The translations under genes were made by a program, and so were the position numbers. Below the pieces are notes generated by a model. That model had not been told where the DNA came from. It searched no databases and saw only the letters and a program-made list of their open reading frames with translations. From Salinibacterium sp. SWN248 (GTDB lineage Bacteria; Actinomycetota; Actinomycetes; Actinomycetales; Microbacteriaceae), in the NCBI RefSeq assembly GCF_015864575.1, contig NZ_JADYWW010000001.1:496001-560000 (forward strand): a stretch of 64,000 bases of DNA, written 5' to 3'. This document shows, one piece after another, positions 1-64,000 of the stretch (position 1 is the stretch's first letter; each line of letters starts with the position of its first letter).

Positions 1-1
1 C

Positions 2-271
2 GAATCGATCACCGCAACGGCAACCTACGTCATCCGTGAAAGCGATGCCGGAACGACGCTGTACGAAACGGCAACGGTCACGAGCACCGAGATCAACTCG
101 GGAGACCCCGTGGTCGCAACCGCACAGACAAGTTTGCAGCTACCTACCAAGGCACTCTCTTACACTGGGTCAGACCCCCGAGGAACCCTCGCAACCGGGT
201 TGGGCACACTGCTCGCCGGCCTCGCTCTGATCCTGCTCGCCCGCAGAAGACAACGACAGGAAAATTCATGA
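2..271 (+). CDS. C-terminal end of a sortase-anchored surface protein (5' truncated)
   Basis: The reading frame is open from the window edge to TGA at 269-271, about 89 codons. It ends with a sorting-type tail: LSYTGSDP, a hydrophobic stretch (TLLAGLALILLA) and a basic end RRRQRQ. The pentapeptide LSYTG is close to the LAXTG signal of class E actinobacterial sortases rather than classical LPXTG (family knowledge). The preceding Thr/Val-rich residues look like the end of an extracellular beta domain. The stop overlaps the ATG of the following lipoprotein (ATGA), so the two are probably co-translated. The N-terminus lies outside the window and no sortase gene is visible here. Confidence 0.75.
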   Translation, partial: ESITATATYVIRESDAGTTLYETATVTSTEINSGDPVVATAQTSLQLPTKALSYTGSDPRGTLATGLGTLLAGLALILLARRRQRQENS

Positions 272-717
272 AACTCCGCACACGACTGACCGCTACCGCT
301 GTTCCATTTGCGATTCTCGCGCTCACGCTGGCGGGATGCACCAACGGCACTGAGGAACAGCCTGACGCCACCGAAAGCTCGGCAGCGGCAGAGCAGACCC
401 CCGGGGTAACTGACATCACGGATGCTCCTGGCACCGGCGAGAACCTTGAAGGTGCTCTTGCTGATTCCACCGTTGAACAGTGCGAGCGCGATGGCGACGA
501 CTGGGTCGTGAACGGGTCTGTGACGAACTCCACCGATGCCAGCGCCACGTACCGCATCTACGTCTCACTGCTCAACGGAGCCAACGACACCCGCGCTCTC
601 ACCCAGGTGGATGTCGAGGCAACCGAGCCCGGCGCGACCACCGACTGGGAGACTGTCATTCCTGTCGCCGAAGACGAGCTCACCTGCGTGCTGCGCGTCG
701 AGCGCTACGAAGGCTAG
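268..717 (+). CDS. Small secreted lipoprotein, FxLYD-like fold
   Basis: The 149-residue product has a basic N-terminus, a hydrophobic core and the lipobox LAGC at about residues 20-23, so it should be a lipid-anchored envelope protein. A Glu/Ala/Thr-rich linker follows. The C-terminal ~75 residues (VVNGSVTNSTDASATYRIYVSLL and beyond) resemble the small beta-sandwich FxLYD domains of actinobacterial lipoproteins; two cysteines may pair. The start overlaps the stop of the surface-protein gene by four bases, implying a shared cell-envelope role. No enzyme motif is visible and the precise function is unknown. Confidence 0.8.
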   Translation: MKLRTRLTATAVPFAILALTLAGCTNGTEEQPDATESSAAAEQTPGVTDITDAPGTGENLEGALADSTVEQCERDGDDWVVNGSVTNSTDASATYRIYVSLLNGANDTRALTQVDVEATEPGATTDWETVIPVAEDELTCVLRVERYEG

Positions 718-792
718 TCGCGAACGGTCGCCCCGCACAGGGCTGCCGCCACGAGGCGGTACTCAGGCTAGGCCGCTGACGACTATCGTGGA

Positions 793-1431
793 ATGGTGAC
801 TGAACCGAACCCCAGCGTCGAGCTGTCGACCAACGGCGTGGGGCCCTGGCAGGGCGAATGGCCCACTGACGCCCACTACGATCCTGCGCTGCTCGAACGC
901 GGGGATAGTCGCAACGTTATTGACCGGTATCGCTACTGGAACATGGAATCGATCATTGCCGATCTTGACGTGACGCGGCATCCGTTCCACGTTGCCATCG
1001 AGAACTGGCAGCACGACATGAACATCGGTTCCATCGTGCGCAGCGCCAACGCGTTCGGTGCCGACACTGTGCACATCATTGGGCGGCGGCGCTGGAACAA
1101 ACGCGGCGCCATGGTCACTGACCGCTACCAGCACGTGCTGCATCATCCAGATGTCGCGGCCTTCGTCGAGTGGACTGAAGCGAACGACCTGCCGATCATC
1201 GCGATCGACAACGTGCCCGGCAGCGTCATCATCGAAACTTTTGACATCCCCAAGCGCTGCGTGCTGCTGTTCGGCCAAGAGGGCCCCGGGCTCTCTCCCG
1301 AAGCAATCGACGCTGCCACGGATGTCGTGGAGATCAGCCAGTTCGGTTCAACCCGATCCATCAATGCGTCAGCCGCGGCTGCCGTAGCGATGCATAACTG
1401 GATTACCCAGCACGTCAGCTTCACGAAGTAG
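793..1431 (+). CDS. SpoU/TrmH-family RNA 2'-O-methyltransferase
   Basis: The 212-residue protein carries the three SPOUT motifs in order: NIGSIVRSANAFG (motif 1), LLFGQEGPGLS (motif 2) and SINASAAAAVAMHNW (motif 3). These form the trefoil-knot SAM site and hold the catalytic Arg and Asn. The family methylates ribose 2'-OH in tRNA or rRNA; the exact target cannot be read from the sequence. ATG 793 is followed by GTG 796 and the ribosome-binding site is weak, so either may be used. The last 17 codons are partly duplicated at 13367-13417, where they look like the far edge of an inserted block. Confidence 0.9.
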   Translation: MVTEPNPSVELSTNGVGPWQGEWPTDAHYDPALLERGDSRNVIDRYRYWNMESIIADLDVTRHPFHVAIENWQHDMNIGSIVRSANAFGADTVHIIGRRRWNKRGAMVTDRYQHVLHHPDVAAFVEWTEANDLPIIAIDNVPGSVIIETFDIPKRCVLLFGQEGPGLSPEAIDAATDVVEISQFGSTRSINASAAAAVAMHNWITQHVSFTK

Positions 1432-1432
1432 G
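1408..1432 (+). repeat. Direct repeat, left copy (3' end of methyltransferase gene)
   Basis: These 25 bases cover the last seven codons, the TAG stop and one base beyond. They are identical to 13393-13417. The left copy is the functional gene end. Confidence 0.85.
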
Positions 1433-1468
1433 CCCGCGCGACTCGATCGGGCCCACTTCGCTTTGCCG

Positions 1469-3805
1469 TTAGTCCCTTACGACTACCGCGACGGGCGCGA
1501 TGATCATTCGGTGGTGTCCGGCAACTCGTGATTCACCGGTCACCGTGAGCGATAGCCCGTCCGTTGCGGTGTCGCTTGACGTTCCGACGCTGAAGATCAG
1601 CTCGCCCGGCTCGACAATGCGCTTCATCTCGATGCCGGTGTAGGCGCTGAGCTCAGGGCTGATCGTGAACGAGACGTGCGCCGTTTCGCCCGGTTCGAGG
1701 GAAACGCGCGCGAAACCGACGAGCTTCTGAACCGGTCGAGCCACGGTAGCAACGGGGTCGGAAAGGTAGACCTGAACGGTCTCGGAGCCGGCGGACGCGC
1801 CCGTGTTCTTCACGTCGACGGACACTGTGGTCGCGCCGTCGATGTCGACCGTCTCATCGGCGAGCACAGCCGGGGAGAGCGAAAACGTGGTGTAGCTGAG
1901 CCCGTGACCGAACGCGAATGCCGGTGAGGTGGACTGGTTGGAGATCTTGTCGATAGTGCGGGTGAGTGGCGCTCCCAGGTAGAGGTGTTGTCCGCCGCCC
2001 GTCGTGAGGGGAATCTGAACGGGGAGCTTTCCCCCGGGGTTCACGCGACCGCTGAGCACGCCAACAATTGCGCCGGCACCTTCTTCGCCCGGGATGAAGG
2101 ATTGAACCGCAGTGCGCACGCGATCACCGTACGTGAAGGCGTAGGGGCGCCCGCTGTTGGTGACTAGAATTACTGAAGCTCCGGTGTCGAGCACCGCATT
2201 CACGAGTGCTGCCTGCGTGCCGGGGAGCGCGAGATCGACGGCGTCGCATCCCTCACCAGAGGTTCCGCGCCCAAACATTCCGGGCAGGTCGCCCACCGTC
2301 AGAATGACCACGTCTGCGTCCCGTGCCAGTTCAACGGCTCGCTCGAGGTTGCCCGTCTCCGGGCCGAGAATGCTGGCGCCAGCCTCGTGGGTGACGGTCG
2401 AGTGGGGGAACTCGGCGCTCAGGGCGTCAAGGAACGACGGCACCTCGATGCCCAGTCCGAACTGCGGGTAGCGCGGCAGTACGTGCACGGGATAGGAGTA
2501 ACACCCGAGCAGTGTTCGAGGATCGGCAGCCATGGGGCCAAGCACGGCAATGCGCCCGGAGAACTCGGGGGCGAGGGGGAGCAGGTTGTCATCGTTGCGC
2601 AGCAGCACGATGGATGCTTCGGCCACAGTGCGCGCAAGGGCTCGGTTGTCAGCGGAGTCGAGGTCGATGACCCGACCGCCCGTTTCGGGGTTTTCGTCAA
2701 GGAGACCCAGCTGTGCTTTCTGCAGCAGCACGCGATGAACCGCGCGATCGACAAGAGCTTCGTCCATCTGTCCGGAGCGCACCGCTTCGACGAGGGGAGG
2801 GAAGCACATACCGTTGGGGAGCTCGACATCCATGCCGGCCGCGAGCGACAGCGCGCCAGCAGAAGCGGCGTCAGCGGCAACCCCGTGAGCGCTGGCGAGG
2901 AAAGCGATGGCCCAGTAGTCAGAGATGACCGTTCCGGTGAAACCCCACTCGTCGCGAAGGAGTTCGGTGAGTAACGCTCGATCAGCGGCAATGGGAACGC
3001 CGTCAATATCGCTGTACGAGTTCATGACCGAGCGCACGCCGCTGTCACGCACCGCAACCTCGAACGGCACCAGCATGACATCCGCGATCTCACGCGGACC
3101 CGCCGAGACGGGGGCGTGATTGCGCCCCGAGGCTGACGCCGAGTAGGCCACGAAGTGCTTCAACGTGGCGATGAGGCCACTGGCCTCCAAACCGCTGGTG
3201 TACGCGGAACCGACGGCGGCCACGAGTACCGGGTCTTCGCCGATCGTTTCCTCAACGCGACCCCAGCGGTAGTCGCGCACGACATCCAATACCGGTGAGA
3301 GGCCCTGATGTATCCCGAGAGCCCGAAGGTCGGCGCCGATCGTTTCGCCCACCTTCCTGGCAAGAGCGGGATCGAAGGTTGCTCCCCAGGCGAGCGGAGC
3401 CGGGTAGACCGTCGCCCCCAATGAGTTGACGCCAGTGAGGCACTCTTCGTGGGCAATAACGGGGATGCCGAGCCGCGAAGCATCCACGACCAGTTGTTGC
3501 TTTTCTTTCAGCCGTTGAGTGACCTCGGAAACCGTTCCCGGCTCAGTGCCAATGACGCGGGTGAAGTGGCCGAGCCCAAGCGGGGCAACCTGATCGAACG
3601 GCGGGCGGGTGGCACCGAGAGTGTCTTGCATCGGGGCAACGACTTCGCCGGCACCACGCTTGTCAAACCAATAGCCGACGAGTTGTGCGACCTTTTCTTC
3701 GAGCGTCATTTCCTCCAGTGCCGCGGTTGCGCGCTGCTCATCAGAGAGCGAGGTGTCATGCCAAGCCGCGGAGCGTGTGGGGGAAGAAACGGAGGAGGTC
3801 GTCAA
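1469..3805 (-). CDS. GH3 family beta-glycosidase (glucosidase/xylosidase type)
   Basis: The 778-residue protein has the full GH3 architecture: an N-terminal TIM-like domain with AHEECLTG, a WGRVEETIGEDP segment and LKHFVAYS, the nucleophile Asp in VISDYW at about residue 296, the alpha/beta sandwich domain, and a C-terminal FnIII-like domain. There is no signal peptide, so it should act in the cytoplasm on imported glycosides. Its start overlaps the stop of the LacI gene by four bases, so regulator and enzyme form an operon divergent from the importer. That context suggests it releases the sugar or aglycone that the downstream enzymes use. Exact linkage specificity cannot be deduced. Confidence 0.92.
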   Translation of the reverse strand: MTTSSVSSPTRSAAWHDTSLSDEQRATAALEEMTLEEKVAQLVGYWFDKRGAGEVVAPMQDTLGATRPPFDQVAPLGLGHFTRVIGTEPGTVSEVTQRLKEKQQLVVDASRLGIPVIAHEECLTGVNSLGATVYPAPLAWGATFDPALARKVGETIGADLRALGIHQGLSPVLDVVRDYRWGRVEETIGEDPVLVAAVGSAYTSGLEASGLIATLKHFVAYSASASGRNHAPVSAGPREIADVMLVPFEVAVRDSGVRSVMNSYSDIDGVPIAADRALLTELLRDEWGFTGTVISDYWAIAFLASAHGVAADAASAGALSLAAGMDVELPNGMCFPPLVEAVRSGQMDEALVDRAVHRVLLQKAQLGLLDENPETGGRVIDLDSADNRALARTVAEASIVLLRNDDNLLPLAPEFSGRIAVLGPMAADPRTLLGCYSYPVHVLPRYPQFGLGIEVPSFLDALSAEFPHSTVTHEAGASILGPETGNLERAVELARDADVVILTVGDLPGMFGRGTSGEGCDAVDLALPGTQAALVNAVLDTGASVILVTNSGRPYAFTYGDRVRTAVQSFIPGEEGAGAIVGVLSGRVNPGGKLPVQIPLTTGGGQHLYLGAPLTRTIDKISNQSTSPAFAFGHGLSYTTFSLSPAVLADETVDIDGATTVSVDVKNTGASAGSETVQVYLSDPVATVARPVQKLVGFARVSLEPGETAHVSFTISPELSAYTGIEMKRIVEPGELIFSVGTSSDTATDGLSLTVTGESRVAGHHRMIIAPVAVVVRD

Positions 3806-4836
3806 GAGTTGTTCCTGTCTAAAGGCGGTGCCGTTGATTCACGGACGACGAGGCGGGTAGCGAGTTCGATGTGGTGGGAGTCAAGATGCTCACCGGCGGC
3901 GAGCTGCTGCACGGTGCGAAGAGCCACCCGGCCGATGTCCTGCAACGGCTGATAAACGCAGGTCAGCGGGGGATTCGCCCACGACGCCACATAAGTGTCG
4001 TCATAGCCGACAAGGCTCAGGTGCTCGGGAACGCGGATGTCTAGCTGGCGCGCCGCTTCTAGTACGCCCATCGCTTGCGCATCACTCGAGGCGACAATGG
4101 CGGTGGGGCGATCGGTGCGACTGAGCAACTCGTGAGCAACGCGTTCAGCGGCATCGTGATCGAAGCTCGTGTGGGTGATGAAATCATCCGGGACGGCTAT
4201 TCCGGCGGCATCCGCTGCGGACCGAAAGCCATCGACGCGGGCGCGGGCGCTGAGCGATTCAGCCGGGCCGCCAATGATCGCAATGTTTCGGTGGCCGAGG
4301 CCAATGAGGTGCTCCGTCGCGCTGCGGCCCCCGATCCAGTTGGTGGAGCCTACCGAAGCGACCGACGACTCATCCATGCGAAGGGGGTCGATGAGTACGA
4401 TCGGGAAAGCTGATCGAGAGATCGCTTGATGGGTTGGCTCTGACATATCGACCGTGAGGATGATGGCGCCCACCCGCCCCGATCGATTGAGTCGGCGAAT
4501 CACCTCCTGATCGGATTTGTGGGGACTAGGGCGAAATCGGCCAACGACTACATCAATTCCAGCCTCTTCGGCAGCGAGGGTGACGCCGCGCAAAATTTCC
4601 ATGGCGTACGGACTGGTGAGTTTGTCGACGAGAAATTCGATCGTCGGGGCTGCGGCCGCGCCGCGCGGGCGACCGGCACCGTACCCGGTCGCTTCGATGG
4701 CGACTTCGATTCGGGCGCGCGTGGATGCCGCGACGTCGCTACGGCCGTTGAGCGCTTTTGAGGCGGTAGCGATAGAAACGCCGGCATGCTGCGCGACGTC
4801 ATTCAGCGTTGGCCGCTGTGCTTTCGTGCTTTCCAT
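3802..4836 (-). CDS. LacI family transcriptional regulator
   Basis: The 344-residue protein opens with the LacI helix-turn-helix (TLNDVAQHAGVSIATASKALNGR) and hinge, followed by a periplasmic-binding-like ligand domain (SVASVGSTNWIGGRSATEHL, then the PTAIVASSDAQAMGVLEAAR segment). It is divergent from the sugar-binding lipoprotein gene and overlaps the GH3 gene (ATGA). It most likely represses both transcription units until the transported sugar or a metabolite binds. Candidate operators lie at 4964-4971 and 4985-4999 in the shared intergenic region. Confidence 0.93.
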   Translation of the reverse strand: MESTKAQRPTLNDVAQHAGVSIATASKALNGRSDVAASTRARIEVAIEATGYGAGRPRGAAAAPTIEFLVDKLTSPYAMEILRGVTLAAEEAGIDVVVGRFRPSPHKSDQEVIRRLNRSGRVGAIILTVDMSEPTHQAISRSAFPIVLIDPLRMDESSVASVGSTNWIGGRSATEHLIGLGHRNIAIIGGPAESLSARARVDGFRSAADAAGIAVPDDFITHTSFDHDAAERVAHELLSRTDRPTAIVASSDAQAMGVLEAARQLDIRVPEHLSLVGYDDTYVASWANPPLTCVYQPLQDIGRVALRTVQQLAAGEHLDSHHIELATRLVVRESTAPPLDRNNS

Positions 4837-4930
4837 GGTGCTCCTAGTCCCGAGATCGAAAGACTATCCAAGAACTCGAAAACTTTCAATAATTCGCTCA
4901 CATAATTTTGCTGCACTCGGCAACAAATAT

Positions 4931-4999
4931 TTGACAGTACCCGCTTTCTCGCCATAGTGTGACTCTCGAGACACCGAAAGTGCTTCGAAACATTTTCGA
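4931..4999 (+). promoter_or_regulatory. Candidate promoter and LacI operators of the sugar importer operon
   Basis: A perfect -35 TTGACA at 4931-4936 and CATAGT at 4953-4958 are separated by 16 bases. Directly at the expected start site is an 8-bp palindrome TCTCGAGA (4964-4971) with the central CG typical of LacI operators. Further down is TCGAAA-CAT-TTTCGA (4985-4999). Either could be the repressor site. This is inference from sequence symmetry only. Confidence 0.5.
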
Positions 5000-5031
5000 C
5001 AAACAACTCAACGAAGAGAATTGGGACACAT

Positions 5032-6327
5032 ATGTTGCGGGCCAAAAAACAAAGATTTATGACTGGCGTTGCGGTGCTAACAGCGGGAGTTCTCGCGCTC
5101 ACCGGATGCAGCGGCTCCGGTAGCGACGGCGGCTCTTCGACGGCAGTCGTCTGGGGCGTAGAGGGCGGGCAGTCAGCCTCCTACGAAGCAGCGGTTGATC
5201 GTTGGAACGAAACCAACCCCGACAGGCCTATCGAACTTCAGATGTTCGGAAACGACGGCTACTCCGACAAGCTCCGCATCGCTCTCGGAGCAGGTCAAGG
5301 GCCCGACTTGATGTTCGGCTGGGGCGGCGGAGTGCTCGAGGGCTACGTCGACGCCGGCTACATCGATCCCATCGAAGATCCCGAGATCACCGACCGTTAT
5401 CTCGATGCCGTGAACGACAACGCCACCTTCGATGGCGCGGTCTATGGTGCTGCCATCAACAACATCCAGCCCGTTGTCATCCTGTACAACAAGGCTGTAT
5501 TCGAAGAAGTGGGAGCTACTCCTCCCGAATCATGGGACGACCTGATGGATCTCGTTCCGGTCTTCAACGACGCCGGCGTCGCGCCGATCGCGCTGGCTGG
5601 AGCGAGCAAATGGCCGCAGCTGCCGTACATCTCGTACCTGGTCGATCGAATCGGTGGCCCTGAGGTCTTCGACGCGATTGTCGCTAATGAGCCCGACGCC
5701 TGGTCAGATCCCGCTATCGCGGAATCGATCGACATGATTCAGGACCTCGTCAAGGCTGATGGCTTCAACTCAGACTTTGCCGCACTCGACTACGGAAGTG
5801 GAGCTGCGGATGCACTGCTCTACACCGGCAAGGCCGCAATGATGGTCGCTCTTTCTCAGGCCTACTCAAACATTCAGACCAAGGCCCCTGATTTCGTCGA
5901 CAGCGGCGATCTGGGCTACGTCACCTTCCCCACTGTCGGCTCAGGTTCGGGAGACACCACAGACCTCGTCGGAAACCCGTCGAACTACTGGTCGGTAGCG
6001 TCAGCGGCGACAGACGCTAATAAAGCGACTGTCACTGACTTCCTGGCGACCGAAGTGATGAACGACGCCTACATTGGTGAGGTCCTTGAGCGCTCTGCCG
6101 TTCCCGGGGTAAGCGACGCGAAAGACCTGATTGACCAGCGCGACGACGCCGACTTCCAGTCGTTCGTCTTCGATCTGTCGGATGACGCTGCGAACTTCCA
6201 GCTCTCCTGGGACCAAGCACTATCACCCGCTCAGGGCGCCGAACTCACGGTTCAGCTCGACCGAGTGTTCCTGCAGGAAATCGACGCCGACGAGTTCATG
6301 CAGCTCATGAACGCGACAATCAAGTGA
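5032..6327 (+). CDS. Sugar ABC transporter substrate-binding lipoprotein (family 1)
   Basis: The 431-residue protein has a signal peptide with lipobox LTGC near residues 23-26 and the family 1 carbohydrate-binding fold (YSDKLRIALGAGQGPDLMF, then YGAAINNIQPVVILYNK, then a TGKAAMM segment). It captures the sugar outside the membrane and delivers it to the two permeases that follow. Its stop overlaps the GTG of the first permease (GTGA). No strong ribosome-binding site precedes the ATG. The operon contains no ATPase gene, so a shared MsiK-type ATPase elsewhere is presumably used, as is common in actinobacteria. Confidence 0.92.
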   Translation: MLRAKKQRFMTGVAVLTAGVLALTGCSGSGSDGGSSTAVVWGVEGGQSASYEAAVDRWNETNPDRPIELQMFGNDGYSDKLRIALGAGQGPDLMFGWGGGVLEGYVDAGYIDPIEDPEITDRYLDAVNDNATFDGAVYGAAINNIQPVVILYNKAVFEEVGATPPESWDDLMDLVPVFNDAGVAPIALAGASKWPQLPYISYLVDRIGGPEVFDAIVANEPDAWSDPAIAESIDMIQDLVKADGFNSDFAALDYGSGAADALLYTGKAAMMVALSQAYSNIQTKAPDFVDSGDLGYVTFPTVGSGSGDTTDLVGNPSNYWSVASAATDANKATVTDFLATEVMNDAYIGEVLERSAVPGVSDAKDLIDQRDDADFQSFVFDLSDDAANFQLSWDQALSPAQGAELTVQLDRVFLQEIDADEFMQLMNATIK

Positions 6328-7265
6328 CGACCGTAACAACGACGACGGGGGGCATCCGTGCTCCCCGTCGTGGGTCGGCGCTCGCGGCTAGACAACGGTC
6401 GGGCGGGCCGTCACTCTGGTTCCTTCTTCCCGCAGCGCTCCTGTTCGGTGGCTTCGCCATCCTGCCGTTGCTGGGAGCAGTAGTTCTGTCGTTCACGCAG
6501 TGGAGCGGGCTCGGCACGCCGCAGTGGCTGGGAGCCGACAACTGGCTCTGGTTCGTCACAGACCCAGTGACCTACACGACGCTCGGCATCACGTTCGCCG
6601 TGATGTTCGGCAGCCTGCTTGTTCAGGGCCCGATCAGCATGCTTCTTGGCGTCTGGATCGCGCGCTCGGGAGGGTTCCGATCCTTCGCCGGACTCATCTT
6701 CTTTGTCCCGCTTCTGCTCTCGTCTGCGGCGGTAGCGCTCGCCTACAAGAACCTGCTTGACCCTAACTTCGGACTCTCCACGCAAGACGGCTTCGGATGG
6801 CTCGCGCATAACTGGCTCGGAGATAAAAACACGGTGCTCATCATGGTGATTCTGGTGATCGCGTGGCACTTCGTTCCCCTTCACACGCTGCTGTACCAGG
6901 GCGGTGTGCGTCAGATCCCCGCTTCGCTTTATGAGGCGGCATCGATCGACGGCGCCGGCAAAATCATGCAGTTCTTCACGATCACCGTTCCGCAGTTGAA
7001 GTACACCATCGTGACGTCATCCACGCTGATCGTGGTGGGATCGTTGACCTACTTCGACCTCATCTTCGTGATGACAGCCGGTGGGCCGGGATACGCGACA
7101 CGCGTGCTGCCGCTGCACATGTACCTCACCGGGTTCCGCTCGGCAGAGATGGGCAAGGCAAGCGTGATTGCCACGGTTCTCGTGCTGATTGGGCTTGTGC
7201 TTTCGCTTGCGCTGACGCGCTGGAGCGGGTTCTCGAAAATGAAGAGTCAACAGGAGGGAATGTAA
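6324..7265 (+). CDS. Sugar ABC transporter permease (MalF-like)
   Basis: The 313-residue protein starts at GTG overlapping the preceding stop. It has about six membrane segments, beginning LWFLLPAALLFGGFAILPLLG, and the cytoplasmic EAA loop that contacts the ATPase (YEAASIDGAGKIMQFFTITVP). It pairs with the next gene, whose ATG overlaps this TAA by one base. It forms half of the importer channel. Confidence 0.93.
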   Translation: MTTVTTTTGGIRAPRRGSALAARQRSGGPSLWFLLPAALLFGGFAILPLLGAVVLSFTQWSGLGTPQWLGADNWLWFVTDPVTYTTLGITFAVMFGSLLVQGPISMLLGVWIARSGGFRSFAGLIFFVPLLLSSAAVALAYKNLLDPNFGLSTQDGFGWLAHNWLGDKNTVLIMVILVIAWHFVPLHTLLYQGGVRQIPASLYEAASIDGAGKIMQFFTITVPQLKYTIVTSSTLIVVGSLTYFDLIFVMTAGGPGYATRVLPLHMYLTGFRSAEMGKASVIATVLVLIGLVLSLALTRWSGFSKMKSQQEGM

Positions 7266-8182
7266 TGAGTACCACCACTTCAGTGGATCCCGTGCGGGTC
7301 ACTGCACCTCCCGTTACTGCACCGCCGACTAAGTCTGCGCCCGTGCGCCGGCGGCCATCGTTGTTCAGTAAGCACACCAACATTCCTGGCGGTCTGGGTG
7401 GCGCGCTCTGGCTGATTATCGTTGTCATCCCTCTCTATTGGGTTCTGACCACTAGTTTCCGCAGCAGCACTACCTTCTTCTCCGACGCACCGTTGTCGCT
7501 TCCCTCCGAGCCGACGCTCGCCAACTATGTCAAGGTCTTCGACTCGGGATTCTTCGGGTACTTTACGAACTCGGTCATCGTGACGATTGCAGCCGTCATT
7601 ATCGCCGTGTTCGTCTCGCTCCTGGCGGCGTACACAATTGCGCGAAATACCCACGTCGTGTCACGGACTGCATTTTCGCTGGTGTTGCTCGGCCTCGCCG
7701 TTCCGCTCCAAGCGGCAATCATCCCTATCTTCTACATGCTTTCTCAGATGGGGCTTTACGACACTTTGCTGGCCCTGATCATTCCGTCAGCCGCCTTCGC
7801 AATTCCGATCACCGTGGTCATCCTGGTGAACTTTCTCCGGGATATCCCCGGTGAGCTGTTCGAGTCGATGCGTCTCGATGGCGCCACCGACTGGACGATG
7901 CTGTGGAAGCTTGTGCTTCCGCTGTCGCGTCCGGCCTTGATTACGGTCGGCATCTATAACGCTCTGGGTGTCTGGAACGGATTTCTCTTTCCGCTCGTGC
8001 TCACTCAAAGCCCATCCGTGCGGGTTCTTCCGCTTGCGCTCTGGAGCTTTCAGAGCGAACTCACGGTGGACGTTCCCGGGATTATGGCCGCAGTGGTCAT
8101 GTCGATGATCCCGATCTTGACCTTGTACATCTTCGGGCGTCGACAGCTCGTTGCAGGCTTGACGGCGGGATTCGGAAAATGA
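7265..8182 (+). CDS. Sugar ABC transporter permease (MalG-like)
   Basis: The 305-residue protein has a proline-rich cytoplasmic head and six predicted membrane helices. Its EAA loop reads FESMRLDGATDWTMLWKLVLP. It is the second channel subunit of the importer. Its stop overlaps the ATG of the TIM-barrel enzyme (ATGA), tying transport directly to catabolism. Confidence 0.93.
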   Translation: MSTTTSVDPVRVTAPPVTAPPTKSAPVRRRPSLFSKHTNIPGGLGGALWLIIVVIPLYWVLTTSFRSSTTFFSDAPLSLPSEPTLANYVKVFDSGFFGYFTNSVIVTIAAVIIAVFVSLLAAYTIARNTHVVSRTAFSLVLLGLAVPLQAAIIPIFYMLSQMGLYDTLLALIIPSAAFAIPITVVILVNFLRDIPGELFESMRLDGATDWTMLWKLVLPLSRPALITVGIYNALGVWNGFLFPLVLTQSPSVRVLPLALWSFQSELTVDVPGIMAAVVMSMIPILTLYIFGRRQLVAGLTAGFGK

Positions 8183-9147
8183 GCGACAATTCAGCAGCAG
8201 ATTCAACGTATGCCTCGAGCGCATCGTGGCCCATTGCCGCTGCGATGCTCCCCTTCGCAGCGAGCCAGGATGCTAGCCCCGAGGTGTGGTTCGATCAGCT
8301 CGCCCAGGTGGCATTCGAAGGTATCGATAGCGTCGACGTCACAGACAACTGGGTGCAGGCGGGCGATCTTTCGTCGGCACGACTCGAGGAACTGTCGGCC
8401 GTTATCGCAGAAGCTCACCTTCGACCGATTGCGATCTCAGCAATACGCCGAAGCGTGATCGACCCGGTGGCGGGCGACGACAACCTCGCCTACAGCCACC
8501 GCACCCTCGACGCAGCAGCCAGCCTCGGCATCCCGCTGGTGAGCTTCGGGCTGCACCGGCCGCTCTTGCCAGGACAAAAGACTTCGCAGTGGTTCTGGAC
8601 CGAACCCGGGCCGGTGGACGATCAAGACGACGCTACCTGGGATCTCGCGACCACGCGCATCCGCGAACTCGGCACGCACGCCGCCGACCTCGGAATCGCA
8701 GTCTCGCTGGAGATGTATGAAGACACGCTGATCGGCACTGTCGATGGCGGCCTTCGACTCGTCGAGTCGGTAGGCCTCTCCAACGTCGGCCTTAACCCCG
8801 ACCTTGGCAACATGTACCGACTGCATCGCGATATCGAGGACTTTCTCGAAGCAAGCGCGCGCTGCGCCCCGGTGTCTAACTACTGGCACGTCAAGAACTA
8901 TTTTCGAGACGAAGATCGCGAGCGTGGCTTCGTCACCACGGTGCCCGCGCCCATGGAGTTCGGCTCGATGAACTACCGGGCCGCCATCGCTGCGGCGATC
9001 GCTGCGGGTTTCGCGGCACCGTTCTGTGTCGAGCACTACGGCGGTGATGGCCTGTCTGTCGCGGCCCGCAACGCAGACTACGTGCGCCGCATGATTGCGG
9101 TCGCACTCGGAGAAGCACGCACCGCCGTGCGCGGATTGGAGAGCTGA
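8179..9147 (+). CDS. Xylose-isomerase-like TIM-barrel enzyme (isomerase/epimerase/decarboxylase family)
   Basis: The 322-residue protein belongs to the AP-endonuclease-2/xylose-isomerase-like superfamily. The usual divalent-metal ligands are visible in order: Glu in SLEMYED, Asp in GLNPDLGN, His in YWHVKNY and Glu in FCVEHYGGDG. Family members include ketose epimerases, hydroxypyruvate/2-oxo-tetronate isomerases and 3-oxo-isoapionate decarboxylase. Placed between a sugar importer and a HIBADH-type dehydrogenase plus ketose kinase, it could act on a branched or oxidised sugar acid, but the substrate is not readable from sequence. Confidence 0.8.
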   Translation: MSDNSAADSTYASSASWPIAAAMLPFAASQDASPEVWFDQLAQVAFEGIDSVDVTDNWVQAGDLSSARLEELSAVIAEAHLRPIAISAIRRSVIDPVAGDDNLAYSHRTLDAAASLGIPLVSFGLHRPLLPGQKTSQWFWTEPGPVDDQDDATWDLATTRIRELGTHAADLGIAVSLEMYEDTLIGTVDGGLRLVESVGLSNVGLNPDLGNMYRLHRDIEDFLEASARCAPVSNYWHVKNYFRDEDRERGFVTTVPAPMEFGSMNYRAAIAAAIAAGFAAPFCVEHYGGDGLSVAARNADYVRRMIAVALGEARTAVRGLES

Positions 9148-9149
9148 CA

Positions 9150-10034
9150 ATGACAAACGTGACGGTAATCGGACTCGGCGCGATGGGGCTGCCGATGGCA
9201 ACCCACTTGACTAAATCCTTCGACGTGAAGGTGTACGACATCAACCCTGTTGCGCTCAACAAAGCCGCAGCGGCCGGGGCTACACCGGCGTCGTCACTCG
9301 AACAGGCAGCGGATGGTGCCGACGTCGTCGTACTGATCGTTCGCGATGCAGCACAGCTTCAGTCCGCATTGTTTGGAACCGGCGGAGTTGTGGACGGGCT
9401 AGCGCCCGGATCAGTCGTAGTCATCACATCGACTGTCGGCGAAACCGCCCTAGTGCGCGCTGCCGACCTTCTGCACGCACGGGGCATCCTCTGCGTAGAC
9501 GCCGCCCTTTCCGGTGGCCCGGTTCGGGCAGAAACCGGCGACCTCCTGATCATGGTCGGTGGCTCGCCTGAGGCACGGTCGGTAACCCAGCCGGTACTCG
9601 ATGCGCTCGGATCTACCGTGTGCGTCGTGGGCGACAAAGTTGGCCAAGGCCAGCAGCTTAAGGCCGTCAATCAGCTTTTGTGCGGCATCCACACTGCCGC
9701 TGCGGCAGAAGCCCTTGCCCTGGCGCATCAGCTCGGTCTTGACCTCGACATGGTTATTGACGTTCTTGGCGCGGGCGCTGCCGCCTCGTTCATGTTCGCC
9801 GACCGTGGTCCGCGTATTGCGCAGCAGCTACGCGGGGAAACCCCGCCGTTGCGTTCGCGACTCGACGTGATCGGCAAAGACATGGGTATTGTCGGCGACG
9901 TTGCCCGCGAGCGGAAAGTCAGCGTTCCGTTGGCGAGCGCGGCGGAGCAGCTGTATCGCATGGGCGAAGCAGCGGGACTTGCTGCAGAAGACGACTCGAT
10001 CATCAGCACTCTTTTTGCTGCGAGCGACAAATGA
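9150..10034 (+). CDS. NAD(P)-dependent 3-hydroxyisobutyrate-dehydrogenase-family oxidoreductase
   Basis: The 294-residue protein has the Rossmann motif GLGAMGLPMA, the substrate loop DAALSGGPVRAETGDL, and the catalytic Lys in GQQLKAVNQLL (KxxxN). The family includes tartronate semialdehyde reductase, L-threonate dehydrogenase LtnD and the apionate-oxidising enzymes. In this operon an oxidation of a four- or five-carbon sugar acid, or a related reduction, is likely. It starts two bases after the TIM-barrel gene and its end overlaps the kinase ATG. Confidence 0.85.
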   Translation: MTNVTVIGLGAMGLPMATHLTKSFDVKVYDINPVALNKAAAAGATPASSLEQAADGADVVVLIVRDAAQLQSALFGTGGVVDGLAPGSVVVITSTVGETALVRAADLLHARGILCVDAALSGGPVRAETGDLLIMVGGSPEARSVTQPVLDALGSTVCVVGDKVGQGQQLKAVNQLLCGIHTAAAAEALALAHQLGLDLDMVIDVLGAGAAASFMFADRGPRIAQQLRGETPPLRSRLDVIGKDMGIVGDVARERKVSVPLASAAEQLYRMGEAAGLAAEDDSIISTLFAASDK

Positions 10035-11746
10035 CCGTTCTTTTCAACGACCCTTCAGACTTTGCCGAGGATGCTCTCGACGGCTTTGTAGAGCTCTATG
10101 CCGATCGCCTGTCAGGAGTACCCGGTGGTGTGGTCGCGCATCGCCGCGGTGAGCCCAAGGTTGCTGTTGTTATCGGTGGCGGATCGGGCCACTACCCGGC
10201 ATTCGCCGGTCTTGTTGGCCCCGGCTTTGCGACCGGTGCCGTTGTCGGCAACATCTTCACCTCCCCGTCGGCCGCACAGGTGTATTCGGTAGCGAAGGCT
10301 GCGAATGAGGGCCGTGGTGTGGTTTTGAGCTTCGGCAACTACGCCGGAGACGTGATGAACTTTGGAATCGCGGCTGAGCGTCTGCGCAGCGAAGGAATCG
10401 ATACGCGGGTTGTGCTCGTGACGGATGACGTGGGCTCATCGCCCGACGCGGATCAACGCCGTGGAATTGCCGGCGACTTTACGGTCTTCAAAGTGATGGG
10501 TGCTGCCGCAGCGGAAGGACTCTCACTCGACGAGGTTGAGCGTCTTGGCCGGGCTGCGAACGACTCCACTCGCTCACTCGGTGTTGCATTCTCTGGATGC
10601 ACGATGCCGGGTTCAGCCGAGCCGCTGTTCTCCATCCCGTCCGGCTCGATGAGCGTTGGGCTCGGAATCCATGGCGAACCAGGGGTGCGCGACGTTCCGC
10701 GGCTCACCGCCGATGAACTTGCTCGATTGCTTCTCGATGGTGTTCTGAGCGAACGGCCTGTCGGAGACTCGACCCGCGTCGCTGTCATCCTCAACGGGTT
10801 GGGAACGACGAAGTATGAAGAACTCTTCGTCGTGTGGAAGGCGCTTTCGCGATTGCTGAAGGATGCTGGTTTAGCGGCAGTAGGAGTTGAGGTCGGAGAA
10901 CTCGTAACGAGCCTCGACATGGGCGGCTGTTCGCTCACCCTGATGTGGCTCGATGAAGAACTCGAGCGCACCTGGACTGCTGACGCTTACACTCCGGCGT
11001 ACCGAAAGATCAGCGCGGGCCTCGACAAGCTGACCCCGGTCGAGCCGGGAGCAGCATCGATCGCTCAGGCCTCCGCCCCAGAATCTACGGAAGCATCGCG
11101 GGCGCTGATGCCCCTGCTGGTGGCTGCAGTCTCGACCGTTCGCGCTGTCCTGCACGACAACGCTGTCGAGTTGGGCGACATCGATGCGGTCGCAGGTGAC
11201 GGGGATCACGGCCGCGGAATGGTCAAGGGTATTGACGCCGCTGCAGGAATCGTCGACAACTCAACGTCGGGAGGCGTTGCCGGGAACCTCCGCCAAGCCG
11301 GGCGCGAGTGGGCCACACGCGCCGGCGGAACCTCCGGAGTTCTCTGGGGTGCCGGCCTTGAAGCCGCAGCGGAAGCGATTCGCGATGACCGTCTTGAGTA
11401 CGACGCCACTGTCGTAACGGACGCTGCCGAGGCATTCCTCGAGGCTATTCAGCAATTAGGCGGAGCTGAGGTGGGCGACAAGACATTCGTCGACGCGCTC
11501 GTGCCGTTCATCCACACTCTCAAGCGCGACGTAGACCGCGGTGAGGAGCTCAGCGCTGCCTGGAGTAACGCGGCCGATGCTGCAGCACTAGCAGCAGCAG
11601 CCACAGAGAGCCTGACGCCCAAGAAGGGCCGGGCTCGACCACTCGCCGAGCGCAGCATCGGAACACCCGACGCTGGCGCAACCTCATTCGCGTTGATCGT
11701 TGGAGCACTCGCTCAACCCCGCACAGCCTGGAAGGCAGATTCATGA
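10031..11746 (+). CDS. DhaK-DhaL fusion ketose kinase (dihydroxyacetone/erythrulose kinase type)
   Basis: The 571-residue protein fuses a DhaK domain (about 1-330) to a DhaL domain (about 360-571). DhaK shows [13 protein letters not shown] and the substrate-binding His in GLGIHGEPG at about residue 214. DhaL shows the nucleotide/Mg motif GDGDHGRGM. Such single-chain ATP-dependent kinases phosphorylate dihydroxyacetone or tetruloses. The direct pairing with an RpiB-type isomerase matches the DerK/DerI tetrulose arrangement known from mycobacteria, so D-erythrulose is a reasonable candidate substrate (inference). Confidence 0.88.
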
Positions 11747-12222
11747 GCACTACGACCCCGCTGATCCGCGTCGTTATCGGTAGCGACGACGCCGGATTCG
11801 AGTACAAAGAGATATTGAAGGCGGATCTCGAAGCCGATCCGCGTGTAGCCTCCGTCGTCGACGTCGGAGTCTCCGAAAGCGAATCCACGGCGTATCCGCA
11901 CATTGCAGTGGATGCCGCTCGCCTAGTTGCCGCTGGCGAAGCCGATCGCGCTCTCCTCGTGTGCGGCACTGGTCTTGGCGTCGCGATCGCCGCCAACAAA
12001 GTGGAAGGGATCCGTGCGGTGACTGCCCACGATTCTTTCTCTGTGGAGCGAAGCGTTTTGTCGAATAATGCCCAAGTGCTGTGCTTCGGTCAGCGCGTTG
12101 TCGGGCTTGAACTCGCACGACGCCTGGCGCGGGAATGGCTCGGCTACACCTTCGACTCGTCGAGTGCCTCCGCCGAAAAGGTCGCAGAGATCGAACGCTA
12201 CGAACTGCGTCCCTCTGTCTGA
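11743..12222 (+). CDS. RpiB/LacAB-family sugar-phosphate isomerase
   Basis: The 159-residue protein is of normal RpiB length with the active-site Cys in [15 protein letters not shown], the AHD motif and [10 protein letters not shown]. The N-terminal signature reads GSDDAGF rather than the usual GSDHAG, a sign of a subfamily different from ordinary ribose-5-phosphate isomerase. Coupled by ATGA overlap to the kinase gene, it probably isomerises the kinase product, for example D-erythrulose-4-phosphate to D-erythrose-4-phosphate as DerI does. Confidence 0.85.
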
Positions 12223-12291
12223 TTAGCGGTTTCCCGCACATCCGCCACTCGCCTCCCGGGCTCGGCGGCACAACTAAAGGAGTCGGTTCGA

Positions 12292-13350
12292 GTGGGAATC
12301 GCAGCAACGAGATTAACGGTCGGGGTGGCCACGCCCCTCAGCGAAGAACTGTGTGCGCTGATCGAATCGTTGGAACCGCGCGTGCAACTGATTCGCGACC
12401 AGTCGTTGTTGCCTCCGATGCGATTTACGGCGGACTACGCGGGCGATCCTGACTTTCGTCGCACAGCGCAGCAGCAGTCGCAGTTTATGCAACTGCTCAA
12501 CTCTGCCGACGCCCTCTACGGAATCCCCGATCTGTCGACGCCTCTGCTGAAAGAGGTCGTGCAGCAGAATGACCGTCTTCGCTGGGTTCAGACGATGGCG
12601 GCGGGCGGTGGAGCTCAGATTCGAGAAGCGGGCTTCACGCGGCACGAGCTCGATCGGGTGGCGTTCACCACCTCCGCGGGAGTGCATGGCGGGCCGCTCG
12701 CGGAATTTGCGTTATTCGGGTTGCTGGCCGCGAGCAAGTCGCTCCCTCGGCTGCTTCGGCAGAGCCAGGCACACGAGTGGAGCGAGCGGTGGCCGATGGC
12801 GCAGCTCAGCGACCACACGATACTGCTGCTCGGACTCGGCGGGATCGGATCGGCGCTCGCCGAAAAGTTGAGTGCGCTCGGCGTCCATGTCATCGGGATG
12901 AGCCGCCGCGGCGAGATGGTTCCCGGAGTCGCCGAGATCATCGAACCGCACAACCTGCCCGCGGCGATCCAACGCGCCGACGGAATCGTGGTGTCGTTGC
13001 CAGGCACGCCCCACACCGAAAAGCTCGTCGACGCCGAATTTTTCACAATGGTTAAGCCCGGTGTCACTGTGGTCAACGTGGGGCGCGGCAGCGTGATCGA
13101 CGAACAGGCTCTCATCGCTGCGCTCGAAGACGGTCGTGTCGGCTTTGCGGCGCTCGACGTCGTAGAAACAGAACCTCTGGTGAAGTCGAGCCCGCTCTGG
13201 GAGATGGACAACGTGCTGCTGAGCCCGCACACTGCAGCGCTGAGCTACGCGCAGGAAGAGCAGATTGCGCGACTCTTCGCTCGAAATGCCAGCGCTTTCC
13301 TGGATGGTCGTCCCCTGCGCAACGTCGTCGACACGGTGCATTTCTACTAA
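12292..13350 (+). CDS. D-isomer-specific 2-hydroxyacid dehydrogenase
   Basis: The 352-residue protein has the NAD-binding motif LGLGGIGSALAEKL and the catalytic triad of the family: Arg in VNVGRGSVID, Glu in DVVETEPL and His in LLSPHTAAL. It reduces or oxidises a 2-oxo/2-hydroxy acid. The GTG start has a good ribosome-binding site AAAGGAG at 12276-12282, nine bases upstream. It sits 69 bases after the isomerase gene on the same strand, so it belongs to the same regulon, and it is the last gene before the right-hand repeat. Confidence 0.9.
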   Translation: MGIAATRLTVGVATPLSEELCALIESLEPRVQLIRDQSLLPPMRFTADYAGDPDFRRTAQQQSQFMQLLNSADALYGIPDLSTPLLKEVVQQNDRLRWVQTMAAGGGAQIREAGFTRHELDRVAFTTSAGVHGGPLAEFALFGLLAASKSLPRLLRQSQAHEWSERWPMAQLSDHTILLLGLGGIGSALAEKLSALGVHVIGMSRRGEMVPGVAEIIEPHNLPAAIQRADGIVVSLPGTPHTEKLVDAEFFTMVKPGVTVVNVGRGSVIDEQALIAALEDGRVGFAALDVVETEPLVKSSPLWEMDNVLLSPHTAALSYAQEEQIARLFARNASAFLDGRPLRNVVDTVHFY

Positions 13351-13366
13351 CGCTGCTCTCTCGGCG

Positions 13367-13417
13367 GCCGTCGCGATGCACAATGGAGTAATCAGCACGT
13401 CAGCTTCACGAAGTAGG
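13367..13417 (+). pseudogene. Remnant of a methyltransferase 3' end, right-hand repeat of the island
   Basis: These bases align with the last 17 codons and stop of the SpoU methyltransferase gene (1381-1432). The final 25 bases (13393-13417) are identical, the rest shows five substitutions and one missing base that shifts the frame. No start or upstream coding part is present, so it is a non-functional relic. It lies immediately before dadA-like 13423, implying that dadA once followed the methyltransferase gene directly. Confidence 0.85.
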
Positions 13418-13422
13418 GAACT

Positions 13423-14670
13423 ATGACACAGCCCGCGAAAGTCACCATTATTGGCGCCGGAATCGTAGGGCTGTCAACGGCCTGGTTCTTGCAGGAGCGT
13501 GGCGTGGAGGTCACCGTGCTCGACCGCACGGGCGTTGCCGCTGGTGCTTCGCTCGGTAACGCCGGCTGGGTTGCTCCCGCACTGACACTTCCGCTGCCGG
13601 AGCCCTCGATCTTCAAGGTCGGCATCAAAGCGGTTATCGACCCCACCTCGCCCGTGTACGTTCCGGTCGCCGCCAACTCGACGCTGCTGCGCTTCCTCGC
13701 CGGCTTTGCGCGTCACTCGACGCCCAAGATGTGGCGCCGCAACATGGTCACGTTCGCCGAGATCAACAAGTGGAGTCTCGAATCCTTCGACCGGATGGAA
13801 GACGGCGGAGTCTCTGCAGCCCTCAAGCACGCCGACCCCTTCCTTGCTGCTTTCACTAATGAATCCGACCGCCGTGTCATCACCCACGAATTCGATGAGG
13901 TCGCGGCCGGCGGCGGTCACGTGAGCTTTGAGAAGATCACCGGCGACGAGCTGCGCGAGTTTGAGCCGAGCGTCTCCAAGCTCGTGACGCATGGGCTGCG
14001 CGTGGATGGCCAGCGTTTCATCAACCCTCCCTCGTTCATGGAGGTGCTGGCGGCATCAGTGCGCGCTCGCGGAGCCACGATCGTGGAAGGCGCGAAAGCG
14101 ACCGGCATCCGCGACCTCGGTGCTGCCGGAGTTGCCGTTGATGTCGAGGGCCAGAACGCGGTACTCAGCAACGAAGTCGTCATCGCGACCGGAACCTGGC
14201 TTGGTGACCTCGCCCGCCAGTTCGGCGTGCGCCAAGTTGTGCAGTCGGGCCGCGGCTACAGCTTCAGCGTGAAGCCGCCTGTGATTCCGACACACCCGAT
14301 CTACCTGCCCGCCCAACGCGTAGCCTGCACGCCCCTCGGGGATCGGCTGCGCGTGGGAGGCATGATGGAGTTCCGGTCGGTCGATGCGCCTGCCGATTCT
14401 CGTCGCATCCAAACCATCGTCAACGCGGCCAGCCCGATGTTCGACGGCGTCGACTGGGATGCCCGCGAAGAAGAGTGGGTCGGCTCGCGCCCCTGCACTC
14501 CCGACGGCCTACCGCTTGTCGGAGGCACGCGCTCGCCGCGCGTTCACGTCGCCGGCGGTCACGGCATGTGGGGCGTCACCCTCGGACCATTGACGGGGCG
14601 GATTCTCGCCGACTCCATCACCGGTGGCGACAAGCACCCGCTGCTCACCGCCTTCGACCCGCTGCGCTAA
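13423..14670 (+). CDS. FAD-dependent D-amino acid dehydrogenase/oxidase (DadA-like)
   Basis: The 415-residue protein begins with the dinucleotide-binding motif IIGAGIVGLSTAWFLQERG and continues with the DAO signature SLGNAGWVAP. Near the C-terminus is the FAD-contacting GTRSPRVHVAGGHGMWGVTLGP segment. Members of this group deaminate D-amino acids or other secondary amines at the membrane face. The start has a weak AGGGAA upstream (13415-13420). It stands alone, with the next gene about 170 bases away. Confidence 0.88.
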   Translation: MTQPAKVTIIGAGIVGLSTAWFLQERGVEVTVLDRTGVAAGASLGNAGWVAPALTLPLPEPSIFKVGIKAVIDPTSPVYVPVAANSTLLRFLAGFARHSTPKMWRRNMVTFAEINKWSLESFDRMEDGGVSAALKHADPFLAAFTNESDRRVITHEFDEVAAGGGHVSFEKITGDELREFEPSVSKLVTHGLRVDGQRFINPPSFMEVLAASVRARGATIVEGAKATGIRDLGAAGVAVDVEGQNAVLSNEVVIATGTWLGDLARQFGVRQVVQSGRGYSFSVKPPVIPTHPIYLPAQRVACTPLGDRLRVGGMMEFRSVDAPADSRRIQTIVNAASPMFDGVDWDAREEEWVGSRPCTPDGLPLVGGTRSPRVHVAGGHGMWGVTLGPLTGRILADSITGGDKHPLLTAFDPLR

Positions 14671-14841
14671 GACATTTCGACGAGGGATGAAGGAGGGGAG
14701 GCGCTCCGTGAGGGAGTTCGTGCCACCCCCCAGTTCGCGCCTGAAACGCTGACGCATTATTGTTTTTCCGGCGCGCGGGATAGCGTCGCAGTGCAACCAT
14801 AAATCGGAAGAATGGTTGCTCGCAGTCTCTGGGGGGAGATT

Positions 14842-15420
14842 ATGTCTGTGCTGCCCGGGAGCAAATCCCGAAAGACTTCAACGATCATCCGACTGGCGCT
14901 GGCCAGCGTGGCTCTGGTCGGTATTGGTGCTGCCGCCACGAGCGCCGCGTGGACTGCCCAGACGACCCTTTCTGCCAGCGCGAAAGCGGCATCCATCGAG
15001 CTCTACGGAGCCCTGGCGGTCAACGGCACCTGCCCGACCGCTCAAGGGTCGCCCTACGTCGAAGCAGACACCAGCGCGGGTGCCGTTGCCATCACTCTCG
15101 CGTCGGGAGAGTTTTCTGCCCTTGTGCCTAATCAACAGCGCACAGTCGCTATCTGTGTGCGCAACGGCGGGGATCTGCCTCTCAATGTGTCGCTGAACCC
15201 TCTCGCCGTCAGCAGCAACAGCATCTTCGGTGGGTCTGCGCCGGCCACGATCGAGGTTCGCACGAGTGCCGCCGCATTCACCTCAACAGTTCTCGCTGCT
15301 AACGCGACCCTTCCGCTGAACGTTGTCGTCACGACGCCGACGAGCTGGCCCACTTCATATCAGGGCCTCTCCTCCGGCGCGGTCGAGATTGTCTTCAGCG
15401 GCTCTACGGATGTGCCCTAG
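14842..15420 (+). CDS. Exported TasA/camelysin-like protein, probable SipW-type substrate
   Basis: The frame is also open from ATG 14812, but ATG 14842 is preceded by GGGGGGAG (14831-14838) and gives a natural signal sequence, so I use it (192 residues). The N-terminus has a basic stretch (SKSRKTSTIIR), a hydrophobic core ending in GIGAAATSAAWTAQTTLSASA, the form typical of SipW-processed proteins, then a Ser/Thr/Val-rich beta domain with two Cys. It overlaps the signal peptidase gene by one base, so the peptidase is its likely processing enzyme. Confidence 0.75.
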   Translation: MSVLPGSKSRKTSTIIRLALASVALVGIGAAATSAAWTAQTTLSASAKAASIELYGALAVNGTCPTAQGSPYVEADTSAGAVAITLASGEFSALVPNQQRTVAICVRNGGDLPLNVSLNPLAVSSNSIFGGSAPATIEVRTSAAAFTSTVLAANATLPLNVVVTTPTSWPTSYQGLSSGAVEIVFSGSTDVP

Positions 15421-15992
15421 TGCGCGCGATGAAAGTAATCCGGGCTGCCGGTGATGGGCTGCTGTGGGTCATGGCCGTCATTGGCGCGCTCACCGGAGTG
15501 CTCTGGATTGCTCACGCGTTCGGCCTGATTCAGCCGCTCGTGGTGGTGTCGGAGTCGATGCAGCCGGCGATTCGAACCGGTGACCTGCTCGTCGCGTTCC
15601 CCGTTCCCGTCGAAGATCTTGCCGTGGGAGATATCGCTAGCCTGCCTTCCACGATCACTGGCAATCTCATCACGCACCGCATTATTAATGTCGCGACCGA
15701 TGGTGACGCTGTGTACTTCGAAATGCAGGGTGACGACAATGATGCTCCGGATGCTGAAACCTACGAGTATGCGCTCGGTGACACTGCGCTGCATCCGGTG
15801 CTCACTATCTCCCGAGCAGGCTCCGTGCTGACTGCGCTTGGCTCGCCGATGATCGGCATCCCGCTCTTCGTCGCGATTGTTGCGTCGATTCTCTTGACGG
15901 TGCTCCCGTCGAACCCTCGCAAGCTCGCCGAGAGCAGCGAAGCTGACGACCAGTTGGCGCTCTCCGGCGCTGCCGCTGTGACGGAGGAATGA
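15420..15992 (+). CDS. SipW/ER-type signal peptidase I (S26B)
   Basis: The 190-residue membrane protein has an N-terminal helix (LLWVMAVIGALTGVLWIAHAFG), the catalytic Ser in VVSESMQPAI and His in NLITHRIINV where bacterial type I peptidases have Lys; the Ser-His form marks the archaeal/ER/SipW branch. A second helix near residues 145-165 is followed by a short acidic tail. The GTG start overlaps the upstream stop and its end overlaps the next ATG (ATGA). In Bacillus the SipW enzyme processes TasA-type fibre proteins; a similar surface role is inferred. Confidence 0.88.
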   Translation: MRAMKVIRAAGDGLLWVMAVIGALTGVLWIAHAFGLIQPLVVVSESMQPAIRTGDLLVAFPVPVEDLAVGDIASLPSTITGNLITHRIINVATDGDAVYFEMQGDDNDAPDAETYEYALGDTALHPVLTISRAGSVLTALGSPMIGIPLFVAIVASILLTVLPSNPRKLAESSEADDQLALSGAAAVTEE

Positions 15993-16897
15993 ACAGGCTG
16001 ATGAAACGCATTCTTGTGACAATCGTTGCGCTAGCAGCGACCGTGGCACTCTTTGCTGGCGCGACCGCTGCCACGCCGAACACGACGGTTGCGGCCTGGA
16101 CTGACCCCGCTGTGTTCGTCGCTGAAGCCTCGACCGGCACATGGGGCAGCTCCGCCCCTACCCCGAGCTCTATAGTGATCGTCGCGGGAAACACCTCAAC
16201 CTCGCTCGACTCGACCGCCTGGGATATCCCGGCCTCCGCGACAAGTTCCAGCTTCTGCGTCGACGTGACCGTGCGAGGAACGGATGCCACTCCGCGCGCG
16301 TGGGAACTGCATGCCGACATGACCTTGCCACCGTTCAACGGCCGCACGGGATCCGGCGGAATCTACTCGCGGGGTTCGACGCAGGCGTCATTCTCGACCA
16401 GCTCTGCTAGTCCAACCACTCTTGTGATTACGGGTGCCGGCTCAGGCGGTTCGAACTGGAATGAGTCCTATAACAACCGACTCCTCACCGATACTCAGCA
16501 GCTGATCATCACGATCTGTGTGAGCAGTGTGCCCATTGCTGCTCCGGGTGCCAGCAGCTACTACTCGGTGACGCAGACGCACGCTACCTGGACAGACACG
16601 CAGGCCTGTGTCACCGTCACCGCTACGGGCAAGGTGACCGACCTGCAAGCCAACCCCTTCTACTTTGGGTGGGAGGCAACAGTGAACCTCGCCGCAGCGA
16701 AGAACCGCATCCTGAGTGCAGGCAAGACGGTGAACTACGTGGGTTGGTCGCCGTCACCCTCTTCTGGTTATCAATACACGACTGTGCCGACGACCTACTA
16801 TCCACCCGCCGATTCCTACGCGATCACCTCCGGCCGCGCCACCGCCATCAAGGCCACCCAGTCGAGCACTATCACGGCGTGTGTATACGGCTACTAG
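15989..16897 (+). CDS. Exported Ser/Thr-rich surface protein, second probable SipW substrate
   Basis: The 302-residue product begins with a signal sequence (MKRILVTIVALAATVALFAG followed by ATAATPNTTVAAWTDPA) with the same AxW-containing cleavage region as the first gene of the operon. The mature part is rich in Ser, Thr, Gly and aromatic residues with four or more Cys, and looks like extracellular beta structure. No enzyme motif is seen. It overlaps the peptidase gene by four bases. No family is recognised with confidence. Confidence 0.75.
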   Translation: MNRLMKRILVTIVALAATVALFAGATAATPNTTVAAWTDPAVFVAEASTGTWGSSAPTPSSIVIVAGNTSTSLDSTAWDIPASATSSSFCVDVTVRGTDATPRAWELHADMTLPPFNGRTGSGGIYSRGSTQASFSTSSASPTTLVITGAGSGGSNWNESYNNRLLTDTQQLIITICVSSVPIAAPGASSYYSVTQTHATWTDTQACVTVTATGKVTDLQANPFYFGWEATVNLAAAKNRILSAGKTVNYVGWSPSPSSGYQYTTVPTTYYPPADSYAITSGRATAIKATQSSTITACVYGY

Positions 16898-16915
16898 TAG
16901 GTGCGCTGCGGAGCG

Positions 16916-17266
16916 CTAGTCGCATTCGATTTCGGGCTCGGGCTCGGGCTCGGGTTTGGGTTGAGGCGAAGGTGCGGGCTGCGGCTCGGGTGCAGGGCGT
17001 GAGGGCTGTGAAGCCTCGCGCACGCGATCAACGAGTTCACGCCACGGACCAACGAGCTGCTGCTCGGGGATGACCGCCTCGTGCGGTTCACAGTGAATTT
17101 CGTAGGTGTAGCGGTCGGGCATCGTGTTTTCGACCGGATGCTCGTGCCACGGCAGTTCTGCAAGCAGCACGTACCACCGCTCGGGGTCGGGCTGCTCATC
17201 TACGACGACATCCCATTCGATGCGGCGACCGAGAAGCCCACCGCTGCGCCACACCTGTACCTTCAC
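16916..17266 (-). CDS. Emfourin-like inhibitor of the adjacent M4 protease
   Basis: The 116-residue protein reads KVQVWRSGGLLGRR at the start, then a small alpha/beta core (WYVLLAELPW, YTYEIHCEPHEAVIPEQQLVGPWRELVDRV) typical of emfourins, the cytoplasmic inhibitors encoded beside protealysin-like proteases. The C-terminus is an unusual Pro/Glu/Lys tail with repeated PEP units and a final ECD. It lies 112 bases downstream of the protease on the same strand. The pairing, more than the sequence alone, supports the call. Confidence 0.75.
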   Translation of the reverse strand: MKVQVWRSGGLLGRRIEWDVVVDEQPDPERWYVLLAELPWHEHPVENTMPDRYTYEIHCEPHEAVIPEQQLVGPWRELVDRVREASQPSRPAPEPQPAPSPQPKPEPEPEPEIECD

Positions 17267-17294
17267 ACGTGCATGCTATCCCGTTGCCGTGCAG

Positions 17295-17336
17295 GCGAAC
17301 AGGGTGCAGACGAACAGGCTGCGACGAACAGGGTGC
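17295..17336. repeat. Three imperfect 13-base repeats between protease and inhibitor genes
   Basis: Copies of the form CGAACAGG(G/C)TGC occur at 17295-17307, 17310-17322 and 17324-17336. They lie between the M4 protease stop and the inhibitor start. They could be simple slippage or a binding site; no function is claimed. Confidence 0.45.
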
Positions 17337-17378
17337 GAACCAACACAGCACCTGCGAGCGGGGTTCCAGCTCACGGCG

Positions 17379-18491
17379 TCACGCTTCGGCGGGAACCACT
17401 CCGACTAACGCCCATCCGGCTTCGACCGCGCGCTGTTCGTCAGAGCCGTCACCGAAGCGCGCTACCGCAGCCGCGATGGTGGCAGCCGCGAACTCGGAGA
17501 ACTCGCTGCGGGGTGTGAGCGAACCGTTGGTGAGGGTGTCGTACCAAATCTGCCCGGCGCGCTCCCACGCGAAGCCGCCAAGAGTGTCGGCAATGCTCCA
17601 GAAAGCGCGGTTGGGGATTCCCGAGTTGAGGTGCACGCCCCCGTTGTCGTCTCGCGTGACGATGAAGTCATCCCAGTGGGCGGGTTGAGGGTCTTTGCCG
17701 AGCACATCGTCGTCGTAGGCGGTGCCGGGCGCTTTGAGAGACCGCAGAGCATTGCCCTCGACCTCATCGGTGAAGATGCCTTCGCCGACTAACCACGATG
17801 CTTCGGCCGCGGTCTGGCGCCAGGCGTGCTGCTCGACGAGTGCCCCAAACACGTCGGAGACGTGCTCATTGAGGGCGCCGCTCTGGCCGCGATAGACGAG
17901 TCCAGCGGTGAACTCGGTGACTCCGTGTGCAAGCTCGTGGCCGATGACGCTGAGGGAGCGAGTGAAGCCGGTGAAAATTTCACCGTCACCATCGCCGAAG
18001 ACCATGCGGCTGCCATCCCAAAAGGCATTGTCGTAGAGCGAGCCGAAGTGCACGGTTGCTTCGAGCGGCGACGAACGATCGTCGATCGAGTCACGCTCAA
18101 ACACCTCCCAGAACAACGCGAACGTGTAGCCGAGGCCGTCATAGGCCTCCGTCACCGAAGCGTCGCCTGTCTCGGGCTCTCCTTCTGAGCGCACGAGGAT
18201 GCCGGGCAGAGTCTCCCCGGTCTGGGCGTCCGAAATGGCGCGGCTCACAATGCCGCGCTCCGCTGGCTCGTCAGGTCGAAGTGACCGCGGTGGAAGTGTG
18301 TGTTCGTGGCGCCCATGATCGAGGTGGTCATGCCCGATGTCGATGAGGGATCGCTGCGCGGCATGGGCTGCTCGCTCAAAGCGGGGGTCGTCGAGCGTCG
18401 CGATTCGCGACAACAAAAACGGAGGAACGATCGCGCACAGGGCGCGGGGCGATTCGGCGGGGGAAACGTGTTGCAGTGGCATCCGGAACAT
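17379..18491 (-). CDS. Protealysin-like M4 neutral metalloprotease
   Basis: The 370-residue protein has the thermolysin signature HELAH at about 185-189, the third zinc ligand Glu in SGALNEHVSDVFG and the catalytic His region GGVHLNSGIPNRAF. There is no signal peptide. The short propeptide contains CAIVPPFLL near residue 20, matching the PPL motif of protealysin-type precursors, unlike the long propeptides of secreted thermolysins. Members are made in the cytoplasm and leave by a non-Sec route, and are paired with emfourin inhibitors as here. It is complete and apparently active. Confidence 0.92.
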   Translation of the reverse strand: MFRMPLQHVSPAESPRALCAIVPPFLLSRIATLDDPRFERAAHAAQRSLIDIGHDHLDHGRHEHTLPPRSLRPDEPAERGIVSRAISDAQTGETLPGILVRSEGEPETGDASVTEAYDGLGYTFALFWEVFERDSIDDRSSPLEATVHFGSLYDNAFWDGSRMVFGDGDGEIFTGFTRSLSVIGHELAHGVTEFTAGLVYRGQSGALNEHVSDVFGALVEQHAWRQTAAEASWLVGEGIFTDEVEGNALRSLKAPGTAYDDDVLGKDPQPAHWDDFIVTRDDNGGVHLNSGIPNRAFWSIADTLGGFAWERAGQIWYDTLTNGSLTPRSEFSEFAAATIAAAVARFGDGSDEQRAVEAGWALVGVVPAEA

Positions 18492-18503
18492 GATTCATGC
18501 TGA

Positions 18504-19937
<1,434 letters not shown>

Positions 19938-19960
19938 GCCTCGACACTCAGTTCGCACTC

Positions 19961-19998
19961 AAGCGGCACGCACCGGAGAGATTCGGGGCGTGCCGCTT
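19961..19998 (+). terminator. Hairpin terminator after purA
   Basis: An 11-bp perfect stem AAGCGGCACGC / GCGTGCCGCTT (19961-19971 with 19988-19998) encloses a 16-base loop, 23 bases after the purA stop. The trailing T-run is weak, so termination may be partial. Confidence 0.6.
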
Positions 19999-20102
19999 CT
20001 GCGTGGGCGGGGCGGGGCGGGCGTGCAGTCGAGCGAACGTGTGGTGGCGCCAGTTCAGGGTGGACTGGTACGGTCGAAAAACCGTCGACGAGAGGAGTAA
20101 TC

Positions 20103-20513
20103 ATCAGATTCCTAAAGTATGGTTCTGCCGCGATGCTGGTCTTGCTCTTCCTCTCCCTTTTCTGGCGTCGAGAAGGAATGATCGACGATCCGCTCGCCCT
20201 GATCCTCCTGCTCGTGGCCGTAATCGGGTTCGCGGCCTTCACTCTCGCGGTCGGTCTGCGATCGATGACGCCCGGAAAGAGTCTTGGCGCTGTCACGATT
20301 GTGGGACTCGTGACGGTTTTTCTCGCGTTAGCAGGCACGCTTAGCTCGTTCTCAGTGGTCAGCGCTGGCGGAACAGAAGGCTTCATCTACTTCCTCGTGA
20401 ACATCAGCCTGGCCCTGACCGGAGTGATTCTGGTCGTTGTAGGCGCTCGGCGGGCTCAATCGGAGTCACACGAGCGCGGTAGCGCCGCGGGCGAATTCTC
20501 CGAACCTTGGTAG
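20103..20513 (+). CDS. Small membrane protein, possible non-standard ATC start
   Basis: Three to four hydrophobic segments are visible (AAMLVLLFLSLFW, LALILLLVAVIGFAAFTLAVG, LVTVFLALAGTLSSF, FLVNISLALTGVILVVVGA). The first in-frame ATG is 20133, which has no ribosome-binding site and would cut the first helix. Upstream, AGAGGAG at 20091-20097 is five bases before ATC 20103, which would give IRFLKYGSAAMLV as a better N-terminus. The ATC start is inference; ATG 20133 is the conservative alternative (126 residues). The end overlaps the methyltransferase start. No function is recognised. Confidence 0.55.
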   Translation: MRFLKYGSAAMLVLLFLSLFWRREGMIDDPLALILLLVAVIGFAAFTLAVGLRSMTPGKSLGAVTIVGLVTVFLALAGTLSSFSVVSAGGTEGFIYFLVNISLALTGVILVVVGARRAQSESHERGSAAGEFSEPW

Positions 20514-21112
20514 TCAATTTGTCAGCGCGGTGGAACCATAACATCCACTATTACCGTCGCATTCTTGATGCCGTGCCCGCGAGCGCACGCAACGCGCTCG
20601 ACGTCGGGACCGGCAACGGACTACTGGCGGCCGCACTTCGTGAGCGTGTGCCGAGTGTCACAGGGATCGACATCGACGCCGCCGTGCTGGAATACGCGCG
20701 CGCTGAGACCGACCGCGTCACCTGGCTTCAGGGCGACGCATTGACCTATCCGTTTCGCCCGGCCTCGTTCGACGTCGTGGCTTCGGTGGCAACCATCCAT
20801 CACATGCCGGACCTTGAAAGCACGCTTGCCCGGTTGGCGGAACTAACGGTACCCGGCGGCGTGATAGCCGTCGTGGGGTTGGCCCGGTCGACGCGACCGA
20901 TCGATTTCGTCTATGACCTCGCGGGGCTCGTGGAGCAACGCCGGTATCGTCGGCTTGCTAGTTCGTGGGAGCATTCCGCACCGGTCGTCTGGCCCCCGCC
21001 GCACAGCTACGCTGACGTTCGGCGCGCTGCGGCGCGAGTGCTTCCCGGAGCGAGGTGGACTCGGCTCGCTTTGTGGCGCTACTCCCTCATCTGGACCAAG
21101 CCAAGTCTCTGA
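20507..21112 (+). CDS. Class I SAM-dependent methyltransferase
   Basis: The 201-residue protein has the SAM-binding motif LDVGTGNGLLAAALRERV, the acidic residue in VTGIDIDAAVLEYA, the motif FDVVASVATIHHMPD and VPGGVIAVVGL, all typical of the Methyltransf_11/25 group. It begins at TTG 20507, or at TTG 20519, which gives the usual LSARWNHN start. It overlaps the small membrane-protein gene. The substrate is unknown. Confidence 0.85.
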   Translation: MVVNLSARWNHNIHYYRRILDAVPASARNALDVGTGNGLLAAALRERVPSVTGIDIDAAVLEYARAETDRVTWLQGDALTYPFRPASFDVVASVATIHHMPDLESTLARLAELTVPGGVIAVVGLARSTRPIDFVYDLAGLVEQRRYRRLASSWEHSAPVVWPPPHSYADVRRAAARVLPGARWTRLALWRYSLIWTKPSL

Positions 21113-21238
21113 CGACTCCCGCACTGCCGCACGCCGCGGGTAGCCAATCGCGGATTGCTGGACTAAACGGCCGTAATCGGTGGGTGAAAGTCCGAAAACC
21201 GCGGGTACGCAGGCTCCGCAGGGTGGGAGGATTTGGGA

Positions 21239-21877
21239 GTGACCGTAACGCGCCCGCAGCCCCGCATCCTTCAGGGAACTTTTGTCTCCGTTGAGCCCCT
21301 GACCGAAGCGCACCTTGCTGCGCTCTGGCCCGCCCTCGGAGTGCCCGCGGTCTTCGCGGGAGGCTACGGCGGAGGACCCGCAGGATTGCCCGCCGATGAA
21401 GCATCCTTCGTGGAATGGATGCGCGCCGGCTACCTCGGTTACACCGACCGGATGCCGTTCGCGGTGCGCGTGAACTCTGGCGCTGGTGTCGATGGTGGCC
21501 CCGACGCCGGACGGCTCGTCGGCGTGAGCACCCTTGGAGACCTTGACGAGGCCAATGCCAACGCGCACATCGGCTGGACCGCCTACGACCCGACCGTGTG
21601 GGGCACCGCCGTGAACCCCGAAACGAAACTCCTGCTGCTCGGCTTCGCCTTCGGCAACGGCTACAACCGCGTGCGACTCCAAGCGGATGCCATCAACGCC
21701 CGTTCGCGCGCCGCCATCCTCAAGCTCGGTGCGACCTTCGAAGGCATCCAGCGCCAACACCTGCTGCGGGCCGACGGCTCGTGGCGCGACACCGCGGTGT
21801 ACTCCGTGATCGACACAGACTGGCCAGAGGTGAAGGCCGGGCTGCTCGCCCGCCTCGAGCAGGAGTCGCGCGCGTGA
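21239..21877 (+). CDS. GNAT acetyltransferase, RimJ/RimL type
   Basis: The protein (212 residues from GTG 21239) shows the RimJ/RimL-type pattern: NAHIGWTAYDPTVWGTAVNPETKLLLLGFAF with GYNRVRLQADAINARSRAAILKLGATFEG. GTG 21239 has GGGAGG at 21225-21230, eight bases upstream; the alternative TTG 21233 would be too close to it. Its stop overlaps the GTG of the exporter gene (GTGA). The acetyl acceptor may be a protein N-terminus or a small amine. Confidence 0.88.
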   Translation: MTVTRPQPRILQGTFVSVEPLTEAHLAALWPALGVPAVFAGGYGGGPAGLPADEASFVEWMRAGYLGYTDRMPFAVRVNSGAGVDGGPDAGRLVGVSTLGDLDEANANAHIGWTAYDPTVWGTAVNPETKLLLLGFAFGNGYNRVRLQADAINARSRAAILKLGATFEGIQRQHLLRADGSWRDTAVYSVIDTDWPEVKAGLLARLEQESRA

Positions 21878-22827
21878 GCCGCCCCACTGCTTCCGCTGGT
21901 CGGGTCGAAAAGCACGACACGGCATCCACTCTGGGTACGACGCTGCGCTTTGCCGCAGCCGGCCTCGTCTGGGGTTCAAGCTTTTTCTTCATCAAAGTGG
22001 CCCTGGATGGCGTGAGCTTCGGCCAGGTCGCCTGGAGCCGGGCAGTGCTCGGCGCTCTCGCGCTCGTCGTGGTGTTTGCGGTCAGCCGCCGGAAGCTCCC
22101 GCGCCAGCCCATCGTGTGGGCGCACTTCACAGTGCTCGCGTTCCTCTTCGCCGTGTTTCCGTACCTGCTGTTCGCGTGGGCTGAGCAGTACGTGAGCTCG
22201 AGCCTCGCGAGCATCTACAACGCGACAACGCCCATCATGACCGCTATTTTTGCCACCCTCGTGTTCCGGGTAGAGAAGCTCACGCGCTCGCAGATCGCGG
22301 GCGTCACCCTGGGCATCTTTGGCGTGCTCGTGATCATCGCGCCGTGGCAAGCGGGCGACATCAGCGGCAGCCTGTTGGGCCAGCTCGCGTGCCTCGGCGC
22401 CGCGCTCTGCTACGGCGCCGCCATGAGCTACCAGCGCAAATTCGTGGCGCCGTACAAGGTGCCCGGCGTCACCTCCGCCACGATGAACATCGGCATCGCC
22501 GCCGTCATCTACCTTCTGCTGACTCCGCTCGTCGCGACCGGCCCGGTGAACCTCACCCTCCCCGTGGTGGCCAGCCTCCTCGCGCTCGGGGTGCTCGGCA
22601 CCGGCATGGCCTACGTCTGGAACTACCGGGTGCTCGCCGAATGGGGACCGACCCGCACCTCGACCGTCACCTACATCACGCCCGTGATCGGCGTCATCCT
22701 CGGTTTCGTCATCCTGAAAGAAACAATGTCCTGGCATGAGCCTCTGGGGGCCGTGATCGTTTTGGTCGGGGTGCTGCTGGCTCAGGGGCGACTCACCCTG
22801 CCGAGGGCGCTGACTCGAGCGGCTTAG
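21874..22827 (+). CDS. DMT superfamily (EamA) transporter
   Basis: The 317-residue protein has ten predicted membrane helices in two EamA halves: FAAAGLVWGSSFFFIKVALDG begins the first, LGQLACLGAALCYGAAMSYQ the second. The end of each half has the YITPVIGVILGFVILKE pattern. The frame is open farther upstream, but that portion is the GNAT gene read in another frame; GTG 21874 overlapping the GNAT stop is the real start. Such proteins export metabolites or amino acids. Confidence 0.9.
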   Translation: MSRPTASAGRVEKHDTASTLGTTLRFAAAGLVWGSSFFFIKVALDGVSFGQVAWSRAVLGALALVVVFAVSRRKLPRQPIVWAHFTVLAFLFAVFPYLLFAWAEQYVSSSLASIYNATTPIMTAIFATLVFRVEKLTRSQIAGVTLGIFGVLVIIAPWQAGDISGSLLGQLACLGAALCYGAAMSYQRKFVAPYKVPGVTSATMNIGIAAVIYLLLTPLVATGPVNLTLPVVASLLALGVLGTGMAYVWNYRVLAEWGPTRTSTVTYITPVIGVILGFVILKETMSWHEPLGAVIVLVGVLLAQGRLTLPRALTRAA

Positions 22828-22904
22828 ATAAAGCTTTCCTATGAATTCCATCGGCAATGCCGTTTCGGTGCTCTCTGGCGGCGAGGGTCTGGGAAAATTG
22901 AGCC

Positions 22905-23807
22905 GTGTCTTCCCCTTATCTCGCGCGCCGTATCGGCGTCGGTGCAGCAGCCCTCGGCGTTGTCGCGGCCATTACCGCGCTCATCATGCTGGCTGCCTCA
23001 GCCGTCGAAACGGCATCCCCGGCTGCTGAGGATGTCGCAGCCGTCGCCTCCGGAACGCCCCAAGTGCACGAGGTCAGTGCCACCGCCGGCACTCTCGTAG
23101 GCGGGGAATCCATCACCATCACCGGTGCTTCCCTCGACGCGGTCACCGACGTTACCTTTGGCGGAGTCTCTGCCACCAACGTTGTCGTTTCCGACAGCGG
23201 AACTCTCACCGCGACAGTACCGTCGGCCGTCGACTTTCAACCCACAACCGTCGCCATTGAAGTTGTCGCCGATGCTGAGCCGGTTCAGGCCGCAGCCACG
23301 CTCGACTACACCTACGCGGCATCCACCCCGGTCGATAACCAGATGCAGTACCTCATGGCGCACTGGGAGGACTACAACGTTGACGAATATGGCGACCTCA
23401 ACTCGGTGGGCGGAGACTGTGCCAACTTTGCGAGCCAGTCGCTGCTCATGCGCGGCTGGACGATGACCGAGGAATGGTTCAACTACGACGCGGCCGCAGA
23501 CTGGAGCGGAGCGTGGGGCTACGTTCCCACCTTCGAGAACTGGCTGACTGAAAACCCGGAACTTGGCGCCACCTCGTTGACCTTTGACCAGCGCGATCAG
23601 GTCAAAGTCGGCGACCTCGTCGTCTTCGACTGGAACGACAACGACTATCTCGACCACATTCAGGTCGTTTCCTCAGTAGAGACCGTCGACGGCGAAATCG
23701 TCATCAAGATGGTCGGCCACAACCTCGACACCAACTACCGTGACCTCGACGAAACCATCACCGTTGACCACCCTGACGCCACCGGGCACTTCTGGAGCAT
23801 CCCGTAG
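22905..23807 (+). CDS. Secreted amidase-domain protein with an IPT/TIG domain
   Basis: The 300-residue protein starts at GTG with a signal sequence (RRIGVGAAALGVVAAITALIMLAASA). Residues about 50-140 form an IPT/TIG beta domain (VHEVSATAGTLVGGESITITGASLDAVTDVTFGG). The C-terminal part resembles Amidase_6: the catalytic Cys in GGDCANFASQSLLMRGW, the His in DYLDHIQVVSS and an Asn/Asp region in MVGHNLDTNYRDL. It probably acts on cell-wall or peptide amide bonds outside the cell. It is followed convergently by pgm. Confidence 0.85.
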   Translation: MSSPYLARRIGVGAAALGVVAAITALIMLAASAVETASPAAEDVAAVASGTPQVHEVSATAGTLVGGESITITGASLDAVTDVTFGGVSATNVVVSDSGTLTATVPSAVDFQPTTVAIEVVADAEPVQAAATLDYTYAASTPVDNQMQYLMAHWEDYNVDEYGDLNSVGGDCANFASQSLLMRGWTMTEEWFNYDAAADWSGAWGYVPTFENWLTENPELGATSLTFDQRDQVKVGDLVVFDWNDNDYLDHIQVVSSVETVDGEIVIKMVGHNLDTNYRDLDETITVDHPDATGHFWSIP

Positions 23808-23828
23808 CGAGCCGTGGGCGCTGAAGCG

Positions 23829-25463
23829 CTAGCCGTTGAGGGCCGCGTCGACAATCGCCTTCGCTTCGGCCTGCACGAGCCGCAAGTGCTCGGCACCCTT
23901 GAACGATTCGGCGTAGATCTTGTAGACGTCTTCGGTGCCGCTGGGGCGCGCAGCGAACCACGCAAACTCCGTCGTCACTTTCACGCCGCCGATCGCGGCG
24001 CCGTTTCCGGGAGCCTCCGAGAGCTTCGCCGTGATGGGGTCGCCCGCCAATTCGGTGGCCGCGATCGCAGCCCCGCTCAACTTGCCCAGCTTGGCCTTCT
24101 GCTCTTTGCTGGCCACAGCATCCACTCGTTCGTAGGCCGGGTCGCCGAACTCTTCGACGAGCTCGGCGTAGAGAACGGATGGCGTTTTGCCGGTCACTGC
24201 CAGAATCTCGGCTGCCAGCAGGGCCAGCAAAATCCCGTCTTTGTCGGTCGTCCAGACGGAGCCGTCTTTGCGCAGGAAGCTTGCCCCCGCGCTCTCCTCG
24301 CCACCGAAAGCCACCGAGCCATCGACGAGGCCGGGCACAAACCATTTGAAACCGACGGGCACCTCAATGAGGTCGCGGCCCATGGCGGCAGCAACCCGGT
24401 CGATCATGGAACTCGAGACGAGGGTCTTGCCGACAGCGGCATCCGGGTTCCAGCCCTCGCGGTGCGTGTAGAGATACTGAATCGCTACTGCCAAGTAGTG
24501 GTTAGGGTTCATGAGGCCGCCGTCGGGCGTGACGATGCCGTGGCGGTCAGCGTCGGCGTCGTTGCCGGTGAGGATGTCGAACTCGTCGCGGCGGGCGACG
24601 ACAGAGGCCATGGCCGACTTCGATGACGGGTCCATGCGAATCTTGCCGTCCCAGTCGAGCGTCATGAATGCCCAGGTCGGATCGACGTCCGGATTCACGA
24701 CGGTGAGGTTGAGGTCGTACTTTTCGGCGATCAACTTCCAATAGTTGACGCTCGCACCACCCAGCGGGTCTGCACCGATGCGGATGCCAGCCGTACGGAT
24801 CGCATCAATGTCGATGATGTTCTCGAGGTCGTCAACGTAGCGCCCGCGGAAGTCGTAGCTGCCCGCCGTCGTGTTCTCAGCCCCGGCGTCGCCGATGTGC
24901 TTTACGGCCGTGTTGCCGTCAGCGATGATCGCATTCGCACGGTCAGCAATCCAGCCGGTCGCATCGCTGTCGGCAGGGCCACCGTGCGGCGGGTTGTACT
25001 TGAAACCACCATCGCGGGGCGGGTTGTGGCTCGGGGTGATGATGATGCCGTCGGCCTCATCGCCGTTGTCGGCCGCGTTGTACGTAATGATCGCGTGGCT
25101 CAGTGCGGGAGTGGGCACGAAGTCGTCGAACTCGTCTTTTAGCGCGAGAACGCCATTGGCGGCGAGCACGTCGAGCGCGGTAGTCTCGGCGGGCTGCGAG
25201 AGCGCGTGGGTGTCCCGCCCAATAAACAGCGGGCCCGTGATGCCCTGGCTGGCACGATATTCCACGATCGCCTGCGTGATGGCGGCGATGTGCCCTTCAT
25301 TGAAAGCGGTGTCGAGTGCGGAGCCACGGTGGCCGCTCGTACCGAACACCACCCGCTGCTCGGGCACCGAAACATCCGGAACCAGCGCGTAATACGCCGC
25401 CACCAACTCGGTCACATCAATGAGGTCGGATGCCTGGGCTGTCGTGCCTGCGCGATCGTTCAT
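23829..25463 (-). CDS. pgm: Phosphoglucomutase (alpha-D-glucose-specific)
   Basis: Interconverts glucose 1- and glucose 6-phosphate. The 544-residue protein has FGTSGHRGSALD, the phosphoserine loop ITPSHNPPRDGGFKYNPPHGG, the Mg site GNDADADRHG, the sugar-binding GGEESAGAS and the phosphate-binding RPSGTEDVYKIYAE. The frame extends to ATG 25505, but ATG 25463 (MNDRAGTTAQ) fits the family length best. Confidence 0.95.
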   Translation of the reverse strand: MNDRAGTTAQASDLIDVTELVAAYYALVPDVSVPEQRVVFGTSGHRGSALDTAFNEGHIAAITQAIVEYRASQGITGPLFIGRDTHALSQPAETTALDVLAANGVLALKDEFDDFVPTPALSHAIITYNAADNGDEADGIIITPSHNPPRDGGFKYNPPHGGPADSDATGWIADRANAIIADGNTAVKHIGDAGAENTTAGSYDFRGRYVDDLENIIDIDAIRTAGIRIGADPLGGASVNYWKLIAEKYDLNLTVVNPDVDPTWAFMTLDWDGKIRMDPSSKSAMASVVARRDEFDILTGNDADADRHGIVTPDGGLMNPNHYLAVAIQYLYTHREGWNPDAAVGKTLVSSSMIDRVAAAMGRDLIEVPVGFKWFVPGLVDGSVAFGGEESAGASFLRKDGSVWTTDKDGILLALLAAEILAVTGKTPSVLYAELVEEFGDPAYERVDAVASKEQKAKLGKLSGAAIAATELAGDPITAKLSEAPGNGAAIGGVKVTTEFAWFAARPSGTEDVYKIYAESFKGAEHLRLVQAEAKAIVDAALNG

Positions 25464-25545
25464 GCAAACCAGTCTTCCACCTTCACTCGGCGGTGCGCGC
25501 GTCATGTGGCAAACACGCAGCCTTCAGAACCCCTAAAGTCGTTAT

Positions 25546-25890
25546 ATGGCAGCAGGAGATCAGGCCCACAACGACAACGTCGACCCCGAAGTGCGCGAGC
25601 AGCTTCTGGGCGCTCGCCGCAGCATTGACAACATTGATGCGGCCCTCATCCATTTGCTTGCCGAACGCTTCAAATACACGCAGCAGGTTGGTCGTCTCAA
25701 GGCCACCAAGGGCCTGCCCGCGTCTGATCCCAACCGTGAGCGCGACCAGATCGCACGCCTCAAGTCGCTCGCCGAAGAGTCGCACCTCGACCCGGCCTTC
25801 GCCGAGAAGTGGTTCAACTTCGTCGTCGCCGAGGTCATTCACCACCACGAGCAGATCGCGTCGGGCAGCGAGCCCGATTCCGCCAACTAG
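25546..25890 (+). CDS. aroQ: Chorismate mutase, AroQ type
   Basis: Converts chorismate to prephenate for Phe and Tyr synthesis. The 114-residue, all-helical protein shows the AroQ pattern: ARRSIDNIDAALIHLLAERFKYTQQVGRLKATKG (Arg and Lys of the active site), then PNRERDQIARLKSLAEE. It is monofunctional and cytoplasmic, with no signal peptide. It is divergent from pgm. Confidence 0.92.
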   Translation: MAAGDQAHNDNVDPEVREQLLGARRSIDNIDAALIHLLAERFKYTQQVGRLKATKGLPASDPNRERDQIARLKSLAEESHLDPAFAEKWFNFVVAEVIHHHEQIASGSEPDSAN

Positions 25891-25902
25891 GCACGCAGCA
25901 GG

Positions 25903-26739
25903 CTAGCGCGCGCGGATGCCGTGCTGATCGAGCACGTCGAGGAACGTTGTCGGCTCGGGCCGCACCCGGTGGTTGTCGGTCTGTTCGGCCCAGAGCACGG
26001 TTCCACTGGCGTCGGTGATGATCACGGTCGGCACGACGGTATCGCCGCCTGCGGGTGCTCCGGCGCTGAAGATGACGGGCGTTCCGCCGGGTTGCACGAG
26101 GTCGAGAGCGGCGGCGGCTGCGCCATCCGTATCGATGTAGAAGTTGACGGGGATGTCGAAGCGTTGCGAGAGCTCAACGGTGTCGGCGGGCTTTTGGGGG
26201 CTGATGATCGCGACGGCGACTCCGCGGCGATCGAGCTCGCGATACTGGTCGGCGATCTGGGCGACCTGAGCCATGCAGAACGGGCACCAGTTACCGCGAA
26301 TGAACATGAGCACGTGCGGTTGCTGGGTGAAGACGCTGCTGTCGACGGCAGCGCCATCCACGGTGGTGAGCGGGAACAGGGGCAGCGGTTCATCGACGCG
26401 CACTGGCTCGGTCGAGACGTGCTGCACCGAGTACCAGTAGTTGTAGCCGAGAATCACGGCCAGCCCGAGAACGGCCACGAGCACGGCAAGCGGTCCGGCG
26501 AGGATGGCGGCAAAGATCGCCACGCCGGAGACAGCAAGCTGAACCCATGGATGCCGGCGCTGCACAACGACGACGCGCGTCATCAGCAACGCCAAATAGA
26601 GCGCGTACGCAACCCACGGCAGGGCGGCGGCGAGCCACCACGGTTGTGCTTCCGTGATGGCGCGCAGGATGACGAGCGTGATCACCCCGAGGGCGAGCGC
26701 GGCGGTGACTTCTCCGTAAACCCTCTTGATGGTCTGCAC
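25903..26739 (-). CDS. Membrane protein with a thioredoxin-fold (peroxiredoxin-like) domain
   Basis: The 278-residue protein has four hydrophobic segments in the first ~120 residues (from AALALGVITLVILRAI to LAVLVAVLGLAVILGYNYW), then an AhpC/TSA-type domain with the redox motif GNWCPFCMAQVAQIADQYREL and the cis-Pro region in GAPAGGDTVVPTVIITD. It is likely a membrane-tethered thiol reductase or peroxidase facing outside. Its start is separate from purL by two bases at the other end, so it probably is transcribed with purL. Confidence 0.85.
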   Translation of the reverse strand: MQTIKRVYGEVTAALALGVITLVILRAITEAQPWWLAAALPWVAYALYLALLMTRVVVVQRRHPWVQLAVSGVAIFAAILAGPLAVLVAVLGLAVILGYNYWYSVQHVSTEPVRVDEPLPLFPLTTVDGAAVDSSVFTQQPHVLMFIRGNWCPFCMAQVAQIADQYRELDRRGVAVAIISPQKPADTVELSQRFDIPVNFYIDTDGAAAAALDLVQPGGTPVIFSAGAPAGGDTVVPTVIITDASGTVLWAEQTDNHRVRPEPTTFLDVLDQHGIRAR

Positions 26740-26740
26740 G

Positions 26741-29092
26741 CTAGGCGCCGAAGGCCTTCGCGAGCGTTCCTTGGTGAGCAGTGAGCAGTTCTTCGAGGGT
26801 CAGCGTGAACTGGTCTTGAATTTCCAGTGCGGGGGAGGCGGCATCCGTGACTCCGATGCGCACGGCAGGGTAGCCGCGGCCTTCGCAGAGTCCGCGGAAT
26901 TTCACGTCGTCTTCGCGCGGGATCGAGACGACCATGCGGCCGGTTGATTCGCTGAAGAGTGCGGTAGCCGCGTCGATTTCGTCGCGCTCGAGCAGTTCGC
27001 CGAGCCACACGCGAGCGCCAACGCCGAAGCGCATGACAGATTCGGCGAGGGTTTGGGCGAGTCCACCGTCGGCGAGGTCGTGGGCGCTGGCGATGATGTT
27101 CTGCTCGTTGCCAGCCTTGATGAGGTCCGCGAGGCGACGTTCGCCGGCGAGGTCGACCTTGGGCGGCAGACCACCGAGGTGGTCGTGGATTGTGCCGGCC
27201 CAGGCCGAGCCGTCTAGCTCAAGCGCGGTGGTGCCAAGCAGGTAGATGTTGTTGCCTTCGTCTTGCCAGCCGCTCGGGATGCGCTCAGCAACGTCACGGA
27301 TCAGGCCGAGCACCGCGACCACAGGGGTCGGGTGGATGGGCACATCGCCGGTCTGGTTGTAGAACGAGACGTTCCCGCCGGTGACGGGGATTTCCATCTC
27401 GAGGCAAGCATCCGCGAGACCTTCAACGGCCTTGCTGAACTGCCACATCACTTCGGGGTTCTCGGGGCTGCCGAAGTTGAGGCAGTCACTGACGGCGACG
27501 GGGTTGGCGCCGGTGGCGGCCACGTTGCGGAACGCTTCGGCGAGAGCAAGCTGGGCTCCGGCGTAAGGGTCGAGCTGGCAGAAGCGACCGTTGGCGTCGG
27601 TCGCGACAGAGAAGCCGAGACCGCTCTCTTCGTCGATGCGCACCATGCCGGCGTCATCCGGGAAGCTTAGGGCGGTGTTGCCGAGAACGTAGCGGTCGTA
27701 CTGGTCGGTGATCCAGCTCTTGTCGGCGAGGTTGGGGCTCGCGAGCAGCTGCAGCATCTGGTCGCGCAGCTCGATGCCGTCCTTGGGGCGTGCGAGGCCC
27801 GAGGCGCTGTCGGCCTGAAGCTTGTCGATCCACTTGGGGTACGCAACGGGGCGGTCGTAGACGGGGCCATCGATGGCGACGGTGCGCGGCTCGACGTTCA
27901 CGATTTCTTCGTCGTGCCAGTTGATGATGAGGCGGCCGGTGTCGGTGACTTCACCGAGCACGCTGGTTTCGACGTCCCACTTCTCAACGACCTTGAGGAA
28001 GCCTTCGAGCTTCTCGGGCTTCACGATCGCCATCATGCGTTCTTGGCTTTCGGACATCAGAATTTCTTCTGCCGTGAGGGTGGGGTCGCGCAGCAGTACC
28101 TTCTCGAGTTCGATGAACATTCCACCGTCACCGTTGGAGGCGAGCTCGCTCGTCGCGCAGCTGATCCCGGCAGCACCGAGGTCTTGGATGCCCTCCACGA
28201 GGTCACCCTGGAAGAGTTCGAGGCAGCACTCGATGAGTACCTTTTCGGCGAAGGGGTCGCCGACCTGAACGGCGGGGCGCTTGGTTGGCCCGCCTTCGGA
28301 GAAGGAATCGGAGGCGAGGATGGATGCTCCACCGATGCCATCGCCACCGGTGCGGGCACCGAACAGCACAACCTTGTTGCCCACGCCGCGAGCGTTAGCC
28401 AGGTGCAGGTCTTCGTGGCGCAGCACTCCCACGGCCAGCGCGTTGACGAGCGGGTTGGCCTGATAGACGGAGTCGAAGTAGGTTTCGCCGCCAATGTTGG
28501 GCAGGCCGAGGCAATTGCCGTAGAAGCTGATGCCCGAAACGACACCCTTGGCAACGCGAGCGGTGTCTGGATTGTCGATGGCGCCGAAGCGGAGCGCATC
28601 CATGACAGCAACGGGGCGAGCACCCATGGAGATGATGTCGCGCACGATGCCGCCGACACCGGTCGCAGCACCCTGGAAGGGCTCGATGTAGCTGGGGTGG
28701 TTGTGGCTTTCGATCTTGAAGGTGACAGCCCAACCCTCACCAACATCGATAACACCGGCGTTTTCGCCCATGCCAACCATGAGGTTCTTGGTCATGTTCT
28801 CGCTAACCTTCTTGCCAAACTGGCGAAGGTAGTTCTTGGAAGACTTATAGGAGCAGTGCTCGCTCCACATGACGGAATACATGGCGAGCTCGCCGCTCGT
28901 GGGGCGGCGGCCCAGAATCTCACGAATCTTCGCGTACTCATCGGCCTTGAGGCCGAGGGCGCCGTAGGGCTGCTCTTTCTCGGGCGTAGCCATCGCGTTC
29001 GATACCGTGTCGGCAACATGCTGGCGGGAATTGGTTGAGACGTCAGTCACGAGGGGCTTCTCCCAGAAGATTATGGATGCCGGGGTGCTCAC
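26741..29092 (-). CDS. purL: Phosphoribosylformylglycinamidine synthase, small PurL subunit
   Basis: ATP-dependent synthesis of FGAM in purine biosynthesis, using ammonia from PurQ. The 783-residue protein is the small type of PurL and contains [53 protein letters not shown], and the C-terminal [19 protein letters not shown] and [17 protein letters not shown] blocks. ATG 29092 gives about 33 residues more than the conserved core; an internal start near MATPEKEQ is possible. PurQ and PurS are on the same strand about 20 kb away. Confidence 0.97.
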
Positions 29093-29139
29093 GCCGGCCG
29101 CCTCCAGTCTACCTAGGTGCGCGGGCGCGCTTCAGCGCG

Positions 29140-29535
29140 TCAGAAGGCCATTAGAGCGAAGCCCGCAATGATACTCAGGAGGCCGATTCCGGTGAGGATC
29201 GAGCCGATGATGAGGGCAATGTTCGTGCGGCGGGGCCGCGCGAGACTCCACCGCGAGGGATGGCACTGGTCGTAATACAGAGCGACTTGAGCGCCGACAT
29301 CCATGATGGGAACTTCTGACGGCTCGTGAAGGATGGAGTATTGCTTGCCGTCGCTATCGGACCACCGAAAACCTTGAAAGCCTCCGGCTTCGAAAACCTC
29401 GGCGGTGGTCGCGATCCATTTGCACGCCCGCAGAGCGAGAATCCACCCGAAAAGGAGCAGCGGGATGCCGGGGACGAGTCCGACCCAGGACATCGTTTCG
29501 AGCACCACTCCTAAAGCGCCCTCAGGTCCGGTCAT
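29140..29535 (-). CDS. Small membrane protein, DUF3592-like
   Basis: The 131-residue protein has a helix at each end (VPGIPLLLFGWILALRA and TNIALIIGSILTGIGLLSIIAGFALMAF) with a ~55-residue extracytoplasmic beta region between (YSILHEPSEVPIMDVGAQVALYYD). This layout, including the CKWIATTAEV segment before the domain, is that of DUF3592 proteins. Function is unknown. Confidence 0.65.
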   Translation of the reverse strand: MTGPEGALGVVLETMSWVGLVPGIPLLLFGWILALRACKWIATTAEVFEAGGFQGFRWSDSDGKQYSILHEPSEVPIMDVGAQVALYYDQCHPSRWSLARPRRTNIALIIGSILTGIGLLSIIAGFALMAF

Positions 29536-29634
29536 TGTGCAATATTATCGGCTGAGTTGCTCAGGAAGCGTGGGCGTCGGAGGGGGAATTGCTGCAGGCC
29601 ATTCCGACATACCTGCAGTCGCTATGACCGACTT

Positions 29635-29745
29635 TCAGTGCATCGCGAAGTTCGTCAGCGTAATGCTGCGTCTAACCGGATGCTGTTTTGCGGTGAGGAC
29701 GAATCCGAAACGTTCGAAGAATGGCCTGGCTGGTAGTCCGCTCCC
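29635..29745 (-). pseudogene. C-terminal fragment of a GNAT acetyltransferase
   Basis: About 35 codons ending at TGA 29637-29635 read PFFERFGFVLTAKQHP, then RRSITLTNFAMH. This is the classic GNAT C-terminus (the beta5 hairpin after motif A). No start, acetyl-CoA motif or other part of the enzyme is present upstream before the next gene, so it is a truncated relic. Confidence 0.6.
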
Positions 29746-29756
29746 AGACCCATCGT

Positions 29757-30158
29757 TCACCATCTGACGTCCGCTACGCACAGCCCGTTTTCGGCCTTGC
29801 GGTAGAAGACAAAACTTGGGCTGACGTCGCTAGTCTCACTCCATCCTTCGAGGTTGATGCTCCACGAGGCGTCGAGCGACGGACGATCGATCGAGATGTC
29901 GGCGCTGAACTGTTCGGGCTCTCCGGCACGCAACCCGTTCCACGCTTGCGGGTCACCAAAGTCCGCTGCAAAGTCTTCGCACGCGAGCGCATCTTGATCA
30001 CCCGAGGATGCAGCGCGGATGAGCTGCTTTGTCGTGTCGATGACACGAGCACCGTCGGCGCCCCAGACGGCGGTGTCGACCCAGCGCCCCGAAAGGATCG
30101 CCACGGCGATGACCGCAATGATCACGCCAGCAATCCGCATGAGCGTTCGCGTATTCAT
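29757..30158 (-). CDS. Hypothetical membrane-anchored exported protein
   Basis: The 133-residue product has one N-terminal membrane segment (IAGVIIAVIAVAILSG) and an exported domain of ~105 residues with two Cys (in LACEDFAADFG and NGLCVADVRW). I do not recognise a family. It lies in a run of small envelope proteins, all on the minus strand. Confidence 0.6.
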   Translation of the reverse strand: MNTRTLMRIAGVIIAVIAVAILSGRWVDTAVWGADGARVIDTTKQLIRAASSGDQDALACEDFAADFGDPQAWNGLRAGEPEQFSADISIDRPSLDASWSINLEGWSETSDVSPSFVFYRKAENGLCVADVRW

Positions 30159-30174
30159 GGGGTAACCATAAGCG

Positions 30175-30411
30175 TCAGGTGTTGGAGCGCGACTCGTTGT
30201 TGAGTCCAGGCAGGCTGACGACGAAGCCCCCGATCATGATGACCCCGGCAATGCCCCCAACGATGAAGGGGAGCAGGAATGAGGGAGGCGCCGCGTTGAG
30301 TGGCCCCGCTTCATCAACCCACGTGCCGTACTGGATGCCGTAGAAGAACAGCACCACAAGAATGGCCGCGCCCAGCAGGCCGCTCGTCACTGACCAGATT
30401 CGGTTTCGCAT
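30175..30411 (-). CDS. Hypothetical two-helix membrane protein
   Basis: The 78-residue product has two membrane segments (GLLGAAILVVLFFYGIQYG and LLPFIVGGIAGVIMIGGFVVSL) separated by a short loop. It ends 17 bases before the ATG of the neighbouring exported protein, so they are likely one unit. No family is recognised. Confidence 0.6.
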   Translation of the reverse strand: MRNRIWSVTSGLLGAAILVVLFFYGIQYGTWVDEAGPLNAAPPSFLLPFIVGGIAGVIMIGGFVVSLPGLNNESRSNT

Positions 30412-30477
30412 ATTTGGGTCCTCCGCGAGTGGATAAAAGTAAATGACGGTCGAGTGTTGCGTGCGCCGCTCGAGCAG

Positions 30478-31077
30478 TTAGCCCTGACCAGGCCCGCCCC
30501 AGCGACCACCGTCGGGAGGTTCTGGGCACACGGAGTCTTCACGGAAGACTCCGATTTCCGCGCGTACGGCCACTCCGTTAGCGGTGCGGTTCACGGTGTA
30601 GGCGATGCCTTCGAGGGATTCTGGTTCGGGAACGTTGCCGAGGGTCACGGTGTCGTATTCGGTTTCATCGTCAACCGTGATCGGGATCGGAACCGGATCG
30701 TTCAGACCGGCTGTGGGGTGCTCTTTGAGCCAGTTTGCAGTATCGATTACGTCGGCACCCGCGATGGTCCAGTACGCGGTCCGAGTTTCCATGGGCGAGC
30801 ACGGCCAGGCGTAGTACGAGTAAGAGAAGGGGTAGGTCGATGCCGGGGTGCTTTCGGACGGCACGGCGCCGGACGGCAGGACCGCGCCTTCGAGCCACGA
30901 ATCCGCCTTCGCGACGGCGGCGACATCCACCTTCGTGGGGGTGGCGGTGGCACTGGGAGAGGGGGAAGTGGATAGCGATGGTTCCGGAGCGGCAGCGCCG
31001 TCATCCGCTACCGTTGCGCACCCCGCCAGAAGCACAGCGCTGACCGACAAGACGAAGACACTGCGTAGACGTGGCAT
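30478..31077 (-). CDS. Hypothetical lipoprotein
   Basis: The 199-residue product has a signal peptide and lipobox LLAGC (about residues 16-20), a Ser/Pro/Thr-rich linker (SLSTSPSPSATATPTK), and an extracellular domain with three further Cys. It is lipid-anchored. The C-terminal tail is Gly/Pro-rich. No family is recognised. Confidence 0.75.
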   Translation of the reverse strand: MPRLRSVFVLSVSAVLLAGCATVADDGAAAPEPSLSTSPSPSATATPTKVDVAAVAKADSWLEGAVLPSGAVPSESTPASTYPFSYSYYAWPCSPMETRTAYWTIAGADVIDTANWLKEHPTAGLNDPVPIPITVDDETEYDTVTLGNVPEPESLEGIAYTVNRTANGVAVRAEIGVFREDSVCPEPPDGGRWGGPGQG

Positions 31078-31126
31078 TTGCTCACCTTACGTCGCGAAGG
31101 CGACTCTGGCTAGATGGTCGCCGCGA

Positions 31127-31999
31127 TCAGACCGCGGCGAGATCGAGCGAGCGCTTACGGCCCGGCAGCGCGAACCAGCGGCCGTCGTGCTGGCCGACGC
31201 GGATCGGATGCGCGAAGGCGGTCGTCACATTCTCGGTGGTCAAGACCTGTTCGGCTGGCCCGGCCTGCGAGATCCGACCGTTCGCAATCAAAGCGGCATG
31301 GGATGTCGTGGAGGGCAGTTCTTCGAGGTGGTGCGTCACGAGAATCGAGGCCAGCCGCGGAAAGTTGTGGGTGAGCGAATCGATGGTTTCGAGGAGTTGC
31401 TCGCGTGCCGCGACATCCAACCCGGTGCTGGGTTCGTCGAGAAGTAGCAGGTCAGGTTCGGCGATCAGGGCGCGTGCGATGAGGGCTCGGCCACGTTCTC
31501 CCTGCGACAACGTCGGCCAGCGGTGGGCATCCTTGCCTGCCAGCCCCATCTGTTCGATCAGTTCTGTCGCGCGGTTTGCCTGCTGCGCGGAGGGATCCCA
31601 GCGTGCGGGAATCTCGAGGGATCCGGTGAGGCCGGTGAGCACGACATCCCGAATCGTGAGGGGTGCGTGAAGCGGATGACGCGGGTTGACGTGCCCGATG
31701 GAACGACGCAGCGCCTGCAGTTCCACCCGCCCGAGGCGTTGCCCGAGGATGTCCACGGTTCCAGACGTCGGGTGGGTTGACGCGCCCACGAAACCGAGGA
31801 TGGTGCTCTTGCCGGCGCCGTTGGGACCGAGGAGCGCCCAGTGTTCGCCCGCGCGCACGGTGAGGTCGACCTCGTGGAGGATGGTGCGCTCGCCGCGGCG
31901 GAAGGTCACGCCGCGCAGCTCGACGACGATGGGGTTGCTGGTCACGATGGGGGTTTGGCTCACGAGGGTGCTTTCGCTGATGAGGGTGCTGTTGTTCAT
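31127..31999 (-). CDS. ABC transporter ATP-binding protein
   Basis: The 290-residue protein has Walker A LLGPNGAGKSTIL, a Q-loop-like HVNPRHP, the signature LSQGERGRALIARAL and Walker B LLLLDEPSTGLD, with the switch His in VTHHLEELP. It most resembles the ModF/iron-siderophore stand-alone ATPases. No permease gene is adjacent. The frame extends to 32041, but ATG 31999 overlaps the GntR stop (ATGA) and is the likely start. Confidence 0.85.
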   Translation of the reverse strand: MNNSTLISESTLVSQTPIVTSNPIVVELRGVTFRRGERTILHEVDLTVRAGEHWALLGPNGAGKSTILGFVGASTHPTSGTVDILGQRLGRVELQALRRSIGHVNPRHPLHAPLTIRDVVLTGLTGSLEIPARWDPSAQQANRATELIEQMGLAGKDAHRWPTLSQGERGRALIARALIAEPDLLLLDEPSTGLDVAAREQLLETIDSLTHNFPRLASILVTHHLEELPSTTSHAALIANGRISQAGPAEQVLTTENVTTAFAHPIRVGQHDGRWFALPGRKRSLDLAAV

Positions 32000-32667
32000 G
32001 AGAGGGCTCGATGCACGCCGGTGAGGTGCGCCCGGCTGCACTCGGCCGCGGCGGCCGGGTTTCGTTCAGCGATTGCTTCGACGAGTGCGACGTGGGCGGC
32101 TTGGTCTGCGTCGTAGTCGTGGATGGGGCGCAGCTTCAGCATCTCAATCATTGCGACGCGCACTCGCGGCACGAAGCCGTCGAACAGTTCGAGCAGCACT
32201 TCGTTGTGGGATGCCGCGACGACTTCCCGGTGGAGCGCCATGTCGACGTCAACGAACTCTTCGAGTGGGTGTTCCGTGCCCGAGCGGCGGGCAAGTGCTC
32301 GGCGCATCGCCCGCAGGTCTGATGGTGTCCGCCGGTGCGCCGCGAGTGCTGCCGCTTCGGCCTCGATTGCAACGCGGGCCTCGATGACTGAGGCGATAGA
32401 CACTCGGCGCAACACGACATCCCAGTCCTCGGCGATGTCGGTCGAGATTACAAAGACACCGGAGCCTTGGCGGCTTTCGAGCACGCCTTGCCCGGCGAGT
32501 TCGCGGATGGCCTCCCGCAACGTGGAGCGCCCGACACCGATCTCAAGGGCCAGCGTCGTCTCGCCCGGCAGCTTATGCCCCAGGGGCCACTCGCCGGCAC
32601 GGATACGCCCGAGCAGCACTTCGGCTGCCTGCGCTGCAAGCCGACCGTGTTGCACTGCTGGTGTCAT
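31996..32667 (-). CDS. GntR family regulator, FadR (FCD) type
   Basis: The 223-residue protein has an N-terminal winged helix (LPGETTLALEIGVGRSTLREAIRELAGQGVLESRQGSG, split here as family-typical) and a C-terminal helical FCD domain with the metal-binding Asp/His pattern (VDVDMALHREVVAASHN, then HVALVEAIAERN). It controls genes in response to an organic acid or similar effector. It is translationally coupled to the ABC ATPase gene. A candidate operator lies upstream. Confidence 0.9.
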   Translation of the reverse strand: MTPAVQHGRLAAQAAEVLLGRIRAGEWPLGHKLPGETTLALEIGVGRSTLREAIRELAGQGVLESRQGSGVFVISTDIAEDWDVVLRRVSIASVIEARVAIEAEAAALAAHRRTPSDLRAMRRALARRSGTEHPLEEFVDVDMALHREVVAASHNEVLLELFDGFVPRVRVAMIEMLKLRPIHDYDADQAAHVALVEAIAERNPAAAAECSRAHLTGVHRALS

Positions 32668-32689
32668 GCAGGTGCTCCCGTCGCAGTGT

Positions 32690-32721
32690 TTGTCTATCGT
32701 GAAACTCTACACCTCAGACAA
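32690..32721 (-). promoter_or_regulatory. Inverted repeat and weak promoter upstream of the GntR gene
   Basis: TTGTCT (32690-32695) and AGACAA (32716-32721) form an inverted repeat 23-54 bases upstream of the GntR start. On the minus strand the distal TTGTCT can serve as a -35, with GATAGA (32693-32698) 17 bases downstream. FCD-GntR operators often contain TTGTCTGA-like halves, so autoregulation is plausible. Confidence 0.35.
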
Positions 32722-33102
32722 GTTGGGGTTCGGCGTTCCCACGCCAGGCAATGCCAATGATGTGGCCCGTCTGGTTGGGGCTGCCGGCGAGCAGCTTCTA
32801 GAGCTGCTCGAATTCCTGTCGTTTTTTGAACCAAGACTGCTGCAGGGATACTCCTCTTCAGGCATTGCGGGGGGTGTTCACACCGTATCGAAAACGGGCT
32901 GGCGGGAGTTGGTGCTGGTGTCAGCCGGGGCTACACTCCGTCGCTGATTGAAGTCGACGCGCTAGCAGCTTCTTGGCTGTCGCGAATACGGCTTCGTGGT
33001 TCTAGGAACAGGCCTGCCGCGGTGCAGTCGCGGCGGGAAAATGGCATCCTGACCATTGGCGTGCTCGAATTCGTGGCGCCTGCCGCGGGGTCGAGCGGCC
33101 CT
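32722..33102. other. Non-coding stretch at the left edge of the accessory patch
   Basis: About 380 bases lie between the GntR control region and the stop of the two-wHTH gene. Neither strand has an ORF with a start, ribosome-binding site and recognisable product; a plus-strand frame is open to 32947 but begins inside the GntR gene. No repeat, tRNA or transposase fragment was identified. It may hold decayed DNA. Confidence 0.4.
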
Positions 33103-34104
33103 TCAACTGCGAGCTAGCTGGGTTCGTAACTCGTGGATCACTTTCGACGGGGCGTGTTCTCCGAACCCTGCAGTGCTTAGGCCAAGTCTGTGGGTCCGGA
33201 GCTCGAGGTTTTCCGCTCTGCCGTCTTTGTGCCGGCCCACTTCTTGGACTTCCAGCAGGCCGAACCACTCCAAAGTTTTTCGAGCTGACGAGTAGGCATC
33301 TCGGTGGATTCCGTAATTCTTGAGACGAATTTCGGGTGGAATTACAACGAGCCCACCCTCAGGCCATCCGCCTTCTTGACACGCGACCATAAGCAAAAGA
33401 GCGATTTCTGAGTCCTCGAGGACATGCAACCAGCCGTTCGCTATGAAGCCATTGGGTACAGCGAAAATGGATTCCCCGGGTACCGGAACGCGATACTCCT
33501 CGGCTTCTCCGACGGACTCGACTCCACGTTCATTTAGAAGAGCAAAGTCGTCGAAACGGTTACGAGCTCTCGGTTCGCCCGGGATCGAAACTAATCCAGC
33601 CTTGGCTAGCCTGCGAAGCGCGCTGCGTACACTTCGCGCGCGCTTGTCGCGAGCCGTTAGATAGACCCCGTTGCTGTGGCTGTCAGTCGCATCGGCGACG
33701 AGTAAGTCCGCCCATCCAAGGTGCTTTGAGTCCCCTGCAATAGGGATGTCGAACTCATGCAGCCGGGCCTTCTCGCCTGGTTTACGTTTCGTCTGCACCA
33801 GCGCAAAAACTATAAGGGCGAACCGTAGTGATCCTCCGCGGCTGGTGATGAGGCGGGTCGCGGGTGGGCGCAGGGCGTGCGGCGGGGCTTTTCTGTCAGA
33901 GGCATCAGGCGCAGTGTCCTTGTCTCGGAAGGAGAAGCCCGAACGCAAGAGGAGTCCTGCCGCCGGCATTGGGGCCGGCATCGATTTGTAGACTCTTTCG
34001 ATCCTGTCGACGTGTTCGGCTCGGTCTAGGCGGCGTAGACGCGCCTCGAGCTTCGAAAATTCTTTCGTGGTCGGGCGCCGCGTCGAATCCGCTGAAACAC
34101 TCAT
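33103..34104 (-). CDS. Hypothetical protein with two winged-helix-like segments
   Basis: The frame runs from ATG 34128 or ATG 34104; I use the latter (333 residues, MSVSADSTRRPTTKEF). There is a basic N-terminal coiled region (FSKLEARLRRLDRAEHVDRIERVYK). Two segments look like winged helices: RDKRARSVRSALRRLAKAGLVSI, and SEIALLLMVACQEGG to SSARKTLEWFGLLEVQE. Such double-wHTH layouts occur in replication initiators and mobile-element regulators, but I do not recognise a family. It lies in the accessory patch beside the AbiF gene. Confidence 0.6.
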   Translation of the reverse strand: MSVSADSTRRPTTKEFSKLEARLRRLDRAEHVDRIERVYKSMPAPMPAAGLLLRSGFSFRDKDTAPDASDRKAPPHALRPPATRLITSRGGSLRFALIVFALVQTKRKPGEKARLHEFDIPIAGDSKHLGWADLLVADATDSHSNGVYLTARDKRARSVRSALRRLAKAGLVSIPGEPRARNRFDDFALLNERGVESVGEAEEYRVPVPGESIFAVPNGFIANGWLHVLEDSEIALLLMVACQEGGWPEGGLVVIPPEIRLKNYGIHRDAYSSARKTLEWFGLLEVQEVGRHKDGRAENLELRTHRLGLSTAGFGEHAPSKVIHELRTQLARS

Positions 34105-34310
34105 TAGAACAACCCCAAGATGCATCAAAATAGTCTGAACGTTTTAACCGGCCAGTACGATCATCGCTTACAAGTTGGATATTGGTGTCTGGCTGGTTGA
34201 AGCGTCTTCTCATCCTAGTGGAAAACCCTCGTGCGTTGTGGGGTAATGATCACACGAGGCGCTGAGGGTCAGCGTGAACGGGCATCACAATCGTGAAGGA
34301 GGTGGCTAGG

Positions 34311-34508
34311 GTGGCGAGCAAACACCGGGTGCGGGCAGGCATCGAGCGGGCAGGAATGTGGTCGACCATCACCGGAGCTGTGCATGCTGGTTGGGGCCCG
34401 ACTGTGCGATTGCTTATGGTCTTGGCGATTCTTGGCGCGGTTTTTATCGCTGCTAGCGACAGTGCAGCTTTGTCTGCTTTCTGGTCGTTTTTGGCGGCTA
34501 GCCGATGA
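34311..34508 (+). CDS. Small membrane protein
   Basis: The 65-residue product starts at GTG 34311 with an AAGGAGG site at 34296-34302, eight bases upstream; the in-frame GTG 34293 would lie before that site. It has one clear membrane segment (VRLLMVLAILGAVFIAASDSAAL) after a basic N-terminus (SKHRVRAGIERAG). It could be holin-like or an accessory membrane component, but no family is recognised. Confidence 0.6.
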   Translation: MASKHRVRAGIERAGMWSTITGAVHAGWGPTVRLLMVLAILGAVFIAASDSAALSAFWSFLAASR

Positions 34509-34552
34509 ACCCCGACTGCTATTCATGTGGAGAATGGTCGGTGACTGATTCT

Positions 34553-35974
34553 TCAGGTGACGATTTGCCGCCCAGCGGGTACTAGGTCAGTCGAGGACCA
34601 AAGCCGGCTCGCCTCCAAGACTGAGTCTGGGTCAATCTCGAGTTGCTGGATTGGCGATAGCTCAAAACCGTTGGCGGTCGAAACGCTCGACCACCATTCT
34701 TGCGCTCTCAATGACTGTGCGCTTTGATCTTTTTCGATTTTCACAATACGCGAGAACAGATTTGCGTTCACATGGCCGACGATCGGCAGAAAGCTGTTTT
34801 CGGCAAATTGGAACGCGGGATAGTAGGTCTGGGGGCCAAGCTTGTGCGCGATCAATGCGCCTCTAGACCGAAGGTACTGGAGCCAGTCCTTCTGGGCTTT
34901 CTCATTCCCTTTCGTTGACACATGCAGCCGTGCCTCTGCATTGTTCAAGCATTCCAGAGCGTCGATAGCATCGACCAACCGGCTGATGATGGGAGCGCCT
35001 CGATATTTGGGCTCCCAGATTCGTTCGTTCTGCCAGCCAGGGGGAAAGCCGAGGTTTCTCAACGAAACATCCCCTTGACGGGCAAAGTCAGTGATCACGT
35101 CCAGTGCCCGGGCGTACCAGCAAGACTCAGGCTGAATGCGAGCGAGGAAGAAGCGGATAACAGTCAGAGTCCCGTACACCTTGCGAAGGGCGATCGAATC
35201 TAGATGTTGGAGTTCGGGCAGGGTTGTTTTTGCTGGCGGCGGCACGACCACGTCGAGGGTGCGATTCCACAACCGTCCGTGGTGTGCGCATATGTTTCGC
35301 ACGTGTCGGAGGTGGTTGATCCACTTCTCCATCGTTGCGCTATCGCCATCGCCATTCCGATCAAGGATTTCGAAGCGCGCCGCGATTAGCTTGCGGTCGT
35401 TATCCTGCATCATCTTGAAGAGGTTGCGCAGCGTTCCAAGGGACATCACCTCGGTCGCAGCCCACACTGGGAGTCGAGAGCCGTACCGGCGGCGGAAGTG
35501 TTTCACGAATTCTTCTTGTGAACGCCTTTCCTCGCGGTTGTAGGCCTCTACCCACTCCGCTTGATCGGACCGAAATACGGCTGTGTCATTTGCGGCCCAG
35601 ACGCCTGCAGAAGGCGCGAGCGAGGAGGGGTTCCGATGCGCGAAACTCGACCGGCGGCCTAGACGGTGCCCCACGTGAAAGCGAAGCGCGATTTCAATTT
35701 GCCCAATGCCCTCGAGAACTACAAGGCGCAGTTGCTCGTCGAGGTTATAGAGCAACTCCAGCTTCCGCAGAGAAGTGCCGTCTTTCACCCTGCTTGACGA
35801 AGAATTCTTTCTGTAAAAGTAGGTATACCCAGATAGCCGGTAATAACCACAACGGCGCAGAAAATCCTCTGCGTAAGCGTCGTCCCCTACGTCAATTCCT
35901 CGACTTTTGAGGATGTCTACTTGTTCGGGTATTGACGCGAATGGCTTCGAATATCCTGTAGAAGAAAAGTCCAT
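34553..35974 (-). CDS. Abi_2/AbiF-type abortive infection protein (HEPN RNase family)
   Basis: The 473-residue protein matches Abi_2 from the start: ASIPEQVDILKSRGI, the RRCGYYRLSGYTYFYRK block and NLDEQLRLVVLEGIGQIEIALR. The HEPN-type RX4H motif is at R226-H231 in HVRNICAHHGRLWN. AbiF/AbiD proteins give phage abortive infection; AbiF-type genes are known to be preceded by a structured RNA and have been proposed as relatives of Cas13's ancestor. At 473 residues it is longer than a typical ~300-340-residue family member, with an extra C-terminal domain of about 130 residues. The ATG is ten bases from a strong hairpin, with no ribosome-binding site. It is more AT-rich than its neighbours, suggesting transfer. 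Confidence 0.85.
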   Translation of the reverse strand: MDFSSTGYSKPFASIPEQVDILKSRGIDVGDDAYAEDFLRRCGYYRLSGYTYFYRKNSSSSRVKDGTSLRKLELLYNLDEQLRLVVLEGIGQIEIALRFHVGHRLGRRSSFAHRNPSSLAPSAGVWAANDTAVFRSDQAEWVEAYNREERRSQEEFVKHFRRRYGSRLPVWAATEVMSLGTLRNLFKMMQDNDRKLIAARFEILDRNGDGDSATMEKWINHLRHVRNICAHHGRLWNRTLDVVVPPPAKTTLPELQHLDSIALRKVYGTLTVIRFFLARIQPESCWYARALDVITDFARQGDVSLRNLGFPPGWQNERIWEPKYRGAPIISRLVDAIDALECLNNAEARLHVSTKGNEKAQKDWLQYLRSRGALIAHKLGPQTYYPAFQFAENSFLPIVGHVNANLFSRIVKIEKDQSAQSLRAQEWWSSVSTANGFELSPIQQLEIDPDSVLEASRLWSSTDLVPAGRQIVT

Positions 35975-35983
35975 AAAAGAAAG

Positions 35984-36026
35984 CTAGCCGCCTCTCCTAC
36001 GGAGAGAACGGCTAGTCGTAATAAAT
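35984..36026 (-). ncRNA. Structured RNA upstream of the AbiF gene (abiF-RNA-like hairpin)
   Basis: On the minus strand a hairpin spans 36015-35984: outer stem CTAGCCG/CGGCTAG (7 bp), a small internal bulge (TT opposite G), inner stem CTCTCC/GGAGAG (6 bp) and a GTA loop. It is followed by CTTTCTTTT directly before the ATG, the form of an intrinsic terminator, so a short RNA may end here. The RNA 5' end is estimated at about 36022-36026 from the promoter. Weinberg and co-workers described an abiF RNA motif upstream of such genes; whether this fold matches that model cannot be tested here. Confidence 0.55.
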
Positions 36027-36028
36027 TT

Positions 36029-36056
36029 ATTCTAACTGATTGCCTAATTTAAGCAA
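36029..36056 (-). promoter_or_regulatory. Promoter of the AbiF-associated RNA
   Basis: On the minus strand TTGCTT (36056-36051) and TAGAAT (36034-36029, five of six matches to TATAAT) are 16 bases apart in an AT-rich setting. The predicted start is just before the hairpin at 36015-35984, so the transcript begins with the structured element. Confidence 0.5.
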
Positions 36057-36221
36057 AGCACTTTTGCGCGGATGTGGATTGGGTTCGAGCGTCAGCGGGT
36101 TTTCGGGCTCGACGTGATGCGACAATCGTTTGCAAAGCGAGATGTGATGCTTCATCCACATTGCGTCTTGAGAAGTGAGCGTCGGGGTTGGCTATGGGCC
36201 CTTTCCGCGGTCATGTTTCGA

Positions 36222-36256
36222 AGTTGTCTTGAGTTATTCAAAACAACTGGTACCGT
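36222..36256 (+). promoter_or_regulatory. 27-bp palindromic Fur/CatR-type operator with promoter
   Basis: AGTTGTCTTGA (36222-36232) and TCAAAACAACT (36238-36248) form 11-bp arms with a single mismatch around GTTAT. The sequence resembles the TCTTGA-N-ATTC-type box of mycobacterial FurA and the sites of Streptomyces CatR (family knowledge). It covers the -35 TTGAGT (36229-36234) of a promoter whose -10 TACCGT is at 36251-36256, so the repressor would block its own transcription. Confidence 0.7.
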
Positions 36257-36263
36257 CGTAGGT

Positions 36264-36713
36264 GTGGAAACAGTGACGGATTCGGCGCTCGCCGACACTC
36301 TGCGAGAGGCCGGTCTCAAAGTGACCGAGCCCCGCGTCGCTGTGCTGACCGCGCTCACCGACATCCCTCACTCCGATGCCGACACGATTTTCGGAGCTGT
36401 ACTGCCGAGTGTGCCCGGCACCTCCCTCCAAGCCGTGTACGGAGTGCTGGCGGCGTTGACGGCGGCGGGCTTGCTGCGCAAGATCGAACCGGCAGGGTCA
36501 TCCGCCCTCTATGAACGTCGCACTGGCGACAACCATCACCACATCGTGTGCACCGAATGCGGTGCCGTGCGCGATGTGGACTGTGTCGTCGGTCACGCGC
36601 CGTGCCTCACGCCCTCCGATGCCGGTGGCTTCACCGTGCACATCGCCGAAGTGAACTTCTGGGGTGTCTGCCCCGATTGCCAGAACGCTCTCACCCAAAA
36701 GAGCGCAGACTGA
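36264..36713 (+). CDS. Fur-family peroxide-responsive regulator (CatR/FurA-like)
   Basis: The protein (149 residues from GTG 36264) has the Fur winged helix (LREAGLKVTEPRVAVLTALTDIP, then QAVYGVLAALTAAGLLRKIEP) and the zinc and metal sites HHHIVCTEC, CVVGHAPC and VCPDC. The -10 element ends seven bases before GTG 36264, so translation is probably leaderless, as for actinobacterial furA; GTG 36273 is an alternative. The frame continues upstream to 36072, but those residues have no family match. It is followed by a catalase, matching the catR-catA or furA-katG pairing. Confidence 0.92.
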   Translation: METVTDSALADTLREAGLKVTEPRVAVLTALTDIPHSDADTIFGAVLPSVPGTSLQAVYGVLAALTAAGLLRKIEPAGSSALYERRTGDNHHHIVCTECGAVRDVDCVVGHAPCLTPSDAGGFTVHIAEVNFWGVCPDCQNALTQKSAD

Positions 36714-36790
36714 ACAACAGAGACAGAGCTGTCTACGCTGTAGCCCATTCTTCAATTTGCCACTAATCACACCCACACAAAGGAGACATC

Positions 36791-38290
36791 GTGACTGAAC
36801 CCACGACAACCCAGGCCGGCGCACCCATTGCGAGCGACGAACATTCGCTCACCACGGGTCCCGATGGCGCAACCGCACTTCACGACCGTTTTCTGGTCGA
36901 GAAGCTTGCCTCGTTCAACCGTGAGCGTGTGCCGGAGCGCAACCCTCACGCCAAGGGTGGTGGAGCATTCGGAGAGTTCGTCGTCACTGAAGACGTGTCG
37001 CAGTTCACGAAGGCCGCCGTCTTCCAGAAGGGTGCGAAGAGCGAAACGATTCTGCGGTTCTCGTCCGTAGCCGGTGAGCAGGGTTCGCCCGACACCTGGC
37101 GCGACGTTCGTGGCTTCGCGCTGCGTTTCTACACGACCGAGGGCAACTACGACATCGTCGGAAACAACACCCCCGTCTTCTTCCTCCGCGACGCCATGAA
37201 GTTCCCCGACTTCATCCACTCGCAGAAGCGCATGGGCGACTCTGGCCTGCGCAACGGCGACATGCAGTGGGACTTCTGGACCCTCTCGCCCGAAAGCGCC
37301 CACCAGGTCACGTACCTCATGGGTGACCGCGGCCTCAGCAAGTCGTGGCGCCACATCAACGGCTACGGATCGCACACCTACCAGTGGATCAACGCTGCCG
37401 GTGAGCGCTTCTGGGTGCAGTACCACTTCCACTCCCGCCAGGGCGTAGAGCTGATGGAAGCTGCGGATGCCGAGCGCATCGCCGGAGAAGACGCCGACTA
37501 CTACCGTCGCGACCTCTTCGATTCCATCGCCAAGGGCGACTTCCCCACGTGGGACGTTTCGGTTCAGGTCATGCCCTACGAAGAAGCCAAGACCTACCGC
37601 TTCAACCCCTTCGACATGACCAAGACCTGGTCGCACAAGGACTACCCGCTGATTCCGGTGGGCCACTTCACGCTCAACCGCAACCCGGAGAGCTTCTTCG
37701 CGCAGATCGAGCAGTCAGCGTTCTCGCCGTCGAACATGGTTCCCGGCACCGACATCAGCCCCGACAAGATGCTGATGGCGCGTGTGTTCTCCTACCCGGA
37801 TGCCCAGCGCAACCGCATCGGAGCCAACTACAACCAGCTCCCCGTCAACCAGCCTCACGCCTCCGAAGCGCGCAACTACCAGCACGAAGGCGCCATGAAC
37901 TACAAGATCGGTGACGCTGCAGCACGCACGTACACGCCGAACTCGTTCGGTGGACCCGCAGCTCAGCCCGAGCTTGCTGGCGAAGGTGGCTGGGCAAGCG
38001 ACGGCGAACTCATGCGCAGCGCTCAGACCCTGCACTCCGAAGACGACGACTTCGGCCAGGCCGGAACGCTCTACCGCGACGTCTTCTCGGCAGAGTCGAA
38101 GGCTCGCTTCATCGAAACCCTCACCGGACAGGGCCGCGGCATCACCGTTCCCGAGATCCTCGAGCGTTTCTACTGGTACTGGGGCAGCGTGGATGCCGAA
38201 CTCGGCGCCACCCTCCGCAAGACCGTTCCCGGCAACGGCGACACCGCCAACGAGGAAGCCGACCCCGTCGGAGTCGGCCCCGCCGAGTAG
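36791..38290 (+). CDS. katA: Monofunctional haem catalase
   Basis: Breaks down hydrogen peroxide. The 499-residue clade 3-type protein has the distal His in [16 protein letters not shown], Asn in [19 protein letters not shown], and the proximal haem Tyr in [17 protein letters not shown]. The usual RVVHA before the His is NPHA here, a small departure. GTG 36791 has AAAGGAG at 36779-36785, five bases upstream. It is co-directional with the Fur-type gene 77 bases before it and likely repressed by it. Confidence 0.97.
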
Positions 38291-38330
38291 CACTGAGTTA
38301 GAACGGCAGCGCTAACGCGAAGTCGAACAC

Positions 38331-38366
38331 CGGATGCCCGGTCCCACCTGTGGGGCCGGGCATCCG
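38331..38366. terminator. Strong bidirectional hairpin after katA
   Basis: CGGATGCCCGG (38331-38341) pairs with CCGGGCATCCG (38356-38366), with an inner CCCAC-CT-GTGGG pairing (38343-38354), giving 16 bp almost uninterrupted. It lies between convergent katA and the TSUP gene, 40 bases after katA's stop. No T-run follows. Confidence 0.65.
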
Positions 38367-38370
38367 TGCG

Positions 38371-39111
38371 TTAAGCCGAGAGACCGAGTGCCCCGTCGAT
38401 CACAGCGACCGTGCCTCCGACATAGGCCACGATAATCACCGCGATGCGAGCAGCCCGGTGGCTGACATGGCGAGTGAGCACTTCACCCAGCGCGAGCCCG
38501 ACCAGCAGTGAGCCGACGATGAGAATCCAGCTGGCGGCATCCAAATCAGGAAGCACGCCGCCCGAGAAGAACGCCTTCGTGACGAGGGATGCCGTGCCCA
38601 CGATCACAAAATACGGCTGCAGCGTGGCCGCGAAGTTCACTTGAGGCCAGCGCATCAGCACCGCGTAGATGCTGAGAGCCGGGCCGCCGACGCCCGCCGC
38701 CGTATTCATGAAACCGGATGCTGCCCCCGCCACAATTGCCGTCGGGCGGGCCGGAACGATATGTTCCGCGCGCGTGATGAGCAACGTCGCGGTGAGAGCC
38801 AAGATGACGAGCACGCCAACGCTGAGCTGCAGAACGGAGCCGGGCAAACGGGTGACGAGTAGCGATCCGGGAATGATGGCTAGCACTGCCGGGATCGCCA
38901 GCCACGCCAGGGTGCGCCACTCGATGTGGCGCCAGACCCGCGGAATAATGAGCAGCGACGACACGACGCCGCACAGGTTCACGACGAGCACGCCGTCGAA
39001 GGGGCCGAGCAGAATCACGATCAGCGGCGACGCTACGAGCGCGAACCCCATGCCCGTGATGCGTTGAGAGAGTGCTCCTATAACGACGGCGAGAGCGACA
39101 AGAGCGAGCAC
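38371..39111 (-). CDS. TSUP (TauE/SafE) family membrane transporter
   Basis: The 246-residue protein has seven to eight hydrophobic segments and the TauE/SafE pattern: ALSQRITGMGFALVASPL near the start, PTAIVAGAASGFMNTAAGVGGPALSIY in the middle. Such proteins are thought to export sulfur-containing or organic anions. It is convergent with katA; no partner genes are seen. Confidence 0.88.
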   Translation of the reverse strand: MLALVALAVVIGALSQRITGMGFALVASPLIVILLGPFDGVLVVNLCGVVSSLLIIPRVWRHIEWRTLAWLAIPAVLAIIPGSLLVTRLPGSVLQLSVGVLVILALTATLLITRAEHIVPARPTAIVAGAASGFMNTAAGVGGPALSIYAVLMRWPQVNFAATLQPYFVIVGTASLVTKAFFSGGVLPDLDAASWILIVGSLLVGLALGEVLTRHVSHRAARIAVIIVAYVGGTVAVIDGALGLSA

Positions 39112-39205
39112 CGCCCCAGCCTAAGCGGATGCCGGGTTTACCAAAGACCGCAGCAGGCGCAGAGTGCGGGCTGCCCGTCGCGAGGCAGCGGGGATGGTGG
39201 CAGGG

Positions 39206-39670
39206 CTAGAGGTTTTTGGCGTAGCAGACGCTCAGTGGCTCGCCCACGTAGTCGCCGAAGTTTTCGATGCGGCTGTAGCCCTCGCGCTCGTAAAAGCGCA
39301 TGGCGTCGGGCTGGGCTGTTCCGGTTTCGAGCGCCAACGTCGTTGCTGACTGGGCGCGGGCCCATTCTTCGAGTCCCTTGAGTACAGCAACTGCAATACC
39401 GGTACCGCGCTGAGCGGGCGTGACGTACATCCGCTTCACTTCAAAGATCTCTTCGCTCAGCTCACGGAGCCCGCCGCACCCAGCCGGAACGCCATCGACA
39501 TAGGCGATCAAGAACACCACAACAGAGTCAGCGTTCGGCTTGACGCCGGGTTCGCTGTCTTCGGTTCCGTACCGTGCTGTGAGCTCAGCGCGCTGCGCTG
39601 AACGCAGCATGACCGAGTCGGCGTGCTCAAAGGGAACGCTACGGAGTTCGAGTTCGTAAGTGTCTTCCAC
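39206..39670 (-). CDS. GNAT N-acetyltransferase
   Basis: The 154-residue protein has the motif A acetyl-CoA loop EVKRMYVTPAQRGTGIAVAVLKGLEEWA and the C-terminal DAMRFYEREGYSRIENFGDYVGEPLSVCYAK. It is a small single-domain GNAT, unlinked to its neighbours functionally. The substrate is unknown. Confidence 0.9.
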   Translation of the reverse strand: MEDTYELELRSVPFEHADSVMLRSAQRAELTARYGTEDSEPGVKPNADSVVVFLIAYVDGVPAGCGGLRELSEEIFEVKRMYVTPAQRGTGIAVAVLKGLEEWARAQSATTLALETGTAQPDAMRFYEREGYSRIENFGDYVGEPLSVCYAKNL

Positions 39671-39734
39671 GTCAGAATTCTAGTCTGCGTGCCACACGGA
39701 GCTCGCCAAGTGTCGACGACGCTGCTAGCGGTGA

Positions 39735-40676
39735 TTAGTTGCGACTCGGGAAGATTCCTAGGTGGCAGAGTGTCCACGTCATGTTGTTAGGCGTGACCGC
39801 GCTCATGTCGGGAATGTTGAAGGTGGTGCGACCATCACCGCCGTAGGTGGTCCCTAGAAGCGAGAAGAGTGCAGTGTTGTTTGCAATTGACAGTTCACGC
39901 CCATCGGCCACGATGCCTTCACCGGCGTAGCTTGATGCTGTCAATGAGAGGGTGCCCAGATAGCACTCGTAGGTTCCGCCGTCACCCGCGCGATTAACGC
40001 TACTTCCGAAGCTGTTGGAGAGAGCGGAATCGCCGGTTGCGCCGGTTGCGCCGGCAGCTCCTGTTGCGCCGGCAGCTCCCGTTTCGCCTGTTGGGCCCGC
40101 GTCGCCCTGAGGCCCCTGCGGGCCGGCCGGGCCGTCAGCGCCGTTGGTGCCCGTTGCGCCGGTGGGGCCTGTGGCGCCGGTGAGGCCGATGGGGCCGGTC
40201 GCTCCGGTGAGTCCTGTAGTGCCGTCAGTGCCGTCTGCACCCGCGGCGCCAGTGGCTCCCGTCGGTCCTCTGAGCGCGGTGCCTCCGTTCGCCCCGGTGA
40301 GTCCTGTTGCGCCTGTTGCGCCATTGAGACCGTCGGCGCCATCAGCTCCGTCGCTACCATCAGCGCCATCAGTGCCGTTTTTCCCGTCTTCGCCGTCCGC
40401 GGCAGCGTCGGTCATGAAGACTGCTTCGACAAAACCGGCACCGCACGAGTCGCCAGCGTCAATGAGCTTGATAGCCGAGGCGGTGGTGTCGACGCAGGCC
40501 TTCTGCAGCGCATCCGCAGAACTGCCCTGGCTCGTGCAGCCGGCAAGCATGACGGCTGCCACGGCTGCTCCTGCAAACAGTCGAAGTGAACGGGACGGCG
40601 TACGGGAGGCTGAAGGCAAAGAGGAGATCCAGACATAGGAGAAGCGCAGTAATGCGTCACGGGTTGATACAAACAT
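39735..40676 (-). CDS. Collagen-like lipoprotein with a phage tail-collar domain
   Basis: The 313-residue protein has a long N-terminal region and a lipobox MLAGC at about residues 42-46. Residues about 95-220 are Gly-X-Y collagen triplets rich in GAT, GPT and GAD (for example [24 protein letters not shown]). The C-terminal ~65 residues ([17 protein letters not shown], then [19 protein letters not shown]) match the Phage_Collar domain shared with microcystin-dependent and tail-fibre proteins. It should form a surface trimeric stalk with an adhesive tip. Confidence 0.85.
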
Positions 40677-40792
40677 AACGAAGTTCTCTCAGTTAACCCA
40701 AGTGGTCTCGGCCCCCAGTATGGGGGTGCAGCGGGCGTTCTACCTGCCTGCCATGGTGGGTGAACACAGCTACAGGGTGCAGAATTCGAAGC

Positions 40793-43021
40793 ATGATGAA
40801 TGCGAACGGCGGTGGGCAGCGCGGTGGCGAAGAACTGATCAGTGACGTAGCCGAACCCGTCGCATTAATAGCTTCCTCCCACGCCTTCGAGGAAGTGGTG
40901 GCTGCTGTTCGCGCCGGCACAATCGATGCGGATGAGGCCTCAGCCCAACTCATCAGACTGCTGACCGACAAAGAGATGCTCGGTCTGCTCGACGGTGACT
41001 CTCCCCGGCGGCTCCTGCCCTTCATCCCGGCCCTTCTCGGGCGGCGGCCATTCGTGGCCGGTGCAGTGTCACGGCTCGGCATCCCCGGCATCCGCTTCAG
41101 CGATGGTGCTCGCGGCGTCGTGATTGGCGCGGCTACGGCGTTCCCCGTGACAATGGCGCGGGCGGCAACGTGGGACCCAGAGCTTGAGGAGCGCGTCGGG
41201 GTGGCAATCGGCGCCGAGACCCGCGCTCGGGGCGCCAACTACTCGGCGTCGGTGTGCGTGAACCTGCTGCGGCATCCGGCCTGGGGGCGCGCGCAGGAAT
41301 GCTACGGCGAAGACCCGGTACTCGTCGGCCAGATGGGCTCGGCCCTCACCCGCGGTGTTCGCGTGCACACGATGGCGTGCGTCAAGCATTTCGCGCTCAA
41401 CTCCATGGAGAACGAACGTTTCGAAGTGGATGTCGCCGTCGACGACCACGCCCTGCACGAGGTGTATTTGCCCCATTTCAAAGCCACGGTGGATGCCGGA
41501 GCCGACTCGATCATGAGCGCCTACAACCGGGTGCGCGGCGAGTATATGGATGTCAACCGCGCCCTGCTGACAGACGTACTGCGCGACGAGTGGGGCTTCA
41601 CCGGCTTCGTGACGAGCGACTGGGTGTTCGGTACGCACGATGCCGTCGCGAGCCTCGAAGCCGGAATGGACGTCGAGATGCCGCTGCGGATGCTGCGGGC
41701 TCGTGCCCTCCCTGCGGCTCTCCGTAACGGTGAGCTCGACCGCGCGACCGTGCTGCAGTCGGCCCACCGCATCCTGCGCACCAGCATTCTGCATGCGGCC
41801 ACGCGCCAGCAGCAGGAGCCGGATGTGTCAGTCATCGCCTCGCCCGCGCACCGGGCTCTTGCCCTTCACGCCGCCGCCGAGTCGATCGTGCTGCTCAAGA
41901 ACGACGCTGTTGAAACCGCGCCCCTGCTGCCGTTGCCGCGCACCACGCGTCGGCTCGCTGTCATCGGGCGGCTCGCTGACGCAGACAATCTGGGCGATCA
42001 CGGCTCATCGCGGGTGCGGCCGCCGTCCACCGTTTCCCCGTTGCAAGGGTTGCGCGAAGCGTTCCCCGCGGCTCACATCACGACCGCCACAGGCAAGGAC
42101 GAGAGCGCTGCTGCGGCGCTCGCGGCGCAGGCAGAGATCGCGATCGTCGTTGTCGGGCTCGATCAGCATGACGAGGGGGAGTCGGTTGTCACCGGGGGAG
42201 TCGACGTCGGAATCCTCGGTCGCGCATTCAACTCCGGCCTGTCTCGCCGCATTTTCATCGGGCTGGCGCACCTCGCGGCACGCTTCGTTCGCGGTGGCGA
42301 TCGCAGCTCGCTCGAACTGCGGCCTTCTGACGCGAGTCTCATCAGAGCCGTTGCCGCAGCCAACCCGCGCACGGTGGTGGTGCTGGTCGGCGGCAGTGCG
42401 ATCGTGACCGACGCCTGGCGGGATCGTATTTCTGCGCTGGTTCTCGCCTGGTACGGCGGCATGGAAGGCGGGCACGCGCTCGCGAGCATGCTCACCGGCG
42501 AGGCCGAACCCGGAGGCCGGTTGCCCTTCGTCATCCCGCGCGACGCCGCTCAACTGCCTCCATTCGACAGCGCAGCGAAGGCAGTGGTCTATGACGACAC
42601 CTGGGGCCAGCGCCACCTCGATGGCACCGGCAGCACTCCCGCCTTCCCCTTCGGATTCGGCCTGGGCTACACGACGATGACCCACGAGCTGCTCGACCAC
42701 ACCTTCGCCGACACCGGCGGCAGCGCTCGCGTGCTCGTCACCAATACAGGGGACCGCGACGGATCGATCGTCGTGCAGCTTTACGCTGCTGACGTGGCGG
42801 CCGAGCATCCGGTCGCCCAATTAGTGGGCTTTCAGAAAGTGATAGTGCGGCGCGGGGCGAGCACGACCGTACAGATTGCGCTCGATGCGGGGCCGACGTT
42901 GCAGCGGGATCCGAATACTCGACAGTGGAGCGCGCGGTCAGGCGAGTGGGCGCTGCTCGCCGCTCAGCACAGCCCGTCGAACTGGACTGGCGCGGAGCCG
43001 TTGCGCCCTATCGCCGGCTAG
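40793..43021 (+). CDS. GH3 family beta-glucosidase (second copy type)
   Basis: The 742-residue protein (ATG 40793; GTG 40760 and ATG 40796 also possible) has the GH3 core: FSDGARGV, CVKHFALNSMENERF, the nucleophile Asp in FVTSDWVFG (about residue 276), and a C-terminal FnIII-like region (FPFGFGLGYT, then VLVTNTGDRDGSIVVQLY). There is no signal peptide. It differs clearly from the island enzyme at 1469-3805, having the SMENERFEVDV loop of the aryl-glucosidase subgroup. Its end overlaps the convergent glycosyltransferase gene by 14 bases. Confidence 0.9.
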   Translation: MMNANGGGQRGGEELISDVAEPVALIASSHAFEEVVAAVRAGTIDADEASAQLIRLLTDKEMLGLLDGDSPRRLLPFIPALLGRRPFVAGAVSRLGIPGIRFSDGARGVVIGAATAFPVTMARAATWDPELEERVGVAIGAETRARGANYSASVCVNLLRHPAWGRAQECYGEDPVLVGQMGSALTRGVRVHTMACVKHFALNSMENERFEVDVAVDDHALHEVYLPHFKATVDAGADSIMSAYNRVRGEYMDVNRALLTDVLRDEWGFTGFVTSDWVFGTHDAVASLEAGMDVEMPLRMLRARALPAALRNGELDRATVLQSAHRILRTSILHAATRQQQEPDVSVIASPAHRALALHAAAESIVLLKNDAVETAPLLPLPRTTRRLAVIGRLADADNLGDHGSSRVRPPSTVSPLQGLREAFPAAHITTATGKDESAAAALAAQAEIAIVVVGLDQHDEGESVVTGGVDVGILGRAFNSGLSRRIFIGLAHLAARFVRGGDRSSLELRPSDASLIRAVAAANPRTVVVLVGGSAIVTDAWRDRISALVLAWYGGMEGGHALASMLTGEAEPGGRLPFVIPRDAAQLPPFDSAAKAVVYDDTWGQRHLDGTGSTPAFPFGFGLGYTTMTHELLDHTFADTGGSARVLVTNTGDRDGSIVVQLYAADVAAEHPVAQLVGFQKVIVRRGASTTVQIALDAGPTLQRDPNTRQWSARSGEWALLAAQHSPSNWTGAEPLRPIAG

Positions 43022-44471
43022 CGCCGGTAGCCGCGTGCGGGAGCGGGTCAATGCGAACACGCAGGGAGTCGTCGTGGCGCAGAACGGCCCGGATCAAGCG
43101 GCGGCCCTCCCAGCGAAGCGACGCGAGTGTCTGATCGGGGCGGAGCACTAACTCGCCCTCGGTCGACGCGTAGCGCTTCTGCAGGTCTTTCAGCTCGTCG
43201 GCTTTCAGGAGTGCGACCGTGCTGTTGTCGGTGGGATCGGTCAGCCGTACCAGAGCGGAATCTCCCCGCAAGTCGCTCGCCACCAGTCGTTTTTCGCTGG
43301 CGGCAAGAATAGCTTTTTGAGCGTCTCGGGTCACGACAATCGGGCGGCGCGGGCCATCGAGCAGGCCGGTAAGAACGTCCGCTGCGGCATCTGGCCGGCC
43401 AGTTTTCTTCGCGGCTGCTTGCATCCGTTCGAGGCGGCCGGGCTCGCGCAAAATCTGGTCGATCTTCCAGCCGAGCGTGGTGACGTCATTGCAGCGAACA
43501 GCTGCACCCTGCTCCATCAGGTAGTCACCGTTGCGAACCTCTTGCCCCGGGATGGGGTTTACCAGCACCATCGGCAACCCCGCCGCCATGCATTCGGAAG
43601 CCGATAGCCCGCCCGGTTTACCCACAAAGAGGTCGGCGCTTCTCAGAAGTGCGGGCATCTCGGTTGTGAATCCCAGAATGTGGAAGCGATCGTCAGTGCC
43701 AACGAGTTTCTCAATGTCGTCACGAGTCTCCTCGTTGTGTCCGCATACGACGGTGGCTGTGAAGGCTGAGCGCATATGCAGTGTCTGCCGCACCGCAGCG
43801 ACGGCGTAGTCCCCGCCCGCAGCGCCTGCAGAAATCAAGATGTGGGGAACGTCATGGGCGACGCGGTCGGTTTCGGCATCCGGATACGAACTGATCGGGA
43901 TGCCGGTGGCGGCTACACGATCGGCGGGCAGGCCGAGCGCCATCAGTTCCACCCTGCCTTCCTCGCGCGCCACATTAAACGAGTGGAATGCGCTGGTCAG
44001 CCAGAGGCCTTGAGGGTCGTAGTCGGTGGTGACAACCGCTGTTTTGGCATCAATTACTCCGCGCATAAGGAGCGTGGACATGAGCTGGGCGGGAAGAAAG
44101 TGTGTGCTGACGATTGCGGTCGGCTGAAAGCGTTTGATGGCGCGAATCACGGGAAGAGAGTTGGCCTGCGTCCAGGGGTCGATCGGTCCCCTGCGCCAAA
44201 AAGGGGCGTCGCTGACGTCGTACGCCCACTCAAGCACCCACGGCAAACCTTTGGCGAGCACGAAGTAGCCCTTGCCCAACACGTCGCGGTACAGAGTGCT
44301 GCTCACCTGAAGCACGTCGAGCACTTTCACTTCGACGACATCCGTGCGCGCATCACACGCTTGGCGCACTGCCGCGGCGGCGCTGTTATGCCCCGAGCCG
44401 ACACCAGCAGACAAGATCAGTACCCGCTCTCCTCCAGCAGTGGGGGAATGAGTGGGGAGGGTCTCTGGCAT
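43008..44471 (-). CDS. MGDG-synthase-like glycosyltransferase (GT28) with C-terminal extension
   Basis: The 487-residue protein has the MGDG_synth N-terminus LILSAGVGSGHNSAAAAVRQ and the GT28 donor-binding block LFVGKPGGLSASECMAAGLPMVLVNPIPGQEVRNGDYL. Family members add sugars to diacylglycerol or related lipids at the membrane. About 110 residues after the GT core (from TRDAQKAILAASEKRLVAS onward) form an extra domain I do not recognise. It is convergent with the GH3 gene and overlaps it by 14 bases. Confidence 0.88.
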   Translation of the reverse strand: MPETLPTHSPTAGGERVLILSAGVGSGHNSAAAAVRQACDARTDVVEVKVLDVLQVSSTLYRDVLGKGYFVLAKGLPWVLEWAYDVSDAPFWRRGPIDPWTQANSLPVIRAIKRFQPTAIVSTHFLPAQLMSTLLMRGVIDAKTAVVTTDYDPQGLWLTSAFHSFNVAREEGRVELMALGLPADRVAATGIPISSYPDAETDRVAHDVPHILISAGAAGGDYAVAAVRQTLHMRSAFTATVVCGHNEETRDDIEKLVGTDDRFHILGFTTEMPALLRSADLFVGKPGGLSASECMAAGLPMVLVNPIPGQEVRNGDYLMEQGAAVRCNDVTTLGWKIDQILREPGRLERMQAAAKKTGRPDAAADVLTGLLDGPRRPIVVTRDAQKAILAASEKRLVASDLRGDSALVRLTDPTDNSTVALLKADELKDLQKRYASTEGELVLRPDQTLASLRWEGRRLIRAVLRHDDSLRVRIDPLPHAATGASRR

Positions 44472-44541
44472 GGAGGAAATGATAGTCGAGCCCGGTGCGG
44501 CTGCGCCCGGAGTTTGTGCAGTTCCGTTCCCGGAAAACTTC

Positions 44542-45924
44542 TTAGAGCCAGCGATGCTCTGAGGTCGCTACGCGCGCAGCCTCGGCGAAGCGGGCGAATC
44601 GTTCGCGCTCCACCGCGTCATACGTTTCTGCCGCCACGGATGCGTCGAGCCGGTCGATCTGCGCCGACACCGCTTCGGACTGTTCGGTGCGTTGCGCGCG
44701 GTAGCCCACTTCTTGCAGCAGTTGGTACAAACGCTCGACCACTCCGGGGTCGCTCGCGCCATAGCGCCGTGGCTGAGTCAGGGCGACGTCGAGCAGGTTG
44801 ATGAAATTGTGGGGCTTGATGATCACGCGCACGATGTCGTCATCATCGGTGAGCCCGCGAGACTGAATCTCCAGGTCCGCGAGCGAGCACAGCGTCGCCG
44901 AAATATGGCCGAGCGTGTGCACTGCCGTCGTCGGGTCGTTAACTCCCGGGGAGAGAGCGCGTGCCGTGATATCCACGAGCTGGCGGATGCCAAAACCAAT
45001 ATCTTGGCTGGCCGTGCGCTCGTAGGCGAGGCTGACGGCGCCGACCAACGCACTGTTGATGGTGGCGCGTTCTTCGTCATCCATGTGGCGCATGGGGTCA
45101 CGCGGCCACCAGCGCAGCACCGGGGTGCCGCTGACCACGTGATGGCCGACGGTGTGTTCTTCGCGCGCCACGATGTCGTGTTTGATCGCGATCGTCAGCA
45201 GGCGTGAGCGATCACTGGAACGAATGAACCCTGAGCGCTTGGCGAGGCTCAGCTCGATGCGCTCGGCGGGTGGCCACTCGGGCAGTTCCGTTTCACCGGT
45301 TGCCATGGTGGATGCCACGAGCTCGATGGTCTTACTGGTTTCGAGGTACACCTGCCGCATCGTTGTCTCAATGCGCAGTTGCCGCGCGAGGTGCGCCAGG
45401 AACAGCGTGAGCATGACAACGCTCGCGAGGGTCAGGAGCGACGCCAACGTCACCGCGAGGCGCGGCACGATCGGGTCGATGCTGTCGTCGCCGTCCTGAA
45501 CCGTGCGCAACACCGTGAGGGCGTAAGCGAAGGTGCCCACGAACACCGAGAGCGTCCAGTGCACCGTCTGGTCTTTGAGGAAGGTGCGCAGCACGCGCGG
45601 CGATGCTTGGCTGCTGGCCAATTGGAGCGCGACGACGGTGAGAGAGAAAGTGAGGGAGGTTGCGGTGATCAGCGAACCCGAGATGGCCGAGAGCACGGCG
45701 CGGGCGCTTTCGGGGCCGCCGGCAAACAGGAATCGTTCAACGCCGACGGGCAATGACGAGTCAACGGCACGATCGATCAGGGGGAGCACGATGCCCAAGA
45801 TCACGGCAATGATGATCGACATCGTAGGCAACGGCCACAGCTCAGCGGCGATGCCCTCGCGCACGGTGGCGATCCACCGGCGCAGGGAATTGCGGCGTGC
45901 ACTCTGTGTTGCTAGCTCGCTCAT
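44542..45924 (-). CDS. DUF2254 membrane protein
   Basis: The 460-residue protein has about four N-terminal membrane segments (IIIAVILGIVLPLIDRAV to LLTLASVVMLTLFLAHL) and the DUF2254 sequence SGSLITATSLTFSLTVVALQLASSQASPRVL, then a soluble C-terminal region with DIGFGIRQLVDITARALSPGVNDPTTAV. Function is unknown. It is divergent from the MscS channel, 96 bases away. Confidence 0.9.
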   Translation of the reverse strand: MSELATQSARRNSLRRWIATVREGIAAELWPLPTMSIIIAVILGIVLPLIDRAVDSSLPVGVERFLFAGGPESARAVLSAISGSLITATSLTFSLTVVALQLASSQASPRVLRTFLKDQTVHWTLSVFVGTFAYALTVLRTVQDGDDSIDPIVPRLAVTLASLLTLASVVMLTLFLAHLARQLRIETTMRQVYLETSKTIELVASTMATGETELPEWPPAERIELSLAKRSGFIRSSDRSRLLTIAIKHDIVAREEHTVGHHVVSGTPVLRWWPRDPMRHMDDEERATINSALVGAVSLAYERTASQDIGFGIRQLVDITARALSPGVNDPTTAVHTLGHISATLCSLADLEIQSRGLTDDDDIVRVIIKPHNFINLLDVALTQPRRYGASDPGVVERLYQLLQEVGYRAQRTEQSEAVSAQIDRLDASVAAETYDAVERERFARFAEAARVATSEHRWL

Positions 45925-46020
45925 GACATCCCTCTCGAATTGCCCTAGTTAATCACGTCAGCCTTTGTTGTGGTGCCTGCCCCTAGGCTGGAGCAACGCC
46001 AATGAAAGGAAATCACTCGA

Positions 46021-47256
46021 TTGTTTGAATGGGTATCGTGGCTGGGTCTTGCCGTTGCTGTCGTGATTGCGCTTGTCGCCGTCGTCATTGCCGTCGGGGT
46101 GATCTCTCTCATTGTGCGCGGCATCGCACGGCTTCGGCCTGGGGTTTACGAAACCTTGGCTCCAACTCGCCGCCGACTTCGCGTACTCATGGCCTTGCTT
46201 GCCGTGTGGGCTGCGATCTCGATCACTCTTCCGGTGGAGAGCATGCGCGACGTTATCGATGGTGTTCTTCTCGTGCTGGTGATTGCCGCCAGCGGCTGGG
46301 TGCTGATCGCCGTGATCAACCTTTTGCTCAATCGCACCCTCACTCGATACCCCACTGACGTTCCCGACAACCGGGCTGCTCGCCGAATCCGCACCCAGAT
46401 TCAACTGATTCGCCGCATCCTCGGAGCGGTCATCATCATCGTCACGATCGGCGCCATCCTCTTGACGCTCCCCGGTGCCGAAGCACTCGGCGCCAGTGTG
46501 CTCGCCTCTGCTGGTCTCGTCAGCGTTGTGGCCGGTATCGCCGCGCAGTCCGCTCTCGCCAACGTCTTTGCCGGAATGCAGCTCGCCTTCAGCGACGCCA
46601 TCCGAGTGGATGACGTCGTGATCGCCGACGGCGAATGGGGTCGCATCGAAGAGATCACCCTCACCTACATCGTCGTGAGCATCTGGGATCAGCGCCGCCT
46701 CGTGCTGCCCTCCACGTACTTCACGACCACGCCATTCCAGAACTGGACCCGTAACGCCACCGAACTTCTCGGCGAGATCAACTTCGATCTCGACTGGCGC
46801 GTCAACATCGACCAGATGCGCGTGCATCTCAAGAAGATCGTTGCCGAATCCGACCTGTGGGACGGCCGCACCGCCAACATCCAAGTCGTGGACGCCACGG
46901 GTGGCTTCGTGCGCGTTCGCGTGCTGATTAGCGCCGCAGACTCTGGCGCTCAATGGGACCTCCGCACTCACGTGCGCGAAGAGATGGTCGGCTGGCTGCA
47001 GCAGAAAGACTCCGCAGCCCTGCCGCGCACTCGCGTGCTCATGGTCGACAACGAAGCCCGTGGTCGCACCAAGGGCTCGGTCGAACCTCAAGAGCGCGGC
47101 CTCTTCAGCGGTAGCGCTGAGGCCGACGCTCGTCGTCAAGAGTTCACGGGGGCGATTCCGGTTCAAGACAACGTTCCCGAAAACCTCGTTGGCCCAGAAG
47201 AGACCGATGCTGATGAGGCTCAGGCTTCCACTGACAAGCGCGTCATCAACGACTAG
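46021..47256 (+). CDS. MscS-family mechanosensitive channel
   Basis: The 411-residue protein starts at TTG with AAAGGAA nearby. Several helices precede the pore TM3-like segment LGASVLASAGLVSVVAGIAAQSALANVFAGMQLAF, followed by the beta domain (DDVVIADGEWGRIEEITLTYIVV, then LVLPSTYFTTTPFQNW). It releases solutes on osmotic down-shift. The last ~60 residues are acidic and cytoplasmic. The CPBP gene follows after 12 bases. Confidence 0.93.
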   Translation: MFEWVSWLGLAVAVVIALVAVVIAVGVISLIVRGIARLRPGVYETLAPTRRRLRVLMALLAVWAAISITLPVESMRDVIDGVLLVLVIAASGWVLIAVINLLLNRTLTRYPTDVPDNRAARRIRTQIQLIRRILGAVIIIVTIGAILLTLPGAEALGASVLASAGLVSVVAGIAAQSALANVFAGMQLAFSDAIRVDDVVIADGEWGRIEEITLTYIVVSIWDQRRLVLPSTYFTTTPFQNWTRNATELLGEINFDLDWRVNIDQMRVHLKKIVAESDLWDGRTANIQVVDATGGFVRVRVLISAADSGAQWDLRTHVREEMVGWLQQKDSAALPRTRVLMVDNEARGRTKGSVEPQERGLFSGSAEADARRQEFTGAIPVQDNVPENLVGPEETDADEAQASTDKRVIND

Positions 47257-47268
47257 GAGTCATTCACG

Positions 47269-48111
47269 ATGCCCGGCCTCGACAATGTTGTCAGTTCCCC
47301 GCCACTCAGTTCACGCAGCTGGGGGTTGGTGCCGGCAGCGCTGTTGAGCGGATCGGCGGTGCTGATGTTCTCGCTTCGGCTTCCGCTGCTGGGCTATGTC
47401 GTGGTGGCATTTGCGCTCGCCGCCGCGTGGTTCACCGACAGCCGCAAGCACACCGAGGGGCTCGCGAAAGACCTGCTGCTGATCGCGGTCGGCATGATCA
47501 TCGTCTCCACGGTGTCGGTTGAAGCCGACATCAGCTGGGGCAACTTCTTCCTGCTCGGTTTCGTGCTGGCTGCGGCCGTTGCCGTGCCCTACGCACTGTC
47601 ACGTTTTGTGTTCAAAGACCGTCTCATCCGCTTTCCATGGCGGGGCGGATGGCCGTGGAACCGCGTTCAGTGGGGCTACCTGTTTCTCGTGCTCTTTCTC
47701 GGCTGGCTCATTCTGCCGTTCTACTTCATTACGAGTGGCGTGTACCTCAACTGGCCCATCGTCACGACGCCCGACGAGATCGGCCGTCTCTTCGTTGGTG
47801 TGAACGCCGTCGGCACGTGGGATGAGCTGTTCTTCATCCTCACCGTCTTCGTGCTCTTCCGTCGACACTTCCCGGTGTGGCAGGCCAACCTGCTGCAGAT
47901 GGTGATCTTCGTGGCGTTCCTGTGGGAACTCGGCTACCAATCGTGGGGCCCGCTGCTCACCATCCCGTTCGCCCTGCTGCAGGGCTGGATCTACTCGACC
48001 ACCAAGTCGCTCGTCTACGTGCTGAGCGTGCACCTACTGTTCGACGCGGTGGTGTTCCTCGTCATCGTGCACGCCAGAAACCCGGGAGTGATCGGGTTCT
48101 TCCTGCTGTAG
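47269..48111 (+). CDS. CPBP/CAAX-type intramembrane protein
   Basis: The 280-residue protein has about eight hydrophobic segments. The CPBP motifs are partly visible: GTWDELFFILTVFVLFRR in the place of EExxxR, and SVHLLFDAVVFLVI for the His motif near the C-terminus. The first motif lacks the second Glu (DE instead of EE), so peptidase activity is uncertain. It is in an operon with the MscS gene. Confidence 0.75.
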   Translation: MPGLDNVVSSPPLSSRSWGLVPAALLSGSAVLMFSLRLPLLGYVVVAFALAAAWFTDSRKHTEGLAKDLLLIAVGMIIVSTVSVEADISWGNFFLLGFVLAAAVAVPYALSRFVFKDRLIRFPWRGGWPWNRVQWGYLFLVLFLGWLILPFYFITSGVYLNWPIVTTPDEIGRLFVGVNAVGTWDELFFILTVFVLFRRHFPVWQANLLQMVIFVAFLWELGYQSWGPLLTIPFALLQGWIYSTTKSLVYVLSVHLLFDAVVFLVIVHARNPGVIGFFLL

Positions 48112-48145
48112 CAGGCAGTGCGGCGGTGCCGCCGATCCTGCGAAG

Positions 48146-48610
48146 TTACTCTTTGCCGCCGGGAGGACCCACGGTGATCAGCACGACGTAGAGCAGAATG
48201 ACGGCGCCCGCGATCAGCGCAACCAAGATGTACGGGTGGTTCAAGAACCAGCGCATCGTGCGGTCGACCCAGCCAGCATCTCGCGGATGATCGGATGCTT
48301 CCTTGCGCCAGTCGCCCTTGAGACGACCCGAGCGTGCAAGCCACAGCTCCACCGGAATGGTCGCGTACGGAATCACGGCGCTACCGATGGTGAGAACGGC
48401 GGTGCCGACGCTCCAACGCTGGTTCACCGTCAACAACACGGCCGTGGCACCGTAGGCGAGGAAGACGAAACCGTGGATGGCCCCACCGATCGACACCGCG
48501 ACATCCAGCCCCGCCGTAGCGCGCAAGATGAGGCCGGTGATGAGCAGGGTCCAGGTGACCGCCTCAGCAAAGGCAAGAACACGGAACAGTGACTTCGGGG
48601 TCGCAAACAT
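48146..48610 (-). CDS. DUF3817 integral membrane protein
   Basis: The 154-residue protein has the DUF3817 start (FRVLAFAEAVTWTLLITGLILR) with AIHGFVFLAYGATAVLL and a final helix YILVALIAGAVILLYVVLITV. Four to five membrane segments. It is 19 bases downstream of purQ on the same strand and may be cotranscribed; function unknown. Confidence 0.85.
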   Translation of the reverse strand: MFATPKSLFRVLAFAEAVTWTLLITGLILRATAGLDVAVSIGGAIHGFVFLAYGATAVLLTVNQRWSVGTAVLTIGSAVIPYATIPVELWLARSGRLKGDWRKEASDHPRDAGWVDRTMRWFLNHPYILVALIAGAVILLYVVLITVGPPGGKE

Positions 48611-48628
48611 GGGGCCGAGCTTTCAGTT

Positions 48629-49327
48629 TTAGGCGTTGGCCATCAACGAGCTGATCGCGCTCGTGAAGAACGTGAGGCCGTCGGTGCCCGAACGCATGGC
48701 AGCGCGAGTGTCTGGGCCAAAACCAGGCTCGGTCGCGTGCTCGGGATGAGGCATCAGACCAACAACGTTGCCACGAGCATTCGAGATGCCAGCAATGTCA
48801 TTCGCCGACCCGTTGGGGTTGACCTCGAGGTAGCGGAACACAACCTGGCCTTCACCCTCAAGGCGGTCAAGAGTGTTCTGGTCGGCGATGTAGCCGCCCT
48901 CACCGTTCTTGAGCGGGATGATGATCTCTTCGTCTTCTTTGAAGCCGTTGCTCCACGCGGTGTCGACGTTCTCGACGCGCAGCTTCTGGTCGCGGCAGAC
49001 AAAGTCGCCGTGATCGTTGCGCACGAGGCCGCCAGGTAGAAGGTGTGACTCCACCAAAATCTGGAAACCGTTGCAGATGCCCAAAACAGGCATTCCGGCG
49101 TTAGCGGCCGTGATGACTTCGCTCATGATGGGCGAGTGGGCTGCGATTGCGCCGGCACGGAGGTAGTCGCCGTAGCTGAAACCACCGGGCAGAACGATGG
49201 CATCCACGTTCTTGAGGTCGTGGTCGCCGTGCCACAGGGCTACCGGCTCACCGCCACCCAGCTTGACAGCACGCTGAGCGTCACGGTCGTCGAGCGAACC
49301 CGGGAAGGTGATGACTCCGACGCGCAC
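48629..49327 (-). CDS. purQ: Phosphoribosylformylglycinamidine synthase, glutaminase subunit
   Basis: Supplies ammonia to PurL. The 232-residue class I glutamine amidotransferase has the nucleophile Cys in [15 protein letters not shown] and the His/Glu pair in [15 protein letters not shown]. The GTG start shares one base with the stop of purS. The purL subunit is separate, at 26741-29092. Confidence 0.97.
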
Positions 49328-49599
49328 TATGCGCCCTGAGCGTCGTCGGCGGGGCGAGCCTCGCCGACATAAATAACGTCTTCAATGACCGTGTTGGCGA
49401 GAAGATCGTTCGCGATCTCGCGGGCCTCAGCCAGCAGCTCATCAGTGATCGGGCCCTCAACGGTGAGCTCAAAACGCTTACCGATGCGCACCGCGCTGAA
49501 CTCGCTCTTGTCGAGACGGACGAGGGCGCCGGCTACGGCCTTACCCTGAGGATCGAGGATTTCAGCCTTAGGCATTACCTCGACGACAATAATTGGCAC
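49327..49599 (-). CDS. purS: Phosphoribosylformylglycinamidine synthase, PurS subunit
   Basis: The 90-residue product ([21 protein letters not shown], then [13 protein letters not shown]) is the small subunit that bridges PurL and PurQ. GTG 49599 is supported by TGGAG seven bases upstream on the minus strand; the longer frame to 49731 has no family match before it. It overlaps purQ by one base. Confidence 0.95.
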
Positions 49600-49656
49600 C
49601 GAATCACTCCATGATTTCGCGCGGGCGGATTGCACCAAGTCTAGCGGAGGGTAGCC

Positions 49657-50922
49657 GTGCGCCAGACTGTACCCATGGACATTGACCGCGCAGTGCAATC
49701 TCGCATCGTTCGTACGCTCGTTGCGGGGCAAGTGCTCGCCGGTCTGGGGCTCGGAGCAACCGTTGCCGTCGGTGCGATTCTGGCTGCCGATCTAGGTGGC
49801 GAGACGCTCTCGGGTGCCGCCGCGACCTCCAGCACCCTGGGCGCTGCGCTTGTATCGATTCCGCTGGCACGACTTGCTCAGCGTTGGGGGCGGCGGCCTG
49901 CACTGGCACTGGGCGCGGGCGTTGCGGCCGGCGGTTCGCTCATCACCGTTATCGCGGTGGGCGTCGCGTTCTTCCCGCTCCTCATTCTTGGTTTTGCGAT
50001 GCTCGGTGTCGGAACGGCCGTTGGTCTTCAGGCGCGCTTTGCGGCGACGGATGTCGCGGCTCCGGCACACCGCGGTCGTGACCTCTCTCTCGTTGTCTGG
50101 TCGACCACGATCGGTGCCGTCGCCGGCCCGAACCTCATCGGCCCGGGCGAAGCGATTGCGCAGTGGCTCTCGTTGCCCACCAACACCGGATCGTTTGTCT
50201 TCGCGATCGCCGCGCAGCTCGCAGCGATGGCGCTCTATCTTGTGGCGCTGCGCCCCGATCCGCTCACTCTCGCTCGCAACCGCCCCGTCGATGCTGCGGT
50301 TGCTGCGGATGCCGGAATCGTGCGCGGTCGTGGCCCGTTGGTCTTCGCTATCGCTGCTATCGCGATTAGCCATGCGGTGATGGTCTCGATCATGGCAATG
50401 ACTCCCGTGCACTTGAGCCACCACGGAGCGAGCCTCACGATTATCGGCTTCACCATCAGCCTGCACATCGCCGGTATGTACGCACTCTCGCCCGTGTTCG
50501 GTTGGGCGAGTGACCGTTTCGGGCGCATCCCGACAATTCTTATTGGGCAAGGGTTCTTCGCGGCATCCGTCGTGGTCGTTGCGCTGGGAGAACTCAGCAA
50601 CACGGCTGTCACCGTCGGGCTTGTGTTGCTCGGGCTCGGCTGGAGCGCATCAACCGTTGCGGGCTCGGCACTCGTCGCCGACCTTGCGACCGGAAAAACG
50701 AAGCTCCGCATTCAGGGTCGCAGTGACACCATCATGAGTCTCGCCGGTGCCTTCGGCGGAGGGTTTGCGGGGCCCATCCTCACGCAAGTTGGCTACGCCG
50801 GCCTCGCCTGGGGGGCCGGAATCCTGGTGCTGGTCGTTACGGTGGCCGCGCTTGTCGTCTGGCGAAGCGCTGCTGTTGCCGCAGCCGAAGAAGTATTGCT
50901 CGACGACAAAGTCACCTCATAA
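49657..50922 (+). CDS. MFS transporter
   Basis: The 421-residue protein has twelve predicted helices, the motif LARLAQRWGRRPALALG between helices 2 and 3 and the matching GWASDRFGRIPTILIGQ between 8 and 9. GTG 49657 has GGAGG (49646-49650) six bases upstream; ATG 49675 is an alternative. Divergent from purS. A drug or metabolite exporter is likely; no substrate can be assigned. Confidence 0.9.
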   Translation: MRQTVPMDIDRAVQSRIVRTLVAGQVLAGLGLGATVAVGAILAADLGGETLSGAAATSSTLGAALVSIPLARLAQRWGRRPALALGAGVAAGGSLITVIAVGVAFFPLLILGFAMLGVGTAVGLQARFAATDVAAPAHRGRDLSLVVWSTTIGAVAGPNLIGPGEAIAQWLSLPTNTGSFVFAIAAQLAAMALYLVALRPDPLTLARNRPVDAAVAADAGIVRGRGPLVFAIAAIAISHAVMVSIMAMTPVHLSHHGASLTIIGFTISLHIAGMYALSPVFGWASDRFGRIPTILIGQGFFAASVVVVALGELSNTAVTVGLVLLGLGWSASTVAGSALVADLATGKTKLRIQGRSDTIMSLAGAFGGGFAGPILTQVGYAGLAWGAGILVLVVTVAALVVWRSAAVAAAEEVLLDDKVTS

Positions 50923-50925
50923 CAA

Positions 50926-50956
50926 AGGCCTCTCCGCGCAGTGTGCAGAGAGGCCT
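50926..50956. terminator. Bidirectional terminator between MFS and YceI genes
   Basis: AGGCCTCTC (50926-50934) pairs with GAGAGGCCT (50948-50956) around a 13-base loop. On the minus strand the stem is followed by TTTGTT. It ends both the MFS gene (three bases away) and yceI. Confidence 0.75.
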
Positions 50957-50980
50957 CGTCAGGAAATCGCGAGAGCGCGA

Positions 50981-51538
50981 CTACTGCTGGAGTGCAGCCT
51001 GAAGGTCGAAGGTGAGGGCCACGTCTTCGCCGAGAAGAACGCCGCCGGTTTCGAGAGCTGCGTTGTAGTTCACGCCGAAGTTGGTGCGGTTGATCACAGT
51101 GCTGGCGCTTGCCGCCGCAATGGTCTGGCCGTAGGGGTTCTGGGCGATGCCGCCGAACTCGCCCTTCAGGGTGACAGGCTTCGTGACGCCACGGAGGGTG
51201 AGGTCGCCCTCGATGGTGAGGTCATCGCCGTTGATTGCGACAGAGGTCGACTTAAAGGTGGCGGTGGGGAACTGCTCAACATTGAAGAAGTCGTTGTTGC
51301 GCAGGTGGCCGTCGCGGTCTGCCTGGTTGGTGTTGATCGTCGCCATGGCGATCTCTGCCGTCACCGAGTTCTCGGCGGGCGTTTCGGAGGTGACGATGGT
51401 GCCCGAGAAACCCTCGAAGGTTCCGCGAACCTTGCTGATCATGAGGTGCTTGACGGTGAAAGAAACCGTCGAGTGAGTGGCATCAATGTGCCACGTGCCG
51501 GTAGTGAAGCTGGGGTGTTCAAGGAGAGAAGTAGTCAT
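50981..51538 (-). CDS. YceI family polyisoprenoid-binding-like protein
   Basis: The product (185 residues from ATG 51538) is a lipocalin-like YceI beta barrel: TWHIDATHSTVSFTVKHLMISKVRGTFEGF at the start, then DGHLRNNDFFNVEQFPTATFKS and LTIEGDLTLRGVTKPVTL. There is no signal peptide, as in many actinobacterial members. The family binds isoprenoid chains. It stands alone. Confidence 0.92.
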   Translation of the reverse strand: MTTSLLEHPSFTTGTWHIDATHSTVSFTVKHLMISKVRGTFEGFSGTIVTSETPAENSVTAEIAMATINTNQADRDGHLRNNDFFNVEQFPTATFKSTSVAINGDDLTIEGDLTLRGVTKPVTLKGEFGGIAQNPYGQTIAAASASTVINRTNFGVNYNAALETGGVLLGEDVALTFDLQAALQQ

Positions 51539-51676
51539 GTAGATCGGCAACTCTCAGTGGGGCTAATCCATTCCGAGAGTGCGGGTCTGTTCGCTGGGAG
51601 CGTGACTCAGCAATCATCGAGGCCACCCACAGCATCCGCTGCCCAATTGACGAGCGACAGTAGGTAGGCTCGCACT

Positions 51677-52687
51677 ATGGACACCACGGGACTCGACGAA
51701 TTTCTTGAGCACAACGACTTCTCTGGCACGGTCCTCATCAAGCGAGGTAACGCCACCATTTACGAGGCTGTCGCGGGCAAGGCCAGCCAGCGCTGGGATG
51801 TGCTGAATACGCCAGATACTCGCTTCGACTCGAGCTCGATCACCAAACTTTTCACGAGCGTTGCTGCGCTGCAGCAAGTGTCGAAGGATGACCTCGACCT
51901 CGAGACATCCATCCACCACTATGTTGATTTGGCCGAGACCGAGATCGACCCGGCCGTGACGCTGTTGCATGTGCTCACCCACACGAGCGGCATTGCGGAT
52001 GACGTGGATGAAGAGGAGGGCGAAAGCTACGCCGACCTCTGGGCAGAATTCCCGACCTACACAATTCTTGAGCCCGCCGACCAGCTCCCCACCTTTGTGA
52101 ACAAGGAGTCGCTGGCCGAGCCCGGTGTCGAATGCGTTTACACCAACGCGGGTTACGTGCTCGCAGGCCTTGCGCTTGAGAAGGTCACGAAGACCGACTA
52201 CCGCCAGTACATTTTCGACGAGGTTTTCACGCCGGCCGGCATGGTCGACTCGGGGTTCTATGACCGTCGGGATGCCGCCCCTCGCGTTGCCGAGGGCTGG
52301 GACTACATCGACGGCCGTTGGGTTTCCAATATCTACAGCGCCCCGCCCATTGGTCTGCCCGATGGCGGAGCTCACGTCACCGCCGCCGACCTCATTCGCT
52401 TCATTCAGGCTGTGCGCAACGGCGAGCTTCTCGACACCGAATTCACCGAAGAGTTTCTCACCCCGCAGGTGCAGTACGACGAAGAGACCTGGTACGGCTT
52501 CGGTCTCGAGTTCGACATGAATGAAGACGGCACCGTGCGCAGCTACTTCGCCGACGGTGTCAGCCCCGGCGCCTCCGGAATCGTGCGCCACTACCTCGAG
52601 AACGGTCTCGACGTTGTGGTGCTTTCGAACTCCGAAGAGGGCGCGTGGCCGGTCATCCGCGAGATCGACGAACGCCTCGGCGGGTAA
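51677..52687 (+). CDS. Serine hydrolase, beta-lactamase/esterase (class C) family
   Basis: The 336-residue protein has the SxxK motif in SSSITKLFTSVAAL (about residue 55), the YxN motif in CVYTNAGYVLAGLAL, and LTHTSGIADD. No signal peptide is seen, so it is probably a cytoplasmic esterase or peptidase rather than a resistance enzyme. Monocistronic. Confidence 0.88.
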   Translation: MDTTGLDEFLEHNDFSGTVLIKRGNATIYEAVAGKASQRWDVLNTPDTRFDSSSITKLFTSVAALQQVSKDDLDLETSIHHYVDLAETEIDPAVTLLHVLTHTSGIADDVDEEEGESYADLWAEFPTYTILEPADQLPTFVNKESLAEPGVECVYTNAGYVLAGLALEKVTKTDYRQYIFDEVFTPAGMVDSGFYDRRDAAPRVAEGWDYIDGRWVSNIYSAPPIGLPDGGAHVTAADLIRFIQAVRNGELLDTEFTEEFLTPQVQYDEETWYGFGLEFDMNEDGTVRSYFADGVSPGASGIVRHYLENGLDVVVLSNSEEGAWPVIREIDERLGG

Positions 52688-52733
52688 CCTGTCGGTTCGC
52701 TAGCTCGCTAGTGCGCTCGGCGGCTAGCTCGCG

Positions 52734-53594
52734 CTACTGCGCAGTGCTGACGCGAATTGTGTTGGCCCACGGGTCATCGAAGCTGAGGGTCTGGCCATCG
52801 TGACGCAGCGGGATGCCGTGGTGTGTCATCCGTTCGCCAAGCGCTCCGAGATCGTCGGCATTCGGCACCGCTATATCGATTTGGGCAAGCCCGAGTGCGG
52901 GCAGGCGCGGACCAGCGCCGCTCGAGTTCCACGTGTTCATAGCCATGTGGTGGTGGTAGCCGCCGGCGCTCACGAACACGGCGCTTCCGGGGATTTCGGT
53001 GGTCGCTTCGAAGCCGAGATGGTTCACGTAAAACTCGCGGGCTGTTTTTACGTCGCCGACTTGCAGGTGCACGTGGCCGACGCGGGCACCACCGATGACG
53101 GGCTGCTCGACGGCGGCCTCGGTGAGGTACTCCTGAAGGAAGCTGTTGGGGTCGAGAAAGAGGGTCGCCATTTCGACGGCGCCGTGGGTCCAGCTCCACT
53201 GGGTGCGGTCGCGATCCCAATAGAGCTCAACGCCATTGCCTTCGGGGTCGGTGAAATAGAACGCTTTGCTCACGAGGTGGTCGGCGCTGCCGGTGAAGGT
53301 CTTCGGGTAGCGAGTGGCGACCGAATAGACGGATGCCGCCAGCGCTTCTTCGGTGTCGAACAGAATGGCGGTGTGGAACAGTCCGGCATCGCGCGGGCTC
53401 GCGTGCTTGAGCGCGGGGGAATGCTTAAGGATCACGACGGGCGTGGTGCCGCGACCGAGAACGACCGTGTCAGAAGACTCGCTCAGCACGGTTAGCGCCA
53501 CGGCATCCCGGTAGTACGCGGTGAGCGCATCAAGGTTTGCGACGCTGAGCGTCACCGCGCCCATGGCGGTGTCGGCGGCAAGGAGATCGGTCAT
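52734..53594 (-). CDS. Two-domain VOC/glyoxalase-fold protein (CatE-like)
   Basis: The 286-residue protein has two VOC modules. The first contains FHTAILFDTEEALAA and the metal Glu region GNGVELYWDRDR; the second has VGHVHLQVGDVKTAREFYVNHLGF and GGYHHHMAMNTWNS. This matches the CatE-type extradiol dioxygenase family. The substrate is unknown and no aromatic pathway is adjacent. Confidence 0.87.
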   Translation of the reverse strand: MTDLLAADTAMGAVTLSVANLDALTAYYRDAVALTVLSESSDTVVLGRGTTPVVILKHSPALKHASPRDAGLFHTAILFDTEEALAASVYSVATRYPKTFTGSADHLVSKAFYFTDPEGNGVELYWDRDRTQWSWTHGAVEMATLFLDPNSFLQEYLTEAAVEQPVIGGARVGHVHLQVGDVKTAREFYVNHLGFEATTEIPGSAVFVSAGGYHHHMAMNTWNSSGAGPRLPALGLAQIDIAVPNADDLGALGERMTHHGIPLRHDGQTLSFDDPWANTIRVSTAQ

Positions 53595-53658
53595 GGCCGG
53601 TACAACCTTGCCGCCAACAGCGGTATTCCGAAAGCTCTGGGGGAGTGGGCGGGCAGAC

Positions 53659-54861
53659 CTAAGCGGCCGCGCTCACACCTTTAAGCTCTGCAAGCTCGCG
53701 CAGGCCAGAAGCCAAGCGTGAGACGCCTTCCCGGAAGATTTCGTCGCGGCCGTTCGAGCCGTACATGACGCGGATGTAGCCCTCGCCGACGTTGCCGAAC
53801 CAGTTGCCGGGGGAGACACCGAGCTGCTGGGTCTCGACGAGGTGCTTGACGACTTCGAGCGAGGTGCCGAGCTCGGAGATGTTGACCCAGTGATAGAAAC
53901 CACCGGCCGGCATTGTGACGCCCACGCCAGGGATACCCTGGAGCGCCTCGAAGATCGCGTGGCGACGCTGGTCGTAGATCGTGAACCACTCATCCGTGTA
54001 GGCGGGGTTCTCGTAGGCGGCGGCAACACCGTATTGAGCGAAGGTGTTCGTGGGGCCGACGTAGTTGAAGGTCGCGATCTTGAGCAGCGGCATAATCTCG
54101 GCCGGAGCAACGAGGTAACCCACGCGGAACCCCGTGAGGCCGAGGTCTTTCGAGGTGCCGAAGACGGTGAGGGTGCGTTCGCGCATTCCGGGCAGAGTCG
54201 CGAAGTTCACGTACTCGGCGCCGTCGTAGATCTGGCGCTCGAAGTCTTGGTCAACGATCACTCCCAGGTCGAACTCTTCGGCCAGCGCTGCGAGTTCCAT
54301 GAGATTCTCGCGGGTGTAGACGGTGCCGGTCGGGTTGTTGGGGTTGGTGATCACGATGGCGCGTGTGCGTTCCGTGATGCGCGAGCGGAACTCATCCATC
54401 CGCAGGGCGAAGCCGTCTTCTTCGTAGGTCGGAACCTCAACGCACACCGCACCCATCTGGTGGATGTCGTTGATGTTCTCTGCGAAGCCGGGGCTCGTGA
54501 CGAGAACTTCATCGCCCTGGCCGGGGCGGATGCAGATGCGAATCGAGAGAAAGAGGGTGAAGGCCGAGCTGGGGCCAACCATCAACTCCGTTTCGGGGTC
54601 GATCTCCATCCCGTTGAAGTCCCACAGTTTGTTAACGAGCGCCGTCTTCAGGCGAGGCTCGGCGTAGCCGTTGTCGAGCGAGTAGTGCGTTTTGCCGTCA
54701 TCGAGGGCTTGCTTGGTGGCATCGATGACGTGATCCGGCAGGCACTTATCTGGCGCGAACGGATCCGCGCCCATCATCATGATCCGACGCTCGGGATCGA
54801 GCCCTGCATAGAGGGAAAAATCGGGAGCGGCGAGGTCTCGCCACGAATCATCAATGCGCAC
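53659..54861 (-). CDS. Class I/II PLP-dependent aminotransferase
   Basis: The 400-residue protein has the PLP-binding Lys in VFGTSKDLGLTGFRVGYLV, the cofactor region TNPNNPTGTVYTRENL and VIVDQDFERQIYDG. It begins 23 bases after the Lrp gene on the same strand, at the end of the peptidase operon, so it likely transfers the amino group of a product of peptide breakdown. Confidence 0.92.
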   Translation of the reverse strand: MRIDDSWRDLAAPDFSLYAGLDPERRIMMMGADPFAPDKCLPDHVIDATKQALDDGKTHYSLDNGYAEPRLKTALVNKLWDFNGMEIDPETELMVGPSSAFTLFLSIRICIRPGQGDEVLVTSPGFAENINDIHQMGAVCVEVPTYEEDGFALRMDEFRSRITERTRAIVITNPNNPTGTVYTRENLMELAALAEEFDLGVIVDQDFERQIYDGAEYVNFATLPGMRERTLTVFGTSKDLGLTGFRVGYLVAPAEIMPLLKIATFNYVGPTNTFAQYGVAAAYENPAYTDEWFTIYDQRRHAIFEALQGIPGVGVTMPAGGFYHWVNISELGTSLEVVKHLVETQQLGVSPGNWFGNVGEGYIRVMYGSNGRDEIFREGVSRLASGLRELAELKGVSAAA

Positions 54862-54884
54862 GGAGCTGCTTTCTGTTGGAGCGG

Positions 54885-55424
54885 TTATTCGTCAATGCCG
54901 AGAATGTGAGTGAGCGGTGACGTGTCGTTGACCCGGCCGAGACTGATCATCGCTTCTACGCGCTGAAGGCCAGCGACGGCTCCCAGCTTCTCGAGCAGAA
55001 GGGTCTGCAGCTCGGCATGATCTTTCAGACGGAAACGCGCCATCATGTCGTAGGTGCCGCTCAGGATCAGAATCTCAGTGAGGGAAGGAATTGCCTGCAG
55101 AGCCTCAATGACCGTCAGCATTTTGGCATCCGACGTGATCTTGATCGGGATCACGACGAGCATCGGGCGGCCCATCGCTGACCAGTCCATCTCGATGCTG
55201 CGGCGGCGAATGACACCCGTGCGCTCGAGGCGGGCAACGCGCTCGCCGACGCTCGGCGCCGACATCCCGACCAGTGCCCCGAGGCTGCGTAGCGAAACGC
55301 TGGCGTCTTCGTGCAGATGGCGGATCAGCTGAAGGTCAACCGTGTCGAGCTCGACCTTGGGTGTGCTCTCTTCGAGCAGGTCAATGATCGTGGAGGCTTC
55401 GGCCGCTGCGACGGGATCAGTCAT
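54885..55424 (-). CDS. Lrp/AsnC family transcriptional regulator
   Basis: The protein (179 residues from ATG 55424) has the AsnC winged helix (DLQLIRHLHEDASVSLRSLGALVGMSAPSVGERVARLERTGVIR, in family order) and the ligand-binding RAM domain ending in QRVEAMISLGRV. It overlaps the end of the M20 gene by eight bases. It probably controls the peptidase/aminotransferase operon in response to an amino acid. Confidence 0.92.
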   Translation of the reverse strand: MTDPVAAAEASTIIDLLEESTPKVELDTVDLQLIRHLHEDASVSLRSLGALVGMSAPSVGERVARLERTGVIRRRSIEMDWSAMGRPMLVVIPIKITSDAKMLTVIEALQAIPSLTEILILSGTYDMMARFRLKDHAELQTLLLEKLGAVAGLQRVEAMISLGRVNDTSPLTHILGIDE

Positions 55425-56766
55425 TGTTCGCGAACCCGTTGGCCTCAAGGTTGTTGAGCAGGTCGAGCGTGAACTGGATGTGGGTGAGGTAGTCCTCGAG
55501 GTAGCCGTGTTCGTTGTAGCCGTGCATGTTGCCCTCCGGTCGCAAAGTTCCGGTGGGTGAGATCAGGGGAGCCCCGAGATGTTCAAGGAAGAATGCTCCC
55601 GGTCCGGAACCAGTCATCACATCGTAGATGACCGGTTCTGCTTCGAAAGCTTTTGTTGCAGCTTCCAGCACCGAGACCGCGAACGGAGTGTCTACCGGAG
55701 AGAACGCAGGCTGCATGGTGCGGATGAGGTTGACCTGAATATCGGGAGCGGTGTCGCCGAGGAAGGTCTTCACGGCATCGAAGCACGCGTGCGGGTCCAT
55801 TCCCGGAACGAGCCCGAAGCGCACCTTCGCGGTGCCCTTCGCCGGAACACTGTGGCTGACGCTGGGGTCGATATCGAAGCCTGAGAGGCTCATCGACGGG
55901 GTGAAGATGAAGCGCTCCTTCAGCTCTGCCGCGGGCAGATCCTTCAAAGGGTTGACGCCGGGGAGGCTGATGGCATCGCCGGGAAGCGAAAGCTCCTGCG
56001 TGCGAGCCTTGGCTGCGGCATCCGGACGCAACGCAGAATCCGTGAAACCGGGAACGGCGATGAGGCCGTCCTCGGTGACGAGAGACGTGATCGCCCGCAT
56101 CAACTCGAGCGGTGCGGAACGCAGAATCTGCGAATACGAGGGGTGCTGATTGGAGGCCAGGATGTTCAGGCTCAGGCTGATCTCCATGCCGCCACGGCAT
56201 CCGAAGCCGACTGCGGGGCGACCGTCGTCTTCACGAAGGTAGCTCTCCCACAGCACGGCATCGGAGCTGAGGCGTTCGGAGTTCTCGGCCAACACTGTTT
56301 CGAGGCCGGGGCTACCGATCTCTTCACACGGGTCGGCGAGGTAGATCATGCTGTACGGCAAGCCGTCCGGGTGATCCTCAATGAACAGTTCGAGCGCGCG
56401 TAGGCGGCTCGTGACATCGGCCTTGTCGTCACAGGCACCGCGGGCCCACATGGCGCCGTCGCGGATTTCTGATTCGAAGGGGCCCGAAATCCACTGGTCG
56501 AGGTCGCCGACAGGCTGCACGTCGTAGTGGTTGTAGAGCATGAGCGTTTTGTCGCTCGCTCCGGGGAAGTAGGCGACCACGACCGGCCCGTATTCAGGAA
56601 TCTCGATGCGCTCGACGCGCTCGCTGAGCCGGCGAAGCTTCTGCTCCAACCAGTCGGCGGCAGCTTCGATCGCACCACGATCGCTTGCCACAGAAGGAAA
56701 GCGACAGAATTCCTGCCATTCGCGGATGCTCTGCTCACGCTCGGCATCAATACGGGGGTCGCGCAC
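55417..56766 (-). CDS. M20 family metallopeptidase (dipeptidase type)
   Basis: The 449-residue protein has the M20 metal-binding pattern: His-Asp in LYNHYDVQP, Asp in ARGACDDKAD, Glu-Glu in DPCEEIGSPG, and His near the end in NMHGYNEHGYLED. A dimerisation domain lies between. It cleaves dipeptides or N-acyl amino acids. It begins two bases after the M24 stop, so the two are co-transcribed. Confidence 0.93.
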   Translation of the reverse strand: MRDPRIDAEREQSIREWQEFCRFPSVASDRGAIEAAADWLEQKLRRLSERVERIEIPEYGPVVVAYFPGASDKTLMLYNHYDVQPVGDLDQWISGPFESEIRDGAMWARGACDDKADVTSRLRALELFIEDHPDGLPYSMIYLADPCEEIGSPGLETVLAENSERLSSDAVLWESYLREDDGRPAVGFGCRGGMEISLSLNILASNQHPSYSQILRSAPLELMRAITSLVTEDGLIAVPGFTDSALRPDAAAKARTQELSLPGDAISLPGVNPLKDLPAAELKERFIFTPSMSLSGFDIDPSVSHSVPAKGTAKVRFGLVPGMDPHACFDAVKTFLGDTAPDIQVNLIRTMQPAFSPVDTPFAVSVLEAATKAFEAEPVIYDVMTGSGPGAFFLEHLGAPLISPTGTLRPEGNMHGYNEHGYLEDYLTHIQFTLDLLNNLEANGFANND

Positions 56767-56768
56767 GA

Positions 56769-57929
56769 TTAGACTCCTCGGGAAATGGCGACGGGGGTGA
56801 GCTCGTACGGGTAGTCCGTAATGCGCTCGGCCCCGGTTTCGGTGACGAGAACGATGTCTTCGAGGCGAACTCCGCCGAAGCCCTGGCGGTAGCAGCCGGG
56901 CTCGATGGCGATCACGTCACCGGCAACCAGCACGGCGTCGTTCTGGCCGAGGCCGGGAGCTTCGTGAACTTCGAGGCCGATTCCGTGGCCGAGGCTGTGG
57001 AAGTAGCCCTCGTTGAGAACCTCGCCCGGCTTCTTGGTGAGCTGGGTGGGGTAGCCGGCGTTGCTGATCGGCTCGCACGAGATGCGGTGCAGTTCGGCAA
57101 CGGGAAGACCGGGGCGGATGGCGGCGAGCGTGTTGTCGAAGGCTTCCTTCACGATGCGCCAGTACGTCTCGAGCTCTTCGTTGATCTCGCCCTTGACGAA
57201 GGTGCGGGTCATGTCGGAGTTTCCACCGGACTCGGTGTCGCGGGGGCAGATGTCGACCGTGACGGGCTCGCCCTCGAAAATCTGGCCCGAGCCAGCGTGG
57301 TGGCCGATGCAGGTCTGCTCGCCGTGAGCCACGATGAGGCCGGCGTCTTCGCAACCGTTGCGCAAGAAGGCGGCGCGGATGCCCGTCTTCAAGTCTTCAC
57401 ACGTGAGGGGCTTGCCGTCGATGAGCAGTCCGCCATCGGCACCGACCGTTGCGGCTTCCATCTGGGTGGCGACGTGGGCGACGCCCGCTTCGGCAGCGAT
57501 CTGAGCGCGGCGCATGCCGGCAAGCTCGGCGGGTGACTTCACGCGGCGGCGCATCTCGAAGAGGTGGTTGTCGACGTTCAGCTCGATGCCAGCAGCACGC
57601 AAGTGATCGGCGACGCCGAGCGGGAAAGTGGAAGGAACGCTGGCGCTCGTCACGCCGGTGCGGGTGCAAGCCTCAACCAAGCAGTTGAGTTCGGCGAGGT
57701 CGGGGCCCTGTCCAGCGGCGCGGAAGTCATCGAAGCCGAGCTCTTCGAGCGGGAAGACGGTCATGTTGTCGACGTCGCGCATCCGTGCTGCTTCCAGCGA
57801 CTTGATCGCGGTGTAGCGCTTGCCATCAACTTCGATGTAGAGGAACGGGTCGTGCACCTCGTGGGTGATTACGTGTCGCATATCTGCTGACATCGTGCTC
57901 GAAAACATGAGGATAGGAGCGCTCGTCAT
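56769..57929 (-). CDS. M24 family Xaa-Pro peptidase
   Basis: The protein (386 residues from ATG 57929) keeps all five metal ligands of the pita-bread fold: Asp in VTVDICPRD, Asp in GGNSDMTRTF, His in HSLGHGIGLEVHEAPGLG, Glu in VIAIEPGCY and Glu in VRLEDIVLV. It is therefore an active aminopeptidase-P-like enzyme. The frame runs to 58055, but ATG 57929 gives the normal length; the upstream part has no match. First gene of a four-gene operon. Confidence 0.9.
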   Translation of the reverse strand: MTSAPILMFSSTMSADMRHVITHEVHDPFLYIEVDGKRYTAIKSLEAARMRDVDNMTVFPLEELGFDDFRAAGQGPDLAELNCLVEACTRTGVTSASVPSTFPLGVADHLRAAGIELNVDNHLFEMRRRVKSPAELAGMRRAQIAAEAGVAHVATQMEAATVGADGGLLIDGKPLTCEDLKTGIRAAFLRNGCEDAGLIVAHGEQTCIGHHAGSGQIFEGEPVTVDICPRDTESGGNSDMTRTFVKGEINEELETYWRIVKEAFDNTLAAIRPGLPVAELHRISCEPISNAGYPTQLTKKPGEVLNEGYFHSLGHGIGLEVHEAPGLGQNDAVLVAGDVIAIEPGCYRQGFGGVRLEDIVLVTETGAERITDYPYELTPVAISRGV

Positions 57930-58004
57930 CGTCTCTACTTCTTTCTTTGCTCGGTGCGGCTGAACGCCGTCATGGCGAAACCTTACGGTATCCGTATGAA
58001 GGCA

Positions 58005-58032
58005 ATGATAGGCCATGTGACGGTTTTGTAAA
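58005..58032 (-). promoter_or_regulatory. Promoter of the peptidase operon
   Basis: On the minus strand TTTACA (58032-58027) and TATCAT (58010-58005, close to TATAAT) are 16 bases apart, upstream of ATG 57929. Confidence 0.5.
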
Positions 58033-58060
58033 TTGTTTGTAAGGCAACTAGTCAATACAA

Positions 58061-58098
58061 CCTAACAACGAGATAACATTATGACACTTTACGTTAGG
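58061..58098. repeat. CCTAAC/GTTAGG inverted repeat between peptidase operon and peptide-binding gene
   Basis: CCTAAC (58061-58066) and GTTAGG (58093-58098) are arms of an inverted repeat with a 26-base AT-rich centre, in the divergent intergenic region. It is a candidate site for the Lrp regulator; this is unproven. Confidence 0.35.
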
Positions 58099-58183
58099 TC
58101 GCTGTTTCATAGCCCTAAAGTAAATCCAACGCCCGGAGCCACTCACTGTTGGCACCGTAGGCGCTCACTGCACAGGAGGAAGC

Positions 58184-59794
58184 ATGAAGACATCACGTTT
58201 CGGGTTGGGCGCTGTCGCGCTCGCCTCGGCGGTCTCGCTCACTCTCGCCGGCTGCGCTAGCAGCGATGGCGGAGATTCAGGCGACGTCAACCAGATCATC
58301 ACCACCAATGGAAGCGAGCCGCTGGGCCCGCTCATCACCACGGGAACCACCGAAGTGGGTGGCGGCAAGATTCTGACCAACATCTACGCGGGTCTCGTTT
58401 CCTACAACGCCGATGGCAGCATCAGCAACGACGTCGCCGAGTCGATCGAATCGGAAGACGGCCAAAACTGGACCGTCACGCTCAACGACGGCTGGACCTT
58501 CACTAACGGTGAAGCAGTCACCTCACAGTCGTTCATCGATGCATGGAACTACGGCGCGACCTTCAGCAACGCGCAGGCGTCCTCCTACTTCTTCGACAAC
58601 ATCGAAGGCTTCAACTACGAAGAAGACGCGGAGCTCACCGGCCTCACCGCCGTTGATGACCTCACGTTCGAGGTCGCGCTCAACTCTCCTGAAGCTGACT
58701 GGCCGCTGCGCCTCGGCTACACCGCCTTCATGCCGCTGCCGACCGTAGCGTTCGAAGACATGGATGCGTACGGCGAAAGTCCCGTCGGTAACGGTCCGTA
58801 CATGTTGGACGGTGACGACGCGTGGGAGCACGACGTTCAGATCGCTCTCGTCACTAACCCTGACTACGACGGTGTGCGCACCCCCGCCAATGGCGGAGTT
58901 ACGTTCAAGTTCTACACCTCGCAAGAATCCGCTTACGCGGACGTTCTTGGTGGCAACCTCGACATCCTCGACGCTGTACCCGACTCGGCATTCGGAATCT
59001 TCGAAGACGAGTTCGGCGACCGCGCCATCAACCAGCCTGCAGCCATCTTCCAGGGCTTCAACATTCCTTTCTACCTCGAGCACTTCAGTGGGGAAGAGGG
59101 AGAGCTGCGTCGTGCCGCTATCTCGATGTCGATCAACCGTGACGAGATCACCGATGTGATCTTCCAAGGAACCCGCACTCCCGCAACCGACTTCACGTCG
59201 CCTGTTGTCGATGGCTACTCGGACTCGCTCGCCGGTGCTGAGGTGCTCCAATTCAACCCCGAAGAAGCTCAGAAGCTGTGGGCCGAAGCCGACGCCATCT
59301 CGCCCTATGGCGACACCGTGTTCGACATCGCCTACAACGCTGATGGTGGCCACCAAGGTTGGGTGGATGCTGTAGCTAACAGCATCAAGAACACGCTCGA
59401 TATTGAGGCTGTTGGAAAGTCGTACCCCGACTTCAAGTCGTCGCTCGAAGACCGTGTAGCGGGCACGCTCACCGGCGGAACTCGCGCCGGATGGCAGGCT
59501 GACTACCCGTCGCTGTACAACTTCCTTGCTCCCCTGTACCAGACCGGTGCCGGCTCGAACTTCGAGGGCTACAGCAGCGCCGAGTTCGATGCACTCATGA
59601 AGGAGGGTGCAGCAGCGGACTCGGTCGATGACGCAACTGCTCTCTACCAGCAGGCTCAGGAAGTTCTGCTCACGGATCTGCCCAGCATTCCGCTGTGGTA
59701 CTCCAACGCCACTGGCGTCTCGGCTGACACCGTCGAGAACGTTGAGTTCGGTTGGGATTCAGTTCCGCTGTATTACGAAGTCACCAAGGGCTAA
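58184..59794 (+). CDS. Peptide ABC transporter substrate-binding lipoprotein (family 5)
   Basis: The 536-residue protein has a signal peptide with lipobox LAGC (about residues 22-25), and the SBP_bac_5 pattern: NIYAGLVSYNADGSISNDVAES, DGWTFTNGEAVTSQSFIDAWNYG, then AISMSINRDEITDVIFQGTRTPATDF. It binds oligopeptides outside the cell. It is an orphan: no permease or ATPase genes follow. It is divergent from the peptidase operon, supporting peptide scavenging. Confidence 0.93.
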   Translation: MKTSRFGLGAVALASAVSLTLAGCASSDGGDSGDVNQIITTNGSEPLGPLITTGTTEVGGGKILTNIYAGLVSYNADGSISNDVAESIESEDGQNWTVTLNDGWTFTNGEAVTSQSFIDAWNYGATFSNAQASSYFFDNIEGFNYEEDAELTGLTAVDDLTFEVALNSPEADWPLRLGYTAFMPLPTVAFEDMDAYGESPVGNGPYMLDGDDAWEHDVQIALVTNPDYDGVRTPANGGVTFKFYTSQESAYADVLGGNLDILDAVPDSAFGIFEDEFGDRAINQPAAIFQGFNIPFYLEHFSGEEGELRRAAISMSINRDEITDVIFQGTRTPATDFTSPVVDGYSDSLAGAEVLQFNPEEAQKLWAEADAISPYGDTVFDIAYNADGGHQGWVDAVANSIKNTLDIEAVGKSYPDFKSSLEDRVAGTLTGGTRAGWQADYPSLYNFLAPLYQTGAGSNFEGYSSAEFDALMKEGAAADSVDDATALYQQAQEVLLTDLPSIPLWYSNATGVSADTVENVEFGWDSVPLYYEVTKG

Positions 59795-59824
59795 TAGCTC
59801 CCACGTGAACTAGCACCAGGGATC

Positions 59825-59856
59825 AAGCCCGGGTCGACTTCGGTCGGCCCGGGCTT
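59825..59856 (+). terminator. Intrinsic terminator after the peptide-binding gene
   Basis: AAGCCCGGG (59825-59833) pairs with CCCGGGCTT (59848-59856), with an inner CGAC-TTCG-GTCG tetraloop hairpin and a T-run (TTTCT). This is a near-ideal intrinsic terminator, 30 bases after the stop. Confidence 0.9.
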
Positions 59857-59868
59857 TCTGGCGTGCGT

Positions 59869-60972
59869 CTAAACGGCACCCGTTGGTGTGGTGTTACCGG
59901 CTTTTATCGTCGCAATGGTCTTTGCCCATACGTCAGGATCTCCAACCAGGTGGGGGAGGGAAATCCTGTCGGCGTAGTCGCCGTGGCGGGCCAACATGGC
60001 GCTCCCCACCTCCTGCGGCTCAGCTTCCACTGCGAAAAGCTCCAGCACGTCATCGCCTATGAGCTTGGTCATTCGGCTCCAGCGGTCTTTCGACTTCTCC
60101 ACCGACAGCGCGTGGAGTCGATCGCCGAGGTCGCCCAAGTCGTGTGCTTCCCAGACAGGGCGGTAGCTGCGGGTGCTACCGTAGAAGGCGACCTGATATC
60201 GGACCTGCTCCCGATTTTTGACGAGCTCCTCTTCAGTGGCGCCCGTAACGAGGAAACCACCGGCCGTGATCGTGAAGTCATCACGCTTGCGACCGCCAGC
60301 GGCGAGCCCGCGTTCGATCGCGGGCATCATGACGGCATCTAGATAACCGCGGGTCCAGAACCCGTGGAGGACGATTCCATCCCCCACCTCGGCGCTGACC
60401 TCCGCCATGCGTGGGCCCACAGCGGCGAGCCAAATTGGCGGTGGTGCCGGCGTCCGAGTGTGCGGCACGAAGTATTCAGTCATGAGTGAGTGCTCGTAGA
60501 ACTCTCCAGAGAACGCCAGTGGCGTGTCCTCGCGCCATGAATCCCAGATTGCCGTCGTCGCAAGCACAAACTCTCGCATGCGAGCGGTCGGCTTACTCCA
60601 GGGCATGGAGAAACGGCGGGTGATGTGCGCGCGGATCTGAGTGCCGAGACCAAGGTGAAAACGTCCGGCGGTGAGCTCTCCCAGTTCGTGGGCGGCATAC
60701 GCAAGAGTCATGGGGGTTCGTGCGAACGCGACAGCAATCTTTGTTCCCAGGTCCATATCTCCCGAGTATTGGCTCGATACGGCGCATGCAACGAATGGAT
60801 CCCCGGTCACTTCGGCTGCGAAGATACCGTCAAAGCCGAGTTGCTGAGCCAGCAACGTGCTCTCTGCCGTATGCCCAAGGTCGCTCAGATGAGTGTCGAC
60901 CTTCAGGGCGTTGCTCCGCCCACTCTCGTCGCTTTCGCTGATGAGACCTCTGTGGTCGTCACGCTGCCGCAT
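59869..60972 (-). CDS. F420-type luciferase-like monooxygenase/oxidoreductase (LLM, TIGR03617-like)
   Basis: The 367-residue protein has the LLM fold with QLGFDGIFAAEVTGDPFVACAVSSQYS, DLGTKIAVAFARTPMTLAYAAHELGELTAGRFHLGLGTQ and PPIWLAAVGPRMAEVSAEVGDGIVLHGF. It matches the F420-dependent subfamily more than FMN-type. It may oxidise a sugar or polyketide-like substrate. It is divergent from the TRAP operon, so the two may share a substrate. The N-terminal ~20 residues look non-conserved. Confidence 0.85.
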   Translation of the reverse strand: MRQRDDHRGLISESDESGRSNALKVDTHLSDLGHTAESTLLAQQLGFDGIFAAEVTGDPFVACAVSSQYSGDMDLGTKIAVAFARTPMTLAYAAHELGELTAGRFHLGLGTQIRAHITRRFSMPWSKPTARMREFVLATTAIWDSWREDTPLAFSGEFYEHSLMTEYFVPHTRTPAPPPIWLAAVGPRMAEVSAEVGDGIVLHGFWTRGYLDAVMMPAIERGLAAGGRKRDDFTITAGGFLVTGATEEELVKNREQVRYQVAFYGSTRSYRPVWEAHDLGDLGDRLHALSVEKSKDRWSRMTKLIGDDVLELFAVEAEPQEVGSAMLARHGDYADRISLPHLVGDPDVWAKTIATIKAGNTTPTGAV

Positions 60973-61396
60973 GGGCTCTCACTTCCTCGTGAACCTTGTC
61001 GTACGTCGAGCTATGAGCCGCTCTCGTGCTGAGAGTGGTGTCGACTCTGGTCACCGTAACACCGCCGCCGCCAGTTTGTATGCATTGCGTCAAATGGGCC
61101 GCGGGGGCATTCTCGGCTCACAAAGACGAGTTCACGGTGCCATTTTTGGCAAAGTGCTGGCCGCGCCGCTATTTTGGCGATGATTAGCGCACGCCGCGAG
61201 CCGCCGAAACCGTCATTCGTATACAAATGGCGTTAAATAGGCGCAGAAATCTTGACTTAACGACGAAATACTCGAAGTATGTATACCAAACGCACCAAGC
61301 TAGTCCAATGAGGGGCTCGCTTCGACGGTCTATCAGCCCCGTCATGGAGAATTCCGGCTCCCTCAATGTTAATGATGACATCAGAGAAGGACTCAC
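60973..61396. other. Intergenic region of LLM gene and TRAP operon
   Basis: About 420 bases hold no convincing gene on either strand. The right half contains the TRAP promoter and two GTATAC sites. The left half contains short GC-rich hairpin-capable sequence (GCCA-TTTT-TGGC) but nothing recognised. Confidence 0.5.
61219..61286 (+). promoter_or_regulatory. TRAP operon promoter with two GTATAC operator candidates
   Basis: TTGACT (61252-61257) and AAGTAT (61275-61280) are 17 bases apart. A GTATAC palindrome lies upstream (61219-61224) and another directly at the transcription start (61281-61286). Such paired palindromes are typical of GntR-type repressor sites. No such regulator gene is adjacent. 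Confidence 0.5.
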
Positions 61397-62680
61397 ATGA
61401 TGACTATGGGAACGAAACCACGCCGGCGGATCATGGCGACGATAGCAGTGGGGGCTGCCGCTGCGTTTGTGCTGTCAGGGTGCTCCCGCGCTGACATCGG
61501 TGGAGGAGAGGTTGCCACCGGCAACGCGCTGCCCGCCGGCTCATCGGCAGCTGACTTCCAAGAAGCGCTGAGCGACATGCCAGACACGACTTTGACCTTT
61601 CAATCGACTGTTTCGTCGGCCGACAGCCCCGACGCAGAGTCAACGCTGGAATTCATCGAGCGCGTCAACGAGTATTCGGGCGGCAAGATCATGCTCGACG
61701 TTACCTGGGCGAACGGAATCGTACCCAACGTCGTTGAGGTCGACAAGGCTCTGGCTGACGGCCGCATCGACATTGGGTATGCCTGGCCGCAGTACAACGC
61801 CTCGGAGTACCCGGCCAACAACTTGCTCGTAAACCTGACCCTGCTCCGTGACCCGCAGATGGTGCCTGGTTACTACTCGATTATGGCGTCGCTGCAGCAG
61901 GAAGGCCTTCAGACTCCCGAGATAATGGAAGAGTACACAAAGCAGGGGATCACGCCCCTCACCGTCATGGGCGCCGACGGTCCATCCATCATCGCGTGTA
62001 CTGAGCCTGTTCTCACCCTTGCCGACCTCGCGGGTAAGCAGATTCGCGCCGGCGGAGTCGCGCAGTCTCGTCAAATCGAAGAGCTGGGTGCAGTGCCGGT
62101 TTCGATGCCGTATACCGAGGTGTATGAAGCACTGCAGCGAGGGATACTTGACTGCTCGATGTCAGCTCATGCAATTGCTGTTATTGCCGGTCACACCGAG
62201 GTTGCTCCGTTCATCATGCACACCACTGCCGCGAGCTTCGTGTCGACTCCGTCGAACTTGTACGCCGGGCCGGTGTTCACGACGCTCCCCGTCGTGGCGC
62301 AGCAGCTCATCCTTGAATCGGTCGACATCATGCGGGGAGCGTCCATTGAGTCTGGCCTCAGTCGTATCGCTACTACTTTCGCTGATTCCGTCGCTGACAA
62401 TGGCGGGGCCTTACTGGCCTTCGACCCCGAGGTCGACGCGAGACTTGCCGAGATCAACGAAGGTATCGTCCAGGATGCGATTGACTCGGACTTGCTCGAT
62501 GGAGCATCGCTGGTACAGCGCATCGAGGCGGCGAACGTCGAATGGCTGGAAATCGGTACTGAGCTCGGTTATACCGAAGACGGTCCCGTCGAGGAATTCC
62601 CGGAGTGGTATATCGGTACCGACTCGGAGCCGTGGGCAAGCATGGTGAGCGAAATGATCACGCAGAAGCGGTTCAGCTAG
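61397..62680 (+). CDS. dctP: TRAP transporter substrate-binding lipoprotein (DctP family)
   Basis: The 427-residue protein has a signal peptide with lipobox LSGC (about residues 26-29) and the DctP pattern: EFIERVNEYSGGKIMLDVTW, ADGRIDIGYAWP, LADLAGKQIRAGGVAQSRQIEELGAVPVSMPYTEVYEALQRGILDCSM. The Arg of the conserved selectivity site is in KQIRAGG. AGAAGG (61385-61390) lies six bases before the ATG. It captures an organic acid outside the cell. Confidence 0.95.
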   Translation: MMTMGTKPRRRIMATIAVGAAAAFVLSGCSRADIGGGEVATGNALPAGSSAADFQEALSDMPDTTLTFQSTVSSADSPDAESTLEFIERVNEYSGGKIMLDVTWANGIVPNVVEVDKALADGRIDIGYAWPQYNASEYPANNLLVNLTLLRDPQMVPGYYSIMASLQQEGLQTPEIMEEYTKQGITPLTVMGADGPSIIACTEPVLTLADLAGKQIRAGGVAQSRQIEELGAVPVSMPYTEVYEALQRGILDCSMSAHAIAVIAGHTEVAPFIMHTTAASFVSTPSNLYAGPVFTTLPVVAQQLILESVDIMRGASIESGLSRIATTFADSVADNGGALLAFDPEVDARLAEINEGIVQDAIDSDLLDGASLVQRIEAANVEWLEIGTELGYTEDGPVEEFPEWYIGTDSEPWASMVSEMITQKRFS

Positions 62681-62687
62681 AGCTGCC

Positions 62688-62725
62688 TGCGAGGGCTCGG
62701 TGCCACCTGGCCCCGAGCCCTCGCA
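62688..62725 (+). promoter_or_regulatory. Intercistronic hairpin between dctP and dctQ
   Basis: TGCGAGGGCTCGG (62688-62700) pairs perfectly with CCGAGCCCTCGCA (62713-62725), a 13-bp stem with a 12-base loop, eight bases after the dctP stop. Without a T-run it probably attenuates or stabilises, so more binding protein is made than membrane subunits. Confidence 0.6.
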
Positions 62726-62790
62726 ACCCTCGAGGCTCGTCCGCGTGCCAACCCCTCACTACCCACCGACCCAAAGGAGCAACGACAACG

Positions 62791-63381
62791 ATGTCCCAAT
62801 CCGCAGCGTCGCCGCCGACAGTAGGCGGCATAATCATAAAACTCCCGGACAGGCCAGCGAAACGCTTCGCGCACCGGGCCACCTTCATACTTGAGGTGAT
62901 TGCCTCGGCACTCATCTTCGTCATGATGCTGATCGTGCTGGTGAACGTGATTAGCCGCTACGCATTCGGTCAACCGATCCAGGGCACAAACGAACAGGTT
63001 GGATTCATCCTGCTCCCGGCAGTGGTATTCATCGGCTATGTCGTGGCCCAGGTGCGTGGCGCGACGATCGAAGCCGACATCGTCTACCAAAAGTTCCCGA
63101 GGCAGATTCGACGTGAAGTCCGGTTTGTCACTGGTATCTTCTCGATGATCGTCACTTTTGGCTTCGGCTGGTACGGCATGATCGAGGCAATTCACGCAAA
63201 CGAAATTGGTAAGAGTGCCCCGGCAAGCGATGTTTTCATCGCCCCAATTTACTGGTTCGTGCCTGCCGCTTTTGCGGTGCTAGTTGTTCTGTTCGCCCTC
63301 GACGCCTTTCGCGCCATCCGGGGCCGTTTCGACAAAGAGGACTTCACCGAAGAAGCCCTTACAGATGCGGCGATAGGTTAG
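62791..63381 (+). CDS. dctQ: TRAP transporter small membrane subunit (DctQ)
   Basis: The 196-residue protein has four membrane helices with the DctQ sequence ISRYAFGQPIQGTNEQVGFILLPAVVFIGYVVAQVRGATIEADIVYQKFP. The frame is open upstream to 62605, but ATG 62791 with AAAGGAG (62773-62779) is the start. Partner of DctM. Confidence 0.93.
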   Translation: MSQSAASPPTVGGIIIKLPDRPAKRFAHRATFILEVIASALIFVMMLIVLVNVISRYAFGQPIQGTNEQVGFILLPAVVFIGYVVAQVRGATIEADIVYQKFPRQIRREVRFVTGIFSMIVTFGFGWYGMIEAIHANEIGKSAPASDVFIAPIYWFVPAAFAVLVVLFALDAFRAIRGRFDKEDFTEEALTDAAIG

Positions 63382-63390
63382 GACCCAGCT

Positions 63391-64000
63391 ATGACTGATC
63401 AAAAGACCAGCGTGTTCGAGCCCGGTGTCGCCGTGGGTCGCACAGCTGTGGCGCAACAATTTACCAAAGAGAACCCGAGTCCCGGCCGCCTCTGGGCCTA
63501 TCGGGTCGGCATTGCCCTTGCTCTCGCCGTCCCCCTGAGTGGCGTGTTCATTGCTCCAACTCGTGAGCTCGTCGGACTCTCCGCGATTTTACTGATGTTC
63601 GTTTTGATGCTCATGAGAATCCCCATCGCTTTCGCGCTGGCGATACCTGGGCTCCTCGGTGTTTACTCGCTCAACGGGATTGCCGCGCTGGCAAATCTAC
63701 TTAAGGGAGAGCCTCTTATCGCGGCCTCACAGTGGGCACTGAGCGTGCTGCCGATGTTCGTGCTGATGGGGCTGTTGCTGTGGCAGTCAGGAATCACGAC
63801 CAAGATGTACGAAACTGCGCGCAACTGGTTGGGCTGGCTGCCCGGCGGCTTGGGCGTCGGCACGAACATGGCAGGCGCAGGACTGGCTGCTGTATCGGGG
63901 TCGACCATGGGCACGACGTATGCGCTGGCCCGCATTGGAATCCCTGAGATGCTAAAGGCCGGGTATGGGAAGCCGATCGCTATCGGTTCGGTTATCGTAG
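63391..64000 (+). CDS. dctM: TRAP transporter large membrane subunit (DctM), 3' truncated
   Basis: About 203 codons are present before the window ends. The sequence has the DctM pattern: LLMFVLMLMRIPIAFALAIPGLLG, SVLPMFVLMGLLLWQSGI, and AGLAAVSGSTMGTTYALARIGIPEMLKAGYG with the conserved Gly/Ser pair. ATG 63391 is nine bases after the dctQ stop. It forms the transport channel with DctQ. Confidence 0.93.
   Translation, partial: MTDQKTSVFEPGVAVGRTAVAQQFTKENPSPGRLWAYRVGIALALAVPLSGVFIAPTRELVGLSAILLMFVLMLMRIPIAFALAIPGLLGVYSLNGIAALANLLKGEPLIAASQWALSVLPMFVLMGLLLWQSGITTKMYETARNWLGWLPGGLGVGTNMAGAGLAAVSGSTMGTTYALARIGIPEMLKAGYGKPIAIGSVIV

Follow-up and report, generated by a model that had tools for sequence, protein, structure and literature searches.

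An abiF locus in Salinibacterium with a hairpin RNA upstream and a RES-antitoxin-like C-terminal region: a putative type III-like toxin-antitoxin unit

The abiF locus and its setting

The window (the whole 64,000-nucleotide stretch of Salinibacterium sp. SWN248 DNA that was analysed) encodes on its minus strand a 473 aa AbiF/Abi_2 protein (34553..35974). PF07751 (Abi_2) matches residues 38-237 with an E-value of 2.6e-48 and 165.2 bits, against a curated cut-off of 25.6; the PADLOC AbiD profile (E 2.5e-58) and the abortive infection resistance family PHROG 2158 (E 8.1e-52) match as well. By sequence profile the protein is homologous over residues 8-321 (E 3.4e-35) to the solved PbAbiF chain 8vz6_A, which reportedly comes from the PbAbiF-ncRNA complex of Zilberzwige-Tal et al. 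2025 (PDB 8vz6); this 300 aa chain has an RNA partner and ends where the C-terminal extension of the window protein begins, the likeness seen here coming from the protein alone. The HEPN RNxxxH motif is read in the translation as R226-N-I-C-A-H231 (35282..35299, minus strand), and R226, N227, A230, and H231 show no variation across a 32-row AbiF alignment, which bears out the Abi_2 protein with an R226-H231 HEPN pair described in a first-pass annotation of this DNA. With a PF07751 score above the cut-off and an RNxxxH motif, the predicted protein is classed in the Abi_2 or AbiD/F family. It has a single Abi_2/HEPN match, not two, and its architecture is that of a HEPN RNase core (residues ~8-320) followed by a region resembling Xre/MbcA/ParS antitoxins (~321-473); the extra C-terminal region, which the annotation reported without recognising its nature, is present, at ~150 residues instead of the ~130 given, the 8vz6 alignment ending at residue 321.

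Upstream of the gene and on the same strand lies a hairpin (35984..36015) of the form CUAGCCGU-U-CUCUCC-GUA-GGAGAG-GCGGCUAG, in which eight pairs (the innermost G-U) are followed by one bulged U and six further pairs. The fold is predicted at -22.8 kcal/mol with a z of -5.1, none of 200 shuffles being equally stable, and the outer stem covaries across loci. It runs into a terminator-like U-rich tail, CUUUCUUUU (35975..35983, minus strand), recognised from the sequence and from the T-rich tail common to the aligned loci; the ATG of abiF, at 35974, stands directly behind it. On reading the sequence no Shine-Dalgarno was seen between the U-run and the ATG, and the purine-rich GGAGAGG is part of the 3' arm of the hairpin; both the hairpin with a T-rich run directly before the ATG and the missing ribosome-binding site had been described in the annotation and are upheld. 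The predicted -10 box of the RNA promoter is TAGAAT (36029..36034), with a weak -35, TTGCTT (36051..36056), recognised from the sequence across a 16-nt spacer, both on the minus strand. A generic sigma-70 scan of the locus returned no promoter and one terminator-like site; in place of that negative scan, the -10 box rests on the positional comparison across loci given below, which agrees with the promoter first proposed to start just before the hairpin. The predicted AbiF RNA would be ~46-52 nt long (35975..36023, minus strand), with its start placed at ~36022-36026 from the -10 box and its end in the U-run. The locus is therefore predicted to hold a structured RNA with its own promoter and terminator, directly upstream of abiF and on the same strand.

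The unit sits in an accessory, strain-variable segment (32738..36220), delimited by comparison with genomes of the same genus, between a GntR-type gene on one side and a FUR-family/catalase gene pair on the other. Four of these genomes (G082, G242, G346, G779) align with the window as far as 32732-32737 and resume at 36221-36222, carrying different DNA in the interval; two more (G145, G780) match only from 36222-36223 on. The segment is probably mobile. The host genome is 3.05 Mb in 5 contigs.

The hairpin RNA across AbiF loci

Homologs of AbiF are found in 70 of 398 same-family genomes, at 84 listed places. The best-matching 30 of the 84, the window's copy included, were read by eye together with a second AbiF copy in the same genome (L002-L032), and a hairpin with a T-rich tail precedes the start codon at 31 of 31; absence from homologous loci, named in the first-pass annotation as evidence against the unit, was not seen at these 31 places. 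Five plasmid copies (L033-L036, L038) each have a T-tailed hairpin upstream. A search of named genomes with the single window protein gave no matches; with an alignment as query it gave 584 relatives, and among the best 80 of 584, which were kept, 23 loci are actinobacterial by record title and 19 of these carry a T-tailed hairpin. No convincing hairpin was seen at the other four (L051, L052, L089, L106), two of which (L052, L089) encode long forms, that is AbiF proteins with the C-terminal extension, nor at many of the proteobacterial loci among the same best 80. An automatic hairpin picker returned candidates at 99 of 117 loci, and several of these candidates are clearly spurious.

Covariation was assessed on 38 aligned hairpins; 98.0% of cells in the nine pairs of the outer stem are paired, a share that is inflated, since the loci were chosen for having hairpins. 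Double-change cells in the outer stem number 72 against 21.9 in shuffled alignments, and the covariation score is 0.679 against 0.309 for shuffles and at most 0.158 for slid controls; the long forms alone (17 loci) give 33 double-change cells against 14.8. Two of five measures show no excess over shuffles in the 38 hairpins, namely the number of pairs with double changes (6 against 5.5) and that of further pair types (13 against 16.1); the long forms behave similarly. Safer evidence than the share of paired cells is provided by the slid controls and by the conserved unpaired flanks, which are ACGA-like on the 5' side and UUUUCUUU-like on the 3' side.

A TANNNT starts 16-19 nt before the hairpin at 48 of 48 hand-picked actinobacterial loci, compared with 3.4 in shuffled flanks; this set omits loci at which the picker chose a wrong or overlong hairpin (L002, L009, L014, L022, L029, L078, L100), the four actinobacterial loci without a convincing hairpin, and all non-actinobacterial phyla. 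As the -10 lies at a fixed distance, transcription is expected to begin no more than a few bases away from the hairpin. RNA and protein distances are correlated over 34 loci (Mantel r 0.71; a weak 0.20 for divergent pairs), which only shows that RNA and protein travel together. The second AbiF copy of the genome (L002, outside the window) has a different type of hairpin, GACCGGUUCCGCC...UCCAGGGCCGGUC, shared with its protein relatives L026, L028, L031, and L032; in this group the RNA type tracks the protein type, not the host.

Rfam gives no match to the window hairpin, even at an E-value of 10, and the gathering cut-off of RF03085 is not reached. The same model finds none of 16 family-set loci (both copies of this genome among them) and none of 5 plasmid loci, matches 3 of 16 less closely related AbiF loci for which a hairpin had been proposed, and recovers the positive control phiC2 at 37.6 bits, with a stem of 6 bp and six bulged bases on the 3' side. 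An Rfam match was accordingly dropped as a decisive test of the hairpin, RF03085 missing 16 of 16 family loci while finding phiC2; of the Rfam check first proposed, the outcome is negative and does not decide the matter. RF03085 and the window RNA are alike in being hairpins with an interrupted stem upstream of abiF genes; they differ in that the former carries a large bulge on its 3' side, CAAAUC in the model line, and the latter a single bulge on its 5' side.

The RNA also occurs without the toxin. A covariance model, R1, run on 396 family genomes (under stricter filters, with 14 candidates scored per genome), yields 38 matches in 36 genomes, 26 beside AbiF and 12 solitary; 19 of the 38 are the model's own training rows, and the other 19 divide into 7 beside AbiF and 12 solitary. 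At 30 loci that were fetched, AbiF sequence lies directly downstream in 22 and is absent in 8. Among the 8 unfetched matches, four adjoin AbiF places (the window's own, in G000, and those in G020, G183, and G161) and four do not (G007, G075, G238, G263); in G020 and G183 the AbiF match covers only ~50 residues, and in G161 a second RNA copy lies behind the AbiF gene. AbiF is broken or truncated at 4 of the 22 (L208, L214, L216, L222), and in all at least 16 of the 38 matches have no intact AbiF beside them. Two loci from different genera (L223, L224) keep promoter and hairpin ahead of a mere stub of the C-terminal region, the -10 box is intact in 7 of the 8 solitary copies read, and the solitary RNA of the window's own genome, at G000:C1:580182-580235, lies just behind a coding sequence resembling purC. 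AbiF without a hairpin was seen at 0 of 31 places read in family genomes, and at the four actinobacterial loci outside that set. Retention of the RNA while the toxin is lost would be the pattern expected if loss of the toxin were harmless and loss of the RNA were not; the asymmetry is consistent with a toxin-antitoxin-like relation.

The C-terminal region and RES antitoxins

The C-terminal region (34556..35014, minus strand) comprises an HTH-like part, a YPxFQF motif, and a WW...SPxxLL end, and is assigned by profile-profile comparison (hhalign) and gene context. Across 17 aligned long forms the extension (~321-473) carries the pattern YPxFQF...N...WW...SPxxLL, in which P, F, Q, N, W, W, and P never vary, and the window tail is just 19-29% identical to the other 16. 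The motif pattern resembles that of antitoxins of RES toxins, a likeness that was then tested by comparison. Searched alone, the window's own tail has no Pfam match and finds at best another long AbiF at an E-value of 1e-3, and as a single query against 394 genomes it found only itself; the assignment therefore rests on the family profile. PF23125 (Xre-MbcA-ParS_M) matches 3 of the 17 tails with a best E-value of 0.0016, chance families appearing from 0.0046 (DUF7939); a rescan of 10 of the 17 gave no PF23125, so the three matches are among the other seven. Taken alone, the PF23125 matches would be weak support for a RES-antitoxin identity. Searches of genomes with PF09722 and PF23125 gave 0 of 40 genomes, and 1 of 148, below cut-off; one PDB profile search with the tail was negative and another listed MbcA 6fkg at E 0.14 among unrelated matches.

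Gene context and profile comparison took the place of these searches. In tblastn searches of plasmids with two tails, 49 and 29 records were matched, AbiF copies included, and 11 stand-alone relatives (L179-L189) were chosen from them. In 7 of the 11 (L180, L182, L183, L184, L187, L188, L189) a RES NAD+ phosphorylase gene comes directly after the gene of the matched protein, starting within 4 nt of its end or overlapping it; the tblastn E-values of these seven extend from 1e-13 (L180) and 3e-10 (L182) to 0.03 (L187) and 0.2 (L189). L181 (E 9e-17) has an annotated RES-domain gene 63 nt downstream; in L179 and L185 RES-like sequence follows the match, and an annotated RES gene stands at another point of the stretch; L186 (E 0.05), which bears the annotation of an Xre/MbcA/ParS toxin-binding protein, lacks a RES gene. 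Of the 11 plasmid antitoxins, three match PF09722 (best E 3e-5) and three match HTH_17. Aligned profile to profile with hhalign, the AbiF tails and the plasmid antitoxins reach 99.5% probability (E 1.4e-22) over 117 columns. Run on 394 genomes of the class, a 17-row profile made from the AbiF tails alone finds 26 places, namely the window and 25 others, and a RES gene, detected by a profile built from the plasmid loci, adjoins on the same strand at 15 of these 25 compared with 0 of 30 control loci (L196-L225), the controls being AbiF/RNA loci of one family and not taxon-matched.

By its family profile the window tail is accordingly homologous to the Xre/MbcA/ParS-type antitoxins that partner RES NAD+ phosphorylase toxins; because of this homology and of the RES gene context of the relatives, the window protein is viewed as a fusion of an AbiF toxin with a RES-antitoxin-like region. 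In the accessible text of PMC11535050 and PMC12204516, NatR and Xre have an N-terminal HTH and a C-terminal RES-binding domain, and in NatR-NatT the last helix of the antitoxin enters the toxin's active site. The antitoxins of the type II systems RES-Xre, MbcTA, ParST, and NatRT share with the window tail the HTH-like part, the YPxFQF motif, and the toxin-binding end, whereas the window tail is fused to an RNase toxin and lacks an adjacent RES toxin gene.

Long forms in a tree of 60 AbiF cores, which omits L089, belong to Microbacteriaceae, Brevibacteriaceae, Cellulomonadaceae, Micrococcaceae, and Corynebacteriaceae, and others lie on Rhodococcus and Paenarthrobacter plasmids; none was seen among 58 viral-contig loci, where no alignment extends past query residue 350. 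The long label changes three times on the tree, at least two of the changes being forced, and the fusion therefore arose or was lost more than once.

Proposed mode of action and alternative readings

The window is considered, with a probability of about 0.75, to hold a type III-like AbiF toxin-antitoxin unit, in which the short RNA would act as antitoxin and attenuator and the RES-antitoxin-like tail as a regulatory or sensing arm. Transcription from the promoter at 36034-36029 would yield the short hairpin RNA (~46-52 nt), which would mostly end at its own U-run and, by analogy with solved and tested relatives, would bind and silence the AbiF HEPN RNase dimer; rare read-through would supply a little toxin, the abiF ATG abutting the U-run without a Shine-Dalgarno. 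A drop in RNA supply, for instance on phage takeover, would then free AbiF to cleave RNA and stop growth, as suggested by the family. In the weakest step of the scheme, the tail may bind a RES-like partner or DNA and so tune AbiF or its own promoter.

The closest described counterpart is the phage-borne AbiF-RCd22 of C. difficile; in the accessible text of PMC12373285, AbiF is toxic in dependence on R202 and H207, and the upstream RNA, RCd22, controls it twice over, ending transcription prematurely in cis and binding AbiF in trans. Shared with the window are an Abi_2/AbiF HEPN protein with the R/H pair and a structured upstream RNA with its own promoter, a terminator before the gene, and a type III-like antitoxin role (PMC12373285). 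As described there, RCd22 is ~100-130 nt long with two RF03085 motifs and a separate terminator, whereas the window has one hairpin fused to the U-run; of the two, to the extent of that text, only the window protein adds an antitoxin-like C-terminal region, and its RNA has no RF03085 match.

The hairpin of the window could instead be purely a cis-acting terminator or attenuator that keeps abiF expression low, with no binding of AbiF in trans. A stable hairpin and U-run with the start codon right behind and no Shine-Dalgarno in view would suit such a role, the C. difficile leader also acts in cis by premature termination (PMC12373285), and the solitary copy of the window's genome could be the terminator of the purC-like gene; because the hairpin is a good intrinsic terminator too, its conservation does not by itself tell an antitoxin from a mere attenuator. 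Against a purely cis role stand the conserved unpaired ACGA-like 5' flank, an own -10 at fixed distance, a promoter and hairpin that survive loss of the gene, with the -10 intact in 7 of 8 solitary copies, and the trans action of the characterised C. difficile relative (PMC12373285); such a role is held to be rather improbable. The dual role put forward in the first-pass annotation, as terminator and antitoxin-like RNA, thus has comparative backing, in the position of the hairpin, its covariation, the -10 box, and the RNA kept without the toxin.

For the tail, a regulatory or sensing arm is the favoured reading, as judged from sequence comparison. It may also be a fossil, or an add-on for stability or dimerisation, that neither senses nor acts as an antitoxin: searches of the window and of 18 further stretches around long forms found no RES gene (0 of 19, with flanks mostly of 1.5-4 kb), and the window tail has only the low identities given above. 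Against a fossil stand the seven residues, P, F, Q, N, W, W, and P, that are invariant in 17 of 17 long forms from several actinobacterial families, and this reading is accordingly held to be possible but doubtful. A working antitoxin for a RES enzyme encoded elsewhere, such that one polypeptide would be both an RNA-held toxin and a RES-holding antitoxin, would account for the homology to RES antitoxins and for the presence of RES genes somewhere in 5 of 6 long-AbiF genomes, compared with 34 of 150 family genomes; the six are however few and related, three of them belonging to a single genus and G000 counting on both sides, and the comparison is not relied on. In G395, moreover, an ORF with an FPxWQF motif, which looks like the RES gene's own antitoxin, directly precedes the RES gene, and the RES protein of the window's own genome is a 429-aa form; both argue against a RES enzyme held by the tail, which is viewed as distinctly unlikely. 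A more elaborate proposal, also unlikely, if slightly less so, would join in one polypeptide a HEPN toxin of type III logic and a RES-antitoxin arm of type II logic that guards, or is triggered by, a RES enzyme, thereby linking RNA cleavage to NAD+ depletion, with the solitary RNAs of this genome and its relatives acting as anti-addiction RNAs.

The pair of AbiF and RNA is itself a known type of system; its new features are the compact joining of hairpin and terminator and, more than this, the RES-antitoxin-like region fused to the toxin, of which no description turned up among the papers listed from an open-access library, an earlier one elsewhere being possible. In the accessible part of PMC12737573, AbiF with its RNA is described as a type III system and likely Cas13 ancestor, citing Zilberzwige-Tal et al., whose AbiF covariance models are mentioned in PMC12804078. 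Cas13 of type VI CRISPR is related through AbiF in its HEPN RNase fold, although the window unit has no CRISPR array and one Abi_2/HEPN match against a two-HEPN effector; no tandem or CRISPR-like repeats were found at 32700-37000 of the window. The account of AbiF-RNA distribution in the accessible text of PMC12373285 stresses Bacillota and Pseudomonadota and never names actinobacteria, and the public Rfam model misses the compact actinobacterial hairpin. In this very compact form antitoxin and terminator would be one hairpin, which would be simple to dissect; an RNase toxin under RNA control that is fused to a RES-antitoxin-like region would offer a concrete, testable link from type III to type II toxin-antitoxin systems and a testable tie between RNA cleavage and NAD+ metabolism, and the solitary AbiF RNAs would let one ask, in natural settings, whether the RNA alone makes a cell immune to a toxin that arrives from outside.

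AbiF-type RNAs without an intact AbiF

The genome that contains the window also carries a solitary AbiF-type RNA (L210; G000:C1:580182-580235, minus strand) located ~20 kb past the window end and directly behind a purC-like coding sequence; its -10 box is intact, and no AbiF lies beside it. The same site is occupied by an AbiF-type RNA in the same-genus genomes G082, G779 and G780, and the hairpin of the G780 copy is altered. A homologue search of the family genomes found no AbiF anywhere in G082; for G779 and G780 the check for AbiF was confined to the fetched stretches.

In two loci from different genera (L223 from G041 and L224 from G208), the AbiF-type RNA and its promoter are intact, but the gene behind them has lost its HEPN core and keeps just a stub of the C-terminal region that resembles antitoxins. 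A broken long AbiF in G161 has an AbiF-type RNA both upstream and downstream (G161:C2:178080-178136 and 179753-179809).

Second AbiF and the neighboring reading frame

Outside the window, the same genome encodes a second AbiF of the short form (L002; G000:C1:574220-575131, minus strand); the hairpin upstream of this gene is of another type than that of the window AbiF, with a UCCA bulge on the 3' side. Within the window, a 341-aa ORF (33103-34128, minus strand) lies downstream of AbiF inside the same variable segment; it has no match in Pfam, PADLOC or PHROGs.

Long-form AbiF at other loci

The long-form AbiF of L046 has no in-frame ATG, GTG or TTG near its start (L046:1402-1480); its start codon may be ATT or ATC. 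On the conjugative plasmid pAO1 of Paenarthrobacter nicotinovorans, annotated Pycsar effector and cyclase genes adjoin a long-form AbiF (L035, 1077-3077); together these genes perhaps form a small defence cluster.
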